Shown here one piece after another: positions 1 to 56,082 of a stretch of 56,082 nucleotides of DNA. The translations under genes were made by a program, and so were the position numbers. Every line of letters starts with the position of its first letter. Position 1 is the first letter of the stretch. The stretch lies in assembly GCA_903910445.1 (NCBI GenBank), contig CAIVZR010000097.1, forward strand, positions 64,348 through 120,429, given 5' to 3'. Source of the stretch: an uncultured Bacteroidota bacterium. Its GTDB lineage: Bacteria; Bacteroidota; Bacteroidia; UKL13-3. The notes beneath the pieces are model-generated. The model did not search any database. It saw only the letters and a list, made by a program, of their open reading frames with translations, and was not told the origin of the DNA.

Positions 1-1802
1 ATGTTGTAGCACCTCCTTCACAGAGTGTTACATTATTGGGCTGACTTGTTATCACAGGAGCCGCACCAATTGTTAACGTTGATGTGTTGGAAGTTAGAGG
101 CGATGGGCAAGTTCCACTAATAACGCAGCGATATAAAAATCCATTATTACCTGGGATGGTTGAAGTCAAGCGTAGGGTATCGCTTGTCCAGTTAGTATAG
201 GAAGGATTACTTCCAGTAGCTGTAATGTTTGTAAATCCCGATCCTGTATTTACTTGCCATTGATAAACTAAATTGGTGCCTGTTGCAGTGATATTAAAAA
301 AGGTATTTCCTCCTGGACAAATTGTGGAATTTAATGGGTGATTATTTATCGATGGTGCAGTATTCACAATAAAGGTAGCCGCATTCGAAGTCACAGGCGA
401 TGGGCAAGTACCTGAAATAATGCATCGATATTGATATCCATTGTTTGATGAAACTGTTGAACTTAATTTTAGAGTATCACTCGTCCAATTGGTGTAAGTT
501 GGATTAGTTCCACTCGAATTAATATTTGCAAATCCACTACCTGTATTCACCTGCCATTGATAAGCTAACGAAGTACCTATTGCACTTACTCCAAATGAAG
601 TATTGCTTCCACCACAAATTGTTGAGGCACTTGGATGTGAAACGATGGATGGCGCGGAGTTTACAGTTAATGCAGCCGCATTCGAGGTCAATGGTGAAGG
701 GCAAGTTCCAGAAACAACGCATCTATATTGTAAACCATTATTTGACGCTATTGTTGAATTGACATGCAATGTATCGCTGTTCCAATTTGAATAAGTTGGA
801 TTACTTCCGCTGCTTGTAATATTCGTGAATCCACTACCCGTATTCACTTGCCATTGATAAGTTAAGGAAGTGCCTGTTGCGCTCACACCAAAAGATGCGT
901 TATTTCCTGCACAAATTGTTGATGCACTTGGATTCGAAGTAATGGCTGGCGCGGTGTTTATTGTGAGTGTCGCCGCATTCGAAGTCAATGGTGAAGGGCA
1001 AGTACCTGAAACGACGCATTGGTATTGAAATCCATTGTTTGATGAAACTGTTGAATTTACTTTCAATGTATCGCTGTTCCAATTTGAATAAGTTGGATTA
1101 CTTCCACTGGTGGTAATATTCGTAAAGCCACTTCCTGTATTTACCTGCCATTGATACGTTAAAGAAGTGCCTGTTGCGCTCACACCAAATGATGCGCTAT
1201 TTCCTGCACAAATTGTTGATGCACTTGGATTCGAAACTATCGATGGTGCGTTATTTACAGTGAGTGTGGCTGCATTAGAAGTTACTTGCGATGGGCAAGT
1301 GCCAGAAACGATGCAGCGGTATTGGTTTCCATTATTTGCTGCGATGGTTGAGTTAACACGTAATGTATCATTATTCCAATTTGAATAAGAAGGATTTGAG
1401 CCCGCAGCGTTAATATCAACCCAGCTTGCTCCAATATATTCTTGCCACTGAAAGTAGAGACCGGAACCAGAAGCACCTACGATAAATGCTGCATCATTTC
1501 CTTCGCAAATAATTGAATCCGTTGGGTTTGAAAATAATTGAGGTGGGATGTTCACCAACAAAATTGAAATACTACTCGTATCAGTAGGGGTGCCTAAGGT
1601 ATCGATAAGGCAGCGGTAATTACTATTATTAAGTCTATTGTCAATATTTGAAATTAATAAGGTATCGTCATTGATTCCTGAGTATTCCGTTCCAGTGATG
1701 TTTGTCCAGGAAGATGAAATCAATACTTGCCATTGATAGGTAGCATTGGTGTATGGTGCGACAACACTAAAAAAAGTATTGCCATTCTCACATACGGTAT
1801 CG
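1..1802 (-). repeat. tandem 297-bp repeats encoding Ig-like modules
   Basis: The element acaaatt (or its variant), which encodes the first Cys of each module, recurs at 20, 317, 614, 911, 1208 and 1505: five successive intervals of exactly 297 bases (99 codons). A seventh, more diverged anchor at 1790 is 285 bases away. Units around 614, 911 and 1208 share long near-identical stretches, while those nearest the gene start are diverged. The pattern suggests recent duplication or gene conversion within the distal part of the gene. Confidence 0.9.
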
Positions 1803-1885
1803 ATACTTGGTGCACTCGAAACCTGAGCCTTTGTGGTAAACCAAAAAGCAAATGAAAAAAGTATAATTAGATATATTCTCTTCAT
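1..1885 (-). CDS. secreted Ig-like repeat protein, C-terminus beyond window edge
   Basis: From the ATG at 1885 the frame stays open for 628 codons to the left edge, so the gene is partial. Residues 1-21 are a signal peptide (MKR start, hydrophobic core, likely cut after TKAQ). The rest is a chain of Ig-like beta-sandwich modules of about 99 residues: six complete and a seventh beginning at the edge. Each module has an early Cys (as in STICAGNNASF), a YQWQV core, a GFTNI loop, an SDTL strand and a late Cys pair (YRCVVSGTCPSPLTSN). The first two modules are diverged and the later ones almost identical. It starts 7 bases after the stop of the upstream barrel-like protein and is probably co-transcribed with it. 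Modules of this kind are typical of large Bacteroidota surface adhesins exported by T9SS; adhesion is inferred, and the sorting domain would lie outside the window. Confidence 0.85.
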   Translation of the reverse strand, partial: MKRIYLIILFSFAFWFTTKAQVSSAPSIDTVCENGNTFFSVVAPYTNATYQWQVLISSSWTNITGTEYSGINDDTLLISNIDNRLNNSNYRCLIDTLGTPTDTSSISILLVNIPPQLFSNPTDSIICEGNDAAFIVGASGSGLYFQWQEYIGASWVDINAAGSNPSYSNWNNDTLRVNSTIAANNGNQYRCIVSGTCPSQVTSNAATLTVNNAPSIVSNPSASTICAGNSASFGVSATGTSLTYQWQVNTGSGFTNITTSGSNPTYSNWNSDTLKVNSTVSSNNGFQYQCVVSGTCPSPLTSNAATLTINTAPAITSNPSASTICAGNNASFGVSATGTSLTYQWQVNTGSGFTNITSSGSNPTYSNWNSDTLHVNSTIASNNGLQYRCVVSGTCPSPLTSNAAALTVNSAPSIVSHPSASTICGGSNTSFGVSAIGTSLAYQWQVNTGSGFANINSSGTNPTYTNWTSDTLKLSSTVSSNNGYQYRCIISGTCPSPVTSNAATFIVNTAPSINNHPLNSTICPGGNTFFNITATGTNLVYQWQVNTGSGFTNITATGSNPSYTNWTSDTLRLTSTIPGNNGFLYRCVISGTCPSPLTSNTSTLTIGAAPVITSQPNNVTLCEGGATT

Positions 1886-1892
1886 TACCATT

Positions 1893-3320
1893 TTATAATT
1901 TGTAGGCTAAGCCAAATTTTATACTTAAAACATTTAGGCTAATTTTCCGGCTCCTATATAAAAGGCTATTATAATCACCTATGGTATATGGCAATACACT
2001 TTCGCGTGAACTATTGTCAAGTATATTTGTTCCATGCTCATACTGAATCCCTGCATTTAGCGAAAACTTTGGGTTTTTTATAAGCATAGCTGGGGCCCAA
2101 AATCCTTCAATAGCAATATATCCAGAGATAAAAGTATTCTTCAGTTCTAAATTTTTCTTCTCCTTATAGATTGGTTGATTCTGATAAAAATCAAATTGCC
2201 CACTCAGAATGGTATCGTTTTTATTGTATCGTTCAGGATAAAATCCCCCCCAGGAAATAGTACCATCAGTTGCATAATATTTAGAAGTAATAATATCTGA
2301 AATTTTTATTCCAGGATTTATTGCTAGCGACCAGGAGGCATCGGCTCGATTTGGCACTCGAAAGCTATATGCAAAAATTAAGCTCTTATAGAGCATTGAG
2401 AAATTCTCAGTAATCCCTTTGCCATAAGCAATTCGAATATAATTTTCTTTAGAGTCATAAGCCCTTCGGTCGATGGTATCGGTAATCACATTCTTTGAGC
2501 TCGATACCTTGCCACTGAAATTATTATAACTCAGCCCAATAAAATAACCAGTATGCTTGTTTTTAAATGGATAAGATTTCAACTCAAACTGAATACCGCT
2601 AGTTCTTAATTTGCCTAGCTCCATTGAACTTGATGCCACTCCTGATTTTATCACGGATTTATTTAATGGCAAGGTATAGTTGAATGCAATAAAAGTATTC
2701 CGGGTATTACTCAATTTCTTCTCCATTATATCGAGTCGTTTCTTGAGTTCTGCATTTTGGTATTTGAGAATCAAGGTCGTATTGTATTTGTTGAGAATGT
2801 CATTCAGGATTGGAAAAAACTCCTGCTCACTTCCGTAAGTTTTCTTCAATACCAAATAGGTTCTATTGTCCTTATGAAAATTCAAATTCAATTCCTTTCT
2901 AATAAAATTAAGTAATACGGTATCGGGTGTAGTCAAACAAAAAAAAGGTGGATTACCTCTTGATGAATATCCTGTACGCCCTGCACATTGGTAGTGAAAG
3001 CTGCAATTATTGGCTCCTTCTGGGGGCATTAATTCAAAAGAATACAAATGCACTAAAGAGGTATCGTATGGTACGATGAATGAGTCGATAGGAGTGATGA
3101 ATTCAGAATTGGGATGGGTTGATTCTGTTCGAAAAATAAAGATAGAGATGGATTTGTTTCGAGGCATTTTATTTCGAATCATATCAAAATCGATATCATG
3201 ACTTTGTTCCACCTCTTCGCTGCTAGCATATTGCTTCACCACCACTTTCTTGGTTTGAGCCAATAAATTATAGATGCCGAAAAAGCAGCCTATGATGATG
3301 AATGCAAATAACTTCTTCAT
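1893..3320 (-). CDS. outer-membrane beta-barrel-like protein with signal peptide
   Basis: A 475-residue protein I do not recognise by family. Residues 1-22 are a signal peptide ending LLAQ. Residues about 23-185 form a globular part with three Cys. Residues about 190-212 look like a short coiled coil (AELKKRLDIMEKKL). From about 215 to the end there are alternating amphipathic, aromatic-rich strands such as YFIGLSYNNFSG and FIAFNYTLPL, and the last strand ends in LSIKFGLAYKL, which is how outer-membrane barrels usually finish. It lies 14 bases after a lipoprotein gene and 7 bases before the Ig-repeat gene, so it is the third of four genes in a likely operon. A role as outer-membrane anchor or pore for its neighbours is inference. 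Confidence 0.75.
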   Translation of the reverse strand: MKKLFAFIIIGCFFGIYNLLAQTKKVVVKQYASSEEVEQSHDIDFDMIRNKMPRNKSISIFIFRTESTHPNSEFITPIDSFIVPYDTSLVHLYSFELMPPEGANNCSFHYQCAGRTGYSSRGNPPFFCLTTPDTVLLNFIRKELNLNFHKDNRTYLVLKKTYGSEQEFFPILNDILNKYNTTLILKYQNAELKKRLDIMEKKLSNTRNTFIAFNYTLPLNKSVIKSGVASSSMELGKLRTSGIQFELKSYPFKNKHTGYFIGLSYNNFSGKVSSSKNVITDTIDRRAYDSKENYIRIAYGKGITENFSMLYKSLIFAYSFRVPNRADASWSLAINPGIKISDIITSKYYATDGTISWGGFYPERYNKNDTILSGQFDFYQNQPIYKEKKNLELKNTFISGYIAIEGFWAPAMLIKNPKFSLNAGIQYEHGTNILDNSSRESVLPYTIGDYNSLLYRSRKISLNVLSIKFGLAYKL

Positions 3321-3334
3321 TAGTTGGAATTGTT

Positions 3335-3862
3335 TTACCGGTCGCTACATTGAAGAGAAACATTTTCCAGAATCCCAACAGGGCCAATAAATTGACCACA
3401 GAAATTGCCACATACTTTGATGGTCCAATTTCCTTTTTTGTGCCAGATACAATCGAAGCAATTGCCTTCACTGCCATATCTAGTTTGGCATTCCTTCCCT
3501 AAGGTTAATTCATTTACATAACAATTAACCTCATCACCAATAAGAATACAATCGTTGTTGTTTAGCGTAAAATCGAAAAGAATATCATCAAACCAGATTT
3601 TGTATTGGTCGCAGCCTCGGAGATATTTAAATTTTAATTGATAGCAGTCGTCTTCTCCGTTTTTGGTGGTAAAAACTTGAAAGTTGGTGTCGATATTTAG
3701 TATAACAGGAGTAAATAAATTCTTATGTGTATCAACATACTTCTTGATGGTATCGCAATATGTTGGAACGGTTTTAGATGAATGCGCAGCTTTCTTTGAG
3801 CCGTTGCAACTGTAGGCAAAGGGTAGTAGGACAATGCAGAGAAAAAGGATTAGTTTATTCAT
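3335..3862 (-). CDS. small Cys-rich lipoprotein
   Basis: A 175-residue protein of unknown function. A hydrophobic N-terminus ends in FAYSC, so C19 is the likely lipidated residue and the protein probably sits in the outer membrane. About a dozen further Cys are spread over the mature part, with a dense stretch near ECQTRYGSEGNCFDC and CGNFCG, suggesting several disulphides in an exported domain. The start codon overlaps the stop of the upstream lipoprotein gene in an ATGA, showing translational coupling. Both neighbours are also surface proteins, so it probably belongs to the same complex. No catalytic motif was recognised. Confidence 0.75.
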   Translation of the reverse strand: MNKLILFLCIVLLPFAYSCNGSKKAAHSSKTVPTYCDTIKKYVDTHKNLFTPVILNIDTNFQVFTTKNGEDDCYQLKFKYLRGCDQYKIWFDDILFDFTLNNNDCILIGDEVNCYVNELTLGKECQTRYGSEGNCFDCIWHKKGNWTIKVCGNFCGQFIGPVGILENVSLQCSDR

Positions 3863-5007
3863 TTTGCATCAATCAATTTACATAACCCATCATTAAAACA
3901 TGCCACCTTTAAAGGAGCATAAAGTTCGTAGGTCTTCTTTGTTTCATTGCTGGTTATCTCGCAAGAAAAGTAGAGCTTGGCGTAAGATTGCACTTCTTTG
4001 AGTACAATGAAATCCGATTTGCTAAAAGGGAATATCGCATTCGATTTGTCCAAAGGCACCGACTTTAAAATGGCTCCTTTATAATCTCTTATAATCAAGC
4101 TGTAAAAACAGTTACACGAACTATAAGCGGCATCAACCACACAAGAAATTCTTTTTTCGATTGGATCATAACGAATTCCTCCAGTAAAATTCTCGCACTT
4201 TAGCACCGGTATTGGTGCGGGTTTAATATATACCGGATTGGGCTTTGGTGCAGGGGTATAAGTATAGGCTGGTGGCGTGTAGGAATTAACTGGAGGTGTA
4301 TAAGCTACTGGCATGTTTACGGCATTATTGATTTCTGCGGATGCAGTATCTTTTCCAATCGAATCACTACTATCCGGAATAATAGGTGTAATTGGTGGAT
4401 TATAAGAAATAATAATACTCGTCATCGAATCATTTGCCAAAAGTGCTTTAGAAATGGCATCTCTTAAGGTCTTTAGGTCGTGGTATGTATTTACATTCTC
4501 AATATTTGTTGCCCCCGTATTGTAAATGAAAAAATTCTTCTGATTGATATTGGATGCCAGGTAATTTTGAAAATTAAAGTTGATTGTGGTATCAACTTGT
4601 GTTGCATAATCGATATTGAATATGGTATTTCCAAAAAACTTTTCAATCATATATTCTGCACCATTGGCTTTATCCATATCCGCCTTTCCTATCGATGCAT
4701 TTTTTATGCTGAGTGTTTGGGAGGCGTTGTTTAAAAAATCACTAAAATATATATCATCAAAAATGAAATTGTAAGTTTTATCATTTGAAATGAGATTGAT
4801 AAATGGATAGGCTATTTCTTTTAGTTCATTTGGATAATAAGGTTTATTATCAACCATTCGGGGGCTTATATTCCCAAAGGTATGAATTGCGATTTTAAGG
4901 TGACGGGTATTGTTTTTTTTGGTATCAGAATTACAACTCCATAAGAAACATATCAATGAGATATAAAGCCCATTTAAACAAATGTTTTGAATATGTTTGA
5001 TTGACAT
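3859..5007 (-). CDS. lipoprotein with proline-rich linker, first gene of surface operon
   Basis: A 382-residue protein, function unknown. I chose the ATG at 5007 rather than an in-frame TTG at 5022. A hydrophobic stretch ends in LWSC, making C25 the probable lipidated Cys. Residues about 30-195 form an alpha/beta-looking domain (LKIAIHTFGNI, then a conserved-looking YMIEKFFGNTIFNI), followed by a low-complexity linker rich in Pro, Thr and Tyr (PPAYTYTPAPKPNP). The C-terminal 110 residues form a second, Cys-containing domain beginning CENFTGGIRYD. It is the first of four co-directional genes ending at the window edge, and its stop overlaps the next start. It could be an anchored scaffold or binding protein; I cannot name a family. 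Confidence 0.75.
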   Translation of the reverse strand: MSIKHIQNICLNGLYISLICFLWSCNSDTKKNNTRHLKIAIHTFGNISPRMVDNKPYYPNELKEIAYPFINLISNDKTYNFIFDDIYFSDFLNNASQTLSIKNASIGKADMDKANGAEYMIEKFFGNTIFNIDYATQVDTTINFNFQNYLASNINQKNFFIYNTGATNIENVNTYHDLKTLRDAISKALLANDSMTSIIISYNPPITPIIPDSSDSIGKDTASAEINNAVNMPVAYTPPVNSYTPPAYTYTPAPKPNPVYIKPAPIPVLKCENFTGGIRYDPIEKRISCVVDAAYSSCNCFYSLIIRDYKGAILKSVPLDKSNAIFPFSKSDFIVLKEVQSYAKLYFSCEITSNETKKTYELYAPLKVACFNDGLCKLIDAK

Positions 5008-5520
5008 AAAATTATACTTCAATATCTAATAAATTAGCTTGGAACCAAGTAAGAAGGCTTAAACACTAAAGCAGTTATTCAACAGAGAAAATGATTGAAA
5101 TTCAATCAAAAGTAATTGGCTTTTTTTTCGCTAATTGAATCCTGTTTCCTGTTCTTTACAGACTTCAGAATTCCAATTGCAAATATGTTGCATTTAAGTT
5201 TAGCGATTCGCTCAGAATCCCCGAAAAATAGGATTAATATAAACAATGTTTCAACAAGTGTAAAAGTTAAAAGCTAAAGGCATTAACACTTCGGATATTT
5301 TTATAGGGCGAGTATCCAACACAGCATGTAAACTGGATATAATCCCAATAGGTGATTACAGCACGTTCCAAACTAATTCCTGGTACATGAGCAGTTGCTC
5401 CTTAACTAAAGCAAAATATTTTAACATTATGATTGCCAGAAATCGTTTTGGACTCCAGGTAATTCAATACATGAGTACCATTTTAATTTTTCTATATATT
5501 CGCATCATAACCTATTCCTT
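5008..5520. other. intergenic region between divergent genes
   Basis: A 513-base AT-rich gap between the leftward surface operon and the rightward secreted-protein gene. It holds the candidate leftward promoter at 5107-5114. A plus-strand frame from about 5268 to 5523 is free of stops for roughly 85 codons but has no start near its beginning; its only ATGs are late and give about 45 residues. No RNA gene or strong hairpin was seen. Confidence 0.6.
5107..5114 (-). promoter_or_regulatory. candidate -7 element TACTTTTG for surface-protein operon
   Basis: Read on the minus strand, this is an exact match to the Bacteroidota -7 consensus TAnnTTTG, about 100 bases upstream of the ATG at 5007. The expected TTTG 19 bases further upstream is CAAT, so support is only partial. 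Confidence 0.4.
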
Positions 5521-6993
5521 ATGAAACTTTTAAAATTGTTATCGCTTTTTCTGCTCGCTTTTAATTTTTTACAATTAGAAGCCCAAAGTGCTAAGCTTAC
5601 AGTCACAGGTTCTGAATTCTCAGAGAATATTTTTAGTGCAGGGAAATATGGGATCTTAAAATACAATGAAACCAAGATTACAATAGAATACAAAAAATAT
5701 ATTGAACTGACATTTAAACAATATGATACAACTTTAGATAATATCAGAACAAAATCGGTACTAATACCTGAAAGATTGGGTTCCTATAAATCATACTATA
5801 GCCAGTCCGACCAAACATTATATTTTTTTGCTGCCGATTTTTTCAGATCAGACTGGCCTCGTAATAAAGGCAGAATAGTTTCTTATGATATGAAGGATGG
5901 AAGTCTTAGTAATGTCAAGTGTACATTGCATTCTGGATTCTGGCTTAAGGATATTCATGTTTGTGGAGGCAATGTATTGGTATCCGAACAATTTAAAAAC
6001 AAACAGTTTGTTGTTATTAATGCAAATACCGGTAAAAGTAAAAAAATCAAAATTAGTGATTTGAAAGAAGATGTTAGTTATGTTTTCCTTGAAGACCTAT
6101 CAGCTAAATCAGGGTATGTGGTTTATAATAAAATATTACCAGATGGAAAACAAGGGGTTATGTTTTATAATTACGCGCACCCCGAGCTGAGTCTTTCTTT
6201 GAATTCATCAAAATCAAAAAAGCTGGAATCATTTTATGGGATGCAATCCGAATCAGGATCTTTAATTTTAACAGGGGCCTACTCCTTAACAGAGGGAAAA
6301 AGTAAAAAGGGAAATAAAAATACCACCACCACAATTTATGTCGATAGAAATGATGGAGTTTATTTCGCAAATTTTACCAAAGATCAAAAACCTGTAATCA
6401 AATATTTTCCAATTCTTGAAGATGCTTTTGACAAAGGTGAACCTGTCTCTTCGGGCAGAAATGAGGATGAAGTAGAATACGAATTGAATTTCAGAACACA
6501 CGAACCGGTGAAGTCAGGAAATAATTATTTAATACTGGTTGACTTCGTTTATAATAAATACGGGCTGGTAGGATCTCATTCTTCCACTGTTAACGGTAAA
6601 ACAACAGCCGAAACCTATATGGGCGTTGTGGGACAGGTGCCTTATTATTCGGTGTTGATGAGAGTTTCTGAAGAGGGCGAGATGATTAGAAAGGATACAT
6701 TTAATATTAATCCAGTTCCTGTTGGATCTATGACAAGTTGGATGAAAAATTCAAACTTCTCATTTGTTGAAGGCGCTGAATCAGATGGGGTATTTAAGAT
6801 ATTCTATCTTACTTCGGACGGGTTGTGTTGCAAATTAATAACAGAAAAAGGCCTTGAGACGATGCCACTTGTATGGCCCAAAAAGAAGCCTTTGGACGAT
6901 TCCAAGAACCTTATTTACCTGTTTCAAAAAAACTGTGCAATAGGCACTCTTGGTGAAACACAGATTATATTACGTCCTGTAAAATACAAATAG
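5521..6993 (+). CDS. secreted protein of unknown function
   Basis: A 490-residue protein with a clear N-terminal signal peptide (residues 1-22, ending LEAQ). The mature part is beta-rich, with recurring short motifs of the kind seen in propeller-like or sensor proteins (YFFAADFFRSDW, LILTGAYSLTEGKS, YLILVDFVYNKYG), and no membrane segment after the signal. No catalytic motif, lipobox or T9SS sorting tail was seen; the last residues (TQIILRPVKYK) end in a plain beta strand. The gene stands alone between long AT-rich gaps. A periplasmic or surface location is supported by the signal peptide; the role is unknown. Confidence 0.7.
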   Translation: MKLLKLLSLFLLAFNFLQLEAQSAKLTVTGSEFSENIFSAGKYGILKYNETKITIEYKKYIELTFKQYDTTLDNIRTKSVLIPERLGSYKSYYSQSDQTLYFFAADFFRSDWPRNKGRIVSYDMKDGSLSNVKCTLHSGFWLKDIHVCGGNVLVSEQFKNKQFVVINANTGKSKKIKISDLKEDVSYVFLEDLSAKSGYVVYNKILPDGKQGVMFYNYAHPELSLSLNSSKSKKLESFYGMQSESGSLILTGAYSLTEGKSKKGNKNTTTTIYVDRNDGVYFANFTKDQKPVIKYFPILEDAFDKGEPVSSGRNEDEVEYELNFRTHEPVKSGNNYLILVDFVYNKYGLVGSHSSTVNGKTTAETYMGVVGQVPYYSVLMRVSEEGEMIRKDTFNINPVPVGSMTSWMKNSNFSFVEGAESDGVFKIFYLTSDGLCCKLITEKGLETMPLVWPKKKPLDDSKNLIYLFQKNCAIGTLGETQIILRPVKYK

Positions 6994-7381
6994 AACAATC
7001 AGTTTTCTTATAGGGAGATGCCTCGTTTCATTGAGAAGTATGGATTCTACACGAATGGCCATCAAAATTCAAATCCATTTCAATTGGCAGGGGTTGAATA
7101 ACAATCGATAATAACCTTAATATATTCTGGATCTACCTGGATTCTAAAAATAAAATTTATTTTTAATTAGTGTGAATTTACTTTGAATATGTACAAAAAT
7201 ATGTTCAGCCTATAGGATTTTATCTGGATGGAATTCTGCGAATATTTTATAGTTTTACCTCTTCGAATTAATCATATTTAAAAGGGCATTAAATTTCATT
7301 TAGTTTTGTCGCCTTGGATTTAACCTTTCTAGATTAAAATTTGGATTCGAGAGAGCAATCCAATTTGCAAATAATTAGTTT
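6994..7381. other. AT-rich intergenic region
   Basis: A 388-base gap. It contains the candidate promoter at 7301-7308 for the downstream glycosyltransferase. The frame of the upstream gene continues for about 36 codons past its TAG before the next stop, but the sequence gives no reason to think it is read. No terminator hairpin or RNA gene was seen. Confidence 0.6.
7301..7308 (+). promoter_or_regulatory. candidate -7 element TAGTTTTG
   Basis: Exact TAnnTTTG match 73 bases before the ATG at 7382. TTTA lies 20 bases upstream (7277-7280), one mismatch from the usual TTTG. Confidence 0.45.
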
Positions 7382-8398
7382 ATGAAGATAACGATAAGTA
7401 TTCCTTTTTGGTTGCGCCATCATAACCGTCAATTATACTCTGCACTTTACTTTTGTGAGAAAGAACGAGTTGAGCTTAAAGTCCTAAGGCATGATGAAAC
7501 TGGAGTGTGGAATGGAATTGGCGAAGGTCCGATATTGATGGTGAATGGTAAGACGGCATACCTTGATGTTTCAGATGACTCTGTTTTCGATACGACCCCA
7601 TCGTTATATGATTTTTATTTTAAACGTTCTTTGCTAAATATCACAGCACCCAATGTTTATCCAATGGGGTTTCATCAGGTTTTTACCTATAAGCCAATTT
7701 CATTAATCAGAAAAATGTCACTAAAGGTCTTAACACATCCACGGAGTGCTGTTGAACTGATTAGAGCAACTGATTTTACTGAGCGACTAACTAACCAATC
7801 ACATTTTACTAGGGACTATCGTAATTTAAAATTGAATAGAGATGATCACCAAGGCAGGGTCATATTTTACACAAGGTTGTGGGACCCAGACCTTGTCATC
7901 GATGTTGAAGAAAAAAAGAGAAGGATGATTCAAAATGAATTCAGAATAGGAGCATGCAGAATAATCAGAGAAAACTTCAAAAATTCTACAGTTGGATTAT
8001 TTCCTGATGTAATTGCAAAGCGACTTGCACCAGATTTGCTGATGAATGAAAAAGACCAAAGCACACCAAGATATTTCCAACAACTTAGAGTTGCGGATAT
8101 TGGAATTGCTGACGATGGGTTAAAGGATACGCCCGGTGCAAAAATTGGCGAATATGTTTTTTTTCGAAAATGTGTGATAACTACTCCAATCAATACCTTG
8201 ATTCATGATTTTAAGGAAGGGGTAAACTATTTATCAACCCGCAATAGGTCGGACTATCAATCTATTCCGGAACTTATTGAATCATGTATTTCGAATAAGC
8301 GATACCTTGAAATTATTGAAATGAATGACATTTGGTCGAAAAAGCATCTAGATCCATACAATTACTTTAAATCAATTCTTGACATCATGGGTGTTTAA
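7382..8398 (+). CDS. glycosyltransferase-like protein (GT-B, group 1-like)
   Basis: A 338-residue cytoplasmic protein without signal peptide or membrane segments. The C-terminal third carries the layout of the donor-binding domain of GT-B glycosyltransferases: DIGIADDGL, then GAKIGEYVFFRKCVITTPI, then FKEGVNYL, matching the usual pattern in which a glycosyltransferase weighs 'cowardly' display against a loyal C-terminal E..A.G.PvI motif. The N-terminal half (MKITISIPFWLRHH) is a weaker match to an acceptor-binding domain. Such enzymes move a sugar from a nucleotide donor to a glycan or lipid. It is alone, with no sugar-nucleotide or polysaccharide genes next to it, so the acceptor cannot be guessed. 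The family call is moderate; the exact activity is unknown. Confidence 0.55.
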   Translation: MKITISIPFWLRHHNRQLYSALYFCEKERVELKVLRHDETGVWNGIGEGPILMVNGKTAYLDVSDDSVFDTTPSLYDFYFKRSLLNITAPNVYPMGFHQVFTYKPISLIRKMSLKVLTHPRSAVELIRATDFTERLTNQSHFTRDYRNLKLNRDDHQGRVIFYTRLWDPDLVIDVEEKKRRMIQNEFRIGACRIIRENFKNSTVGLFPDVIAKRLAPDLLMNEKDQSTPRYFQQLRVADIGIADDGLKDTPGAKIGEYVFFRKCVITTPINTLIHDFKEGVNYLSTRNRSDYQSIPELIESCISNKRYLEIIEMNDIWSKKHLDPYNYFKSILDIMGV

Positions 8399-8556
8399 GA
8401 ATTGAATTAGATGTAAGCGGTAAATCACAACAGGTATATTAATATAAACTTTATCTGCATTGCAAACATAAGCATCGTAAATTAGCACTGAAAAATCATC
8501 TAATAGACATGAAATGAATTTTTATGGCTTTCTAAAAATGCGAAAATTTCGATTAT

Positions 8557-8594
8557 AAAAAAAGCCTTGGTAAACTTAATGTTACCAAGGCTTT
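8557..8594 (-). terminator. rho-independent terminator of tRNA-Lys
   Basis: A perfect 13-bp stem (8561-8573 with 8582-8594, loop of 8) is followed on the minus strand by seven T, just downstream of the tRNA-Lys gene. On the plus strand the stem is followed by ATTGTTTTT, so it may also end transcripts from the glycosyltransferase gene. Confidence 0.85.
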
Positions 8595-8608
8595 ATTGTT
8601 TTTAGATG

Positions 8609-8681
8609 TGATCCCGCTGGGATTCGAACCCAGGACCCCTACATTAAAAGTGTAATGCTCTACCAGCTGAGCTACGGAATC
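8609..8681 (-). tRNA. tRNA-Lys (anticodon TTT)
   Basis: A full cloverleaf can be folded from the minus strand: a 7-bp acceptor stem (GATTCCG with CGGGATC, one G-T pair), a D stem GCTC/GAGC, an anticodon stem TTACA/TGTAG around the loop CTTTTAA (anticodon TTT), a T arm CTGGG-TTCGAAT-CCCAG and discriminator A. The 3' CCA is not encoded. A near-ideal promoter lies 44 bases upstream and a terminator directly downstream, so it is a single-gene transcript. Confidence 0.95.
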
Positions 8682-8724
8682 ATTCAAGGGGTTAATTCCT
8701 ATTCCTTTTCTTAAAAAAGGAGTG

Positions 8725-8755
8725 CAAAGGTATGTTTTTTTTCTTCTTACACAAA
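8725..8755 (-). promoter_or_regulatory. promoter TTTG-N19-TACCTTTG for tRNA-Lys
   Basis: On the minus strand, TTTG (8752-8755) is followed after exactly 19 bases by TACCTTTG (8725-8732), a perfect match to the Bacteroidota primary-sigma consensus. Transcription should start near 8720, about 40 bases before the mature tRNA. Confidence 0.85.
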
Positions 8756-8818
8756 CCGAATCTTTAAATTTATTTTTCTTTTATCAACATTGGTTCACGT
8801 AATCTGCCTCCACACCCC

Positions 8819-8826
8819 TATTTTTG
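8819..8826 (+). promoter_or_regulatory. candidate -7 element TATTTTTG for permease gene
   Basis: Exact TAnnTTTG match ending 16 bases before the ATG at 8843; no TTTG is found at the usual upstream distance. It would give a very short leader. Confidence 0.4.
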
Positions 8827-8842
8827 TGGCTCTTACCTCCTC

Positions 8843-10114
8843 ATGTCAAATCGCCCAACCTCCATTTCACTTTCCTTACAAATCATTTGGGAAAGTATTC
8901 GTGGGGCGTTTCAAGCCATTGCCTCCAGCAAATTAAGATCCTTCCTTTCTACATTAGGAATTTCTATAGGTATCTTCTGTATCATTCTAGTTTTTACACT
9001 GGTTGACTCGCTTCAACGCAATATTCATAATAGTATCGATGCGCTGGGAAGTAATATGGTGGTAGTTCAAAAATGGCCCTTCCTCTTTGGTGGAGAATAC
9101 CCTTGGTGGAAATTTATCAATCGGCCAATTGCCAAATACAGTGAGTTCGAGAAGTTAAGCGTAGCCCTGAAGGATAAGGCTACCTGCTGCCTTCAACTAA
9201 ACTATAACGCCGATAAATTCAAATACGAATCGAATATTGTTAGTAACCCGCAAATCATTGCCTGTACTTCAAACTACGAGAAAATAAGGAATTTTGATAT
9301 CGCCTATGGCCGTTTCTTTAGCGAACTCGATTTCTTTACTGGAAGCAATGCTGCCGTTATTGGTAACGATATCGCCGAAGGATTATTTACAAACCCTGAA
9401 ACAGCACTTGGGAAAACCATAAAACTCGATGGTAAAAAAATAGTGGTGATAGGGGTTATTAAAAAGGAGGGAAGTAATCTGCTGCAAACAAGCTTGGATG
9501 GTGCAGCCATTCTTACCTATAATTATATTAAAACAATTATTGCAGTAGGCCATAATTTCATGGAACCCAATATTTATGTGAAACCTATGGCAAATGTAAG
9601 TATGGAGTACGTAAAAGATGAAGTTCGGATGAATATGCGAGCCCTTCGCCGACTGGCTCCAGGAGTTGATGATAATTTCGCAGTAAATGAATTCTCCATG
9701 ATTACCACTGCTTTCGATAGTTTATTCAAAGTGCTATGGATCGTGGGAACCATCGTGGGTCTCTTCAGTATTATCGTGGGATGTTTTGGAGTTGCTAATA
9801 TTATGTTTGTTTCGGTAAAAGAACGTACAAATCTCATTGGCATTCAGAAATCATTGGGCGCAAAAAACAATTTCATCCTATTGCAATTCCTTGTTGAAGC
9901 CATCGTATTATGTATCATGGGAGCCATCATCGGATTGATTTTGGTGTTTATCATGGTGGCCATTGCTAAGATCTCAGGGTTCGCTGTAGAACTCTCTGCA
10001 TTTAATATCACCATCGCCTTCCTAATCGCCTTTACCATTGGTATCCTGGCTGGAATCATTCCTGCCTATTCAGCATCTCGCCTCGACCCCGTAGAAGCCA
10101 TCCGGTCGAAATAA
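8843..10114 (+). CDS. MacB/FtsX-type ABC transporter permease
   Basis: A 423-residue inner-membrane protein. One membrane segment near residues 37-60 is followed by a periplasmic MacB-like domain (about 60-285) and three C-terminal membrane segments (about 290-320, 340-375, 385-410). The end PAYSASRLDPVEAIR is the signature of MacB/LolC-type permeases. Such proteins pair with a cytoplasmic ATPase and drive mechanotransmission across the envelope for export of peptides, lipoproteins or drugs. No ATPase gene lies next to it, so its partner must be elsewhere. It ends before a bidirectional hairpin shared with trxA. The substrate is not predictable. Confidence 0.9.
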   Translation: MSNRPTSISLSLQIIWESIRGAFQAIASSKLRSFLSTLGISIGIFCIILVFTLVDSLQRNIHNSIDALGSNMVVVQKWPFLFGGEYPWWKFINRPIAKYSEFEKLSVALKDKATCCLQLNYNADKFKYESNIVSNPQIIACTSNYEKIRNFDIAYGRFFSELDFFTGSNAAVIGNDIAEGLFTNPETALGKTIKLDGKKIVVIGVIKKEGSNLLQTSLDGAAILTYNYIKTIIAVGHNFMEPNIYVKPMANVSMEYVKDEVRMNMRALRRLAPGVDDNFAVNEFSMITTAFDSLFKVLWIVGTIVGLFSIIVGCFGVANIMFVSVKERTNLIGIQKSLGAKNNFILLQFLVEAIVLCIMGAIIGLILVFIMVAIAKISGFAVELSAFNITIAFLIAFTIGILAGIIPAYSASRLDPVEAIRSK

Positions 10115-10133
10115 TTCCCCCTTTCTTGCACAT

Positions 10134-10165
10134 AAAAAAAGCTACATCGTTTAGGATGCAGCTTT
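10134..10165 (-). terminator. terminator between permease gene and trxA
   Basis: An 11-bp stem with one mismatch (10138-10148 with 10155-10165, 6-base loop) is followed on the minus strand by seven T, the pattern expected at the end of trxA. It sits between two convergent genes and may also slow rightward transcripts. Confidence 0.8.
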
Positions 10166-10190
10166 CATAAATTGGATTTAGATTTTAGAA

Positions 10191-10511
10191 TTATTTCATC
10201 TGTGTTTCTAATTTGGCTTGAAGTACATTCTTTGGTACCGCGCCTACCTGACGATCAACTACTTGACCTCCTTTGAAGAAAAGGATTGCAGGGATATTAC
10301 GAATGCCATAGTTGATAGCAGTTTGTGGATTGTGATCCACATTAAGTTTTCCAATAACAGCAGTGTCTTTATATTCCTTTGCTAATTCCTCTACTACTGG
10401 TCCTACCATGCGGCAGGGGCCACACCACTCTGCCCAAAAGTCTACAATTACTGGTTTATCAGATTTTAAAACTTCAGCTTCGAAGTTTGCGTCGGTGAAT
10501 TCTATTGCCAT
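10191..10511 (-). CDS. trxA: thioredoxin
   Basis: A 106-residue cytoplasmic thioredoxin, the usual full length. The redox motif WCGPC gives catalytic C30 and C33, preceded by IVDFWAEW. The cis-proline is in the RNIPAILFF segment and the C-terminal helix region (VPKNVLQAKLETQM) is complete. It reduces disulphides in targets such as ribonucleotide reductase and peroxiredoxins, using electrons from thioredoxin reductase. It is a single-gene transcript ending in the terminator at 10134-10165. No convincing TAnnTTTG element was found upstream. Confidence 0.97.
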   Translation of the reverse strand: MAIEFTDANFEAEVLKSDKPVIVDFWAEWCGPCRMVGPVVEELAKEYKDTAVIGKLNVDHNPQTAINYGIRNIPAILFFKGGQVVDRQVGAVPKNVLQAKLETQMK

Positions 10512-10689
10512 GATTTTTGATATTTAAATAAATGAGTTGCGAAGTACGGAAGACAATTACAGTTCCTATTTACCATTTATACACATATTGACAATAAAAA
10601 AGGGGTATTGTGCTAATTTGTCAAATGCACTCCTTTTTTTTGGCAGGTTTTCCTTGATAAACTAAGGCAATTTATGGTCTTACATTTAC

Positions 10690-10697
10690 TAAATTTG
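10690..10697 (+). promoter_or_regulatory. candidate -7 element TAAATTTG just before AsmA-like gene
   Basis: Exact TAnnTTTG match ending 4 bases before the ATG at 10702. If used, the transcript would be leaderless or nearly so. No TTTG is found at the expected distance upstream, so confidence is limited. Confidence 0.3.
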
Positions 10698-10701
10698 CAT
10701 T

Positions 10702-13464
10702 ATGTTAAAGAAAATATTCAAGATTGGATTAATTACCCTCTTTTCATTTGTACTGCTGCTGGTAATCACACCTTTATTTTTTAAGAGCAAAATAGTTGAA
10801 CTAATAAAAACAGAGGCCAATAAACATCTTAATGCCACATTACAATTCGATAATTCTATTGGATTGAACCTGTTTAAGAATTTCCCCAATGTGAGTCTTA
10901 CCGTTGATAATTTATGTATCACAGGAAAAGGTGAATTTGAAGGCGACACGCTAATCTATAGCAAATCAACACGCATTGTTGTTGATTTAAAAACATTATG
11001 GGATACGAAAGAGATTCCAATTCGTAAACTGTATGCCGAAGCACCTTTCATCAATATCATCTACCATAAAAATGGAATGGCCAATTACGATATCACCATT
11101 CCTGATAACACCGCGGATACTTCAACCAGTAAGGTGAAGGTGAAACTCGACGTCTACGAAATAAAAAATGGAAGGATTCATTATGATGACCAAGGACTGG
11201 GTTTCTATACTTTTATGGATGGGGTAAATCATTTGGGAAGTGGAAACTTCGAAGACATGGTATTCGATTTAAAAACAAAGACAGAGGTTCGAGAACTTAC
11301 TTTAGGATATGGTGGTGTAACCTATCTCGATCATGTGAAAACCTTGCTCGATGCAGTGCTTCATATGGATTTAAATACCTACAGATTTGAGTTCAAAGAT
11401 AATCTACTTGCCTTCAACGACCTGGCATTGCACGTGAATGGTTTCGTGGCATTGCCAAATGATAACGATGTTGATATGGATCTTACCGTCAACAATAATC
11501 AATATGATTTTAAAAAGCTATTGAGTTTATTACCCTCCTTGTATCGTCATCAATTTGAAGAATTACAAGCCACAGGAAATTTTCTTTTCGAAGGGAAGCT
11601 GAAAGGTATATACAACGATAATACCATGCCAGGTTATGGCCTGCATTTGGAAGTAAAAGAAGGCTCCTTGAAATACCCATCTTTACCCGAGAAAATTAGT
11701 GATGTAAATCTAGCACTTCATATCACCAACGAAGATGGAATCACTGACCATACTGTGATTGATTTGCAAAAATTACATGCACAAGTAGCGAGTGATATTA
11801 TTGATGCGAAGGTGCTTGTTACCAACCCCGTAAGCAACGCTCACCTCGATGCACAGATAAAAGGAATTTTAAATCTGGCTACCATAACACAAATTGTTCC
11901 TATGGCCGATACCAAATTGGGCGGACTCTTAAAAATGGATGTATCGGCGAAGGGTAATGCCGGGCAATTAACTGGAAAGGATTATGAGAAGTTAGATGCC
12001 TCTGGTTCTTTCGTTGCTACCGATGTAATTTATGAAAGCAAAGGAAGCATGCCAGTAAAGGTTTCTAAGGCAAGTGCAACACTGAGTCCAACGAAGGTGG
12101 TGCTCTCCGAATGTAAAGCCATCATCAATAGCACCGACCTGGATGCAAGTGGAAATATCGAAAACTTTTTTGGATACCTCCTACGTAATGAGAAAATTAA
12201 AGGAGCACTCACATTAAATTCTACTTATTTAAACTGTAATGAATTTATGAGCAACGATGCCTCCAGCACCAGTGATACAGCGGCTTTGAAACCATTTAAG
12301 ATTCCTGAGAATATCGATTTTGTATTGAAATCGAAAATCGATAAACTGAAATATGATAATTATGATATCCGCAATTTTGTGGGGAATGTGAAAGTGAATA
12401 ATGGCATTCTAACCTTTGATAATACTTCTTTAGAAATGCTTGATGGGAAATTTGCTCTTAATGGAAGCTATAATTCATTAGACATCAAGAAGCCAATTTT
12501 CGATTTGGCATTTACCATCACCCAACTCGATATTCAAAAGGCTTTCAAGACGTTTGTTACGGTGAAATCATTGGCGCCCATTGCCGAATATATGAGTGGA
12601 ATGCTTAATACCACCTTGCATTATACCTCCGCGATGGATGGTAATTTCATGCCCATACTCTCAAGTATCAATAGCAATGGAAATTTAGATATTCCCAAAG
12701 CTACCATTACAGGATGCAAGCCACTGGATATGCTCGCCGACAATTTGCAATTGATGAATTTAAAGAAATTTGATGTGCAACGTATTCTTCTCAATTTCAT
12801 GATAAGCAACGGAGAGGTATTGATAAAACCTTTTAAAACCAAATGGAATAATTACTCCATGGAATTGCTGGAAGGTGCTACTGGACTGGATAAAAACATG
12901 AAGTTCCATTTGAAACTCAGTGTGCCTCGATCTGAGTTTGGATCATCGAATACGGCCTTGAACGGACTCATACAACAAGCCAATGCCAAATCGCCAGTGC
13001 CAATAAAACTCGGTGATATGATAGATGTAGATGTATTCATTACAGGGAGCTTGTTGAAACCCGAAATTAAAACGAGTCTTCGCGATATGGCGAACAAAGC
13101 TTTCGATGATGTGAAAGATGCCTTGATAAAAAAAGCACAAGACTCACTTAATAATTTAAAACTCGAAACCGAGATGCGTGCAAAAGCAGAAGCGAATAAA
13201 ATTGTTCAGGATGCCCAAAAGCAAGCGGATGCCATCAAAGCAGAAGCCTCCAATTATGCTGCGAAAATAAAGGCTCAAGGCTACCAGGCCGCCGATAGTT
13301 TGGTGAACAGCGTGCAGAACCCATTAGGGAAATATGCTGCCAAAGCTGCTGCCGATAAAATGAAAAAGGAAGCAGATATCAAAGCCCAAAAAATCATTAA
13401 TGATGCCAATGCCAAAGCTGATGCTATGGTGCTGGAAGCCAAGCGGAAAGCGGGATTGAACTAA
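10702..13464 (+). CDS. AsmA-like envelope protein with helical Ala/Lys-rich tail
   Basis: A 920-residue protein anchored by one N-terminal membrane helix (about residues 5-27). The rest follows the AsmA pattern: an N-terminal domain (EANKHLNATLQFDNSIGL, NLFKNFPNVSLTVDNL), a long beta-rich middle and a C-terminal AsmA domain near 640-800 (LSINSNGNLDIPKATITG, QRILLNFMISNGEVLI). AsmA-like proteins bridge the periplasm and are linked to phospholipid movement and outer-membrane assembly. The last 125 residues are an unusual Ala/Lys/Asp-rich helical tail (KAEANKIVQDAQKQADAIKA) with coiled-coil character. The gene stands alone; family assignment is firm, function general. Confidence 0.85.
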   Translation: MLKKIFKIGLITLFSFVLLLVITPLFFKSKIVELIKTEANKHLNATLQFDNSIGLNLFKNFPNVSLTVDNLCITGKGEFEGDTLIYSKSTRIVVDLKTLWDTKEIPIRKLYAEAPFINIIYHKNGMANYDITIPDNTADTSTSKVKVKLDVYEIKNGRIHYDDQGLGFYTFMDGVNHLGSGNFEDMVFDLKTKTEVRELTLGYGGVTYLDHVKTLLDAVLHMDLNTYRFEFKDNLLAFNDLALHVNGFVALPNDNDVDMDLTVNNNQYDFKKLLSLLPSLYRHQFEELQATGNFLFEGKLKGIYNDNTMPGYGLHLEVKEGSLKYPSLPEKISDVNLALHITNEDGITDHTVIDLQKLHAQVASDIIDAKVLVTNPVSNAHLDAQIKGILNLATITQIVPMADTKLGGLLKMDVSAKGNAGQLTGKDYEKLDASGSFVATDVIYESKGSMPVKVSKASATLSPTKVVLSECKAIINSTDLDASGNIENFFGYLLRNEKIKGALTLNSTYLNCNEFMSNDASSTSDTAALKPFKIPENIDFVLKSKIDKLKYDNYDIRNFVGNVKVNNGILTFDNTSLEMLDGKFALNGSYNSLDIKKPIFDLAFTITQLDIQKAFKTFVTVKSLAPIAEYMSGMLNTTLHYTSAMDGNFMPILSSINSNGNLDIPKATITGCKPLDMLADNLQLMNLKKFDVQRILLNFMISNGEVLIKPFKTKWNNYSMELLEGATGLDKNMKFHLKLSVPRSEFGSSNTALNGLIQQANAKSPVPIKLGDMIDVDVFITGSLLKPEIKTSLRDMANKAFDDVKDALIKKAQDSLNNLKLETEMRAKAEANKIVQDAQKQADAIKAEASNYAAKIKAQGYQAADSLVNSVQNPLGKYAAKAAADKMKKEADIKAQKIINDANAKADAMVLEAKRKAGLN

Positions 13465-13520
13465 ACTTTAGGAAGGGGAGGAGGCTTTAATCTACTTGTT
13501 AGTACAATTGATGTGCTGAT

Positions 13521-14405
13521 TTATTCTAAAGTTTTTTCGAACGATTCGGCCAAAAATTCAAAGCCTGTATTTTTAGTTTTGGCATTGCTGGTAGCACAAC
13601 TTCCCAATACGATTAACGACATTTCTCCTAATACTTTTTTGAGTAACCAAGCTGGTATATTAGGCAACCATAATGGTCGGTGGTAATGTTTGGCAATGGC
13701 TTTGTCGATGGCTTCTAAGGTCATAGGGTGTGAAGAAGCTGCATTGTATATGCCTACCAAATTTTTATCGATGACATGAATAAACAACCTGCATAAATCA
13801 TGCAATCCTATCCATGGAATCATTTGTTGTCCAGTGCCTAAATCGGCTCCAACAAACCATTTGATGGGTGCACTCACTGTTTTAATGAATCCTTCATTGG
13901 GGCTCATCACTACACCCAATCGTAAAATGCAAACAGGAATTTTGATGCTGTTAAATTGTTGTGCAGCGGTTTCCCAGTCGCGGCAAACCATGGCCAGGAA
14001 GTCGTTTCCACTGGGGCTGGTTTCTGTAATGTTTTGTAATTGGGTATCACCATAAAATCCGGAACCCGATACACAAATAAATTTCTTGAGTCGGAGCTTC
14101 TCTTTTTGTATGGTTTTAAATAAGAAATCGGTCGACATAATTCGACTATCATAAATTTCTTTTTTATAATCGAAGGTCCATCGCTTACTCACCGTTGCCC
14201 CAGAGAGATGAATGATATAATCCACGTCCTTCAAGGCATTGAGGTCCATTTCTTCCTTGGCATAATTCCAGTAAAAGGTATGAATACCATCGGCTTTCTC
14301 CTGATTTCGAATGAGGGAACGTACTGTCAATCCTTGCGTGGTAAGCTGAAGCTTTAGCGCCTTACCTACCATTCCGCTGGCACCTGTTAATAATACTATG
14401 GGCAT
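13521..14405 (-). CDS. TIGR01777-type NAD(P)-dependent epimerase-like protein
   Basis: A 294-residue short-chain dehydrogenase-like protein. The Rossmann motif GASGMVGKAL is at residues 7-16, followed by YIIHLSGATVSKRW and a FICVSGSGFYGD active-site region (Tyr in FYGD). The C-terminal region (IPAWLLKKVLGEMSLIVL) matches the extra domain of the YfcH/TIGR01777 family, whose substrates are not known. It begins 5 bases after the methyltransferase gene, so the two are co-transcribed, and it converges with the AsmA-like gene. Confidence 0.88.
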   Translation of the reverse strand: MPIVLLTGASGMVGKALKLQLTTQGLTVRSLIRNQEKADGIHTFYWNYAKEEMDLNALKDVDYIIHLSGATVSKRWTFDYKKEIYDSRIMSTDFLFKTIQKEKLRLKKFICVSGSGFYGDTQLQNITETSPSGNDFLAMVCRDWETAAQQFNSIKIPVCILRLGVVMSPNEGFIKTVSAPIKWFVGADLGTGQQMIPWIGLHDLCRLFIHVIDKNLVGIYNAASSHPMTLEAIDKAIAKHYHRPLWLPNIPAWLLKKVLGEMSLIVLGSCATSNAKTKNTGFEFLAESFEKTLE

Positions 14406-14410
14406 GATTT

Positions 14411-15211
14411 TTATTTTTTAAGTCCTAAGATGGAATATACCATCGGTATTTTATTCAGTAAATGTTTGATTCGAAATTTCCCAGGTTCAAATTCTTCCGT
14501 CTCCTGAAAACAATTATATGGCGAGTAATCATATTCATCAAAGCGTTGAATGCTGATGCCTTGTTGTATTAGATTGTTCAAGAGCTCGCTTGTTGGATGA
14601 TTCCATGAAACGGTTTCATTTGTAATGGGTGCTTCTCTGTCGGCATAGGTTCCTGTTTCGGTCTCTATAATTTCTTCCGTATTGAAATAGGAGTAGGCAA
14701 TATGGTTGAAATGATTATCCATCATCCATACAATCGGGTGAAAATCGGCCATGATGAAATGCCCACCAGGCTTCAGAAATTGAGACACTACCGACGCCCA
14801 TTTTTGTAAGTCGGGCAGCCAGCCTATGGTGCCATACGAAGTAAATACGATATCAAATTGCTGCTTGAGATGATTGGGTAAATCGTAAATATCACAACAA
14901 ATAAATTGTGCTTGGGTTCCAATTTGGGTATTAAAATCACGAGCAGTTTGAATGGCTTCTTCCGAAAAATCCACTCCCGTAACTTGCGCGCCCATGCGAG
15001 CTAAGGAAAGGCTATCCTGCCCAAAATGGCATTGCAAATGCAGTACCGACTTGCCTTTCACATCCCCAAGCAAATTGAGCTCGATACTGTTCAAGGTATT
15101 TCTGCCTTGTAAAAAACTGGCATTATCGTAGAACTCACTCTGTACATGAGCCGCTACTTTTGAATTCCACGAAGCTTTATTTTTTATGATATAGTTGTGA
15201 TCCTGTTCCAT
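14411..15211 (-). CDS. class I SAM-dependent methyltransferase
   Basis: I take the ATG at 15211 (266 residues) in preference to an in-frame TTG at 15223. Motif I for SAM binding is present as SVLHLQCHFGQDSLSLAR, followed by the acidic GVDFSEEAI, the CCDIYDLP segment and the FLKPGGHFIMADFHP post-core strand. These establish a Rossmann-fold methyltransferase of the UbiE/Methyltransf_25 type acting on a small molecule. The substrate is unknown. It is the first gene of a pair with the epimerase-like gene 5 bases downstream. Confidence 0.85.
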   Translation of the reverse strand: MEQDHNYIIKNKASWNSKVAAHVQSEFYDNASFLQGRNTLNSIELNLLGDVKGKSVLHLQCHFGQDSLSLARMGAQVTGVDFSEEAIQTARDFNTQIGTQAQFICCDIYDLPNHLKQQFDIVFTSYGTIGWLPDLQKWASVVSQFLKPGGHFIMADFHPIVWMMDNHFNHIAYSYFNTEEIIETETGTYADREAPITNETVSWNHPTSELLNNLIQQGISIQRFDEYDYSPYNCFQETEEFEPGKFRIKHLLNKIPMVYSILGLKK

Positions 15212-15319
15212 AATCAATTGCAATTACGGTACAATCAGCGATATGCCGTGTTCTTTTTTTTAAATGGATGCTAATGCTAAAACTAATTTAAAAGGCATCA
15301 TAGATGCACTATTGAACTC

Positions 15320-15658
15320 TCAGAGAATCTTCGGTAAAAAAATAATTGCGGCGACCACCACAGCAAAAATTGCTGAAACCAAAACGGTGCCTGCGCTCAA
15401 ATCCTTGATGAGTCCTGCTTTCGGGTGCTGGTTAGGGGAAATGAAATTGACAATCTCTTCGATAGCGGTATTGAAAATCTCAGCTCCAAATACCATGCTA
15501 CTGCAAAGGAGAATGGCGATCCACTCTAAATTAGAAATCTTGAAATATGCGCCTGCGATTACCACAACAATCAGTGCTACCCCGTGAATCTGCATATTAC
15601 GCTGACTCACGAAGGCTTTCACAATTCCATTGATGGCATATTTAAAGGATCGAAGCAT
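15320..15658 (-). CDS. dgkA: diacylglycerol kinase / undecaprenol kinase family protein
   Basis: A 112-residue membrane protein with three hydrophobic helices, the normal size for prokaryotic DAGK. The conserved block EIFNTAIEEIVNFISP, followed by the KAGLIKDLSAGTVL segment, holds the Glu, Asn and Lys-Asp residues used for metal and ATP binding. Family members phosphorylate diacylglycerol (lipid recycling) or undecaprenol; sequence alone does not decide between them. It lies 82 bases downstream of parC on the same strand and may be read from the same transcript. Confidence 0.9.
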   Translation of the reverse strand: MLRSFKYAINGIVKAFVSQRNMQIHGVALIVVVIAGAYFKISNLEWIAILLCSSMVFGAEIFNTAIEEIVNFISPNQHPKAGLIKDLSAGTVLVSAIFAVVVAAIIFLPKIL

Positions 15659-15740
15659 GTTGGCGATTGGTTATATCTGAAGCTCGAAAAATGGGATTCA
15701 ATTTTTAAAATTCAAAGCGACTCCATCGCAAGTTAATCAA

Positions 15741-18287
15741 TTAAAATAAAGTGGTCTTGAATACCGGTTTTACTTCTATTTCATCAAGTCCCTCTTCAGG
15801 GTCGAGCGAAATAAATCGTATCTCCTTCACCTTATCAGAGGTGATTTTCTTTCCTACGGCTTTTGGATTGGCAACTTCAACAAACTCACTCAGGTCGAAC
15901 TCTAAAGGATCGGCAAGTAGGCCTTTCACCTTGGCAAATTCCACTTTACAATGAGCATCTTCAAACAAGCACACATTCACCAGCTCATTCTTTTCGTTGT
16001 CCCCAATAAACCCAAACAATTTATCTTCTGTCGATTTATCAATTGTAAATCGTTTGAGGTAGTAGTTTTCCTTATCTACATCATAATAGGCCGCACTCAC
16101 TGTGGTATTGGGTTTCAGCTTTTGTATGATGGTGATATCGTCGCGATAGTGATTGGTTAAATCGTAATTGGTTAATTCGAAATTACCCGATTTATACACC
16201 GCAATGATGCGATCTTTTGCCAGGAATTCTCCCAAATAAATGCCACGCTCTTCCTTGTTCAAACGCTTGGTATTGGTGTCGAACCAGCGTTTCTCTCCAC
16301 CCAGGGTAGAAACACCACGCTTGCGCATCTTCACATTCTTCACATCATATTTGGTAACCAAATTTCCTTGTGCACCGCGTCCTTTGATTTCGAGTTCAGC
16401 AAAATTTATTTCAAATTTATCCTTGCGCAATCCCAATTTAGGTTTCAGGTTTACCTCCACCAATTCGGCTTCCCCATTGGGGTTGGCAGTGAAGTACAAT
16501 ACTTTACTTCCTTTATTGCCTCGGGTTAAATCGTAAGGTTTATCGCGAGTGATCCCCGTTACATTGAATCGTTTCATGTAGGTGGCACCTTTCTCTCCGT
16601 CGCGATAAATCATATTGTAAATGGTACGTTCATCACCTTTCTTAAATACAGCAATATGAAGTACGTCCTTACCTACAAAAGTCTTATCCGATATCTTAAA
16701 CACCTTCATGCTGCCATCTTCATTGAAAGCAATCACATCATCGATATCACTACACTCTGCAATGAGCTCGTCGCTCTTTAAACTTATTCCCGCAAAGCCG
16801 TCCTTGGCATTGAAATACAATTTAGCATTCTTCGCTACTACTGCATTTACTTGTACCAGTTCAAACTCACGAATTTCAGTTTTGCGCTCCTTGCCTTTGC
16901 CATATTTCTTCTGAATTTCATTGAAATATTCAATGGCATATTCAATCAGGTTTTTTAAATTATAACGAACCTTCTTTATATCTTTTTCTAATTTCTTTAG
17001 TAATTCATCGGCTTGAAATCCATCATACTTACTAATTCGCTTGATACGTAATTCGGTAAGTTTAAGAATATCTTCTCGGGTTACTTCTCTGTAAAGGTCT
17101 TGGGTATAGGGTTTCAAGCCCTTGTCGATAATAGAGATTACCTCTTCAAATGTTTCGGCAACTTCAATCTTACGATAGATTTTATTCTCAATAAATATTT
17201 TCTCTAACGATGCATAGAACAATTTCTCACTCAACTCTTTCAACTCAATTTCCAATTCCATTTTCAAGAGCTGCACCGTTTGGTCGGTATTGAATTTGAG
17301 AATATCATTCACCGATAAGAACTGTGGCTTATCATCGCGTATTACGCAAGAGTTTGGTGAGAGACCATATTCGCAATCGGTAAATGCATAGAGTGCATCG
17401 ATGGTTTTATCAGGGCTTACCCCAGCGGCCAAATGCACCACCACTTCTACATTTTTAGAAGTAAGATCCTCCACTTTACGAATTCGGATTTTGCCTTTGT
17501 CATGCGCATTCACAATGCTTTCCATTAGGCTGCCTGTGGTAGTGCCAAAAGGGATCTCAGTAATCACTAGGGTCTTGCTATCACGCTCCTCTATTCGCGC
17601 TCTTACGCGCACCTTACCACCACGCAATCCTTCATTATACTTGCTCACATCGGCAATTCCGCCAGTAGGAAAATCAGGAATCAAATTAATTTTTCTTCCA
17701 CGCAAATAATCAATACTTGCCTTGATGAGCTCATTAAAATTATGAGGTAAGAGTTTCGTCGATAAACCTACTGCAATACCTTCTACTCCCTGTGCAAGCA
17801 ACAATGGGAATTTCATTGGCAAAGTAATGGGCTCGCGGTTACGGCCATCATAACTTAGTTTCCATTCGGTAGTTTTTGGATTGAAGGCAACATCTTGTGC
17901 GAACTTCGACAAGCGTCCTTCAATATAACGAGGTGCCGCAGCACTGTCGCCAGTAAAGGGGTCGCCCCAGTTACCTTGCGTTTCTATCAATAAATCTTTC
18001 TGTCCGAGTTGTACCGTGGCATCACCAATACTTGCATCCCCATGCGGGTGATACTTCATTGTATTCCCAATCACATTGGCAATTTTATTAAATCGGCCAT
18101 CATCCAACTCACGCATGCTATGCAGGATGCGTCGTTGCACCGGCTTCAACCCATCGTTGATATGCGGTACGGCACGATCCAAAATCACATAACTTGCATA
18201 ATCCAGAAACCAATTCTGGTACATGTCGTTCACAGCATCACTTTCGTGAAGTTCCGTATCTTCTGCTAAAATTATTTCGTCAGCCAT
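15741..18287 (-). CDS. parC: DNA topoisomerase IV subunit A
   Basis: An 848-residue type IIA topoisomerase breakage-reunion subunit. The N-terminal winged-helix region carries HINDGLKPVQRRIL and the active-site Tyr121 in AAAPRYIEGRLS. The tower and coiled-coil region follow (KLEKDIKKVRYNLKNLIEYA), then a C-terminal beta-pinwheel (about 520-830). With ParE it passes one duplex through another and unlinks daughter chromosomes. The loop HPHGDASIGDATV has Ala where E. coli ParC has Ser80; Bacteroidota enzymes of this type commonly show this. The partner parE lies upstream on the same strand, 133 bases away, supporting topoisomerase IV rather than gyrase. Confidence 0.95.
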   Translation of the reverse strand: MADEIILAEDTELHESDAVNDMYQNWFLDYASYVILDRAVPHINDGLKPVQRRILHSMRELDDGRFNKIANVIGNTMKYHPHGDASIGDATVQLGQKDLLIETQGNWGDPFTGDSAAAPRYIEGRLSKFAQDVAFNPKTTEWKLSYDGRNREPITLPMKFPLLLAQGVEGIAVGLSTKLLPHNFNELIKASIDYLRGRKINLIPDFPTGGIADVSKYNEGLRGGKVRVRARIEERDSKTLVITEIPFGTTTGSLMESIVNAHDKGKIRIRKVEDLTSKNVEVVVHLAAGVSPDKTIDALYAFTDCEYGLSPNSCVIRDDKPQFLSVNDILKFNTDQTVQLLKMELEIELKELSEKLFYASLEKIFIENKIYRKIEVAETFEEVISIIDKGLKPYTQDLYREVTREDILKLTELRIKRISKYDGFQADELLKKLEKDIKKVRYNLKNLIEYAIEYFNEIQKKYGKGKERKTEIREFELVQVNAVVAKNAKLYFNAKDGFAGISLKSDELIAECSDIDDVIAFNEDGSMKVFKISDKTFVGKDVLHIAVFKKGDERTIYNMIYRDGEKGATYMKRFNVTGITRDKPYDLTRGNKGSKVLYFTANPNGEAELVEVNLKPKLGLRKDKFEINFAELEIKGRGAQGNLVTKYDVKNVKMRKRGVSTLGGEKRWFDTNTKRLNKEERGIYLGEFLAKDRIIAVYKSGNFELTNYDLTNHYRDDITIIQKLKPNTTVSAAYYDVDKENYYLKRFTIDKSTEDKLFGFIGDNEKNELVNVCLFEDAHCKVEFAKVKGLLADPLEFDLSEFVEVANPKAVGKKITSDKVKEIRFISLDPEEGLDEIEVKPVFKTTLF

Positions 18288-18420
18288 ATTCTAAATAAAT
18301 CAACAATTATTACGAGATGAATCTTTTACCATTCATGCTTTGTAAGTTTAATTGTTTTACGCTTTTTTAATTTCTACTGGAAAGCAAATGGTCCGTCAAA
18401 CTTTCCTGTTATTGATAATT

Positions 18421-20295
18421 CTATAATTCTAATTTTACTATTTCCTCCAGCTCCTTCAAATCATCTTCTTCAATTCGAAGATTGTCGATGATGAATTCCT
18501 GGCGTTGCGGTGTATTTTTACCCATATAATATTCGAGTAATTTTTGAATACTCATTTCCTTGGTTAACAAAACAGGTTCTAAGCGAATGCCTTCATTAAT
18601 AAATTGTTCGAACTCACCAGGACTAATTTCACCCAATCCCTTGAATCGGGTAATCTCTGGGCTAGCGCTTAGTTTCTTGATGGCTGCTTGCTTCTCTTGT
18701 TCGCTATAGCAGTAGATGGTTTCCTTCTTATTACGAACCCTGAAGAGCGGTGTTTGAAGAATGAACAAATGCCCATTCTTCACCAATTCGGGGAAGAAAT
18801 GAAGGAAGAAAGTCATAATCAATAAACGTATATGCATTCCATCCACATCGGCATCAGTTGCTAAAATGATTTGATTATATCGCAGGTTGTCAATGCCATT
18901 CTCCACATTCAAGGCATGTTGCAACAAGTTAAACTCTTCGTTTTCGTAAACAATTTTTTTCGTGAGTCCGTAGCAGTTCAAAGGCTTACCTCTTAAGCTA
19001 AATACCGCTTGTGTTTGTACATTACGTGCTTTGGTAATTGATCCGCTAGCACTATCACCCTCCGTAATGAAGATGCTGCTTTCAAAACGGTTTTCTAATT
19101 TCTCATCATCGAGATGAATTTTGCAATCGCGCAATTTCTTATTATGCAAATTGGCTTTCTTGGCGCGCTCATTGGCGAGTTTCTTGATTCCCGCAATCTC
19201 TTTTCTTTCGCGCTCGCTCTGTACAATTTTGTTTTGAATGATGCGGGCCGTCTCTGGATTTTTATGCAGATAAATATCGAGCTCCTTCGTCACATAATCG
19301 TGAATGAATGATCGGAGGGAGGCACCACCATTAGGTTCTATCGTTTGTGAGCCGAGCTTGGTTTTTGTTTGTGATTCAAAAACGGGTTCTTGAATCTTGA
19401 TACTGATAGCTGCAATAACAGAGGTCCTGATATCGGAAGCATCATAATCTTTTTTATAGAAATCACGTACCGTTTTAACCAAAGCCTCTCTGAAATATCC
19501 CAAATGCGTTCCACCTTGTGAGGTGTATTGTCCATTCACGAAACTATAATATTCTTCGCCATAGCTATTGCCATGGGTAATTGCAAATTCAATATCCTTA
19601 CTTCTGCTATGTATAATTGGGTAAAGAATGGTTTCGTCGGTTTTCTCGGTGAGGAGGTCGAGCAAACCATTTTTGCTCATGAACTTTTGTCCGTTGAAAC
19701 GTATGGTAAGTCCAGAATTTAGGTAGACATAATTGCGAATCTGACTCTCTAAAAACTCCGTTTTAAATTTGAAATTTTTGAAGATGGTATTGTCAGGTTC
19801 GAAAATCATGATGGTACCATTATCATCACTTTCATCGCGTTCTTTCTCATTCTTGGTGATGACACCGCGGCTAAATTCAGCCACCTTGGTGCGCCCATCG
19901 CGAATACTTTGTACACGGAAATAGTAGCTCAGAGCATTCACAGCCTTCGATCCCACACCATTAAGTCCTACCGATTTTTGAAAGGCATTGCTATCGTACT
20001 TTCCTCCAGTATTAATCTTACTCACGCAATCAATCACTTTCCCTAGAGGTATACCACGACCGTAATCGCGCACTGTAACACGATGTTCCGATACGGTGAT
20101 ATCGATTTGACTGCCCGCGCCCATCACAAACTCATCAATACTATTATCTACAATTTCTTTAAAAAGGATATAGATTCCATCGTCCGGAGCACTACCATCG
20201 CCCAGCTTTCCAATATACATCCCCGGTCGGAGGCGTATATGCTCATGCGGTTCGAGCGATTTAATATTGTCTTCGGTATATTTTGCGGTTGCCAT
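18421..20295 (-). CDS. parE: DNA topoisomerase IV subunit B
   Basis: A 624-residue ATPase subunit. The GHKL ATP-binding site is present ([10 protein letters not shown] with the catalytic Glu, YGRGIPLGK and [15 protein letters not shown]), followed by the transducer domain with its conserved Lys region. The Toprim metal site has [13 protein letters not shown] and [12 protein letters not shown], and the C-terminus holds [13 protein letters not shown]. The EGDSASG form (rather than EGDSAGG) and the order parE-parC are usual for Bacteroidota. A promoter is seen about 90 bases upstream. Its likely product partner is the adjacent parC. Confidence 0.95.
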
Positions 20296-20634
20296 GAATT
20301 AAGTAAAAAGTAAAACGAATGATTAAATTAAGAATACAAAAGCACTTGTATTCAAGCCTCTTTATAAAGACTTTGATTCAAGGGGCAAAAGTAAGGTGCT
20401 TTGAAGCCATTTGAAACATGCTTTTCCACAAATTGCCTGTGCGGAACTAAAATTGCTAAATTCTTTAGCGGGTTTTTATGGTTAAAACGCCCATTGGAGA
20501 CGAAAGAGCGAGGTTGCCTTTAGAATTCGGTGATTTGAAACAATTCAATTTATGCCAATTTTTATAGCAATGGATGCGCTGTTTTTGATATGAAAAAGGG
20601 AATTATTGGGTAAAAAGTGCTGCTCGGCTAATGA
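20296..20634. other. intergenic region between parE and mnmA
   Basis: A 339-base gap. It holds the parE promoter at 20386-20416 and a small hairpin (20455-20460 with 20464-20469) that could be a weak end for mnmA transcripts, though the following T run is short. No further gene or RNA was recognised. Confidence 0.6.
20386..20416 (-). promoter_or_regulatory. promoter TTTC-N19-TACTTTTG for parE-parC
   Basis: On the minus strand TACTTTTG (20386-20393) is an exact TAnnTTTG match, with TTTC (20413-20416) exactly 19 bases upstream, one mismatch from the TTTG consensus. It would start transcription about 85 bases before parE. Confidence 0.7.
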
Positions 20635-21732
20635 TTAAATTCGGCTTTTCTCAATCCAGCCACCTCCAATTACATCGTTGCCTTCGTAGAATACTGCCGC
20701 TTGTCCGGGAGCAATGGCATTCACATTCTCATAGAAATTCACCTTCATCCGCGTCCCGTCTTGTTCGATGCTTCCCAAATGACCGATATCTTTATAACGT
20801 ATCTTGGTGATGGCTTCCATAGGTTCCGAAAGCGATGCATATTTATGAAGATTGATATTTCGAACCCACATCTCCGTGCGGTCGAGGTCCTGAACATCAC
20901 CCAGCACCACGATATTGGTTTCTGGCTGAATGGATACCACAAACAAGGGGCGTCCAACGGCAATCTCCAAACCTTTGCGTTGTCCAACAGTATAGAACGG
21001 ATAACCACGATGCTTTCCAACCACGGTGCCATCGGTCATCACGAAGTTGCCTCCATTCACACGTTCTTCCAATCCTTCCACCCTACGTTTTAAGAAGCCA
21101 CGGTAATCATTATCAGGCACAAAGCATATTTCATAGCTTTCACTTTTATTGGCCAAGTCGGTATAACCCCAGTCGAGGGCCATCTGACGAATCTCCGGCT
21201 TATGGTAGTTTCCAACAGGGAATAAGGTGCGGGCTAAACTCTTTTGTGATAATCCCCAAAGCACATAACTCTGATCCTTATTTTCGTCCAGGCCCTTAGA
21301 AATCACATATCGGGAGTTTTCTTCACGTACCTGCGCATAATGGCCGGTAGCAATAAATTCACAATCGAGCTGGTCGGCACGCTTGAGTAATGCTTCCCAT
21401 TTTATATGGGTATTGCAAAGTACACAAGGGTTGGGGGTACGACCCGCCAGGTATTCATCAACAAAATTATTGATTACAAAATCGCCAAACTCTTCGCGTA
21501 TATCTAAAATGAAATGGTGAATCCCATGTTCAACGGCAACAGCACGCGCATCGTTGATGCTATCCAAGCTGCAGCAACCAGTTTCTTTTTTACTTCCCCC
21601 ACTGCTGGCATAGTCCCAGGTTTTCATGGTGATGCCCACTACCTCATAGCCTTGCTCTTTCAGCATGACTGCAGTAACAGTGCTATCTACACCGCCACTC
21701 ATGGCTACAAGTACTTTACCTTTTTTGCTCAT
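20635..21732 (-). CDS. mnmA: tRNA-specific 2-thiouridylase
   Basis: A 365-residue cytoplasmic enzyme that puts sulphur on U34 of tRNA-Lys, -Glu and -Gln. The PP-loop SGGVDS (residues 12-17) binds ATP; the two catalytic Cys are in TPNPCVLCN and SYEICFVPDNDYRGF. The tRNA-binding and C-terminal beta-barrel regions are complete. I chose the ATG at 21732, not the in-frame TTG at 21777: the protein then starts MSKKGKVLVAMSGG, as family members do, and a -7 element lies between the tRNA and this start. One of its substrates, tRNA-Lys(TTT), is encoded in this window. Confidence 0.97.
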   Translation of the reverse strand: MSKKGKVLVAMSGGVDSTVTAVMLKEQGYEVVGITMKTWDYASSGGSKKETGCCSLDSINDARAVAVEHGIHHFILDIREEFGDFVINNFVDEYLAGRTPNPCVLCNTHIKWEALLKRADQLDCEFIATGHYAQVREENSRYVISKGLDENKDQSYVLWGLSQKSLARTLFPVGNYHKPEIRQMALDWGYTDLANKSESYEICFVPDNDYRGFLKRRVEGLEERVNGGNFVMTDGTVVGKHRGYPFYTVGQRKGLEIAVGRPLFVVSIQPETNIVVLGDVQDLDRTEMWVRNINLHKYASLSEPMEAITKIRYKDIGHLGSIEQDGTRMKVNFYENVNAIAPGQAAVFYEGNDVIGGGWIEKSRI

Positions 21733-21795
21733 TGGGGAATATTGATGGAGGTGAGGATATAGAAGACAAGCCTTCAATTACCTTTTTCCAAGCGG

Positions 21796-21803
21796 CAAAG
21801 GTA
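21796..21803 (-). promoter_or_regulatory. candidate -7 element TACCTTTG for mnmA
   Basis: Exact TAnnTTTG match on the minus strand, 64 bases before the ATG at 21732. The upstream TTTG is at a shorter distance (12 bases) than usual, so only the -7 part is well supported. Confidence 0.45.
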
Positions 21804-21851
21804 GGATATAAATACCAAATTAGGACTTAGGAATCGTCAAATTACAAGCAT

Positions 21852-21885
21852 AAAAAAAGGTGCTGTGATTATCACAACACCTTTT
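21852..21885 (-). terminator. rho-independent terminator of tRNA-Leu
   Basis: A 14-bp stem with one mismatch (21855-21868 with 21872-21885, 3-base loop) followed on the minus strand by seven T, directly after the tRNA-Leu gene. Confidence 0.88.
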
Positions 21886-21888
21886 GGG

Positions 21889-21970
21889 TGCCCACGAGGA
21901 GACTCGAACTCCTACACCTTGCGGAACTACCACCTCAAAGTAGCGTGTCTACCAATTTCACCACATGGGC
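21889..21970 (-). tRNA. tRNA-Leu (anticodon GAG)
   Basis: The minus strand folds as a class II tRNA: a 7-bp acceptor stem (GCCCATG with CGTGGGC, discriminator A), the Leu-type D arm GGTGAAATTGGTAGACAC, an anticodon stem CTACT/GGTAG with loop TTGAGGT (anticodon GAG), a long variable arm and a T arm with GTTCGAGTC. It has its own -7 element upstream and a terminator directly downstream. Confidence 0.95.
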
Positions 21971-22011
21971 ATTACACTTTTTGTTTTTATTAACTGAGGT
22001 TATTAAGGTTG

Positions 22012-22019
22012 CAAAAATA
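22012..22019 (-). promoter_or_regulatory. candidate -7 element TATTTTTG for tRNA-Leu
   Basis: Exact TAnnTTTG match on the minus strand, 41 bases before the mature tRNA 5' end. The -33 position is AT-rich but lacks a clean TTTG. Confidence 0.5.
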
Positions 22020-22070
22020 GTAAAATAAACTCTTTTTAAATACTTAAAGATTTACTTATTTGCATTACCT

Positions 22071-22592
22071 ATGAATCTAATGATTTCTAAGCCTCAGGCT
22101 GGTGAATTTGCACCCCATTATGGAGCCTATATTAATTTGGTGCCATCTGATAATCTCATTCAGGAGCTCGAATCGCAGTTGGAGCAGTTTAGTAGCTTCA
22201 TGCAAAACCTCCCCAACGACAAATTAAATTATGCTTATGCCGATGGCAAATGGACCATCGCGCAATTGATTCAGCATATACTCGATACAGAAAGAATTTA
22301 TGTGTATCGAATGCTGCATTTTGTAAGAGGTGGGCAAATGGATATCCCTGGATTTGATCATGATTCATTTGCGGCCAATGCCAATGCAGCCAATAGGAGC
22401 AAGGCAGATTTGATAGAAGAATTTGAAGCGATTCGAAAAAGCACGATTGCCTTTTTAAAATCGATTACCCTTGAACAAAGCTTAATTATAGGCAAAGCCA
22501 ATAATTTTGAAATCAGTGTGCGATCGCTGGGATACACTGCCTACGGTCATATTGCACACCATGTGCGAATTATTTCTGAACGATATCTTTAG
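22071..22592 (+). CDS. DinB/YfiT-like four-helix protein
   Basis: A 173-residue protein with the DinB-superfamily pattern: a first metal-binding His (H69 in LIQHILDTERIYVYR) and a later pair in GHIAHHVRI (H160 and H164), on a four-helix bundle. The family includes bacillithiol transferases and other thiol-dependent metalloenzymes, but many members are uncharacterised. The start could be ATG 22071 or the ATG three codons later. It is followed after 6 bases by the acyltransferase gene and is probably co-transcribed. The precise reaction is unknown. Confidence 0.8.
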   Translation: MNLMISKPQAGEFAPHYGAYINLVPSDNLIQELESQLEQFSSFMQNLPNDKLNYAYADGKWTIAQLIQHILDTERIYVYRMLHFVRGGQMDIPGFDHDSFAANANAANRSKADLIEEFEAIRKSTIAFLKSITLEQSLIIGKANNFEISVRSLGYTAYGHIAHHVRIISERYL

Positions 22593-22598
22593 CATTTC

Positions 22599-23612
22599 TT
22601 GAATCAAAAATTGGAACGTATCACCTATATCAGCCGAACTCAAACCTATGCTGTGCTGATGGTTGCGCTGGGTCATTGCACGCCCGCAAACAACGATCCA
22701 AGCATCACCTCGAGCGGATGGATTTGGTTCACCTCCAATTTCATCAGTAGTTTTGATATGCCACTATTCATGTTTTTTAGTGGCTTCCTCTTTGGTTTAT
22801 CTTCCGAGAAAAAGGAACTGCATTACTCAAGTTTCATGCAACAACGTGCAATAAAAATGTTGATTCCATTTTTTGTTTTGGGCACCATCGGTTATTTCTT
22901 AAAGTTGGGCTTATCACAATTCGCGGTACGCCCAGTAAGCTTTTCTTGGGATTCATTCCTCGATGGGTTTCTTATTCCCTGGCATAATCCAGTGATTTAT
23001 TTGTGGTTCCTTCCAACCTTGTTTATCATTTATGGTATTTTGTTCTTTATGAAATACCTGCCTAAAAATGCAGTGATACGATGGGTTTTGGCACCGCTGA
23101 TTATTATCAATGTCCTTCAGCCTGGCGCCAATATTTATTGGTTGAACATCAATTTCGTGATTAAATACATGGTTTATTTTGCACTCGGTTTTGCCTTTTA
23201 TGGAATACGAAATCGTTTTCAATTTTTAAATAATATTCCATTCTTAATTGTAGCATTCATTCTCTTCGTTTTGTTGAATTTACTACCTGCAAGAGAAGCC
23301 TTAAATAATTTTCTTACCGACAAAGCCGGTGATTTTATCTTGGCCGTTTTTGGAATTTTGGTATCACTCTCACTAGGTCATCTTTTAGCAAGGCCTTCAT
23401 TTAATTTCTTGAAAATATATGATGGTTTGTATTTCTGTAGCTATCTCTTATCCTGGTTTATCATCACCGGCGCAAAGCTTGGATATCAAAGGCTTTGGTA
23501 TGGACAAGTGGTTACAGTTATTCTAATAATAATAGGTGTACTTACCATACCTTTATTAGCTAAAAAGTATATCACCCAATCGTGGGCGAAAACCATTTTG
23601 GGTTTATCGTAA
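22599..23612 (+). CDS. acyltransferase family 3 membrane protein
   Basis: A 337-residue protein with about ten hydrophobic helices. The first helix carries the family signature (ISRTQTYAVLMVALGH, catalytic-type His at its end), and MPLFMFFSGFLFGL and WFLPTLFIIYGI match acyltransferase-3/OafA-like enzymes that O-acetylate sugars or glycans. The first ATG is at residue 21, inside the conserved signature, so translation must begin upstream: at TTG 22599 or TTG 22611. The position 6 bases after the DinB-like stop suggests translational coupling. Its acceptor is unknown. Confidence 0.8.
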   Translation: MNQKLERITYISRTQTYAVLMVALGHCTPANNDPSITSSGWIWFTSNFISSFDMPLFMFFSGFLFGLSSEKKELHYSSFMQQRAIKMLIPFFVLGTIGYFLKLGLSQFAVRPVSFSWDSFLDGFLIPWHNPVIYLWFLPTLFIIYGILFFMKYLPKNAVIRWVLAPLIIINVLQPGANIYWLNINFVIKYMVYFALGFAFYGIRNRFQFLNNIPFLIVAFILFVLLNLLPAREALNNFLTDKAGDFILAVFGILVSLSLGHLLARPSFNFLKIYDGLYFCSYLLSWFIITGAKLGYQRLWYGQVVTVILIIIGVLTIPLLAKKYITQSWAKTILGLS

Positions 23613-23633
23613 TCCTAGAATAAGAGCAAAAAG

Positions 23634-24668
23634 CTATGCTTTTAATTCAACACAAAATTCATTTTTAGGGAGCATTTTTCCAATTTCGAATACTTGAAAA
23701 TTAGGTTGCTTTTGCATTTCTAAGAGAAAGGAATCTCTATGTTGTGAATCAATAGTAATAAGCAATCCGCCATTGGTTTGCGGGTCGTTAAAGGTGATGA
23801 ATGATTCGGGGGTGATACCTTGAATTTTTTTCTCAATCGCATTCCAGTTTCTATAGGTATTATCGGGAACACAAAATGCATCGGTATATTTTTTTAGGTT
23901 AGGAAGTAATGGCACTTTTGAAATATTAATTGCTGCCGATAAGTCACTGCCTTCGCATATTTCCACCAAATGACCCAAGAGACCGAACCCTGTAATATCG
24001 GTCATTGCATTCACATACATCAACTGTCCAAGATTTGCACCGATTGAATTTAAGGCAGATGCATTTTTAAAGAATGCCGGATAATCTTCCATATCGAGTA
24101 ATCCACGTTTGAGAGCAGTGCTGAAAATGCCTGTTCCTATGGGTTTGGTAAGGAAAATGGAATCCCCTGCTTTCGATGAATTATTTCTTTTAATATGGTT
24201 TTTGGTAATGGTACCCGTAACACACAAACCAAAAAATGGCTCTGGTGCATCTATACTATGTCCGCCCGAAATACTTATACCTGCCTCCCTGCATTTATCC
24301 TGAGCACCTTCCATAATTTTCTTTACGATGTCGGCACTAATTTTCTCTACAGGAAACCCCAGTATGCTGATGGCACTAATTGGGCGGCCTCCCATGGCGT
24401 ATACATCACTTATTGCATTGGCTGCTGCAATACAACCAAAGTCGTAAGCATCATCTACAATTGGTGTGAAAAAATCGTTGGTGGTAATAATGCAATCGGT
24501 ATCGTTGAGTGCAATAACAGAGGCATCGTCAAAACTCTCGATTCCAACTAAAACATTTTTATTATCAGCAGAAGAGGTATTGGATAAGATGCCTTGAAGT
24601 ACTGCGGGTGCTACTTTACAGCCACATCCCGAACTTTTAGAAAACTGTGTTAAACGTATATTATCCAT
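23634..24668 (-). CDS. selD: selenide, water dikinase
   Basis: A 344-residue enzyme that makes selenophosphate from selenide and ATP. The N-terminal motif SGCGCKVAP gives active-site C15 and K18, and the TDFFTP-like TNDFFTPIVDD, NAISDVYAMGGRP and GGHSIDAPEPFFG segments are almost identical to the E. coli form. C15 is encoded as Cys, not Sec. I chose the ATG at 24668; an in-frame TTG at 24692 lies inside the upstream gene. The start overlaps the stop of a small Cys-rich membrane protein gene by 8 bases. No selA, selB or selU was found in the window; selenophosphate could serve selenoproteins or selenouridine in tRNA. Confidence 0.96.
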   Translation of the reverse strand: MDNIRLTQFSKSSGCGCKVAPAVLQGILSNTSSADNKNVLVGIESFDDASVIALNDTDCIITTNDFFTPIVDDAYDFGCIAAANAISDVYAMGGRPISAISILGFPVEKISADIVKKIMEGAQDKCREAGISISGGHSIDAPEPFFGLCVTGTITKNHIKRNNSSKAGDSIFLTKPIGTGIFSTALKRGLLDMEDYPAFFKNASALNSIGANLGQLMYVNAMTDITGFGLLGHLVEICEGSDLSAAINISKVPLLPNLKKYTDAFCVPDNTYRNWNAIEKKIQGITPESFITFNDPQTNGGLLITIDSQHRDSFLLEMQKQPNFQVFEIGKMLPKNEFCVELKA

Positions 24669-24816
24669 GGATATCCTCAAATGATTGTGCAACTCCGCAT
24701 TTACCGCAACCTGAGTCGCAGGTTTCGGCAGTTACCTGAGCGCGTATTTTTTTAACTAAATATACGATGGCTACAAGTACGATGATTCCAATGAGGATGT
24801 ATTGAAATAAAATCAT
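24661..24816 (-). CDS. small Cys-rich single-span membrane protein (FeoB-associated-like)
   Basis: A 51-residue protein. Residues about 2-20 are one strongly hydrophobic helix (FQYILIGIIVLVAIVYLV), followed by a basic KKIR and a C-terminal tail with the cluster CDSGCGKCG (Cys at three positions). This layout matches the FeoB-associated Cys-rich membrane protein family, small proteins often next to ferrous-iron transporters and of unclear role. Here no feoB is near; the gene sits directly before selD and overlaps it by 8 bases, so the two are translated together. A -7 promoter element lies 10 bases upstream. The Cys cluster could bind a metal or selenide; that is inference. Confidence 0.8.
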   Translation of the reverse strand: MILFQYILIGIIVLVAIVYLVKKIRAQVTAETCDSGCGKCGVAQSFEDIHG

Positions 24817-24826
24817 GATTGCCCAG

Positions 24827-24834
24827 CAAAGATA
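24827..24834 (-). promoter_or_regulatory. candidate -7 element TATCTTTG for Cys-rich protein-selD operon
   Basis: Exact TAnnTTTG match on the minus strand, ending 10 bases before the ATG at 24816, which implies a very short leader. The -33 box is not a clean TTTG. Its position supports the small gene being the real first gene of the operon. Confidence 0.5.
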
Positions 24835-25022
24835 GGGATTTATAAATACCTTTAGAAGTGGCGCAGAATGGGTGATAAAACCCTGCCCCTCAACGGGTGA
24901 TATTCAATTTTCATTTTGTTAATTGTGATAAAAATCCAATTTTTACTGCTTGAAATCACGGAATAGATAACAACAAACCCATTTAAATTTCTAATATTGC
25001 ACTTCTATATAAAATTTTGATT

Positions 25023-27842
25023 ATGCGTACACTTAAAACTCTTCTCTTTTTATTTTTTGCAGTTGGTGCGTTTTCGCAGGCCACCCTTGTAGAAAAAGTT
25101 GAACGTAAACCGGGTGAATACACCGTTGCTTACGAAAAATACAAATTACCTAATGGGCTTACCATTATCTTGCACGAAGACCATAGCGATCCGTTGGTTG
25201 CAGTGCGTGTTACATACCACGTAGGTAGCGGTCGTGAAGCAGCTGGTCGTTCAGGCTTTGCGCATTTCTTCGAACATATGATGTTCCAGGGTTCAGGACA
25301 TATTGCTGATGAACAACATTTCAAAATTTCACAAGAAATTGGTGCTGGACAGCAAAATGGTAATACTGAAGAAGATTTAACTCACTATTACGAAACGGTT
25401 CCAAGCAATCATTTAGAAACTGCTTTATGGCTGGAAAGCGATCGTATGGGTTATTTATTAGATTCATTAACGACAAAGAAATTTGAAAACCAACGCGATG
25501 CGGTAAAGAATGAGAAATCTCAAAACTGGGACAATCAACCGTATGCTCGTGTAAGTGAAGTATCCAATGCTGCATTATATCCTGCAGGTCACCCGTATAG
25601 CTGGCCAGTAATTGGTTATGTAAACGATTTGAACGGTGCTAAGTTGGATGATGTAAAACGTTTCTTCTTACGCTGGTACGGTCCAAACAATGCCGTTTTG
25701 GTATTGGCAGGTGATATCAATATTCAAGAAGCGTTGAAACTGGTAGACAAATATTTTGGAAATATTGGAAAAGGTCCGGAAGTGAAAAAGATGCGTGTTG
25801 ACCCCGTTGTTTTGCCAGAAGATCGTTATGCAAATATGGAGGATAATGTGTTCTTGCCATTAATCATCATGTCGTTCCCAACTGTACCAATGTATCATCC
25901 TGACGAACCAGCATTGGATTTCTTATCACAATTAATTGGTTCAGGAAAGAACAGTATCTGCTATAAGAAATTTGATGATCAGGAATTAGGTCAAGCATTC
26001 TCAAGTCATGGTACTAACGAATTGGCTGGTGAATTCTCAATTGGTGTATTGCCTTATCCAGATGGAGGTGACGAATCAAAAGTATATGGTGAGTTTGAAG
26101 CGAAATTGCGTGATGCCTTGGCTGCATTTGAAACCAGTGGATTTACTGATGAAGACTTAACACGTTTGAAAGGTTCTCAAGAATTTGGATTTTCACGTGC
26201 TAACGAAAGCTGTTTTGGCAAAGCCAATTTATTGGCACGCTGGTGGGCAACAACAGATAACAAACAAAATATTGAAACAGAGCGTGCTCGTTACCAAAAT
26301 GTAACCAAAGCCGATATCCTTCGTGTTTACAACAAATATATTAAAGGCAAAAAGTGCTTGATTACTTTGGTTCATCCTAAGAGCCAGGAGGCAGGAAAAG
26401 AGAAAATAAAAACAGCTGAAAATCCATTAGCAGGAAATGCTGACGATGGTTATGGTAACTTAACTTATGTGCGTCCAACCGACAATTTCGATCGTTTCAA
26501 ACGTCCAGAAGTTGGGGCATACAAAAACGCAGTAGTACCTACCTTCAAAAAATATACTTTCGATAATGGCTTAAAAGTAATTGGTACCAAAACCAGCGAA
26601 TCGCCTACAATCACATTCACAATCAACATGAAAGGTGGGGCACAACTTGATCCTGCTAAGAAATTAGGACTGGGTGCCATTACCGCTGCCATGATGAATG
26701 AGGGAACTCAGAAATACACTGCAGAGAAATTTGAAGCCGAATTGGACAAATTAGGGAGTAGTATTGGTTTTGGAGGTGGAACAACTGGAACTAGCATCAG
26801 TGTATCTTGTTTGGTGAAAAACTTAGACGCTACCTTGGCTTTATTAGATGAGGCTTTGAATCACCCACGTTTTGATGAGAAATCATTACGCCGTTTGAAA
26901 CGCGAAACCAAATTAAATTTCCGTTCAGAACTTAGAAATGGAAGTGGTGTTGCTGCGAAAGTATTCAACAAATTAATCTACCCCGGATCATCATTAGGAA
27001 ACTATTATTTAGGTGATGAAGGAACAGTTGCTGATATTGAAATTCAGGATGTGAAAGACTATTATGCATCGTATTATAATCCTTCAAATGCCACTTTGGT
27101 ATTTGCAGGTGATATCGATGAAGATGCCTTAATAGCTAAATTAGGATTCTTAAAAACATGGGCTGCAAAACCATATACTTTACCAAACGTAGCAGATGTT
27201 GCGAAGCCGGCTAAGACCATTGTTTACTTTGTAGATATGATTGATGCAACTGATGCAAACATTGTAATGGGATACCCTGCCATGCCTTTTGATTATAACG
27301 GAGAATATTTCAAAGCCAACCTAATGAATTACAGCTTTAGCGGTAGTTTCTTAGGTCGTTTGAATCTTGATTTACGTGAAGAAAAAGGTTATACTTATGG
27401 TATCTATGGTGGATTTAATGGAGGTAAAAACTCTGGTTCATTTGCCATCAGCGCGAGCTTAAGAGGTTCAGCTTGTGATAGCGCCTTGGTAGAAGGAATG
27501 GATGTAATGCGCAAATATGTTACAGGTGGTGTAACCGATGAAGAATTGGCATTTGCTAAGAAAGCATATACCAGTAGCGATGGTTTGAAATATGAAACCT
27601 CAGGACAAAAAGCAGGATTCTTATTCCGTTTGCAAGAGTATAGTTTGCCAACTAACTATAGCGATGAGCAAAACGAATTGGTGAAAAATTTCACTAAGGA
27701 ACAAATGAATGAATACGCGAAAAAGTATTTATTACCTGATAATATGGTCATCGTCATTGTAACTGATAAAAAGTACAAAAAAGCGATTGAGAAACGTGGC
27801 TATAAAGTAGTCATGGTAGATAAAAAAGGTAAATTACTTTAA
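25023..27842 (+). CDS. M16 family zinc metallopeptidase, two-domain, secreted
   Basis: A 939-residue protein; the ATG at 25023 is preferred to a TTG at 25017. A signal peptide (residues 1-19, ending AFSQ) sends it to the periplasm. The inverted zinc motif HFFEH (H81, E84, H85) lies in the first M16 half, with the third ligand in the following helix region (ENQRDAVKNEKSQNW). The second half, from about residue 500, repeats the fold without the zinc motif, as in two-domain pitrilysin-like enzymes. It probably degrades peptides in the periplasm. The gene is followed by a strong terminator and looks like a single-gene transcript. Confidence 0.93.
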   Translation: MRTLKTLLFLFFAVGAFSQATLVEKVERKPGEYTVAYEKYKLPNGLTIILHEDHSDPLVAVRVTYHVGSGREAAGRSGFAHFFEHMMFQGSGHIADEQHFKISQEIGAGQQNGNTEEDLTHYYETVPSNHLETALWLESDRMGYLLDSLTTKKFENQRDAVKNEKSQNWDNQPYARVSEVSNAALYPAGHPYSWPVIGYVNDLNGAKLDDVKRFFLRWYGPNNAVLVLAGDINIQEALKLVDKYFGNIGKGPEVKKMRVDPVVLPEDRYANMEDNVFLPLIIMSFPTVPMYHPDEPALDFLSQLIGSGKNSICYKKFDDQELGQAFSSHGTNELAGEFSIGVLPYPDGGDESKVYGEFEAKLRDALAAFETSGFTDEDLTRLKGSQEFGFSRANESCFGKANLLARWWATTDNKQNIETERARYQNVTKADILRVYNKYIKGKKCLITLVHPKSQEAGKEKIKTAENPLAGNADDGYGNLTYVRPTDNFDRFKRPEVGAYKNAVVPTFKKYTFDNGLKVIGTKTSESPTITFTINMKGGAQLDPAKKLGLGAITAAMMNEGTQKYTAEKFEAELDKLGSSIGFGGGTTGTSISVSCLVKNLDATLALLDEALNHPRFDEKSLRRLKRETKLNFRSELRNGSGVAAKVFNKLIYPGSSLGNYYLGDEGTVADIEIQDVKDYYASYYNPSNATLVFAGDIDEDALIAKLGFLKTWAAKPYTLPNVADVAKPAKTIVYFVDMIDATDANIVMGYPAMPFDYNGEYFKANLMNYSFSGSFLGRLNLDLREEKGYTYGIYGGFNGGKNSGSFAISASLRGSACDSALVEGMDVMRKYVTGGVTDEELAFAKKAYTSSDGLKYETSGQKAGFLFRLQEYSLPTNYSDEQNELVKNFTKEQMNEYAKKYLLPDNMVIVIVTDKKYKKAIEKRGYKVVMVDKKGKLL

Positions 27843-27854
27843 TCCAAATAAATG

Positions 27855-27887
27855 AAAAGCCCCTGTAGCAATACTGGGGCTTTTTTT
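27855..27887 (+). terminator. rho-independent terminator after M16 peptidase gene
   Basis: A 9-bp perfect stem (27855-27863 with 27876-27884, 12-base loop) ending in a run of seven T, 12 bases after the stop codon. Confidence 0.92.
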
Positions 27888-28250
27888 ATGCATAATTTTT
27901 TTTGGGGATCGCGTTGAAAAGCTGTTTCAAAGCACTTCAATGCAAATTACTTTCGCGAATTCAAGATGGATTCAAGCGAATACCTGAAGAATGCGAGCGA
28001 ATTCAAAATAATCGATATCAGTATTCAATAATCTATAACTTCGGTAAAAATTAAAGACCTATTCACTCACTTAAAATCTAAACATATGAAATAATCACGC
28101 AAGCATAAAGTTTCAAAACTTGGCAATAAATAAGGATGCTAAAAGCCTGAAGGGATGATTAGCAAAGGTAACACACTTATTATTGGGCTCACCTCAGATC
28201 AATTAGACCTTTGAATAAACTCTTAGAAATAAATTATTAAAATACTAAAA
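27888..28250. other. intergenic region before the T9SS cargo genes
   Basis: A gap of 363 bases, AT-rich. It contains a leftward exact TAnnTTTG match at 28163-28170 with no leftward coding region behind it, and short partial repeats of GCGAATTCAA near 27954 and 28010. No open reading frame or tRNA-like fold was recognised, and no convincing rightward promoter for the next gene. Confidence 0.5.
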
Positions 28251-30044
28251 ATGAGAAACATAATAAAATCAAGCATATTATTGCTAAAACAATCACGAAA
28301 GTTCATAATGCTTTCAATATTTATATTATTAATTTTGAAGAATGGATTTTCACAATGTAATCCTCCAATTTTCACTTCGGATATTACTGTGAATACGACA
28401 TGGGATTTAGCTTATACTGGAGGAACTGGCAGTATGATTTGCGCTGGCATGGTTCATGTCAATCCAGGAATTACTCTTACCATTACAGGAATCACAGTTA
28501 ATTTTAATACAGGTTCAGGAATTACTGCAGATATAGGAGGCCACTTAAATATCTCTTTTTCTAACCTACAAGCAAATATGGGTGCTGGTGCAACTGATTG
28601 GATTGGACTTATTGCTGAAGGAAACCCAATCGCAAACCAAACAGCCCTTAATCAAGGTAAAATCACTTTAACAACTGTTAATATTACTGAGGCATGTACT
28701 GCAATAACAGCCAGGAATGGCGGGATTGTAAACGCAACTGATTGCTATATCTATCGATTTATTACTCAAGGAATATTAATGGAAAATTATTTATCTCCAA
28801 CAAAAATTGATGACCAAAGCACTTTTGTCCGATGTTCCATTATTCGACTAAACACAAATGTAATGCAGAATGTATTTTTAGATAATGTCTATGGAGTCAA
28901 ATTCATTGCCTGTGATTTTCTAAACAATGCTGCAGGTGGAATCACATTTCCTACTGGAATATTGGCAAAGAATGCGACATTCTCTTTGGAAGCAGAAGGG
29001 CCTTGTATTATAAATTTGAATACAAATTGCCAAACTTGTCAAGGTAAGGGGAATTCATTTAAGAGATTCGGCCGAGCAATTTTTATTTTTGATAATGCTG
29101 TTAACACAACTGTTTTAAACAAATCGATTCTTATTTCAGACGTCTTATTTGATCAAAATTACACCTCGGTATTAAATAATTTATCTCATTCAAATGGACA
29201 AAGTTACCGGCTTGTTATTAAGAATTGTACCTTTACTTCTACGAATTTTGGATATAATGAAGTAGATATCTTTTCACTTGAATCAAATTTCAACCTCGAA
29301 ATAATGGACAATATCTTTAGCACAAATAATGAAAGTATTCGAAACATCTGGGTGTTAAATAATTCATATAATGGTGTTAATTATAGCATCGCTAGAAATA
29401 GTTTTATTAATGGGTTTAAGAACAATTCTCTTTATCAGGCAATAGGCATTGAACTTGAAGATTTTAAGGTGTTAGAATCATTAACAATTAAATGCAATCA
29501 ATTTTTACTTCCATATGAAAATGATATTTATTTAGATGTGGCAGTCTCTCAATTAAGCTACCCAATAGTAAGTAGTCAAGATAATATCTTTAATAGCTTA
29601 TCAGATTTCAATATTTACTCTAAGCACAATTTAGATTATTATTTTAGTACTGTAAATCCTGATTTTAATCCTGTCTTAAGAACACCAAATGTAAATAGAA
29701 TTTGGACACTCCCCCCTAACGATTGTATCATAAATTGTGTTGAAACTTCAGGTGGAAGTGGGGATGATCAGCTTCCAAACCTGCTTGCCCAAAGAGCAAT
29801 TAAATCAGCAAGCTATTTCTTGACAGAACCATTATTGACATTAGATATAGCAAACATAGATAATTTTAAACAGTATTTTTTGAATGTTTATGGATGGGAT
29901 GTAGATCCAATTTTAAGAGTAAATCTATTCGATAGTAAAGCAAGAATTTTTGCTACTCAAATTCCGGAAAAAGGGATTTATTATTATAAAATAGAGGATG
30001 CTGAAGGGAATATTATTCAAACAGGGAAAATAATAAAACAATAA
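28251..30044 (+). CDS. secreted parallel beta-helix protein with T9SS type A-like tail
   Basis: A 597-residue protein. An N-terminal hydrophobic segment (about residues 18-35, ending NGFSQ) is a signal peptide. The mature part is a series of short Asn-rich turns with repeated hydrophobic triplets (GKITLTTVNITEACTAIT, GIVNATDCYIYRFITQGI, YRLVIKNCTFTST), the pattern of right-handed parallel beta-helices such as pectate lyases. The C-terminus (GIYYYKIEDAEGNIIQTGK) resembles a T9SS type A sorting domain, so the protein is probably exported and fixed to the cell surface. The following gene encodes a T9SS type B cargo. The ligand or substrate is unknown. Confidence 0.75.
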   Translation: MRNIIKSSILLLKQSRKFIMLSIFILLILKNGFSQCNPPIFTSDITVNTTWDLAYTGGTGSMICAGMVHVNPGITLTITGITVNFNTGSGITADIGGHLNISFSNLQANMGAGATDWIGLIAEGNPIANQTALNQGKITLTTVNITEACTAITARNGGIVNATDCYIYRFITQGILMENYLSPTKIDDQSTFVRCSIIRLNTNVMQNVFLDNVYGVKFIACDFLNNAAGGITFPTGILAKNATFSLEAEGPCIINLNTNCQTCQGKGNSFKRFGRAIFIFDNAVNTTVLNKSILISDVLFDQNYTSVLNNLSHSNGQSYRLVIKNCTFTSTNFGYNEVDIFSLESNFNLEIMDNIFSTNNESIRNIWVLNNSYNGVNYSIARNSFINGFKNNSLYQAIGIELEDFKVLESLTIKCNQFLLPYENDIYLDVAVSQLSYPIVSSQDNIFNSLSDFNIYSKHNLDYYFSTVNPDFNPVLRTPNVNRIWTLPPNDCIINCVETSGGSGDDQLPNLLAQRAIKSASYFLTEPLLTLDIANIDNFKQYFLNVYGWDVDPILRVNLFDSKARIFATQIPEKGIYYYKIEDAEGNIIQTGKIIKQ

Positions 30045-30054
30045 TTCATAAATT

Positions 30055-30084
30055 AGCACACTGTCCAAAGTTGGTCAGTGTGCT
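30055..30084 (+). promoter_or_regulatory. hairpin between the two T9SS cargo genes
   Basis: A perfect 9-bp stem, AGCACACTG (30055-30063) with CAGTGTGCT (30076-30084), with a 12-base loop, ends 8 bases before the ATG at 30093. It has no T run on the plus strand, so it is not a usual terminator; it could protect or expose the start of the downstream gene. Confidence 0.55.
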
Positions 30085-30092
30085 TAAAAAGA

Positions 30093-32954
30093 ATGAGATA
30101 TAAATTATACCTTTTTTTATTAGCAGTTTTCATTGCCACAAATATGCTTAGCCAGCGGGCTAACTACTGGGCATTTGAACCATATTTCGGTCTTAACTTC
30201 AGCCATTACCCATTAAAGCGGGATACTATCATAAAGTTGAATGATCAGTTTACTGCTAGAGTGAATCAATTTCAGGTAACAAAAGTTAGAGCAACCTATC
30301 ACACTTTTTCAGTTTGTGATAAAAAAGGTGAACTTTTATTTTATAGTAATGGTGTATATCTTCGTGATAAAAACAATCAACTTGTTGATACTAGTATATT
30401 TTTGAACCGACAATCAGATTTTTATCTAATCAATGACGATCTTGGAATCAATGGAGGCAACAAGAATAGGAATATAGTATGTACAATAAATGATTCATTA
30501 TTCTATATTTTTGGTTTATACAAAAACACAAAAACAAATAAAAAGTGTTTAAGATTCTGTTCAATTAGTATTGTCAATGAATTGCCAATTGTAGGTGTTA
30601 GGGATTCAGTTTTAAGTTATAATGGATATCCAGAAAATATTTCAAGTTTGAAGTTGAATGACGGTAACTATTGGCTAATTCTTCGTGATACATTTGGATA
30701 TGCTTCAATAAAAGTAAGTAGTAATTTCATAGGAACTGCCAACTATTATCAATTTTTTGAACCAAAAGAATCTAATTCTACTTCTCAAAATTATCTAAGT
30801 AGCATCACAAGTAATTTTAATAAGGACAGAATTTATGCTGTTTATAGTAATAAGTGGAGCCCCAATTCTACTAACCCACTTTATTTAGACTCCAATGAAT
30901 ATAGGCTTTACAGCTATTCATTCGATACTTCTACAGGAGCAATTTTTAATCAAAAGCTACTAGATTATGAATTTAATTATAAGTTCCACAAAGACCCGTA
31001 TTTCATATATTCCTCCCCATCAAGTCAATCAATATTTGTGTGTTTTGCAAAAGAGAAGGAGCAACCAGGAGCCTTTTCCCCAACATATGGTATAGAACAA
31101 TTATTAATACAAAGTGATACTATAAAGGATCGAGTAATATTTGTAACATCTAGATCCAATCCAAACTATATTCCATATCAAATGCAGATGGGATATGATG
31201 GTAAAATCTACTTTGCAAATCGTTTGGATTTAGGAATCATCTCTCAACCAGATAGTTTTCCAATCACACCCTATATTGAGATTAAGCCCAATTACTTATC
31301 AACTATTTTAATAGCGAATGCGGCATTTACAGGCTTAGATTTCGATTATCATAAATTAGCATTCAGGCTAAATTTAAGCAATTGCAAATCTCCGATTCTG
31401 GAGAATATTAGTGACACTCAATTTTACAAAAATTATGTTTGGTATATCAATGAAACGGATTCTTTTTCTTCATTAAATCTTGCACTTAAAAATATAGGTT
31501 ACGGAAAATTCAATATTCGATTAAAGGGTATAAATAAAGATGGTTTCTCTGCGAATTATACTGATAGTATAAGGCTCACCCCTCCTCCGATAGCAAAAAT
31601 CAAAACGACTTCTTTACAAGGATGCCAATACGTAGCATTCAATTTTGTAGATAGTAGTATTACCGAAATTGCAATCCAAGATACTGTAATTTGTCATTGG
31701 AGTTTTGGTGATGGGACTTTTATTAATTACTCGAGAGGTATTAAACAAATTGGACAAACTATTAAACACACGTATTTCTTTAGTGGGGTTTACACCGTTA
31801 GATTAGTAGTAGAAACAGGTTATTGTAGCGATACCTTCATTTATCAAAATAATGTTGTAATTCAGTCAGCACCTAAGCCTGGCTTTTCTATAGTTTCAAA
31901 GAATTGGTGTGATAACCCTGTATCAATAACTATTTTAGCAAATAGTACCCAAAATGTAGCTAGATATTATTATAACTTTGGAAATGGTGATACTGTCTCT
32001 ACCACTAATCTATCAATCAACTACTCCTATATTGCTGCAGGGACTTATAAAGTTCATCAAAGTATACTTGGAATAACAGGTTGTATTACAGAAGATAGTG
32101 TAGTTGTTATAGTAAAAATAGGGCTGAATGACAAGGATACAGTTCAAACACTCTTCACTACAGTGATTGATAGCACGAGCACACGAACGGTTTGGAAATC
32201 GTTGCCCTATGCTGTCAAATATCAAATCAATTCTAAACTAACGACAGATACATTCTATATCGACTATACAGCCAATCCTGCACAAAAGAGTCAAGCCTAT
32301 TATGTGCGTGGAATTGATACTTGTGGGAATCAAAGTGCAATATCATTAGTGGCACAAACTATTTATTTGAAAGCCACCAACTCCCCTTATAATGAATATG
32401 CATTGTTGGAATACACCCCTTATCTAACATGGAAAGAAGGGGTATTGAATTATCGCATCGAATATTTCAATGAAGCCACACAGCAATGGTTAGCATTGAG
32501 TACTGCGCCACCCAATTTGTTTACATATCATGCCAATGTATTGCCAGCAACAAATGGCATCCTGAATTTGTCGCCCGAAATTTGTTATCGCATCATTGCC
32601 ACCGAACAAAACGGTAATCAGCAAATCAGCACGAGCAATGAGGCCTGTATTCCTGTTTATCCTGTGGCCTTTATTCCCAATGCCTTTAGTCCCAATCACG
32701 ATGGAATTAATGAATATTTCAAGCCCATCACCGCCGGACTCAGCACTTATCTCTTTGAAATTTATGATCGGTGGGGAACGCTAGTTTACACCGACACCCC
32801 TGAAAGCAAAGGTTGGGATGGAAGCTTTAAAGGCGCTCCCGCCGAGGCTGGAACCTATGTGTATCGGCTCTCTGCGGCAGGCTATTTAAAAAGCCCCGCA
32901 ACCAATGATGCACGATTGGTAGAGCGCAAAGGCACCTTGATATTGATACGCTAA
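30093..32954 (+). CDS. PKD-domain surface protein with T9SS type B sorting domain
   Basis: A 953-residue protein. I prefer the ATG at 30093 over a GTG at 30078, because it gives a standard signal peptide (RYKLYLFLLAVFIATNMLSQ). A long N-terminal region of unknown fold (about 20-480) contains WAFEPYFGLNFS and SPSSQSIFVCFAKE. A PKD module follows near 540-590 (WSFGDGT, then KHTYFFSGVYTVRLVV), and a second one near 620-670. The C-terminus (AFIPNAFSPNHDGINEYF, YDRWGTLVY, GTYVYRL) is the gliding-motility type B domain, by which T9SS exports the protein. It lies directly after another T9SS cargo gene. A role in adhesion or gliding is inferred. Confidence 0.88.
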   Translation: MRYKLYLFLLAVFIATNMLSQRANYWAFEPYFGLNFSHYPLKRDTIIKLNDQFTARVNQFQVTKVRATYHTFSVCDKKGELLFYSNGVYLRDKNNQLVDTSIFLNRQSDFYLINDDLGINGGNKNRNIVCTINDSLFYIFGLYKNTKTNKKCLRFCSISIVNELPIVGVRDSVLSYNGYPENISSLKLNDGNYWLILRDTFGYASIKVSSNFIGTANYYQFFEPKESNSTSQNYLSSITSNFNKDRIYAVYSNKWSPNSTNPLYLDSNEYRLYSYSFDTSTGAIFNQKLLDYEFNYKFHKDPYFIYSSPSSQSIFVCFAKEKEQPGAFSPTYGIEQLLIQSDTIKDRVIFVTSRSNPNYIPYQMQMGYDGKIYFANRLDLGIISQPDSFPITPYIEIKPNYLSTILIANAAFTGLDFDYHKLAFRLNLSNCKSPILENISDTQFYKNYVWYINETDSFSSLNLALKNIGYGKFNIRLKGINKDGFSANYTDSIRLTPPPIAKIKTTSLQGCQYVAFNFVDSSITEIAIQDTVICHWSFGDGTFINYSRGIKQIGQTIKHTYFFSGVYTVRLVVETGYCSDTFIYQNNVVIQSAPKPGFSIVSKNWCDNPVSITILANSTQNVARYYYNFGNGDTVSTTNLSINYSYIAAGTYKVHQSILGITGCITEDSVVVIVKIGLNDKDTVQTLFTTVIDSTSTRTVWKSLPYAVKYQINSKLTTDTFYIDYTANPAQKSQAYYVRGIDTCGNQSAISLVAQTIYLKATNSPYNEYALLEYTPYLTWKEGVLNYRIEYFNEATQQWLALSTAPPNLFTYHANVLPATNGILNLSPEICYRIIATEQNGNQQISTSNEACIPVYPVAFIPNAFSPNHDGINEYFKPITAGLSTYLFEIYDRWGTLVYTDTPESKGWDGSFKGAPAEAGTYVYRLSAAGYLKSPATNDARLVERKGTLILIR

Positions 32955-33024
32955 ATTGTTTTGATAAGACAATCATTCGTCGAATTCAGAATAAAACTCG
33001 TAATTCGAAATCCCTTACGAAAAG

Positions 33025-34695
33025 ATGCGTCTCCTACTTACCACACTGAACGCGAAGTTCATTCATATCAATCTGGCCATTCGATTATTGTACCAGTACA
33101 ATAAAGCGCATGAAGGATTGGCATGGAGAGAATTTACGATTAAAGAAGACAAGGATGATATCGCAAAGAATTGCCTCGACTACGATGTCGTTGCCTTCAG
33201 TTGTTATATCTGGAACATCACCCAAACCCTCGAAGTAGCTCGAAAAATTAAAGCCCTCAACCCTCAAATAAAAATTTTATTAGGAGGCCCGGAGGTAAGC
33301 TACGATTGGTCGGAACATATTGCCCGTGAGGAGGTTGACTATATCATTACCGGTGAAGGAGAAATTCCTTTTCAAGAGTTTCTTGCTTCCTATCCAAATA
33401 CTACACATGTCAAAGATTTAGTGCAAAAAGTAGGAGGGGAGGTGCTCTATTTTCAGCAAGGCACCATCTTCGATTTAAACAACTACGCCCATCTCAACCC
33501 TTATATCGACGATGATGATGCGGAGCTTCGCAATAAGGTGGTATATATCGAAACCTCCCGTGGTTGCCCGTATAAATGCGAATTTTGTTTGGCCAGTTTA
33601 GATAATAAGGTTCGCTATTTGCCTTTCGATACGATTCAATCCAATTTGTTTTACGTGATGCAAAGGGCCAGAACCATTAAGTTTCTGGATCGTACCTTCA
33701 ATGTGAAAAAAGATTTCACCATTAGCATGTTCTCCTACATTCTGGAACATCGCAAGCCGGAAACTGTTTTCCAATTTGAGATTACTGCCGATATCGTTCA
33801 CCCCGATATTGTGAAATATATTCAGGAGCATGTTCCTGCGGGGGTATTCCGTTTCGAAATTGGGATTCAAACGGTGAATCAAAAAGCCAATTTACAGGTG
33901 AGTCGTAAGCAGGATTTTGATAAGACCAGCGCTGTGATTAAGTCGCTCGAAAATAAGATTGAGATGCACCTCGATCTCATAGTAGGGTTACCACTTGATG
34001 AGTGGGCAGATGTGAAATACAGTATCGAAGAAGTGTTCAAATTATATCCTCCCGAATTACAATTGGGATTTTTGAAATTCCTGAAAGGCACTCCAGTCCG
34101 CGAAAAATATGAATCCCATGGATATGTATTTGATGCTGCACCTCCGTATCAAATTATTGAAAGCAAGTATTTATCGAAGGATGAATTATTGCAAATCACC
34201 TATTTGGAGGAAGCCTTAGAAATTTACTGGAACAAGAAACGGGCCTTTAATACCTTAAAGTATATCGCCGAAAACCATAGCATCTTTGATTTCTTATTAG
34301 GGCTTGGCAAATATTTCCATACCCATTATCATTTTCATAAGCATACTACCGATGATATCTACGATGCCTTGCACCAGTATGTCACCCTCAATTTCAAGGA
34401 GGATAGTTTATTGGCGGAGCTGGTGGCCCTCGATTACTATTTGCATTTTAAAATAAAACCCAAGTCGCGATTCATCGAAGATTTAACGCAGAAAGAAAAG
34501 CATACCATCATCGAGCAAAAAGGGCTTGATTATCAAAAGTACCGATATATTATGTTGCCGGTTTCTTTCAATTATAACGAACTGCATTCTAATACTCAAC
34601 TTCAACGTGCACCTCAAAACCTTATCCTGCAATATAATGGGGTAGATATGGCCAAGGTGGTCATTCAAGATTCGCCGCATCACTTTACAGTATAG
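33025..34695 (+). CDS. B12-binding-type radical SAM protein (DUF4080-like)
   Basis: A 556-residue protein. Residues about 1-140 form a cobalamin-binding-type Rossmann domain (VVAFSCYIWNITQTLEVARK, LLGGPEVSYDW), although the classic DxHxxG motif is not evident. The radical SAM cluster motif is CPYKCEFC, with C181, C185 and C188 binding the 4Fe-4S cluster, preceded by YIETSRG. A long C-terminal region (LDYYLHFKIKPKSRF) matches the DUF4080 extension of this family, which is common in Bacteroidota but lacks a known reaction. No substrate genes are next to it, so the role cannot be set. Confidence 0.88.
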   Translation: MRLLLTTLNAKFIHINLAIRLLYQYNKAHEGLAWREFTIKEDKDDIAKNCLDYDVVAFSCYIWNITQTLEVARKIKALNPQIKILLGGPEVSYDWSEHIAREEVDYIITGEGEIPFQEFLASYPNTTHVKDLVQKVGGEVLYFQQGTIFDLNNYAHLNPYIDDDDAELRNKVVYIETSRGCPYKCEFCLASLDNKVRYLPFDTIQSNLFYVMQRARTIKFLDRTFNVKKDFTISMFSYILEHRKPETVFQFEITADIVHPDIVKYIQEHVPAGVFRFEIGIQTVNQKANLQVSRKQDFDKTSAVIKSLENKIEMHLDLIVGLPLDEWADVKYSIEEVFKLYPPELQLGFLKFLKGTPVREKYESHGYVFDAAPPYQIIESKYLSKDELLQITYLEEALEIYWNKKRAFNTLKYIAENHSIFDFLLGLGKYFHTHYHFHKHTTDDIYDALHQYVTLNFKEDSLLAELVALDYYLHFKIKPKSRFIEDLTQKEKHTIIEQKGLDYQKYRYIMLPVSFNYNELHSNTQLQRAPQNLILQYNGVDMAKVVIQDSPHHFTV

Positions 34696-34759
34696 AACTA
34701 TCCATGCAAGGCGTAAGTGCACTCCTTAACTATTTAAACTTCAATCGTATAGAATACCT

Positions 34760-34767
34760 TATTTTTG
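34760..34767 (+). promoter_or_regulatory. candidate -7 element TATTTTTG for GT87-like gene
   Basis: Exact TAnnTTTG match 81 bases before the ATG at 34849. Transcription would begin near 34773, which rules out the upstream in-frame TTG at 34765 as the start. Confidence 0.45.
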
Positions 34768-34848
34768 CCCGCCTTTGAATTGTCGTTTCAATCTAATTGC
34801 GACCCCACAAAAAGAGGCACAGAAATTTTCACATCGTCTTTCAACCGA

Positions 34849-36141
34849 ATGGCAACAAGCACCTCAGCAGGCCGTAATTGGCTTCGTTATTTATATATCG
34901 ACACCCAGAAAATAAAGGAGCGGAACTACTTCTTGATTTTGTTAGGGATGTTCGTGTTGTTTGTTGCGATTGCTTTTGTTGAAGGATTACAAATTGGATT
35001 GGGAGGCGACTTCACAGTATTTTGGTATGCAGGTCAGAACTTTTCAAATGCGAATAATTTATACAGCCGAATTGGAGGAGCAGAGCGTTATATCTATCCA
35101 CCCTTTGCTGCCATGCTGTTTCAGGCATTGGCGATTTTCCCTTTGAAGGTTGCGGCGGTCATCTACACTTTTGTCAATTTGCTCTTGTACGTTTATATTA
35201 TCAATATCGTTCATAGAATATTTTTGTTTTACAAGATGAGTAATTCAAGGGCGCTGCAATTCAGCTTGCTCTTTGCTTTCCTGCTCTCGTTTCGTTTTTT
35301 CTGGTATCATTTAATGTTTATTCAGATGAATGAGATTGTGCTGGCCTTATGCCTAAGCGGGGTATTGCTATTTTTAAAAAAGAGAGAAACCCTGGCGATT
35401 ATTTGTTTTGTAATCGCCACCTTCATTAAGATCATCCCTATCTTTTTTCTTTTTTGGATTTTTTTCAGAGGCAATTTCCGATTGTATCTCAAGGGAGTGC
35501 TGGTAGCCATACTATGTGTTTTATTGCCTTGGATATGGAGAGGACTGGAAGCTGGGGTTGTAGATTTAAAAAATTACTATATCACTTTTTTAGAACCCTT
35601 CCAGCAAGGCCGTGTGGAGCCCAACTTTCAAAATTATAGCTTGGGAGCAGCCATTTATAAAATTTCCCTTCCTATGAAAGACGGGCAAGGCTACGACTAT
35701 AATTTCCTGCATCTGAGTGAGCAGGTGGCAAAACAAATTTACGGATACAGCTTTTTGGTCATTTTCGTTCTCTTTCTAGGGAGCCTTGCTTATTTAAGGT
35801 GGAAATCGAAGCCAGTAAGCATTTCCGAAATAGCGCTCATACTATTGGCGACCCACTTATTATCCGGAATTACCTGGGAATATCATTTAGTATCCTTGTT
35901 ATTTATATATATAGCACTCCTTGATACGAGGAGGAGAGGGGCAACCCTGATGAGGCAATTCATCTTTTGGGGATTGATAATCCTTGCCGGGCTCAATGCC
36001 ATCGTGGGGCGTGATACTTTTGGGGTGGCGGGATATCATTATTTCGGGGGGTATGGAATCCTTACCTGGATGATGGTGCTCTTGTACTTCTATTTCCTTT
36101 ATGAGACCTTGTTTCCAGGGGTGGAACCCATTGATAATTAA
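34849..36141 (+). CDS. GT87-like polyprenol-linked glycosyltransferase
   Basis: A 430-residue polytopic membrane protein with about ten hydrophobic helices. The first loop carries the family pattern GGDFTVFWYAGQNF, followed by RYIYPPFAAMLFQALAI, as in the GT87 (DUF2029) mannosyltransferase family that uses polyprenyl-phosphate sugars as donors. The acidic Asp of GGDF is the probable catalytic residue. The ATG at 34849 is chosen because of the -7 element at 34760-34767. Its neighbours give no clue to the acceptor; the ribosomal protein operon begins 222 bases downstream. Confidence 0.82.
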   Translation: MATSTSAGRNWLRYLYIDTQKIKERNYFLILLGMFVLFVAIAFVEGLQIGLGGDFTVFWYAGQNFSNANNLYSRIGGAERYIYPPFAAMLFQALAIFPLKVAAVIYTFVNLLLYVYIINIVHRIFLFYKMSNSRALQFSLLFAFLLSFRFFWYHLMFIQMNEIVLALCLSGVLLFLKKRETLAIICFVIATFIKIIPIFFLFWIFFRGNFRLYLKGVLVAILCVLLPWIWRGLEAGVVDLKNYYITFLEPFQQGRVEPNFQNYSLGAAIYKISLPMKDGQGYDYNFLHLSEQVAKQIYGYSFLVIFVLFLGSLAYLRWKSKPVSISEIALILLATHLLSGITWEYHLVSLLFIYIALLDTRRRGATLMRQFIFWGLIILAGLNAIVGRDTFGVAGYHYFGGYGILTWMMVLLYFYFLYETLFPGVEPIDN

Positions 36142-36176
36142 GGGTGACAGATATTTCACTTATTTCTCAAAAAAGA

Positions 36177-36207
36177 TTTGTTAATCCAAAAGTTAATCTT
36201 ACCTTTG
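36177..36207 (+). promoter_or_regulatory. promoter TTTG-N19-TACCTTTG of the rplP operon
   Basis: TTTG (36177-36180), then exactly 19 bases, then TACCTTTG (36200-36207): a perfect Bacteroidota promoter with the same -7 sequence as the tRNA-Lys promoter. Transcription should start near 36213, giving a leader of about 150 bases before rplP. Confidence 0.9.
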
Positions 36208-36265
36208 CCGTCCTAAAATTTTAGTAAAAATACATTGAATTGTATAATTTACTAATGTTATCAAA

Positions 36266-36299
36266 GGTTCCGGGATGATAAGAATCCCTTCTACGAACC
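36266..36299 (+). promoter_or_regulatory. leader stem-loop 1 of rplP operon
   Basis: GGTTC (36266-36270) pairs with GAACC (36295-36299), and inside it GGGAT (36272-36276) pairs with ATCCC (36284-36288), with a 7-base loop and an asymmetric internal loop. It lies in the presumed 5' leader, upstream of a second, longer stem-loop. Confidence 0.65.
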
Positions 36300-36300
36300 A

Positions 36301-36359
36301 CTTGACTACCTTAGTAAATTTAGCACCAGATGTACAAAGGCACTAAGAAAGTAGTTAAG
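36301..36359 (+). promoter_or_regulatory. leader stem-loop 2, adjacent to rplP start
   Basis: Bases 36301-36309 (CTTGACTAC) pair with 36351-36359 (GTAGTTAAG, one G-U pair), and 36310-36315 (CTTAGT) pair with 36342-36347 (ACTAAG), leaving an AAA bulge: 15 base pairs in all, with a 26-base loop. The stem closes 4 bases before the rplP ATG. A ribosomal protein binding site for autoregulation is a reasonable inference; the binding protein is unknown. Confidence 0.7.
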
Positions 36360-36363
36360 AATC

Positions 36364-36789
36364 ATGTTACAACCAAAGAAGACCAAATTTCGCAAAACGC
36401 ATAAAGCCAAGATTAAAGGTTATGCTAAGCGTGGGAATCAAATCGATTTCGGCACTTTTGCATTAAAATCATTGGATGAGGGTTGGCTTACCGCCCGTCA
36501 GCTTGAAGCTGCTCGTATTGCCTTAACACGCCACATGAAACGTGAAGGTAAAGTATGGATCCGTGTATTCCCTGACAAGCCGATTACCAAAAAACCTGCA
36601 GAAGTACGTATGGGTAAAGGTAAAGGAGCTCCTGAATATTGGGTTGCTGTGGTAAAACCAGGAAGAATCATTTTCGAAATCGAAGGAGTTTCTTTGGCTA
36701 CTGCAAAAGAATCTATGCGCCTAGCTGCCAATAAATTACCATTCCATTGCAAATTCACTATCCGCCCCGATTTCGAGGAGGCCGTATAA
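36364..36789 (+). CDS. rplP: 50S ribosomal protein L16
   Basis: 141 residues, full length. The conserved [19 protein letters not shown] core is complete, as is the N-terminal [16 protein letters not shown]16 sits near the A-site of the large subunit and helps position tRNA. It is the first gene of this operon, which is unusual because it normally follows rpsC; a perfect promoter and two stem-loops precede it, and no rpsC or other front-end S10 genes are here. Confidence 0.98.
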
Positions 36790-36805
36790 TTAAATTTTTA
36801 TACCC

Positions 36806-37018
36806 ATGAAGTACAAAGATATTAAAGCACTAAGCGACAAGGATTTAAAAGACAACTTGAAAGACGAACGTGAGTCATATACAAAAATGAAATTCACACA
36901 CGCCATTTCACAAGTTGAATCAACCGCGCGCATTACAGCAACACGTAAAACGATTGCCCGTCTTCACACAGAAAGACGCAGTCGCCAGCTGAATGCTCAA
37001 AACACACCTAATGTCTAA
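36806..37018 (+). CDS. rpmC: 50S ribosomal protein L29
   Basis: 70 residues. The N-terminal IKALSDKDLKDNLKDER and the C-terminal helix with RKTIARLHTERR are typical of L29, a small helical-hairpin protein near the tunnel exit. It starts 16 bases after rplP in an A/T-rich leader with no Shine-Dalgarno. Confidence 0.97.
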   Translation: MKYKDIKALSDKDLKDNLKDERESYTKMKFTHAISQVESTARITATRKTIARLHTERRSRQLNAQNTPNV

Positions 37019-37064
37019 ATAGGAAACAGTTCATTAAATTATAATTCAGAAATCAATCCAACAC

Positions 37065-37319
37065 ATGGAAAGAAATTTTAGAAAAGAGATCGTAGGTAAG
37101 GTTGTAAGCAACAAGATGGAGAAATCCATCACCGTAAGTGTAGAGCGTAAAGTGAAGCACCCGAAATACGGTAAGTTTGTAAAGAAAACCTCGAAATTTA
37201 TGGCACACGACGAAAAGAACGAGTGTGGTATAAACGATACGGTGCGTATTATGGAAACACGCCCAATGAGTAAAAACAAACGTTTCCGCTTAGTAGCAGT
37301 TATTGAAAAAGCGAAATAA
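37065..37319 (+). CDS. rpsQ: 30S ribosomal protein S17
   Basis: 84 residues with the OB-fold signature [20 protein letters not shown]17 binds 16S rRNA and helps assemble the small subunit. It begins 46 bases after rpmC. Confidence 0.97.
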
Positions 37320-37376
37320 TCGTATTCATTCCGGACTGGTTTCGGGACAAATTATTTAAAATTAGCAAATTAAGAA

Positions 37377-37745
37377 ATGGTACAGAACGAATCGAGACTA
37401 AAAGTAGCCGACAATAGCGGAGCCCGTGAGGTTTTAGTTATCCGTGTATTGGGAGGGTCTAAAAAGCGTTATGCTTCATTAGGCGATAAAATAGTGGTAA
37501 CCGTAAAAGACGCCATGCCTAGTGGTGGTGTTAAAAAAGGAACCGTATCAAAAGCAGTTGTAGTGCGTGTGCGTAAAGAAGTACGCCGCCCCGATGGTTC
37601 TTATATCCGTTTTGACGACAATTCATGTGTATTGCTTAACGCCGCTGACGAACCACGTGGTACTCGTATCTTCGGCCCTGTAGCTCGTGAATTACGTGAA
37701 AAACAATTTATGAAGATTGTATCGTTGGCCCCGGAAGTTTTATAA
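37377..37745 (+). CDS. rplN: 50S ribosomal protein L14
   Basis: 122 residues, full length, with [18 protein letters not shown] and the conserved [10 protein letters not shown]-like [12 protein letters not shown] end. L14 contacts the small subunit in intersubunit bridges. It begins 57 bases after rpsQ. Confidence 0.98.
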
Positions 37746-37769
37746 TTAAAAATTGCAACACTCCATATC

Positions 37770-38117
37770 ATGGAAAGAAAATTTAACAAGCAACCAAAAT
37801 TAAAAATAAAAAAAGGCGATCAAGTGGTTGTGATTGCTGGTGACGACAAAGGTAAAAAAGGCCGTGTATTAGAAGTAATTTCTGAAACTCGCCGTGTTTT
37901 GATCGAAGGAATCAATATCAATAAAAAACACCTGAAGCCGCGTGTTGATGCTAAGAATCCTAACGGAGGTATCATCAGCATGGAAGCACCAATTGCTATT
38001 TCAAACGTGATGTTATGGTATAACAATGCCCCAACTCGCGTAGGACGTAAGCTTGATGAAAATGGCAAACTACAACGTTTTGCTAGAGCCACAGAAACCA
38101 AGGAAATTATTAAGTAA
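37770..38117 (+). CDS. rplX: 50S ribosomal protein L24
   Basis: 115 residues with the KOW motif VIAGDDKGKKGRVLEV near the N-terminus. L24 is an early assembly protein near the peptide tunnel exit. It begins 24 bases after rplN. Confidence 0.97.
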   Translation: MERKFNKQPKLKIKKGDQVVVIAGDDKGKKGRVLEVISETRRVLIEGININKKHLKPRVDAKNPNGGIISMEAPIAISNVMLWYNNAPTRVGRKLDENGKLQRFARATETKEIIK

Positions 38118-38139
38118 TCAGGGATTAAAATAAAATACA

Positions 38140-38700
38140 ATGTACCAACCTACACTTAAAACCCGTTATACAGAAACCATTATACCTGCGATGAAAGAAA
38201 AATTCGGGTATAAAAATAATATGATGGTTCCCAAACTGGAGAAAATTTGTTTGAACCAGGGATTGGGTGATGCCGTAGCCGACAAAAAGATTGTGGATTC
38301 AGCCGTTGAGGAAATGAGCATGATCACTGGACAACGTGCAGTAAAAACCAAATCACGTAAAGATATCTCAAACTTTAAGTTACGTCAAGGAATGCCAATT
38401 GGTGCTCGTGTAACGTTACGTAAAGAAAACATGTTCGAATTCTTACAACGATTCATCTCGATCTCACTTCCTCGTGTACGTGATTTCAGCGGATTGAAAG
38501 TAAAAGGATTTGATGGAAGAGGAAACTTTACGATGGGTATTACTGAACAATTGATCTTCCCTGAAATTAATATCGACAAAGTAAGTCGTATTCAAGGAAT
38601 GGATATCACGTTCGTTACCTCTGCAAAGAATGATGAAGAGTGTTTGGAGTTATTGAAACAATTTGGATTACCTTTTCAAAAAAATAATCAAACTATATAA
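38140..38700 (+). CDS. rplE: 50S ribosomal protein L5
   Basis: 186 residues with [19 protein letters not shown] and the conserved [11 protein letters not shown] loop. L5 binds 5S rRNA and contacts the small subunit head. The next gene, rpsN, starts 3 bases after its stop. Confidence 0.98.
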
Positions 38701-38703
38701 TAC

Positions 38704-38973
38704 ATGGCAAAAGAAAGTATTAAAGCCAGAGATAGAAAGAGAGTAAAGCTCGAGTTGCTTTACCATGACCGCCGCGCTCTGTTAAAAAAAGAAGGCAATT
38801 GGGACGAATTACAAAAGTTACCACGCAACTCTTCGAAAGTACGTCAGCGTAATCGCTGCCAGATTTCAGGACGACCAAGAGGTTACATGCGCCAATTCGG
38901 ACTATGTCGCAACCAGTTCCGTGAATTCGCCTTAGCAGGTAAAATACCGGGAGTAACCAAGTGCAGCTGGTAA
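38704..38973 (+). CDS. rpsN: 30S ribosomal protein S14, zinc-free type
   Basis: 89 residues. The RNA-binding segment [18 protein letters not shown] keeps two Cys but lacks the full CxxC pairs of zinc-binding S14, so this is the long, zinc-independent form. It packs in the head of the 30S subunit. Confidence 0.97.
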
Positions 38974-39037
38974 TATAAATAAAGGAAAAATTATTAAAGA
39001 TTAAACATAGGTTCAATCAGTAAAAAAAATATAAGAA

Positions 39038-39433
39038 ATGACTGATCCAATTTCAGACTACTTGACCAGATTGAGAAATGCCATTAAGGCCAACCATAGA
39101 ATTGTTGAAATTCCAGGTTCAAATCTCAAAAAAGAAATAACACGTGTGTTGTTCGAAAAAGGTTATATTTTAAATTATAAATTTGATGTTGTTGAAAACA
39201 AGAACGTCATTAAAATAGCTTTAAAATACAATCCGGTAACCAAACAACCTGCTATTAGCAAAATGGAGCGAATTAGTCGCCCTGGTTTGCGAAAGTATAA
39301 AGGTGCTATGGAAATGCCCCGTGTTATTAACGGCTTGGGAATCGCTATCATCACTACTTCTAAGGGAGTAATGACTGATAAAGAAGCTCGCAAGGAAAAT
39401 GTTGGCGGAGAAGTTCTTTGCTACGTTTATTAA
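39038..39433 (+). CDS. rpsH: 30S ribosomal protein S8
   Basis: 131 residues, full length, beginning DPISDYLTRLRNAIKA and ending with the GVMTDKEARKENVGGEVL segment. S8 binds the central domain of 16S rRNA and, in E. coli, represses the spc operon by binding its mRNA; no such site was identified here. Confidence 0.98.
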   Translation: MTDPISDYLTRLRNAIKANHRIVEIPGSNLKKEITRVLFEKGYILNYKFDVVENKNVIKIALKYNPVTKQPAISKMERISRPGLRKYKGAMEMPRVINGLGIAIITTSKGVMTDKEARKENVGGEVLCYVY

Positions 39434-39479
39434 TAGTTAACAATCAAAAGTTCATAACACTTAAAACGATAATACAGAA

Positions 39480-40034
39480 ATGTCGCGTATAGGAAAAAAG
39501 CCCATCAGCATACCTGCAGGAGTGGAGGTAAAGGTTGCCGAAAACAACCTGGTAACTGTGAAAGGTCCGAAAGGAACGCTTTCTCAAAAGGTTGATTCTG
39601 ATTTGAAGCTTACCATCGAAAATGGTATCTTAACATTAGAACGCCCTGCCGAAACCAAACGTTTGCTATCTATGCATGGTTTATATCGCTCTCTTGTTCA
39701 AAATATGATCATTGGAGTTTCTACTGGGTACAAAACTCAACAAGAATTAGTGGGTGTTGGTTATAAGGCAGTAGCTGAAGGACAAATCTTAGATTTGACT
39801 TTAGGATTCTCTCACCATATCTACTTACAAATTCCAGTTGAAGTGAAAGTGAAAGCAGAACAAGAAAAAGGTAAGAACCCAACCATCTTTTTGGAAAGTG
39901 CCGATAAGCAATTAATCGGACAGGTAGCAGCAAAGATTCGTTCATTGCGTAAACCTGAACCATTCAAAGGAAAAGGTATTAAATTCACCGGAGAGGTATT
40001 ACGTAAGAAAGCCGGTAAATCAGCAGGTAAATAA
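39480..40034 (+). CDS. rplF: 50S ribosomal protein L6
   Basis: 184 residues, two repeated domains. N-terminus SRIGKKPISIPAGVEVKV, and the C-terminal repeat carries KPEPFKGKGIKFTGE. L6 lies near the factor-binding site of the 50S subunit. Confidence 0.98.
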   Translation: MSRIGKKPISIPAGVEVKVAENNLVTVKGPKGTLSQKVDSDLKLTIENGILTLERPAETKRLLSMHGLYRSLVQNMIIGVSTGYKTQQELVGVGYKAVAEGQILDLTLGFSHHIYLQIPVEVKVKAEQEKGKNPTIFLESADKQLIGQVAAKIRSLRKPEPFKGKGIKFTGEVLRKKAGKSAGK

Positions 40035-40052
40035 TAATTCATCAAAATCATT

Positions 40053-40087
40053 GCTATCAGCAGTTTGTTTTACAAAATTGATAGCAG
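40053..40087 (+). promoter_or_regulatory. hairpin in the rplF-rplR gap
   Basis: A perfect 8-bp stem, TGCTATCA (40053-40060) with TGATAGCA (40080-40087), with a 19-base loop, in a 68-base gap and ending 15 bases before the rplR start. There is no T run, so it is more likely an mRNA-processing or regulatory element than a terminator. Confidence 0.5.
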
Positions 40088-40102
40088 CATAAAAATATCG
40101 TC

Positions 40103-40456
40103 ATGAATCTACAACAAAAGAAACTAGCCCGTCGCGCGAAGATCAGAAAAGGAATCCGTATCAAAATTTCTGGTACTGATGCTCAACCACGCTTATCTGT
40201 ATTTCGCAGTAATAAAGATATCTACGTACAATTGGTTAACGATTTAACAGGTACTACCATCGCTGCAGCATCATCACGTGCTATTTCTGATAAGGCCCCA
40301 AAAATAGAAAAATCGAAATTGGTTGGAAAAGCCATCGCCGAGAAAGCCATCGCATTAGGTGTTACCAAAGTAACATTCGACCGTGGAGGATACTTATATC
40401 ATGGTCGTGTTAAAAGTTTGGCAGAAGGTGCTCGCGAAGGAGGTTTACAGTTTTAA
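40103..40456 (+). CDS. rplR: 50S ribosomal protein L18
   Basis: 117 residues with QPRLSVFRSNKDIYVQLV and the C-terminal FDRGGYLYHGRVKSLAEG. L18 binds 5S rRNA along with L5. Confidence 0.98.
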   Translation: MNLQQKKLARRAKIRKGIRIKISGTDAQPRLSVFRSNKDIYVQLVNDLTGTTIAAASSRAISDKAPKIEKSKLVGKAIAEKAIALGVTKVTFDRGGYLYHGRVKSLAEGAREGGLQF

Positions 40457-40480
40457 TTTAATAGAAGAACAACATATCAT

Positions 40481-40999
40481 ATGTCTCAAGCAAATATAAA
40501 AAGAGTAAAATCAAGCGAACTGGAACTAAAAGAACGTTTGGTATCTGTAAACCGTGTAGCGAAAGTTACTAAAGGTGGTAGAACATTCAGTTTTTCAGCC
40601 ATCGTAGTTGTAGGTGATAGCAACGGTATTGTAGGACACGGATTAGGTAAAGCAATGGAAGTAACCGACGCAATTACCAAAGCTGTTGAAGATGCAAAGA
40701 AAAACTTAATCAAAGTTCCTTTGATTAATGGTACTGTACCTCACGAACAAATTGGTAAATATTGTGGTGGTGATGTATTCTTGAAACCTGCTTCTCACGG
40801 AACAGGAGTTATTGCTGGAGGTGCAATGCGTGCCGTATTAGAAAGCGCAGGAATCACCGACGTATTAGCGAAATCAAAAGGATCATCTAACCCTCATAAT
40901 GTGGTAAAAGCTACCATCGATGCATTATTGAAAATGCGCGATTCGGTAACTGTTGCTCAACAACGTGGGATTAGCTTAAACAGAGTATTTAACGGTTAA
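40481..40999 (+). CDS. rpsE: 30S ribosomal protein S5
   Basis: 172 residues with the double-stranded-RNA-binding region [19 protein letters not shown] and the [15 protein letters not shown] loop. S5 affects decoding accuracy in the 30S subunit. Confidence 0.98.
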
Positions 41000-41025
41000 T
41001 TAATAATATCAAGTAAATCCATCAC

Positions 41026-41205
41026 ATGGCACAAATAAAAGTAACCTTAGTACGCAGCGTTATCGAACGCCCTGAGACTCAAAAACGTACCGTTAAATCA
41101 TTAGGTTTAGGTAAAGTAAATAGCTCAGTAGTGCGCAACGATTCCCCACAAATTATGGGAATGGTTAAAAAAGTAAGTCATTTAGTAAAAGTAGAGAACA
41201 TTTAA
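41026..41205 (+). CDS. rpmD: 50S ribosomal protein L30
   Basis: 59 residues, from ATG 41026 to TAA 41203-41205, with the L30 pattern [19 protein letters not shown], a GLGK turn and a C-terminal [14 protein letters not shown]. It fills the gap between rpsE and rplO, exactly where L30 lies in spc operons. Confidence 0.96.
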
Positions 41206-41227
41206 TTTAATATTAAAACAATATAGC

Positions 41228-41677
41228 ATGAATTTAAGTACGTTAAAACCAGCCGACGGGTCAACCAAAAAACGCAAGCGTATTGGTAGAGGTCAAGGTA
41301 GTGGACACGGAGGTACTTCAACCCGTGGTCATAAAGGTGCTCAATCGCGTTCAGGATATAGCCGTAAGATGGGATTCGAAGGGGGGCAAATGCCTTTGCA
41401 ACGCCGCTTACCAAAAGTTGGTTTCAAGAATCCATTCCGTGTAGAATACGTTGGAGTAAACTTGGATGCCTTACAAGCCCTTGCCGAAAAACACAATATC
41501 ACAGAGTTCAACTTAGATACTTTCAAAAAATACAACTTGAGTTCTAAGAAAGATAAAGTGAAAATATTAGGCAGAGGAAAAATCAGTAATAAAATTTCGG
41601 TTACCTGTCATGCCTTTACAGAAGCCGCAAAAACCGCTATCGAATCAGTAGGAGGAACAGCTAACGTTACCAAATAA
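41228..41677 (+). CDS. rplO: 50S ribosomal protein L15
   Basis: 149 residues with the glycine/basic-rich N-terminal extension [20 protein letters not shown] and the [15 protein letters not shown] core. L15 is a late assembly protein. Its stop shares a base with the secY start (TAATG), so the two are translationally coupled. Confidence 0.98.
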
Positions 41678-43011
41678 TGAAGAAAATAATAGATACAATT
41701 AAAAATATATTCAGTATTGAAGATTTGCGCAAACGAATCATCAACACCTTTCTGTATTTGTTAATGTTTCGTATTGGATCATACATCGTATTACCGGGTA
41801 TCGACTCAAGTCGATTGGCCGATAGTTCTGGTGGTATGCTCGGATTAATCAATACGTTTGCAGGGGGTGCATTCGGTCGTGCCTCAATCTTGGCACTCGG
41901 AATCATGCCTTATATCTCTGCTTCCATCGTAATTCAACTCTTAACTATCGCTGTACCACAGTTTCAGCGTATGGCTAAAGAAGGAGAAGAAGGAAGAACA
42001 AAACTCAATCAATACACTCGAATCTTTACCATCGCCATCACTTTCATTCAAGCTTTTGGTTTCTTGGCTACTTTACGTGGACAAGGTGGTGCAAGTCCGA
42101 TTGTCAATGATAATTTCGCTTTCTTAGTTTCTACGATCATCTTCTTAATTGCAGGTACCGTATTTACAATGTGGTTAGGCGAACGTATCACGGATAAAGG
42201 AATTGGAAACGGTATTTCATTAATCATCATGGTGGGTATCTTGGCTCGTTTCCCTCAAGCAATTTGGGGTGAATTAAGTGCTCGTAGTACACAAGGTGGA
42301 GGTGGTTTATTCGTATTCTTAGTAGAAATTGTATTCTTACTCTTAGTAATTGCCTTCACCATTTTATTGGTTCAAGGTACGCGCAAGATTCCAGTACAAT
42401 ACGCGAAACGTGTAATTGGTAACAAACAATACGGTGGCGCTCGTCAATGGTTACCATTGAAAGTAAATCAAGCTGGGGTTATGCCTATCATCTTTGCTCA
42501 AGCAATTATGTTCATCCCTGGTACTATTGCCCAATTGTTCCGTGGAAATCCATTCTGGGACGGTGTAGCGATGAATTTCAACTCTCAAAACTCATGGGTA
42601 TATGATGTATCATTAGCATTAACAATCATCGCATTCACCTACTTTTATACAGCAATCACTATTAACCCAGTACAAATTGCTGATGAAATGAAGAGAAACA
42701 ATGGTTTTGTTCCAGGAGTGAAGCCAGGTAAATCGACCGCCGATTTCATCGATAACGTGATGTCAAGAATCACATTGCCAGGTTCAATATTCCTAGCTTT
42801 GATTGCCATCATGCCAGGATTAACAAGAGTATTCGGATTGTCAACCAGCTTTTCTCAGTTTTTCGGAGGAACCTCATTATTGATTATGGTAGGAGTGCTA
42901 TTAGATACCCTACAACAGATAGAAAGTCAGCTCACCATGCGCCACTATGATGGATTGATGAAAGGTGGAAACCGCATCAAGGGTAGAACCCAACAAGTGC
43001 AAAGCATGTAA
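41677..43011 (+). CDS. secY: protein translocase channel SecY
   Basis: 444 residues, ten membrane segments. The first helix carries RIGSYIVLPGID, the plug region follows, and the C-terminal cytoplasmic loop has GFVPGVKPGKSTADFID. SecY forms the channel through which proteins pass into or across the inner membrane, with SecE and SecG encoded elsewhere. It overlaps the rplO stop by one base. Confidence 0.97.
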   Translation: MKKIIDTIKNIFSIEDLRKRIINTFLYLLMFRIGSYIVLPGIDSSRLADSSGGMLGLINTFAGGAFGRASILALGIMPYISASIVIQLLTIAVPQFQRMAKEGEEGRTKLNQYTRIFTIAITFIQAFGFLATLRGQGGASPIVNDNFAFLVSTIIFLIAGTVFTMWLGERITDKGIGNGISLIIMVGILARFPQAIWGELSARSTQGGGGLFVFLVEIVFLLLVIAFTILLVQGTRKIPVQYAKRVIGNKQYGGARQWLPLKVNQAGVMPIIFAQAIMFIPGTIAQLFRGNPFWDGVAMNFNSQNSWVYDVSLALTIIAFTYFYTAITINPVQIADEMKRNNGFVPGVKPGKSTADFIDNVMSRITLPGSIFLALIAIMPGLTRVFGLSTSFSQFFGGTSLLIMVGVLLDTLQQIESQLTMRHYDGLMKGGNRIKGRTQQVQSM

Positions 43012-43053
43012 AATTGAATAAAAAGCAGTAAATTCGCAGCCCTAAAAAAAAAG

Positions 43054-43272
43054 ATGTCAAAACAATCCTCAATAAAACAAGACGGTGTCATAAAGGAAGC
43101 CTTATCCAATGCGATGTTCAAGGTGGAATTACAGAACGGTCATGTGATTGTGGCACACATCTCAGGCAAAATGCGGATGCATTATATAAAAATATTACCA
43201 GGCGACAAGGTTCAAATAGAAATGTCGCCATATGATTTAAGTAAAGGAAGAATTTCATACAGATATAAGTAA
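43054..43272 (+). CDS. infA: translation initiation factor IF-1
   Basis: 72 residues, the usual full length, with the OB-fold [20 protein letters not shown] and ending [12 protein letters not shown]-1 binds the A-site of the 30S subunit during initiation. The methionine aminopeptidase gene map, often between secY and infA, is not present here. Confidence 0.97.
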
Positions 43273-43284
43273 TCTAAAAAGAAA

Positions 43285-43401
43285 ATGAAAGTTAAGACAT
43301 CAATCAAAAAGCGCAGTGTAGATTGTAAAATCGTACGCAGAAAGGGTCGTTTGTACATCATCAACAAGAAGAATCCTAAGTACAAAATGCGTCAGGGATA
43401 A
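43285..43401 (+). CDS. rpmJ: 50S ribosomal protein L36, zinc-free type
   Basis: 38 residues, from ATG 43285 to TAA 43399-43401, reading [20 protein letters not shown] and ending [10 protein letters not shown]. Only one Cys remains of the zinc ligands, so this is the C- form common in Bacteroidota. It sits between infA and rpsM as expected. Confidence 0.96.
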
Positions 43402-43479
43402 TTATTTAAAAATTAAAGATCTAAAATTAGGATCAAATTCTTAATTGTAAATCGTAAAGCAACAACCGTAAAATAACAA

Positions 43480-43857
43480 ATGGCACGTATATCAGGTATA
43501 GATTTACCAAAAAACAAAAGAGGTGTAATAGGTTTAACTTACATCTATGGAATTGGTGTTTCCCGCGCAACCAAAATTCTTAAGGATTCGGGTATCGATT
43601 TAAGTAAGAAGGTTTCTGAATGGAACGATGAAGACTTGAATTTGATTCGTAAATCGATCACCGAAGGTTTTAAGGTTGAAGGAGAACTTCGTTCTGAAAC
43701 TCAGTTGAACATTAAACGCTTACAAGATATTGGTAGCTACCGCGGAATTCGTCACCGTAAAGGCTTACCTACTCGTGGACAACGTACCCGTACCAACTCA
43801 CGTACCCGTAAAGGAAAACGTAAAACTGTTGCAGGTAAGAAAAAAGAAACCAAATAA
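43480..43857 (+). CDS. rpsM: 30S ribosomal protein S13
   Basis: 125 residues, starting [20 protein letters not shown], with the tRNA-contacting basic tail [16 protein letters not shown]. It opens the alpha operon part, 78 bases after rpmJ. Confidence 0.98.
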
Positions 43858-43888
43858 TTCATAACATTAGTAATAGATAAATTATAGG

Positions 43889-44278
43889 ATGGCAACCGCA
43901 AAAAAAGTAGTTAAAAAACGCACCGTAGCTGTTGATGCAATTGGTGAAGCTCATATTAAAGCTTCTTTCAATAACTGTATTATTTCATTGACCAATACAC
44001 AAGGTCAGGTAATTTCATGGGCTTCTTCAGGTAAAATGGGTTTTAAAGGTTCTAAGAAGAACACTCCGTATGCAGCACAAACTGCCGCTAACGATTGCGC
44101 AAAAGTAGCAACCGATGCAGGTTTGAGAAAAGTACACGTGTTTATTAAAGGCCCAGGTTCAGGTAGAGATTCAGCAATCCGTACCTTAGGAGCAGCCGGA
44201 ATTGAAGTATTATCAATCACCGACGTAACACCGATGCCACACAATGGTTGTCGCCCTCCAAAGAAACGTCGTGTTTAA
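43889..44278 (+). CDS. rpsK: 30S ribosomal protein S11
   Basis: 129 residues with [20 protein letters not shown] and the C-terminal [16 protein letters not shown]11 forms part of the 30S platform. Confidence 0.98.
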
Positions 44279-44351
44279 GGCACCGTTAAATAAAAATTAA
44301 AACAGGAATTCGTAATTCGTAACTCGTAAATTCAAAATTCGTAAATAAAAG

Positions 44352-44954
44352 ATGGCACGTTATACAGGACCCAAGGCAAAAATTGCCAGACGATTCAGAG
44401 AAGCAATTTTTGGACCGGACAGAGCGGTAGAAAAGAAGAACTACCCTCCAGGAATGCACGGTCAAAGCCGCAAGCGTAACAAGCAGTCAGAGTATTCTGT
44501 ACAGTTGATGGAAAAGCAAAAAGCAAAATATACCTACGGTGTATTGGAGCGTCAATTCCGTAAAACTTTTCATACTGCATTGATTAAACCAGGTATTACC
44601 GGTGAAAACTTATTGCGTTTCTTAGAAGCTCGTTTGGATAACACAGTTTTCCGTATGGGTATCGCTAGACACCGTACCACCGCACGTCAATTAGTATTGC
44701 ATAAACATATTACCGTTAATGGTAACGTAGTAAATACCCCTTCATTCCACGTTCGTCCAGGTGATGTGATCGCAGTTCGCGAAAAATCTAAGTCATTAGA
44801 AATTATCGTTGAAGCAATCTCATCTCGTAGAAAATTCAATTGGATCGAATTTGATGAAAAACAAATGAGTGGCGTATTTATTAGCTACCCTGAACGTGAC
44901 CAGATACCAGAGAAAATTAAAGAGCAGCTTATTGTGGAGTTGTACTCAAAATAA
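44352..44954 (+). CDS. rpsD: 30S ribosomal protein S4
   Basis: 200 residues, starting [14 protein letters not shown] without the zinc-binding Cys cluster, and with the S4 RNA-binding domain [16 protein letters not shown]4 nucleates 30S assembly and, in other bacteria, represses the alpha operon. It follows a 73-base gap after rpsK that contains short repeats of attcgta. Confidence 0.98.
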
Positions 44955-45013
44955 CGAATTGTTATATAAAGTTTTCACAAGTCTTTAAAATTTAAAATCA
45001 ATAATAGTATCCC

Positions 45014-46006
45014 ATGGGAATAGTACCTTTTATAAAACCTGACAGAGTTATAATGCACAAAGAAACTGATTTCTTTGGTTTGTTCGAATTCAGACCATTG
45101 GAAAAAGGTTACGGTGTAACTATCGGTAACGCAATGCGCCGCATTTTGTTATCTTCTCTCGAAGGATATGCTATCATTAGTCTTCGCATGCCGAAGGTAG
45201 ATCATGAATTTTCTACTATCAAAGGTGTTGTTGAAGATGTTACAGAAATCATCCTTAACTTAAAGCAAGTACGTTTTAAATCACGCGTTGAATTAAACAG
45301 TACCGAGAAAATATTTATCTCTATCAAAGGACAGGATAAAATGACCGCAGGTGATATCGGAAAGCATACCAATTCATTCGATATCTTAAACCCTGACTTG
45401 GTTATCTGTAATATGGATCCAGCTTTAACTATTGAAATGGAAATTCAAGTAGCTAAAGGTCGTGGATACTTATCAGCAGAAGAAAACAAACCAGAAAATG
45501 CGCCGATCGGTTATATCGCTATCGACTCAATTTTCACCCCTATTAAAAACGTAAAATATTCAGTTGAAGATTACCGCGTAGAACAAAAAACGGATTTTGA
45601 AAAACTCGTTCTTGAAGTAACTACCGATGGTTCTATTCACCCTGAAAATGCTTTGAAAGAAGCTGCTAAATTGTTAATTCACCATTTCATGTTGTTCAGT
45701 GATGAGAACATGACGCTAGATGTTCCTAAACGTGTAGAAACACCTGAAGTGGATGAGCAATTCATGCAAACTCGCAAAATATTGAAGACTCCATTATCAG
45801 ATCTAGACCTTTCAGTTCGTGCTTACAATTGCTTGAAAGCCGCTGAAATTCGTACCTTGGCTGATTTGGTTAAATATGATATCGCTGACTTATTGAAATT
45901 CCGTAACTTCGGTAAGAAATCATTAACCGAACTAGAAGAATTGGTACGTGAGAAAGGTTTAACTTTCGGAATGGATATTTACAAATACAAAATAGATCAA
46001 GATTAA
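45014..46006 (+). CDS. rpoA: RNA polymerase subunit alpha
   Basis: 330 residues. The N-terminal dimerisation domain carries [15 protein letters not shown], and the C-terminal domain, after a linker near 240-255, has [20 protein letters not shown] and [16 protein letters not shown] for promoter UP-element and activator contacts. Alpha is the assembly platform for beta and beta-prime. Confidence 0.98.
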
Positions 46007-46073
46007 TTAAAATTTTTAGATAAGTGACTTGACGGATTCGTCCGCTCAAAAACACTCATCTCTGACCACCATC

Positions 46074-46616
46074 ATGAGACACGGAAATAAGATAAACAAA
46101 TTAAGCAGAACGGCTTCTCACCGCCGCGCATTAATGAGCAATATGGCTACTGCTTTAATTACCAACAAACGTATTTTCACTACGCTTGCTAAAGCAAAAG
46201 CCTTACGTGGTTATATCGAGCCATTATTGACTAAAAGCAAAACCGACACCATGACCAATCGTCGTGTGGTGTTTAGTTACCTACAAGATAAAGAAGCCAT
46301 CAAAGAATTGTTCGGAAATATCTCTAACAAGATTGCTAACCGTCCAGGTGGTTATACTCGTGTATTACACGCAGGAAATCGTGCAGGTGATAATGCAGAA
46401 ATTGCAATGATCGAATTGGTTGACTACAATGAAATTTATAGCAAACCATCTAAATCTGCAGAAACTCCAGCGAAGAAAACACGTCGTGGTAAAACAAAAG
46501 TGACTAAAACTGAAGATGGAGAAGCTCCAGCAGCAGAGGTTAAAAAGCCTAGAGCTAAAAAAGCAGCAGCTCCTGAAGCTGAATCTACAGAAGAAACTAC
46601 TACTACAGAAGAGTAA
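46074..46616 (+). CDS. rplQ: 50S ribosomal protein L17 with long charged tail
   Basis: 180 residues from ATG 46074; an in-frame TTG at 46029 is rejected because L17 proteins begin [12 protein letters not shown]. The conserved core runs to about residue 120 ([19 protein letters not shown]). A tail of about 60 residues rich in Lys, Ala and Glu follows, a feature also seen in other Bacteroidota L17 proteins. It is the last gene of the operon and is followed by a terminator. Confidence 0.96.
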
Positions 46617-46637
46617 TACCTCCTTCGTTATAAAATT

Positions 46638-46671
46638 AAAAGGCAACCAATTCATATTGGTTGCCTTTTTT
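46638..46671 (+). terminator. rho-independent terminator of the ribosomal protein operon
   Basis: A perfect 13-bp stem (46638-46650 with 46657-46669, 6-base loop) ending in a run of six T, 21 bases after the rplQ stop. Confidence 0.93.
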
Positions 46672-46724
46672 GCGTTTATGATTTTGCATTTATTATCCGA
46701 TAGCGGTGATATATCGTAAAATGT

Positions 46725-46732
46725 TACATTTG
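46725..46732 (+). promoter_or_regulatory. candidate -7 element TACATTTG for the lipid-type gene cluster
   Basis: Exact TAnnTTTG match 19 bases before the ATG of the HMG-CoA reductase gene and 53 bases after the ribosomal operon terminator. The -33 site is AGCG rather than TTTG. It is the only promoter candidate seen ahead of the eight-gene cluster. Confidence 0.55.
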
Positions 46733-46751
46733 CCTTTCAACAAGATAATTA

Positions 46752-48035
46752 ATGTCAACTTCTTCAGAAAAAGCCAAAGCGCTTATAAAGCTAATAGAGA
46801 AAACCGATGAGTGGGATCGAATACTTCAAACCTTACATCCACAATCTCTGAATCCTGAAGAAGGTCAACCTGCCATTCCCGGATTACTTAGCTGGTCAAA
46901 GGAATCCTTTGATAAACGATTAGAATTTATTAAATCGGTAAAGGGAATGAACTTGGGCAAACTCTCTGGTAAAGAACCGATGCCCACCAATCCAGAATTA
47001 TATCAAGGCAATATCGAAAACTTTATTGGAATGACGCAAGTGCCCACCGGTTTGGTTGGACCACTACTAATTAATGGAACCATCGCCCAAGGCGATTTTT
47101 ATGTGCCTCTCGCAACCACCGAAGGTGCCTTGGTTGCTAGTTATAGCCGAGGCGCAAAAGCCACTCGTTTAAGTGGTGGTATTACCTCCGTTTGTTTAAC
47201 TGAAGCGGTTCAGCGTACCCCGGTTTTTAAGTTTGTATCATTACCTGAAGTAGGGAAATTTATGTATTGGATCCTCGATCAGGTTAATCATTTTAAAGCC
47301 ATCGTGAAAACAAAAAGTAAGCACGCAGAGCTTATTGATATGCGATTGAATATGGAAGGTAATCAGGTTCTTTGCATTTTCGATTACTCCACGGGCGATG
47401 CTGCCGGACAAAACATGGTAACCATTTGTACCGACGCAATATGTAATTATATCATTGAAAAAACTCCAATTCAACCTCAAGTTTGGTATTTGGAAAGCAA
47501 TTACTCGGGCGATAAAAAAGCAACGGTGGTTAGCTTTTCTACCGTGAGAGGCAAGAAGGTTACAGCAGAAGCAGTCATCAAAGAAAAAATTGTAAAGGAA
47601 GTATTGTTTTCTACTCCAAAGCAAATTGTGCAGTACTGGCAAACCAGCAGCGTGGCTGCCGTTCAGAGTGGCAGCATTGGAATACAAGGTCATTTTGCAA
47701 ATGCCTTGACCGCGATCTTTATGGCCTGCGGTCAAGATGTAGCCTGTGTGAGTGAATCCTATGTTGGGATTACTCGAATGGAAGTGAATGATGCAGGCGA
47801 TTTATACGTTACGGTGACGTTACCAAGTTTGGTAGTGGGAACCATCGGTGGAGGAACACGCTTACCAACCCAACGCGAATGCTTGGAACTTCTCGATTGC
47901 TATGGAGAAGGGGGTGCGCGTAAATTCGCTGAAATATGCGGTGCAACAGTGCTTGCAGGTGAACTCAGCATCGCCGCTGCCTTGGCTAGTGGAAGCTTCG
48001 CAAAAGCACATCGACTCTTCGGAAGAAAAATATAA
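46752..48035 (+). CDS. HMG-CoA reductase, class I-like
   Basis: A 427-residue soluble enzyme that reduces HMG-CoA to mevalonate with two NAD(P)H. All four catalytic residues of the class I family can be placed: E124 in LATTEGALVASYSRGA, K255 in SGDKKATVV, D329 in CGQDVACVSES and H420 in GSFAKAHRLFGRK. DAAGQNM (216-222) replaces the usual DAMGMNM of the cofactor site, and GTIGGGTRLPTQ is conserved. It lacks membrane segments, as in archaeal-type soluble enzymes. Many Bacteroidota make isoprenoids by the MEP route, so this gene is worth notice. It heads the cluster, 7 bases before the UbiA gene. Confidence 0.92.
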   Translation: MSTSSEKAKALIKLIEKTDEWDRILQTLHPQSLNPEEGQPAIPGLLSWSKESFDKRLEFIKSVKGMNLGKLSGKEPMPTNPELYQGNIENFIGMTQVPTGLVGPLLINGTIAQGDFYVPLATTEGALVASYSRGAKATRLSGGITSVCLTEAVQRTPVFKFVSLPEVGKFMYWILDQVNHFKAIVKTKSKHAELIDMRLNMEGNQVLCIFDYSTGDAAGQNMVTICTDAICNYIIEKTPIQPQVWYLESNYSGDKKATVVSFSTVRGKKVTAEAVIKEKIVKEVLFSTPKQIVQYWQTSSVAAVQSGSIGIQGHFANALTAIFMACGQDVACVSESYVGITRMEVNDAGDLYVTVTLPSLVVGTIGGGTRLPTQRECLELLDCYGEGGARKFAEICGATVLAGELSIAAALASGSFAKAHRLFGRKI

Positions 48036-48042
48036 TTAAAAC

Positions 48043-48963
48043 ATGAAAGATTTTCTTAAGCGATTTAATATTTATCAGCAGGAACGATTTCCATTCATAG
48101 GATATATTTTTATGATCGGGGCATTCAGTTTCTCTGCAGTCTCTTATAGTCGCATCTGCCGCGGGGCTGTTGGTTTTATCGAGTGGAAAGTATTTTTGCT
48201 TGGTGTATTTACAACCCTCACCTTGTTTTTATTGGTAAGGATTTTCGACGAATTTAAAGATCATGAAGACGATATGAAATATCGTCAATACCTGCCAGTG
48301 CCTCGAGGTCTCATTACCCTAAAAGAACTTTTTTATGTGGGTGCCATCACCGTATTGCTTCAAGTATTGGTGAACTTATTTTTTCCAAAGATGTTCATTA
48401 TCTACCTAGTAGTGATGGCATACCTCAGCCTGATGGGAAAAGAGTTTTTTATTCCCAAATGGCTTAAAGAACATCAGTTTTGGTACGTTACAAGTCATAT
48501 GTTTATCATTCCATTGGTTGATATTTATGCCAGCGGTTTGGATTGGTTGCTTGCTGGGGTAGCAGCACCATTGGGACTACTCTACTTTTTCGGGGTAAGC
48601 TATATGAATGGAATCGTGCTTGAAGTGGGACGAAAAATAAAACCAGAAGCCAAAGAGGAAGAAGGGGTTATTAGTTATACCAAACTGCTCGGACAAAAAG
48701 GAGCTCCAATTACTTGGCTGGCTTGCCTTTTAGGTACACTTGTATTTGCATTGCTTGCGGCACATTATGGTGGCTTTGGCTGGCAGTTGTTTTGGGTTTT
48801 AATTGGTTTGTTTGCCCTATGTGCAAGTCCTGCCATTATTTATCTAATGGCAAATTCACCATCTCAAAAAATAGCGAAGTATATTGAATATGCTTCTGCA
48901 TTATGGACTTTCGGAATGTATCTTTCTTTAGGTGGCATTCCCATGTTGATGAAATTACTCTAA
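48043..48963 (+). CDS. UbiA-type prenyltransferase family protein
   Basis: A 306-residue membrane protein with about eight hydrophobic helices. The first Asp-rich site is RIFDEFKDHEDD (D69, D73, D77), as in UbiA enzymes that bind Mg-prenyl diphosphate, followed by RQYLPVPRGLIT. The second site is less usual: EVGRKIKPEAKEEEGVISY, with Glu and Arg/Lys in place of the DxxxD. Family members join a prenyl chain to an aromatic ring, sugar or glycerol-type acceptor at the membrane. Its stop shares a base with the next start (TAATG). The acceptor here is unknown. Confidence 0.82.
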   Translation: MKDFLKRFNIYQQERFPFIGYIFMIGAFSFSAVSYSRICRGAVGFIEWKVFLLGVFTTLTLFLLVRIFDEFKDHEDDMKYRQYLPVPRGLITLKELFYVGAITVLLQVLVNLFFPKMFIIYLVVMAYLSLMGKEFFIPKWLKEHQFWYVTSHMFIIPLVDIYASGLDWLLAGVAAPLGLLYFFGVSYMNGIVLEVGRKIKPEAKEEEGVISYTKLLGQKGAPITWLACLLGTLVFALLAAHYGGFGWQLFWVLIGLFALCASPAIIYLMANSPSQKIAKYIEYASALWTFGMYLSLGGIPMLMKLL

Positions 48964-51563
48964 TGAAATTATACACCCACAGCGATACTCATGGAGCAAC
49001 TCCAGTGATGGAAATAGGTGGCAAGGCCTCGAGCCTTTTGGCACTTTGTCAATTGAAAATGACTGTGCCTCCATTTGTTATTATTCCTGCCGGCGTTTTT
49101 TCTGAGATGCTTCCTAAGGGTGATGGCCCCAATTATTTAGAAATCATAGATCATATTTCAATCCCGAATGCACTGCTTTCAAATATAAAACGAGAACTTT
49201 TTACCACCCCCGAAACCCTTGTGGCAGTGCGATCTTCAGGTATTGATGAAGATGGAGGAACCTTCTCGTTTGCAGGGCAATTTATCACCGAACTTTTTGT
49301 CTCAGAAGCAACACTCGAAGGGGCAATTAAAAAAGTATGGACATCTGCATACGATGAACGGGTAGTAAATTACCGTAAGCACAATAATATAAAAACCAAC
49401 GGTGCCATCGCCATCATCGTACAGCGAATGGTGAACGCATCAGTTGCTGGTGTAGCCTTTGGAATGAATCCTGTGAGTGGTCAACGCGATGAATTCATCA
49501 TCTCGAGTGTGTTCGGACTAGGGGAAGGATTGGTATCGGGGGAGCTTGATTCAGATAATTTTGTAATGAATAGCAGAGGCGATTTAATCTCTTCATCAAT
49601 TGCACAAAAAACAAGTGAGGCATGTATGAAACCCAATGGTGGCATCATGATGCAGCCGGTTATGGAGTCGAGGCAAAATGAGCCATCACTATCACCTAAA
49701 CAATTAACAGAAATACATGGTGTTATAAAATCCTTAAGAGAGCAGTTGAAATATTATCCCGATATTGAATTTGCTTATGAAAAGGAACAGTTGTTTTTAT
49801 TGCAAGTGCGTCCTATTACAACTGCTAAAAATTTACCCGACCCTAAGGGCAAAAAAATTGTATGGGACAATAGTAATATCATTGAGAGTTATCCTGGGCT
49901 TACCAGTCCGCTCACTTTTTCATTCATTGTAAAAATGTATGAAGCAGTGTATCGTCAGCTTTCACTCGTAATGGGTATTGATGAAAAAAAGGTGGAGCAA
50001 CATGCAGGTATTTATTCGAATATGTTAGGGCTCCTCAAGGGACGCGTTTACTATAACCTAAACTCTTGGTATGGTGCCTTACAACTCTTACCAGGCTATA
50101 GTTTGAATGCAGCCTTCATGGAGAAGATGATGGGGGTAAAGGAAAGCTTTGATAGCGGACTAATTATCGAAAGAAAAGGATGGCGCGATTACCTCGATAT
50201 ATTTAGAGCAATTCGAAAAATACTTTATAATCTGAGAACATCCAACCAGCAACGAATTGAGTTTCAATCCTATTTTAATCAGGTGATGAAGCACTATGAG
50301 TCGATTGATTTCTCGGAGTTATCGGCGAATGAATTGATGGAGGTTTATCTTGAGTTTGAACAAACCTTGGTGAAGAAATGGAAGGCCCCGTTGGTCAACG
50401 ATTTCTTTGCGATGATTTATTTTGGAGTGCTTCAAAAGCAATGTGCATCCTTGTTTCCAGAGGCACCAGTAATGCATAATGATTTGGTATCGGGAGCCAA
50501 TGATATAATTAGTACAGAACCTATTACCTTGTCATTGAATCTTGTTTCGGCTATTGAGAAGGATCCAAAATGTAAAAAAATATTCGAAGAGAGATCACCA
50601 CTCGAAATTTGGGACTTGATGAAATCGGGTGAGATGAACGAAATATATGGGATGGTGAAAAACTATATCTACCGCTGGGGCGATCGATCGGTAGGAGAGT
50701 TGAAGCTCGAAACCCTTACCTACCATCAACATCCCGAATGGTATCTCTCCATTTTAAAATCCTATTTACAACAAGGAGTTACTAGCCACACAAAATCTAA
50801 AAATAATTTAAGAGCAGAAGCGGAGAACAAATTAGAAGAAAAATTACGAGGCAAACCGTTAAAGAGATTCATTTTTAAATATGTTTTACGCAAGGCAAGG
50901 TACTTTGTAAGTAATAGAGAAAATTTGCGATACGAGCGTACCCGCGGTTTTGGTATGGTTCGCAATATGTTTCTGGCCCTTGGTAACAGGCTGTTCGCCG
51001 AGCAAGTATTATCACATCCTAGAGATGTATTTTGGTTATCGCAAGAAGAGTTATTTGATTTTATCAATGGCACGTCGATACACGTAAACTTAATGCAATT
51101 GGTGCAATTAAGAAAGAAGGAATATGAGGAGTATGAGAAGGAAACTCCAAATGAACGAATCACTACAAGGGGTATGGTTTATTCGGGCAATTCATTTTTA
51201 CAAGATTTCAGCATGCCAACACTTGAGGCGCAGAGCACCTTATATGGCATTGCCTGTTGTGCGGGAATCGTGAAAGCGAAAATTCGAGTGGTGCATCATC
51301 CCTCAGAAATAACGGGGCTCGATGGCGATATTTTGGTAACGAGCAGTACCGATCCAGGATGGGTAACACTTTTTCCAACATGCTCAGGAATTCTGGTTGA
51401 GCGGGGCAGTTTATTAAGTCATTCGGCTATTGTAAGTAGAGAAATGGGCATCCCTTGTATTGTTGGTATTAAAGGGCTTTTGCAGCAAGTGAAAACTGGC
51501 GATTGGGTGCTCATGAATGGAATCACAGGAAGTATACAAATTTTAAACGGCGAAGCAGAATGA
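48963..51563 (+). CDS. dikinase-like protein of rifampicin phosphotransferase/PigC architecture
   Basis: An 866-residue protein. Start ATG 48963 is chosen over ATG 48903 because it overlaps the previous stop in TAATG. Residues 1-310 are a PPDK/PEP-synthase-type ATP-grasp domain (VAVRSSGIDEDGGTFSFAGQF region, EFAYEKEQLFLLQVRPI). The middle 330-740 is not the TIM barrel of PEP synthase but a distinct helical region. The C-terminal swivelling domain carries GSLLSHSAIVSREMGIP with phosphorylated-type H820. This order and length match rifampicin phosphotransferase and the prodigiosin ligase PigC, which use ATP through a phospho-His to phosphorylate or condense a small molecule. Its substrate is probably the cluster product or an intermediate. 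Confidence 0.82.
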   Translation: MKLYTHSDTHGATPVMEIGGKASSLLALCQLKMTVPPFVIIPAGVFSEMLPKGDGPNYLEIIDHISIPNALLSNIKRELFTTPETLVAVRSSGIDEDGGTFSFAGQFITELFVSEATLEGAIKKVWTSAYDERVVNYRKHNNIKTNGAIAIIVQRMVNASVAGVAFGMNPVSGQRDEFIISSVFGLGEGLVSGELDSDNFVMNSRGDLISSSIAQKTSEACMKPNGGIMMQPVMESRQNEPSLSPKQLTEIHGVIKSLREQLKYYPDIEFAYEKEQLFLLQVRPITTAKNLPDPKGKKIVWDNSNIIESYPGLTSPLTFSFIVKMYEAVYRQLSLVMGIDEKKVEQHAGIYSNMLGLLKGRVYYNLNSWYGALQLLPGYSLNAAFMEKMMGVKESFDSGLIIERKGWRDYLDIFRAIRKILYNLRTSNQQRIEFQSYFNQVMKHYESIDFSELSANELMEVYLEFEQTLVKKWKAPLVNDFFAMIYFGVLQKQCASLFPEAPVMHNDLVSGANDIISTEPITLSLNLVSAIEKDPKCKKIFEERSPLEIWDLMKSGEMNEIYGMVKNYIYRWGDRSVGELKLETLTYHQHPEWYLSILKSYLQQGVTSHTKSKNNLRAEAENKLEEKLRGKPLKRFIFKYVLRKARYFVSNRENLRYERTRGFGMVRNMFLALGNRLFAEQVLSHPRDVFWLSQEELFDFINGTSIHVNLMQLVQLRKKEYEEYEKETPNERITTRGMVYSGNSFLQDFSMPTLEAQSTLYGIACCAGIVKAKIRVVHHPSEITGLDGDILVTSSTDPGWVTLFPTCSGILVERGSLLSHSAIVSREMGIPCIVGIKGLLQQVKTGDWVLMNGITGSIQILNGEAE

Positions 51564-52648
51564 GCGAATTAAAAGAACGTGCCGACTTTGGAATCATTCG
51601 TTATGCGAATTGTTGGGAGGATGCTGATGTATTACTCGAGGGATTGCAATTGAATCCTGGAGCATCTATTCTATCCATTGCTTCTGCTGGCGATAATGCC
51701 TTGGCACTGCTTGCTACCCAACCTGAATTGTTGCTTGCCGTTGATTTGAGTATGGTGCAATTGCATATGCTTGAATTAAAAAAAGTAGCCATCAACCAAT
51801 TAGAACAGGAGGAATTTCTGGCATTTATTGGCGTAACCGAATCGGTTCACCGAATGTCGGTTTTTAAAAAGTTGAAATTTTCGATGCCTTCAAATGCCCG
51901 TCAGTACTGGGAAGCAAACACACATAGTATTGAAAATGGAATTATTCATTGTGGCAAATTTGAAAAGTATTTTAAATTTTTTAGAAGATGGATGCTCCCT
52001 TGGGTGCATGCTTACAATACAAAAGTGGAACTCTTCCGTACAAAAGATGCCAGTGAACAAGCGCGTTTTTATCATACTACATGGAATGATTTTAGATGGA
52101 GATGGTTGTTTAAATTCTTCTTTAGCAAACGAGTTATGGGGAAGTATGGTCGTGACCCGGAATTTCTCAATGAAGTGAAAGTACCTGTTGATGAGTTCAT
52201 TTTTAAAAAGGCCGAAACACATCTCATCTCATTGAATGCACAAAAGAATTATTTCTTGAAAATGATTATGCTCGGTACCTTTGGTGAACCATTACCATTT
52301 TACATGCGTAAAGAAAATTACCAGTTGATTCGGCAAAATTTAAATCAGCTTAAAACCTACCATGGCTATGCTCAAGAGGCATTTATCCAGATGCCAAAAA
52401 TAGATGCATGTAATCTTTCGAATATATTCGAATATATGTCGACCGAAATATTTGATTCGATAGCCATACAATTGGCCAGCAATACCTCTAAAGGCTGTAA
52501 GATGGCATACTGGAACTTAATGGTACCACGACGCTTATCGCAACATTTGCCAGAAAAATTTGAATATCAAAAGGCAATATCAGAAAATATTTCCGCCAAC
52601 GACCTTGGTTTTTTTTATAATGGATTTTATTTGGATCAGCGAATATGA
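51560..52648 (+). CDS. BtaA-like 3-amino-3-carboxypropyltransferase
   Basis: A 362-residue protein of the BtaA (DUF3419) family, which moves the aminocarboxypropyl group of S-adenosylmethionine to the hydroxyl of diacylglycerol, the first step in betaine lipid synthesis. The family signature is clear: YANCWEDADVLLEGLQ, then SILSIASAGDNALALLA for SAM, then LAVDLSMVQLHMLELK. The start ATG 51560 overlaps the previous stop in ATGA; a TTG upstream is rejected. BtaB, the N-methyltransferase that completes betaine lipids, was not found in the window, so the product may be a homoserine-type lipid or something else. It is the fourth gene of the cluster. Confidence 0.88.
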   Translation: MSELKERADFGIIRYANCWEDADVLLEGLQLNPGASILSIASAGDNALALLATQPELLLAVDLSMVQLHMLELKKVAINQLEQEEFLAFIGVTESVHRMSVFKKLKFSMPSNARQYWEANTHSIENGIIHCGKFEKYFKFFRRWMLPWVHAYNTKVELFRTKDASEQARFYHTTWNDFRWRWLFKFFFSKRVMGKYGRDPEFLNEVKVPVDEFIFKKAETHLISLNAQKNYFLKMIMLGTFGEPLPFYMRKENYQLIRQNLNQLKTYHGYAQEAFIQMPKIDACNLSNIFEYMSTEIFDSIAIQLASNTSKGCKMAYWNLMVPRRLSQHLPEKFEYQKAISENISANDLGFFYNGFYLDQRI

Positions 52649-53307
52649 GCCACGATTTAATCAATACCATATGGCTTTCAGCCTCTTTCCTGGGACTCTT
52701 TGGCTTTGCCGAAGTGCTTTATCATTTCTTGCATATCAAAGCGGAGTTGACTCGAAAGCTCGTTCATTTTGGGACAGGAATTTTAACCTTTCTATTTCCT
52801 GTTTTTTTGAGTAGTCATATTTGGGTGCTGGCCTTATGTGCTTCGTTTGCATTAATTCTCATCGTATCGTTGAAGTTTAAATTATTGCCTTCTATCAATG
52901 CCGTCAATCGTATTACCTGGGGAAGTTTATGTTATCCATTGTCAGTGTATATATGTTTTATAGCCTATGAATTCAATGGTAACCAATCGATATTATTTTA
53001 TTTACCGATACTCCTCTTGGCCATCTGCGACCCATTGGCAGCCCTGGTTGGCAAACGCTGGCCGTGGGGGAAATATTCCATTTTCGGCAATCATAAATCA
53101 TTAGCGGGTTCCCTTGTTTTTTTCATAACAGCGAGCATCTTCTCCTTTTTTTATATTCAACAGTATGCTGTATTAAATTTGGGGGTTTTAATTCCTGCAA
53201 TCCTTATTGCTTTGTTTGCTACTGTTGCAGAAGCCACTAGTAATAAGGGTTTCGATAATATCACGATTCCATTGGCAGTGGTAATTTGCAGTTTGGTTTT
53301 ATTATAA
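52645..53307 (+). CDS. phytol/dolichol kinase-like membrane protein
   Basis: A 220-residue protein with about seven membrane helices. ELTRKLVHFGTGI at about residue 35 and DPLAALVGKRWPWGKYSI, followed by NHKSLAGSLVFF, match the CTP-dependent kinase family of VTE5, SEC59 and DGK1. These phosphorylate prenols such as phytol or dolichol, or diacylglycerol. Next to a UbiA enzyme and an HMG-CoA reductase, a prenol kinase role is attractive but inferred. The start overlaps the BtaA-like stop in ATGA. Confidence 0.8.
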   Translation: MSHDLINTIWLSASFLGLFGFAEVLYHFLHIKAELTRKLVHFGTGILTFLFPVFLSSHIWVLALCASFALILIVSLKFKLLPSINAVNRITWGSLCYPLSVYICFIAYEFNGNQSILFYLPILLLAICDPLAALVGKRWPWGKYSIFGNHKSLAGSLVFFITASIFSFFYIQQYAVLNLGVLIPAILIALFATVAEATSNKGFDNITIPLAVVICSLVLL

Positions 53308-53313
53308 TTTACC

Positions 53314-54306
53314 ATGGTACAAAAACTAAATTATGATGAACTCTCGCAGAGTGGTTTTTTAAAACTGCCCGAATTGTTATATGATAATATCAAGATTAAG
53401 CAAGTTCCAAATGAAATTATCGAAGACGATTTTGTAAAAGCATTATTGATTCCAGAAAAAGGAAGGTTAGTGCTTTTTCATCACCCAGCGATGATTAATC
53501 AAGGTGTGCCGTATATGACGCTCGGTTTCTTTGAATGTATTGATGATATTGAAATAGCGAGGGCCCTCTTCGACGCTGCTCGTGAAGTGGCAATAAAACT
53601 TGGAATAAAATCCTTGGTAGGTCCAATGAATGGAAACACATGGAATGCCTATCGATTTATGGAATCAGGGTCAACACCTTTGTTTCTTACAGAATACTAT
53701 CACCATCATTATTATTTAAAACTTTGGGAAGGAGGTGGTTTTAGTCCGATTGCAAAATACTTCAGCAGTATTGATATGCAATTGAACTTGAATGAGGATA
53801 TAAATGATGAAGCTTTGGAGAAGAAATTTAAAACAGAAGGAATCAATATTCGTTCGATCAATATAGCGCTATTTGAGCAAGAGATTGGTTTGATTCATGA
53901 GTTTTGCAGCACCTATTTTGTAAATAATTTTTTATTCACTCCAATTGAATCGAATGCATTTCTTGCAAAATATATGCCCATCAAACCCTTAATTGACCCT
54001 GGTTTTGTGAAGATTGCAGAAGATGAGAATGGAAAGATTACCGCCTTATTTTTTGCAATACCTGATATCTATAATTCAGTGACGCCTACCTTAGTTGTAA
54101 AAACGATTGTCAGAAATCCATCTCGAAAATATGCTGGCATCATTCATTTATTGGGCAATTTGATTGTGAAAGAAGCGCGCAAAAAGGGATATTTGCATAT
54201 GATACATGCATTCATGCATGCATCAAATAGCTCTAATAAAGTATCAAAAAAGTTTTCAGGTGAAGTATTTCGTTCATATGTTTTATTCGGAAATAATATA
54301 AAATAA
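53314..54306 (+). CDS. GNAT-like acyltransferase-fold protein
   Basis: A 330-residue cytoplasmic protein. Segments such as LGIKSLVGPMNGNTWNAYR, the TEYYHHHYYLKLWEGGGF turn and the C-terminal KEARKKGYLHMIHAFMH look like the acyl-CoA N-acyltransferase fold, of the kind found in large GNAT-like proteins of unknown role. It starts 6 bases after the kinase-like gene and ends 2 bases before the SRPBCC gene. An acyl transfer to an amine, such as the aminocarboxypropyl group made by the BtaA-like neighbour, would fit the context but is not shown by the sequence. Confidence 0.6.
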   Translation: MVQKLNYDELSQSGFLKLPELLYDNIKIKQVPNEIIEDDFVKALLIPEKGRLVLFHHPAMINQGVPYMTLGFFECIDDIEIARALFDAAREVAIKLGIKSLVGPMNGNTWNAYRFMESGSTPLFLTEYYHHHYYLKLWEGGGFSPIAKYFSSIDMQLNLNEDINDEALEKKFKTEGINIRSINIALFEQEIGLIHEFCSTYFVNNFLFTPIESNAFLAKYMPIKPLIDPGFVKIAEDENGKITALFFAIPDIYNSVTPTLVVKTIVRNPSRKYAGIIHLLGNLIVKEARKKGYLHMIHAFMHASNSSNKVSKKFSGEVFRSYVLFGNNIK

Positions 54307-54308
54307 AA

Positions 54309-54911
54309 ATGAAACGAGTCGTAAAATTGTTTTCAGGTATTAGCATTTTCTTACTAATTATAGTATTATTAGTTATTTGGTTTAGCCCCTATGGAAAACA
54401 TGATGGCTTTTCCTATAAACTCGTTAAAAACACAGTGCAAGTCAATGTTTCAGCCGATTCTGTTTTTCGATATTTAGGCAATTCGGAAAATGCCAAACGC
54501 TGGTCGGTATTCGTGGATCATATTACGCCATTCGATACAAGCCTTATTCCTGATGGATTCATTGGCAGTAAACGACGTTGCTTTTGCCAATCTGATGAGA
54601 AAGGAATTTATTGGGATGAGACCGTAGAAGAGGTGATACCCAATGTAAAAAGAAAACTCTCCTGTTATAATCTTCATGGATTTTCGATGAGTACAACGGA
54701 TATCGCTACCGAACAACTATATGTCGCAAACTGGGATGGGAGCTGCGACTTGACCTTTACTTTTTTTATTGATGACCGGGAGCCAGGATTTATCGAATCC
54801 TTAAAACTCTATCTGGGGGCTTATCGTATCTCAAGTATTTTTAAACGCAACTTAGAGAATATGAAATCCGGTTGCGAAAATCAAAAACGTATTCATCAAA
54901 AGGAACAATGA
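54309..54911 (+). CDS. membrane-anchored SRPBCC-fold protein
   Basis: A 200-residue protein with one N-terminal membrane helix (about residues 8-26) and a following START/polyketide-cyclase-like domain: VNVSADSVFRYLGNSENAKRW, then ITPFDTSLIPDGF and YWDETVEEVIPNVKR. SRPBCC domains hold hydrophobic ligands such as lipids. It overlaps the next start by ATGA and lies 2 bases after the GNAT-like gene, so it is part of the same operon. A lipid-holding role at the membrane is inferred. Confidence 0.7.
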   Translation: MKRVVKLFSGISIFLLIIVLLVIWFSPYGKHDGFSYKLVKNTVQVNVSADSVFRYLGNSENAKRWSVFVDHITPFDTSLIPDGFIGSKRRCFCQSDEKGIYWDETVEEVIPNVKRKLSCYNLHGFSMSTTDIATEQLYVANWDGSCDLTFTFFIDDREPGFIESLKLYLGAYRISSIFKRNLENMKSGCENQKRIHQKEQ

Positions 54912-56082
54912 ATATAGCCAATATTTTTGAATCATCGGTAAACCAGTGGCCACATCGAACCGCCATCATTGATAAGGATGGTCGCGAATATTCGTTTGAT
55001 GAATTACACTCCCTGGTGATGATGCAATTGAAAATATTCCAATCACGTGGGATCAAGGAAGGCGACCGGGTAATGGTATTTGTTCCCATGAGTATAGAAC
55101 TCTATGTATCGGTTCTTGCTTTGTTTTACGCGGGTGCCACCGCTGTTTTTTTGGATGAGTGGGTAAATCGCAAGCGACTCGATTACTGTTGCGAAATGGC
55201 CAATTGTCGTGGCTTTATCGCGGGGGCTAAAATTCGATTCCTTGCCATCACAAGTAAATCAATACGAAATATTCCATTATGGTTTAAACTGCCTGCCTCA
55301 CAAGTGGTTCAGGAAAAGAAGCAAGTGCCATCCGATGCAAGCGCGAAGCATCCTGCCCTGATTACATTTACCACTGGAAGCACTGGTCAGCCTAAGGCTG
55401 CCATTCGCACCCATGAATTTTTGAAGGCGCAATTTGATGCCTTGATGCCCCTCACTACGCCCTTTCCTGAGCATCCTTCTGGCCCTGATATGCCCATGCT
55501 TCCCATCGTATTGCTATTAAATTTGGGTAATGGAGTTAGCTCGGTGATTGCCGATTTTAAAGCAAGTAAACCACTGGAGTTTGATGCAAGTAAAATATGG
55601 AATCAGATTGCAAAACATCAAATCGTAAGCTTAACGACCTCTCCATATTATTCCAATTTAATTGCGAAGGCTGCGCCCATTCATCAACATTCCTTAAAAC
55701 GAATCATACTTGGTGGTGCTCCTGTTTTCCCCGATTTAGTTTCGAATATCCAATCAAAAATTCCGGGCATCGAAACCATTGCAGTGTATGGGTCATCGGA
55801 AGCGGAACCCATTAGTCATTTAAAAGGAGACGCACTTATTGCGTTTCATCAACAGGTGAGTCCGCAGGAAGGATTGCTTGCCGGAGTGCCTGATATGAAT
55901 ACTAAAATTGCGATTATTTCACTGGACTATAACAACGGTGATGCATTCTCTCCCTTAACGAATGCCAATGAAATCGGAGAAATTTGTGTGAGTGGAGCTC
56001 ATGTATTGCAAGATTATTTGAATCCAACAGAGGCCACCCGTCAACAAAAAATTTGGGTGGGAAATCAGTGCTGGCACCGCAC
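54908..56082 (+). CDS. AMP-forming acyl ligase, cut by right window edge
   Basis: Open for 391 codons from ATG 54908 to the edge, so the C-terminal lid domain is missing. The ANL-superfamily motif ITFTTGSTGQPKAAIRTH (about residues 152-169) binds ATP, and YGSSEAEP is the later A5-type motif. Such enzymes activate a carboxylic acid with ATP, usually to its CoA ester. The phosphate-binding loop and the RTHEFLKAQF segment recall OleC-type ligases, but that is a weak impression. It is the eighth cluster gene, its start overlapping the SRPBCC stop. It could supply an activated acyl group to the GNAT-like protein. Confidence 0.88.
   Translation, partial: MNIANIFESSVNQWPHRTAIIDKDGREYSFDELHSLVMMQLKIFQSRGIKEGDRVMVFVPMSIELYVSVLALFYAGATAVFLDEWVNRKRLDYCCEMANCRGFIAGAKIRFLAITSKSIRNIPLWFKLPASQVVQEKKQVPSDASAKHPALITFTTGSTGQPKAAIRTHEFLKAQFDALMPLTTPFPEHPSGPDMPMLPIVLLLNLGNGVSSVIADFKASKPLEFDASKIWNQIAKHQIVSLTTSPYYSNLIAKAAPIHQHSLKRIILGGAPVFPDLVSNIQSKIPGIETIAVYGSSEAEPISHLKGDALIAFHQQVSPQEGLLAGVPDMNTKIAIISLDYNNGDAFSPLTNANEIGEICVSGAHVLQDYLNPTEATRQQKIWVGNQCWHR

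Follow-up and report, generated by a model that had tools for sequence, protein, structure and literature searches.

In betaine-lipid (DGTS) synthesis, BtaA, a protein of the DUF3419 family, transfers a 3-amino-3-carboxypropyl group from SAM, and a BtaB-type SAM methyltransferase belongs to the same route. In R. leguminosarum, the DUF3419 gene is followed by a methyltransferase gene. In some bacterial ceramide clusters an AMP-ligase supplies acyl groups, and in fungi mevalonate serves as substrate of a ligase and of a GNAT protein, the mevalonyl-CoA ligase and the mevalonyl transferase (SidI/SidF). Bacterial ceramide synthesis itself is described around Spt, bCerS and CerR (PMC11087976, PMC11334938). 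UbiA-type transferases are found in archaeal ether-lipid synthesis and its FCB-group version (PMC7852524), as well as in the ebo cluster, a conserved Bacteroidota operon encoding EboC/Ubi-297 (PMC9235831), according to the available portions of these articles. Finally, the accessible part of a 2026 review leaves open, for Streptomyces, the role of HMG-CoA reductase in bacteria using the MEP route (PMC13001223).

The locus considered here lies in a stretch of 56,082 nucleotides from an uncultured Bacteroidota bacterium (hereafter the window). It contains eight genes, seven of which form a set that probably builds an undescribed isoprenoid amino-lipid. The gene set and its conservation are established at the level of sequence. 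The nature of the product, an isoprenoid, N-acylated, homoserine-type (phospho)lipid, is deduced from the enzyme set and in our estimate has an even chance of being correct. The eight same-strand ORFs are found where an earlier note had placed them (Table 1). They follow each other on the + strand as g1 to g8, with spacings of +7, -1, -4, -4, +6, +2 and -4 nt. For g3, g4 and g8, the start retained is an ATG internal to a longer ORF of the mechanical list.

Table 1. Features of the locus, in window positions
Feature	Position	Strand	Evidence or remark
Intrinsic terminator, 14-bp stem	46638..46669	+	ends the rps/rpoA/rplQ operon and parts it from the cluster
TACATTTG, candidate -7 element of a Bacteroidota-type promoter	46725..46732	+	about 20 nt 5' of the g1 start codon
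g1, class I HMG-CoA reductase, 427 aa	46752..48035	+	HMG-CoA_red 386 bits
g2, UbiA-type membrane prenyltransferase, 306 aa	48043..48963	+	UbiA 39 bits, gathering 34
g3, PEP-synthase/Rph/PigC-type His-dikinase, 866 aa	48963..51563	+	PPDK_N 183 bits, PEP-utilizers 81 bits
g4, DUF3419 (BtaA-like) protein, 362 aa	51560..52648	+	PF11899 214 bits, cut-off 28.2
g5, putative VTE5/dolichol-kinase-type CTP-dependent lipid kinase, 220 aa	52645..53307	+	conserved motifs
g6, predicted tandem-GNAT acyltransferase, 330 aa	53314..54306	+	orthologue matches and predicted fold
g7, SRPBCC (Polyketide_cyc2-like) protein, 200 aa	54309..54911	+	25.8 bits, just below the cut-off of 27.4
g8, AMP-forming acyl ligase, 501 aa in total	54908..56082, end on contig C35	+	AMP-binding 138 bits

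The run of genes sits 3' of the terminator that closes the rplQ side. When both strands of a 401-nt stretch upstream were considered, four terminator-like sites were counted, against a mean of 0.3 in shuffled sequences; the one retained in Table 1 is that with 14 pairs. On the + strand of the same stretch no sigma-70-type site was found. TACATTTG is called a candidate on the basis of TAnnTTTG, which we take to be the Bacteroidota -7 consensus; no clear -33 element was seen upstream of it. An Rfam search across 46000-56082 returned nothing at gathering score. At the other end of the cluster, the AMP-forming ligase announced by the earlier note is present but interrupted by the contig end. Its last 110 codons and stop are carried by C35 (L003:1-472), the two contigs having 141 nt in common. 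The next + strand ORF of C35 begins 717 nt beyond g8 and had no NCBIfam match at E<=1e-10.

Of 156 relatives that were confirmed, the 80 best served for comparing the neighbourhood; 38 of these 80 loci were left out of the untruncated count for having too little flank. Cultured species are among the carriers, Dyadobacter fermentans and D. soli having the cluster (L020 and L011). In 35 of the 42 untruncated loci, the same seven genes stand together; as classified by sequence, they encode an HMG-CoA reductase, a UbiA protein, a His-dikinase, a DUF3419 protein, a VTE5/dolichol-kinase-like protein, a tandem GNAT and an AMP-forming ligase. The tally becomes 37 of 42 if G014 (g1) and G013 (g1-g3) are included, their absent genes lying beyond the stretch fetched. 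The SRPBCC gene g7 occurs in 14 of the 80 loci and is dispensable, so that the eight-gene unit first proposed has to be reduced to a seven-gene core. In a sample of 395 genomes of the phylum, a DUF3419 match above 430 bits occurs in eight, each of which carries the seven genes, and profile searches single out the same eight as those with g6 above 250 bits and g4 above 430 bits. The expectation that the genes stay together was thus borne out among relatives as well as in the phylum sample. Nor is the set confined to Bacteroidota, the group in which the note proposed to compare it: with its genes in another order it was found in a genome of a different phylum, and also, at 30-46% identity, on a plasmid of Roseinatronobacter, an alphaproteobacterium.

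Gene order changes among loci and the set is retained. Of the 83 loci clustered, 7 at most share any one flanking family. Conservation over phyla and order changes, together with these neighbourhood counts, refutes the reading in which unrelated genes are neighbours by chance, whose probability we regard as negligible. Inside the clusters, CDP-lipid genes form the sole additional family present in at least 5 loci (minus-strand shadow ORFs set aside). Distant variants carry a lipid kinase, a PS decarboxylase and a thioester-reductase-type protein. An apparent GNAT-ligase fusion (L061), in which the GNAT end is garbled before the ligase start, was dropped as domain-fusion evidence because a frameshift in the metagenome assembly is more likely. 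The best explanation, to which we give about even odds taken as a whole, is that the cluster is a single dedicated pathway, mobile on occasion, for an amphiphilic lipid-like amino compound.

With the bacterial mevalonate pathway the cluster shares an HMG-CoA reductase with conserved motifs. AT.EGaL.AS, GDKK, GQD and AH, which are catalytic in this enzyme, are conserved in the g1 alignment (50 rows). However, the cluster reductase is of class I type whereas mevalonate (MVA)-using carriers have class II. In the host genome, g1 is the only HMG-CoA reductase detected, the MEP enzyme Dxr is present, and mevalonate-diphosphate decarboxylase (TIGR01240) has no match at E<=0.001. The single TIGR00549 (mevalonate kinase) match reaches 102 bits (cut-off 163) and scores higher, at 400 bits, as the heptose kinase HddA (cut-off 600). 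On these grounds, membership of the cluster in a mevalonate pathway was rejected for the host; judging from gene content, the reductase is outside any such pathway there. Given the MEP route of the host and the lack of any sign of later mevalonate steps, g1 is not an isoprenoid-supply gene here, which is the main point to correct in the earlier note. Therefore, mevalonate is more likely a building block, and probably one of the cluster product itself. Class I HMG-CoA reductases are statin-sensitive according to the part of the review seen (PMC13001223), and therefore a cheap drug test exists.

MEP, MVA and GGGPS tests were extended to the genomes of 39 of the 80 loci, giving 40 carriers with the host. 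TIGR00549 is above cut-off in none of the 40, MVA users included, the latter having sub-cut-off matches adjoining the decarboxylase (e.g., G008, G011, G021). Taken alone, this threshold is thus uninformative, and for the host the identity of its one match was used in its place. A strong decarboxylase (MDD) match was obtained in eight carriers; among the 32 without one, nine show only GHMP cross-matches of 21-29 bits. All eight carriers with a strong MDD match possess a class II HMGR above the TIGR00532 cut-off, and in three of them (G008, G011, G039) its gene lies some 2 kb or less from that of the decarboxylase. Seven of the eight have an additional class I type enzyme, the exception, G033, being without a cluster copy. 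In the tree, the seven class II copies included are all separate from those of the cluster. Two carriers, G008 and G011, have Dxr as well as the mevalonate route. HMG-CoA synthase (PF01154) was above cut-off in none of the 40 genomes, a result uninformative on precursor supply because the eight MVA-using genomes were missed too. In five untruncated loci (L010, L046, L050, L061, L072), g1 is not nearby. In the rest of these genomes, a class I copy distinct from the cluster type occurs in G004, class II only in G033 and none in G017, and in G023 a copy of the cluster type is carried by a separate contig (the L061 genome is outside this check). Furthermore, two variants retain g2, g3, g4 and g6 with no HMGR or g8 inside 20 kb, so that mevalonate would be dispensable for the part of the pathway carried by these four genes.

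One may also imagine that HMGR, unorthodox kinases and a decarboxylating ligase supply extra isopentenyl units. Besides the reductase there are two proteins resembling kinases and a ligase resembling OleC, and mevalonate is a beta-hydroxy acid. However, 39 of the 40 carriers tested already have at least one of Dxr and a strong match to the MVA decarboxylase (the exception being G023), and the DUF3419, GNAT and UbiA proteins would be left without a role. Such a precursor supply is therefore quite improbable.

The g4 protein belongs to PF11899, the BtaA family, and by analogy it is expected to transfer 3-amino-3-carboxypropyl from SAM. The cluster nonetheless differs from the BtaA/BtaB system. 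A BtaB-type SAM methyltransferase is absent from its eight genes, a methyltransferase is also not among the in-cluster families recurring in at least 5 loci, and the six remaining core enzymes have no counterpart in betaine-lipid synthesis. By score, g4 defines a subfamily separated from the other DUF3419 proteins of the phylum: in the 395 genomes, its profile gives 260-546 bits in 12 genomes, against at most 152 bits for the 22 other matches. Around these low-scoring proteins, the 6 of 22 loci considered show no label for any further cluster gene, g4 itself being left unlabelled by the ORF caller in L101. Comparison of g4 with solved structures gave one chance-level match (E 0.084), and in the fold search the matches, of SAM-methyltransferase-like type, were all weak, with E above 0.001.

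Alignments indicate that conserved motifs are kept in g1, g2, g3 and g8. In g2, the first motif DEFKDxxxD is retained, whereas the second motif region, ExGRKI, is altered. Because of this alteration and of a UbiA score (39 bits) barely above gathering, the prenyl donor of g2 is not certain. The ebo cluster, which also has a UbiA protein, was rejected on gene content: none of the other ebo genes (eboA, B, D, E) given in the available portion of PMC9235831 is found among the eight, and with the EboC model (cut-off 250) the UbiA of the plasmid scores 24.6 bits.

A further possibility is an archaeal-type ether lipid with a homoserine head, in which GGGP synthase would be encoded elsewhere, g2 would be a DGGGP synthase, and g4 would aminocarboxypropylate the diether glycerol as BtaA does diacylglycerol. 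In this direction point the occurrence of PcrB/GGGPS in 35 of the 40 carriers, the host included, and the fact that DGGGPS models match the UbiA of the plasmid, though weakly (24-25 bits). CTP_transf_1 (CdsA-like) or CarS-like and/or CDP-OH_P_transf genes are in or abut the cluster in 7 of 80 loci (best 80 of 156). In one of them, L066, a CarS-like gene (a weak match, 27 bits) and a CDP-alcohol transferase gene directly follow g8. A UbiA-type transferase and, in some loci, a CDP-lipid module are features shared with archaeal ether-lipid synthesis and its FCB-group version. However, the described route, as far as it is set out in the available part of PMC7852524, has no aminocarboxypropyl transfer, GNAT or ligase, and GGGPS is not in the cluster. 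In addition, none of the models that bear the name DGGGPS is matched by g2 of the window at E<=0.1, and HMGR and the dikinase would have no role. The absence of PcrB from 5 of the 40 carriers, namely G012 and four outside Bacteroidota (G024, G025, G037, G038), weakens an obligate archaeal-lipid route. On balance, we hold this ether lipid to be improbable. The CdsA- or CarS-like and CDP-alcohol transferase genes of some clusters more generally point to a phospholipid-like product.

The dikinase g3 has PPDK_N and PEP-utiliser domains with the conserved His motif, as in Rph and PigC/RedH, and keeps the swivelling-domain motif LSHSAIVSRE. Nevertheless, it is far under the curated cut-offs (Rph 272/999 bits, PigC 320/1300). 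The g5 and g6 proteins have no match at E<=0.1 in Pfam and NCBIfam. Alignment A2 of g5, homologues of which reach 440-472 aa in several lineages, shows the invariant motifs RK..H, D..A, K...G, E and DN...P, a set that is presumably that of the VTE5/dolichol-kinase family. No relative of g5 was found among solved structures. As for g8, it falls in the OleC/PRK09274 neighbourhood, but the cut fragment (127/850 and 122/900 bits) is below the equivalog cut-offs for OleC beta-lactone synthetase, and the plasmid protein reaches 150 and 152 bits.

The vicinity of g8 to OleC could suggest, rather than a membrane lipid, a secondary metabolite that is soluble or secreted (a beta-lactone, a siderophore-like compound or a prenylated amide). 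The models nearest to g3, PRK06241.2 of PEP-synthase type and then the PigC/RedH ligases, would agree with such a product, as would the P450 genes found 3' of g8 in four Crocinitomix-type loci and in L008. By analogy, the combination of HMGR, AMP-ligase and GNAT would also resemble the fungal mevalonyl siderophore enzymes. Against this stand the UbiA and VTE5/dolichol-kinase families, which are integral membrane enzymes, and the CDP-lipid genes held by some loci, the only extra families recurrent within clusters. We therefore consider a soluble metabolite unlikely.

Two unrelated chance-level matches were the only ones obtained with g6 at E<=10, but GNAT matches were obtained for two of its orthologues, and the predicted fold is a tandem GNAT. 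On this predicted fold and on homology, g6 is classed as a tandem-GNAT acyltransferase, distantly related to a GNAT encoded beside serine-palmitoyltransferase-type enzymes. At E<=1e-15 its profile has matches in 364 of the 395 genomes, among them the eight full carriers, the best match outside clusters and variants being about 144 bits. In 3 of the 5 loci fetched, the paralogous GNAT adjoins an SPT-like protein, scoring 744 bits in one case (cut-off 640), and 489 and 503 bits, below cut-off, in the others. To this extent the cluster resembles bacterial ceramide synthesis, the neighbouring GNAT being taken as a possible bCerS from its context only. However, serine palmitoyltransferase is absent from the eight genes and from the recurring in-cluster families.

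Considering these properties, an isoprenoid, SAM-derived homoserine and acylated product, as first put forward, is still the best reading of the enzyme set. In the proposed pathway, g1 would reduce HMG-CoA to mevalonate, kept as a building block and not converted to IPP. A polyprenyl chain and an alcohol acceptor would be joined by g2, and g3 would phosphorylate or activate an intermediate via phospho-histidine, with release of AMP and Pi. Transfer of 3-amino-3-carboxypropyl from SAM to a hydroxyl by g4 would give a homoserine ether. A carboxylic acid, fatty acid or mevalonate, would be activated by g8 and then transferred to the amine by g6, in the manner of N-acyltransferases related to bacterial ceramide synthase. 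The lipid alcohol would be phosphorylated by g5; some genomes would then attach a head group by means of a cytidylyltransferase together with a CDP-alcohol phosphatidyltransferase. Both the succession of these steps and the sites of attachment are guesswork. In its most specific form, the proposal is tentative, and we place it well short of even: a membrane lipid of a new class, in which free mevalonate, made by an HMGR outside any mevalonate pathway, would be the C6 backbone or acyl block to which a polyprenyl group and a homoserine moiety from SAM are both linked as ethers; the compound would be N-acylated, and certain lineages would convert it to a CDP-activated phospholipid, the unit having spread between phyla, including by plasmid.

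On the terms of the earlier note, a match with a characterised pathway would also have ended the claim of a new system. Among the best-ranked matches in open-access full text (subscription papers and preprints being outside this scope), no such pathway was found, and no open-access full text naming DUF3419 was found that also names UbiA. Within this scope, the product is apparently unnamed in the literature; presumably, it may correspond to one of the unidentified aminolipids of Bacteroidota species descriptions. Conservation of seven enzymes across phyla, down to 30% identity, argues for a real, selected product. The cluster offers a concrete candidate role for HMG-CoA reductase in MEP bacteria. 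In its most specific form, the proposal would, if true, explain the HMG-CoA reductases of MEP-only bacteria. With the proposed pathway, aminocarboxypropyl transfer of the BtaA type would serve lipids beyond betaine lipids.

The eight genes, for HMG-CoA reductase (g1), UbiA (g2), a His-dikinase (g3), a DUF3419/BtaA-like protein (g4), a VTE5-like kinase (g5), a GNAT (g6), an SRPBCC protein (g7) and an AMP-ligase (g8), follow one another on a single strand behind one promoter candidate, as the earlier note had described, with intergenic spacings of +7 to -4 nt and a terminator upstream. By the Bacteroidota promoter consensus, TACATTTG could be a -7 element; a clear -33 element was not found at this candidate. 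The contig end interrupts g8. A genome search showed that the final 141 nt of the window recur at the start of another contig of the same genome, C35, and joining the two frames yields a 501-aa AMP-ligase. Because exactly 141 nt are common to both ends, which indicates an assembly overlap, the break in g8 is technical. Past g8 on C35, the next plus-strand ORF begins 717 nt on and matched none of the NCBIfam models at E≤1e-10; the operon thus most likely ends after g8.

Coordinates of the features discussed (window positions unless a locus, L, of a relative is named)
Feature	Position	Remark
Terminator, 14 pairs	46638-46669	closes the ribosomal/rpoA/rplQ operon upstream of the cluster
TACATTTG	46725-46732	candidate -7 element, Bacteroidota promoter
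g1 to g8, + strand	46752-56082	to window end
g6 and g8 in one open frame	L061:12273-14735	
DUF3419 gene and neighbours, Deefgea piscis	L114:4505-9025	small plasmid, NZ_CP054144.1
DUF3419 gene and neighbours, Rhizobium	L138:1-5646	plasmid pMK-2
Class I type reductase outside cluster	L127:1347-3665	genome G022
CDP-lipid genes 3′ of g8	L066:4385-5477	Bacteroidetes metagenome genome
Variant cluster	L098:1738-10632	
Variant cluster	L097:5012-15034	
Fusion-bearing cluster	L099:5443-11870	genome G171
CDP-lipid gene loci	L018, L025, L028, L037, L044, L066, L081	L025 divergent

Relatives were taken as the best 80 of 156 confirmed in a scan with g4. Among these 80, profiles detect g1 in 50, g2 in 61, g3 in 74, g5 in 73, g6 in 73, g7 in 14 and g8 in 69, counts that are lowered by the many loci ending at contig ends. 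In the 42 untruncated loci (at least 6 kb upstream and at least 5 kb downstream), the seven genes other than g7 are all present in 35, with the window order in 33 and a permuted one in two. Five of the remaining seven lack g1 only, one retains g4-g6 and g8, and one g4 alone; the missing g1 of genome G014 and the missing g1-g3 of G013 were found on the same contig, outside the fetched stretch. The expectation that the genes remain neighbours was thus borne out for seven of the proposed eight, whereas g7, with its 14 of 80 loci, does not belong to the constant set. Outside the eight, every family occurs in at most 7 of 83 clustered loci, which argues that the conserved unit is the operon rather than a wider synteny. 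In one relative, g6 and g8 share an open frame in which the GNAT end is garbled, which probably reflects a frameshift in the assembly rather than a genuine fusion.

To counter the bias from choosing close relatives, 395 genomes were drawn from the phylum. Matches to g4 at 1e-20 or better occur in 34; of these, twelve score 260-546 bits and the other 22 no more than 152. All eight genomes with g4 above 430 bits hold the seven core genes (the window, L092-L096, L136 and L137), and g6 exceeds 250 bits in the same eight and in no others. Of the twelve, the remaining four hold, within the 20 kb fetched, g2-g6 (L097), g2, g3, g4 and g6 (L098), g4 and g6 (L099), or g4 alone (L100). Among 395 genomes of the phylum of a Geobacteraceae carrier, two match at 1e-30, the carrier itself included; the second has all seven genes in the order g6 g8 g1 g2 g3 g4 g5. 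All seven also occur, in the window order and with 30-46% identity, on a Roseinatronobacter plasmid, where the reductase gene crosses the record start. The DUF3419 family is put to another use on the Deefgea piscis plasmid, where its gene adjoins speD and genes for an iron-containing redox enzyme and a monooxygenase. On the Rhizobium plasmid, a DUF3419 gene stands with those for a ketoacyl-ACP synthase III, a metallo-hydrolase and a CoF-synthetase-like ligase.

Most of the enzymes were assigned to superfamilies by profile, the remainder by motif or fold. HMG-CoA reductase, UbiA, PPDK_N/PEP-utilisers, DUF3419 and AMP-binding exceed the Pfam cut-offs, and the SRPBCC score of g7 is slightly under. 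Window g5 and g6 gave no Pfam or NCBIfam match at E≤0.1. Orthologues of g5, which reach 440-472 aa with a second half in several lineages, share the invariant motifs RK..H, D..A, K...G, E and DN...P, presumably those of VTE5/dolichol-kinase-type CTP kinases. Two g6 orthologues match GNAT models, and the AlphaFold model of g6 is a tandem GNAT (mean pLDDT 92.8) whose structural matches include N-myristoyltransferases. Alignments of cluster members show conservation of the reductase motifs, of LSHSAIVSRE in the dikinase, of DEFKDxxxD in UbiA and of YGSTEAEP, HRTGD and RHxSK in the ligase. The second UbiA motif is usually aspartate-rich; here this region reads ExGRKI.

The genome of origin has Dxr of the non-mevalonate (MEP) route, and a search for diphosphomevalonate decarboxylase at 1e-3 gave no match. 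Its sole mevalonate-kinase-like match is under the cut-off and scores 400 bits as heptose kinase HddA, also missing that cut-off of 600. Its single HMG-CoA reductase is g1, which, judged by gene content, is an orphan standing outside a mevalonate pathway. Of 40 carrier genomes, this one included, 33 have Dxr and eight a strong decarboxylase match, at E about 1e-45 or better; four of these eight exceed the curated cut-off, and a further nine genomes reach just 21-29 bits. HMG-CoA reductase is present in 30 of the 31 carriers having Dxr and no strong decarboxylase match. In each of the eight decarboxylase-bearing carriers, a reductase scores above the class II cut-off of 260 bits (264-282 bits); it lies at most about 2 kb from the decarboxylase in three (G008, G011, G039) and is distant or on a different contig in five. 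Seven of the eight also have a class I type reductase. In a tree that took seven of the eight class II copies, these fall outside a group of 51 (support 0.61) comprising all 48 cluster reductases and three other carrier class I copies. The eighth genome, G033, has a class II reductase only and no cluster copy, as would be expected if the cluster needs mevalonate from any source, in this single case; contrary to that expectation, G017, possibly an incomplete assembly, has no reductase. A PF01154 search of the carriers gave no HMG-CoA synthase above the cut-off, with a model that missed the mevalonate genomes too. Further class I type reductases of about 516-766 aa lie outside the cluster in L127, L128 (G023), L129 (G015) and L142 (G004).

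As to the product, 7 of 80 loci have genes for a cytidylyltransferase (CTP_transf_1) and/or a CDP-alcohol phosphatidyltransferase inside or adjoining the cluster, assigned by Pfam in L018, L028, L044, L066 and L081 and by family clustering in L025 and L037. The L066 cytidylyltransferase is CarS-like (27 bits, cut-off 22) and reaches 44.5 bits on a CDP-archaeol-synthase-type model, under its cut-off of 148; this CDP-archaeol-synthase-like gene and one for a CDP-alcohol phosphatidyltransferase directly follow g8. In the L098 variant, UbiA, dikinase, GNAT and DUF3419 stand together with a thioester-reductase-like protein, a YegS-type lipid kinase and a phosphatidylserine decarboxylase; L097 resembles it without the lipid kinase, and HMG-CoA reductase and AMP-ligase are absent from both within the 20 kb fetched. 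In L099, a 620-aa PEMT-type methyltransferase-DUF3419 fusion neighbours a YegS-type lipid kinase, a GNAT, a LysA-like decarboxylase and a class II aldolase, which looks like another undescribed DUF3419 pathway. A GNAT distantly related to g6 is matched in 364 of the 395 phylum genomes, the eight carriers counted, and adjoins a serine-palmitoyltransferase-type enzyme in three of five fetched loci (one over the curated cut-off, two under). Literature on bacterial ceramide synthesis (PMC11087976, PMC11334938) describes the synthase as often adjoining serine palmitoyltransferase. By analogy, this kinship suggests that g6 may N-acylate an amphiphilic amine, most naturally that of the aminocarboxypropyl group. 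A cytochrome P450 gene, probably for a tailoring step, lies 3′ of g8 in L008 and in four Crocinitomix-type loci (L067, L073, L074, L076).

For every named pathway that the cluster resembles, one or more of the features tested for are missing. The gene set appears in no publication among the matches listed from the open-access full-text literature, in keeping with the earlier note, which knew of no described pathway of this composition. On sequence grounds, we regard the cluster as a predicted lipid-type biosynthetic cluster built from enzymes of known superfamilies. That a coherent pathway exists seems to us nearly certain, and its product is probably lipid and isoprenoid in nature; whether mevalonate serves as a building block is an even call. 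The operon would encode a pathway devoted to making an N-acylated, homoserine-type isoprenoid lipid, which could be phosphorylated and into which mevalonate may be built.
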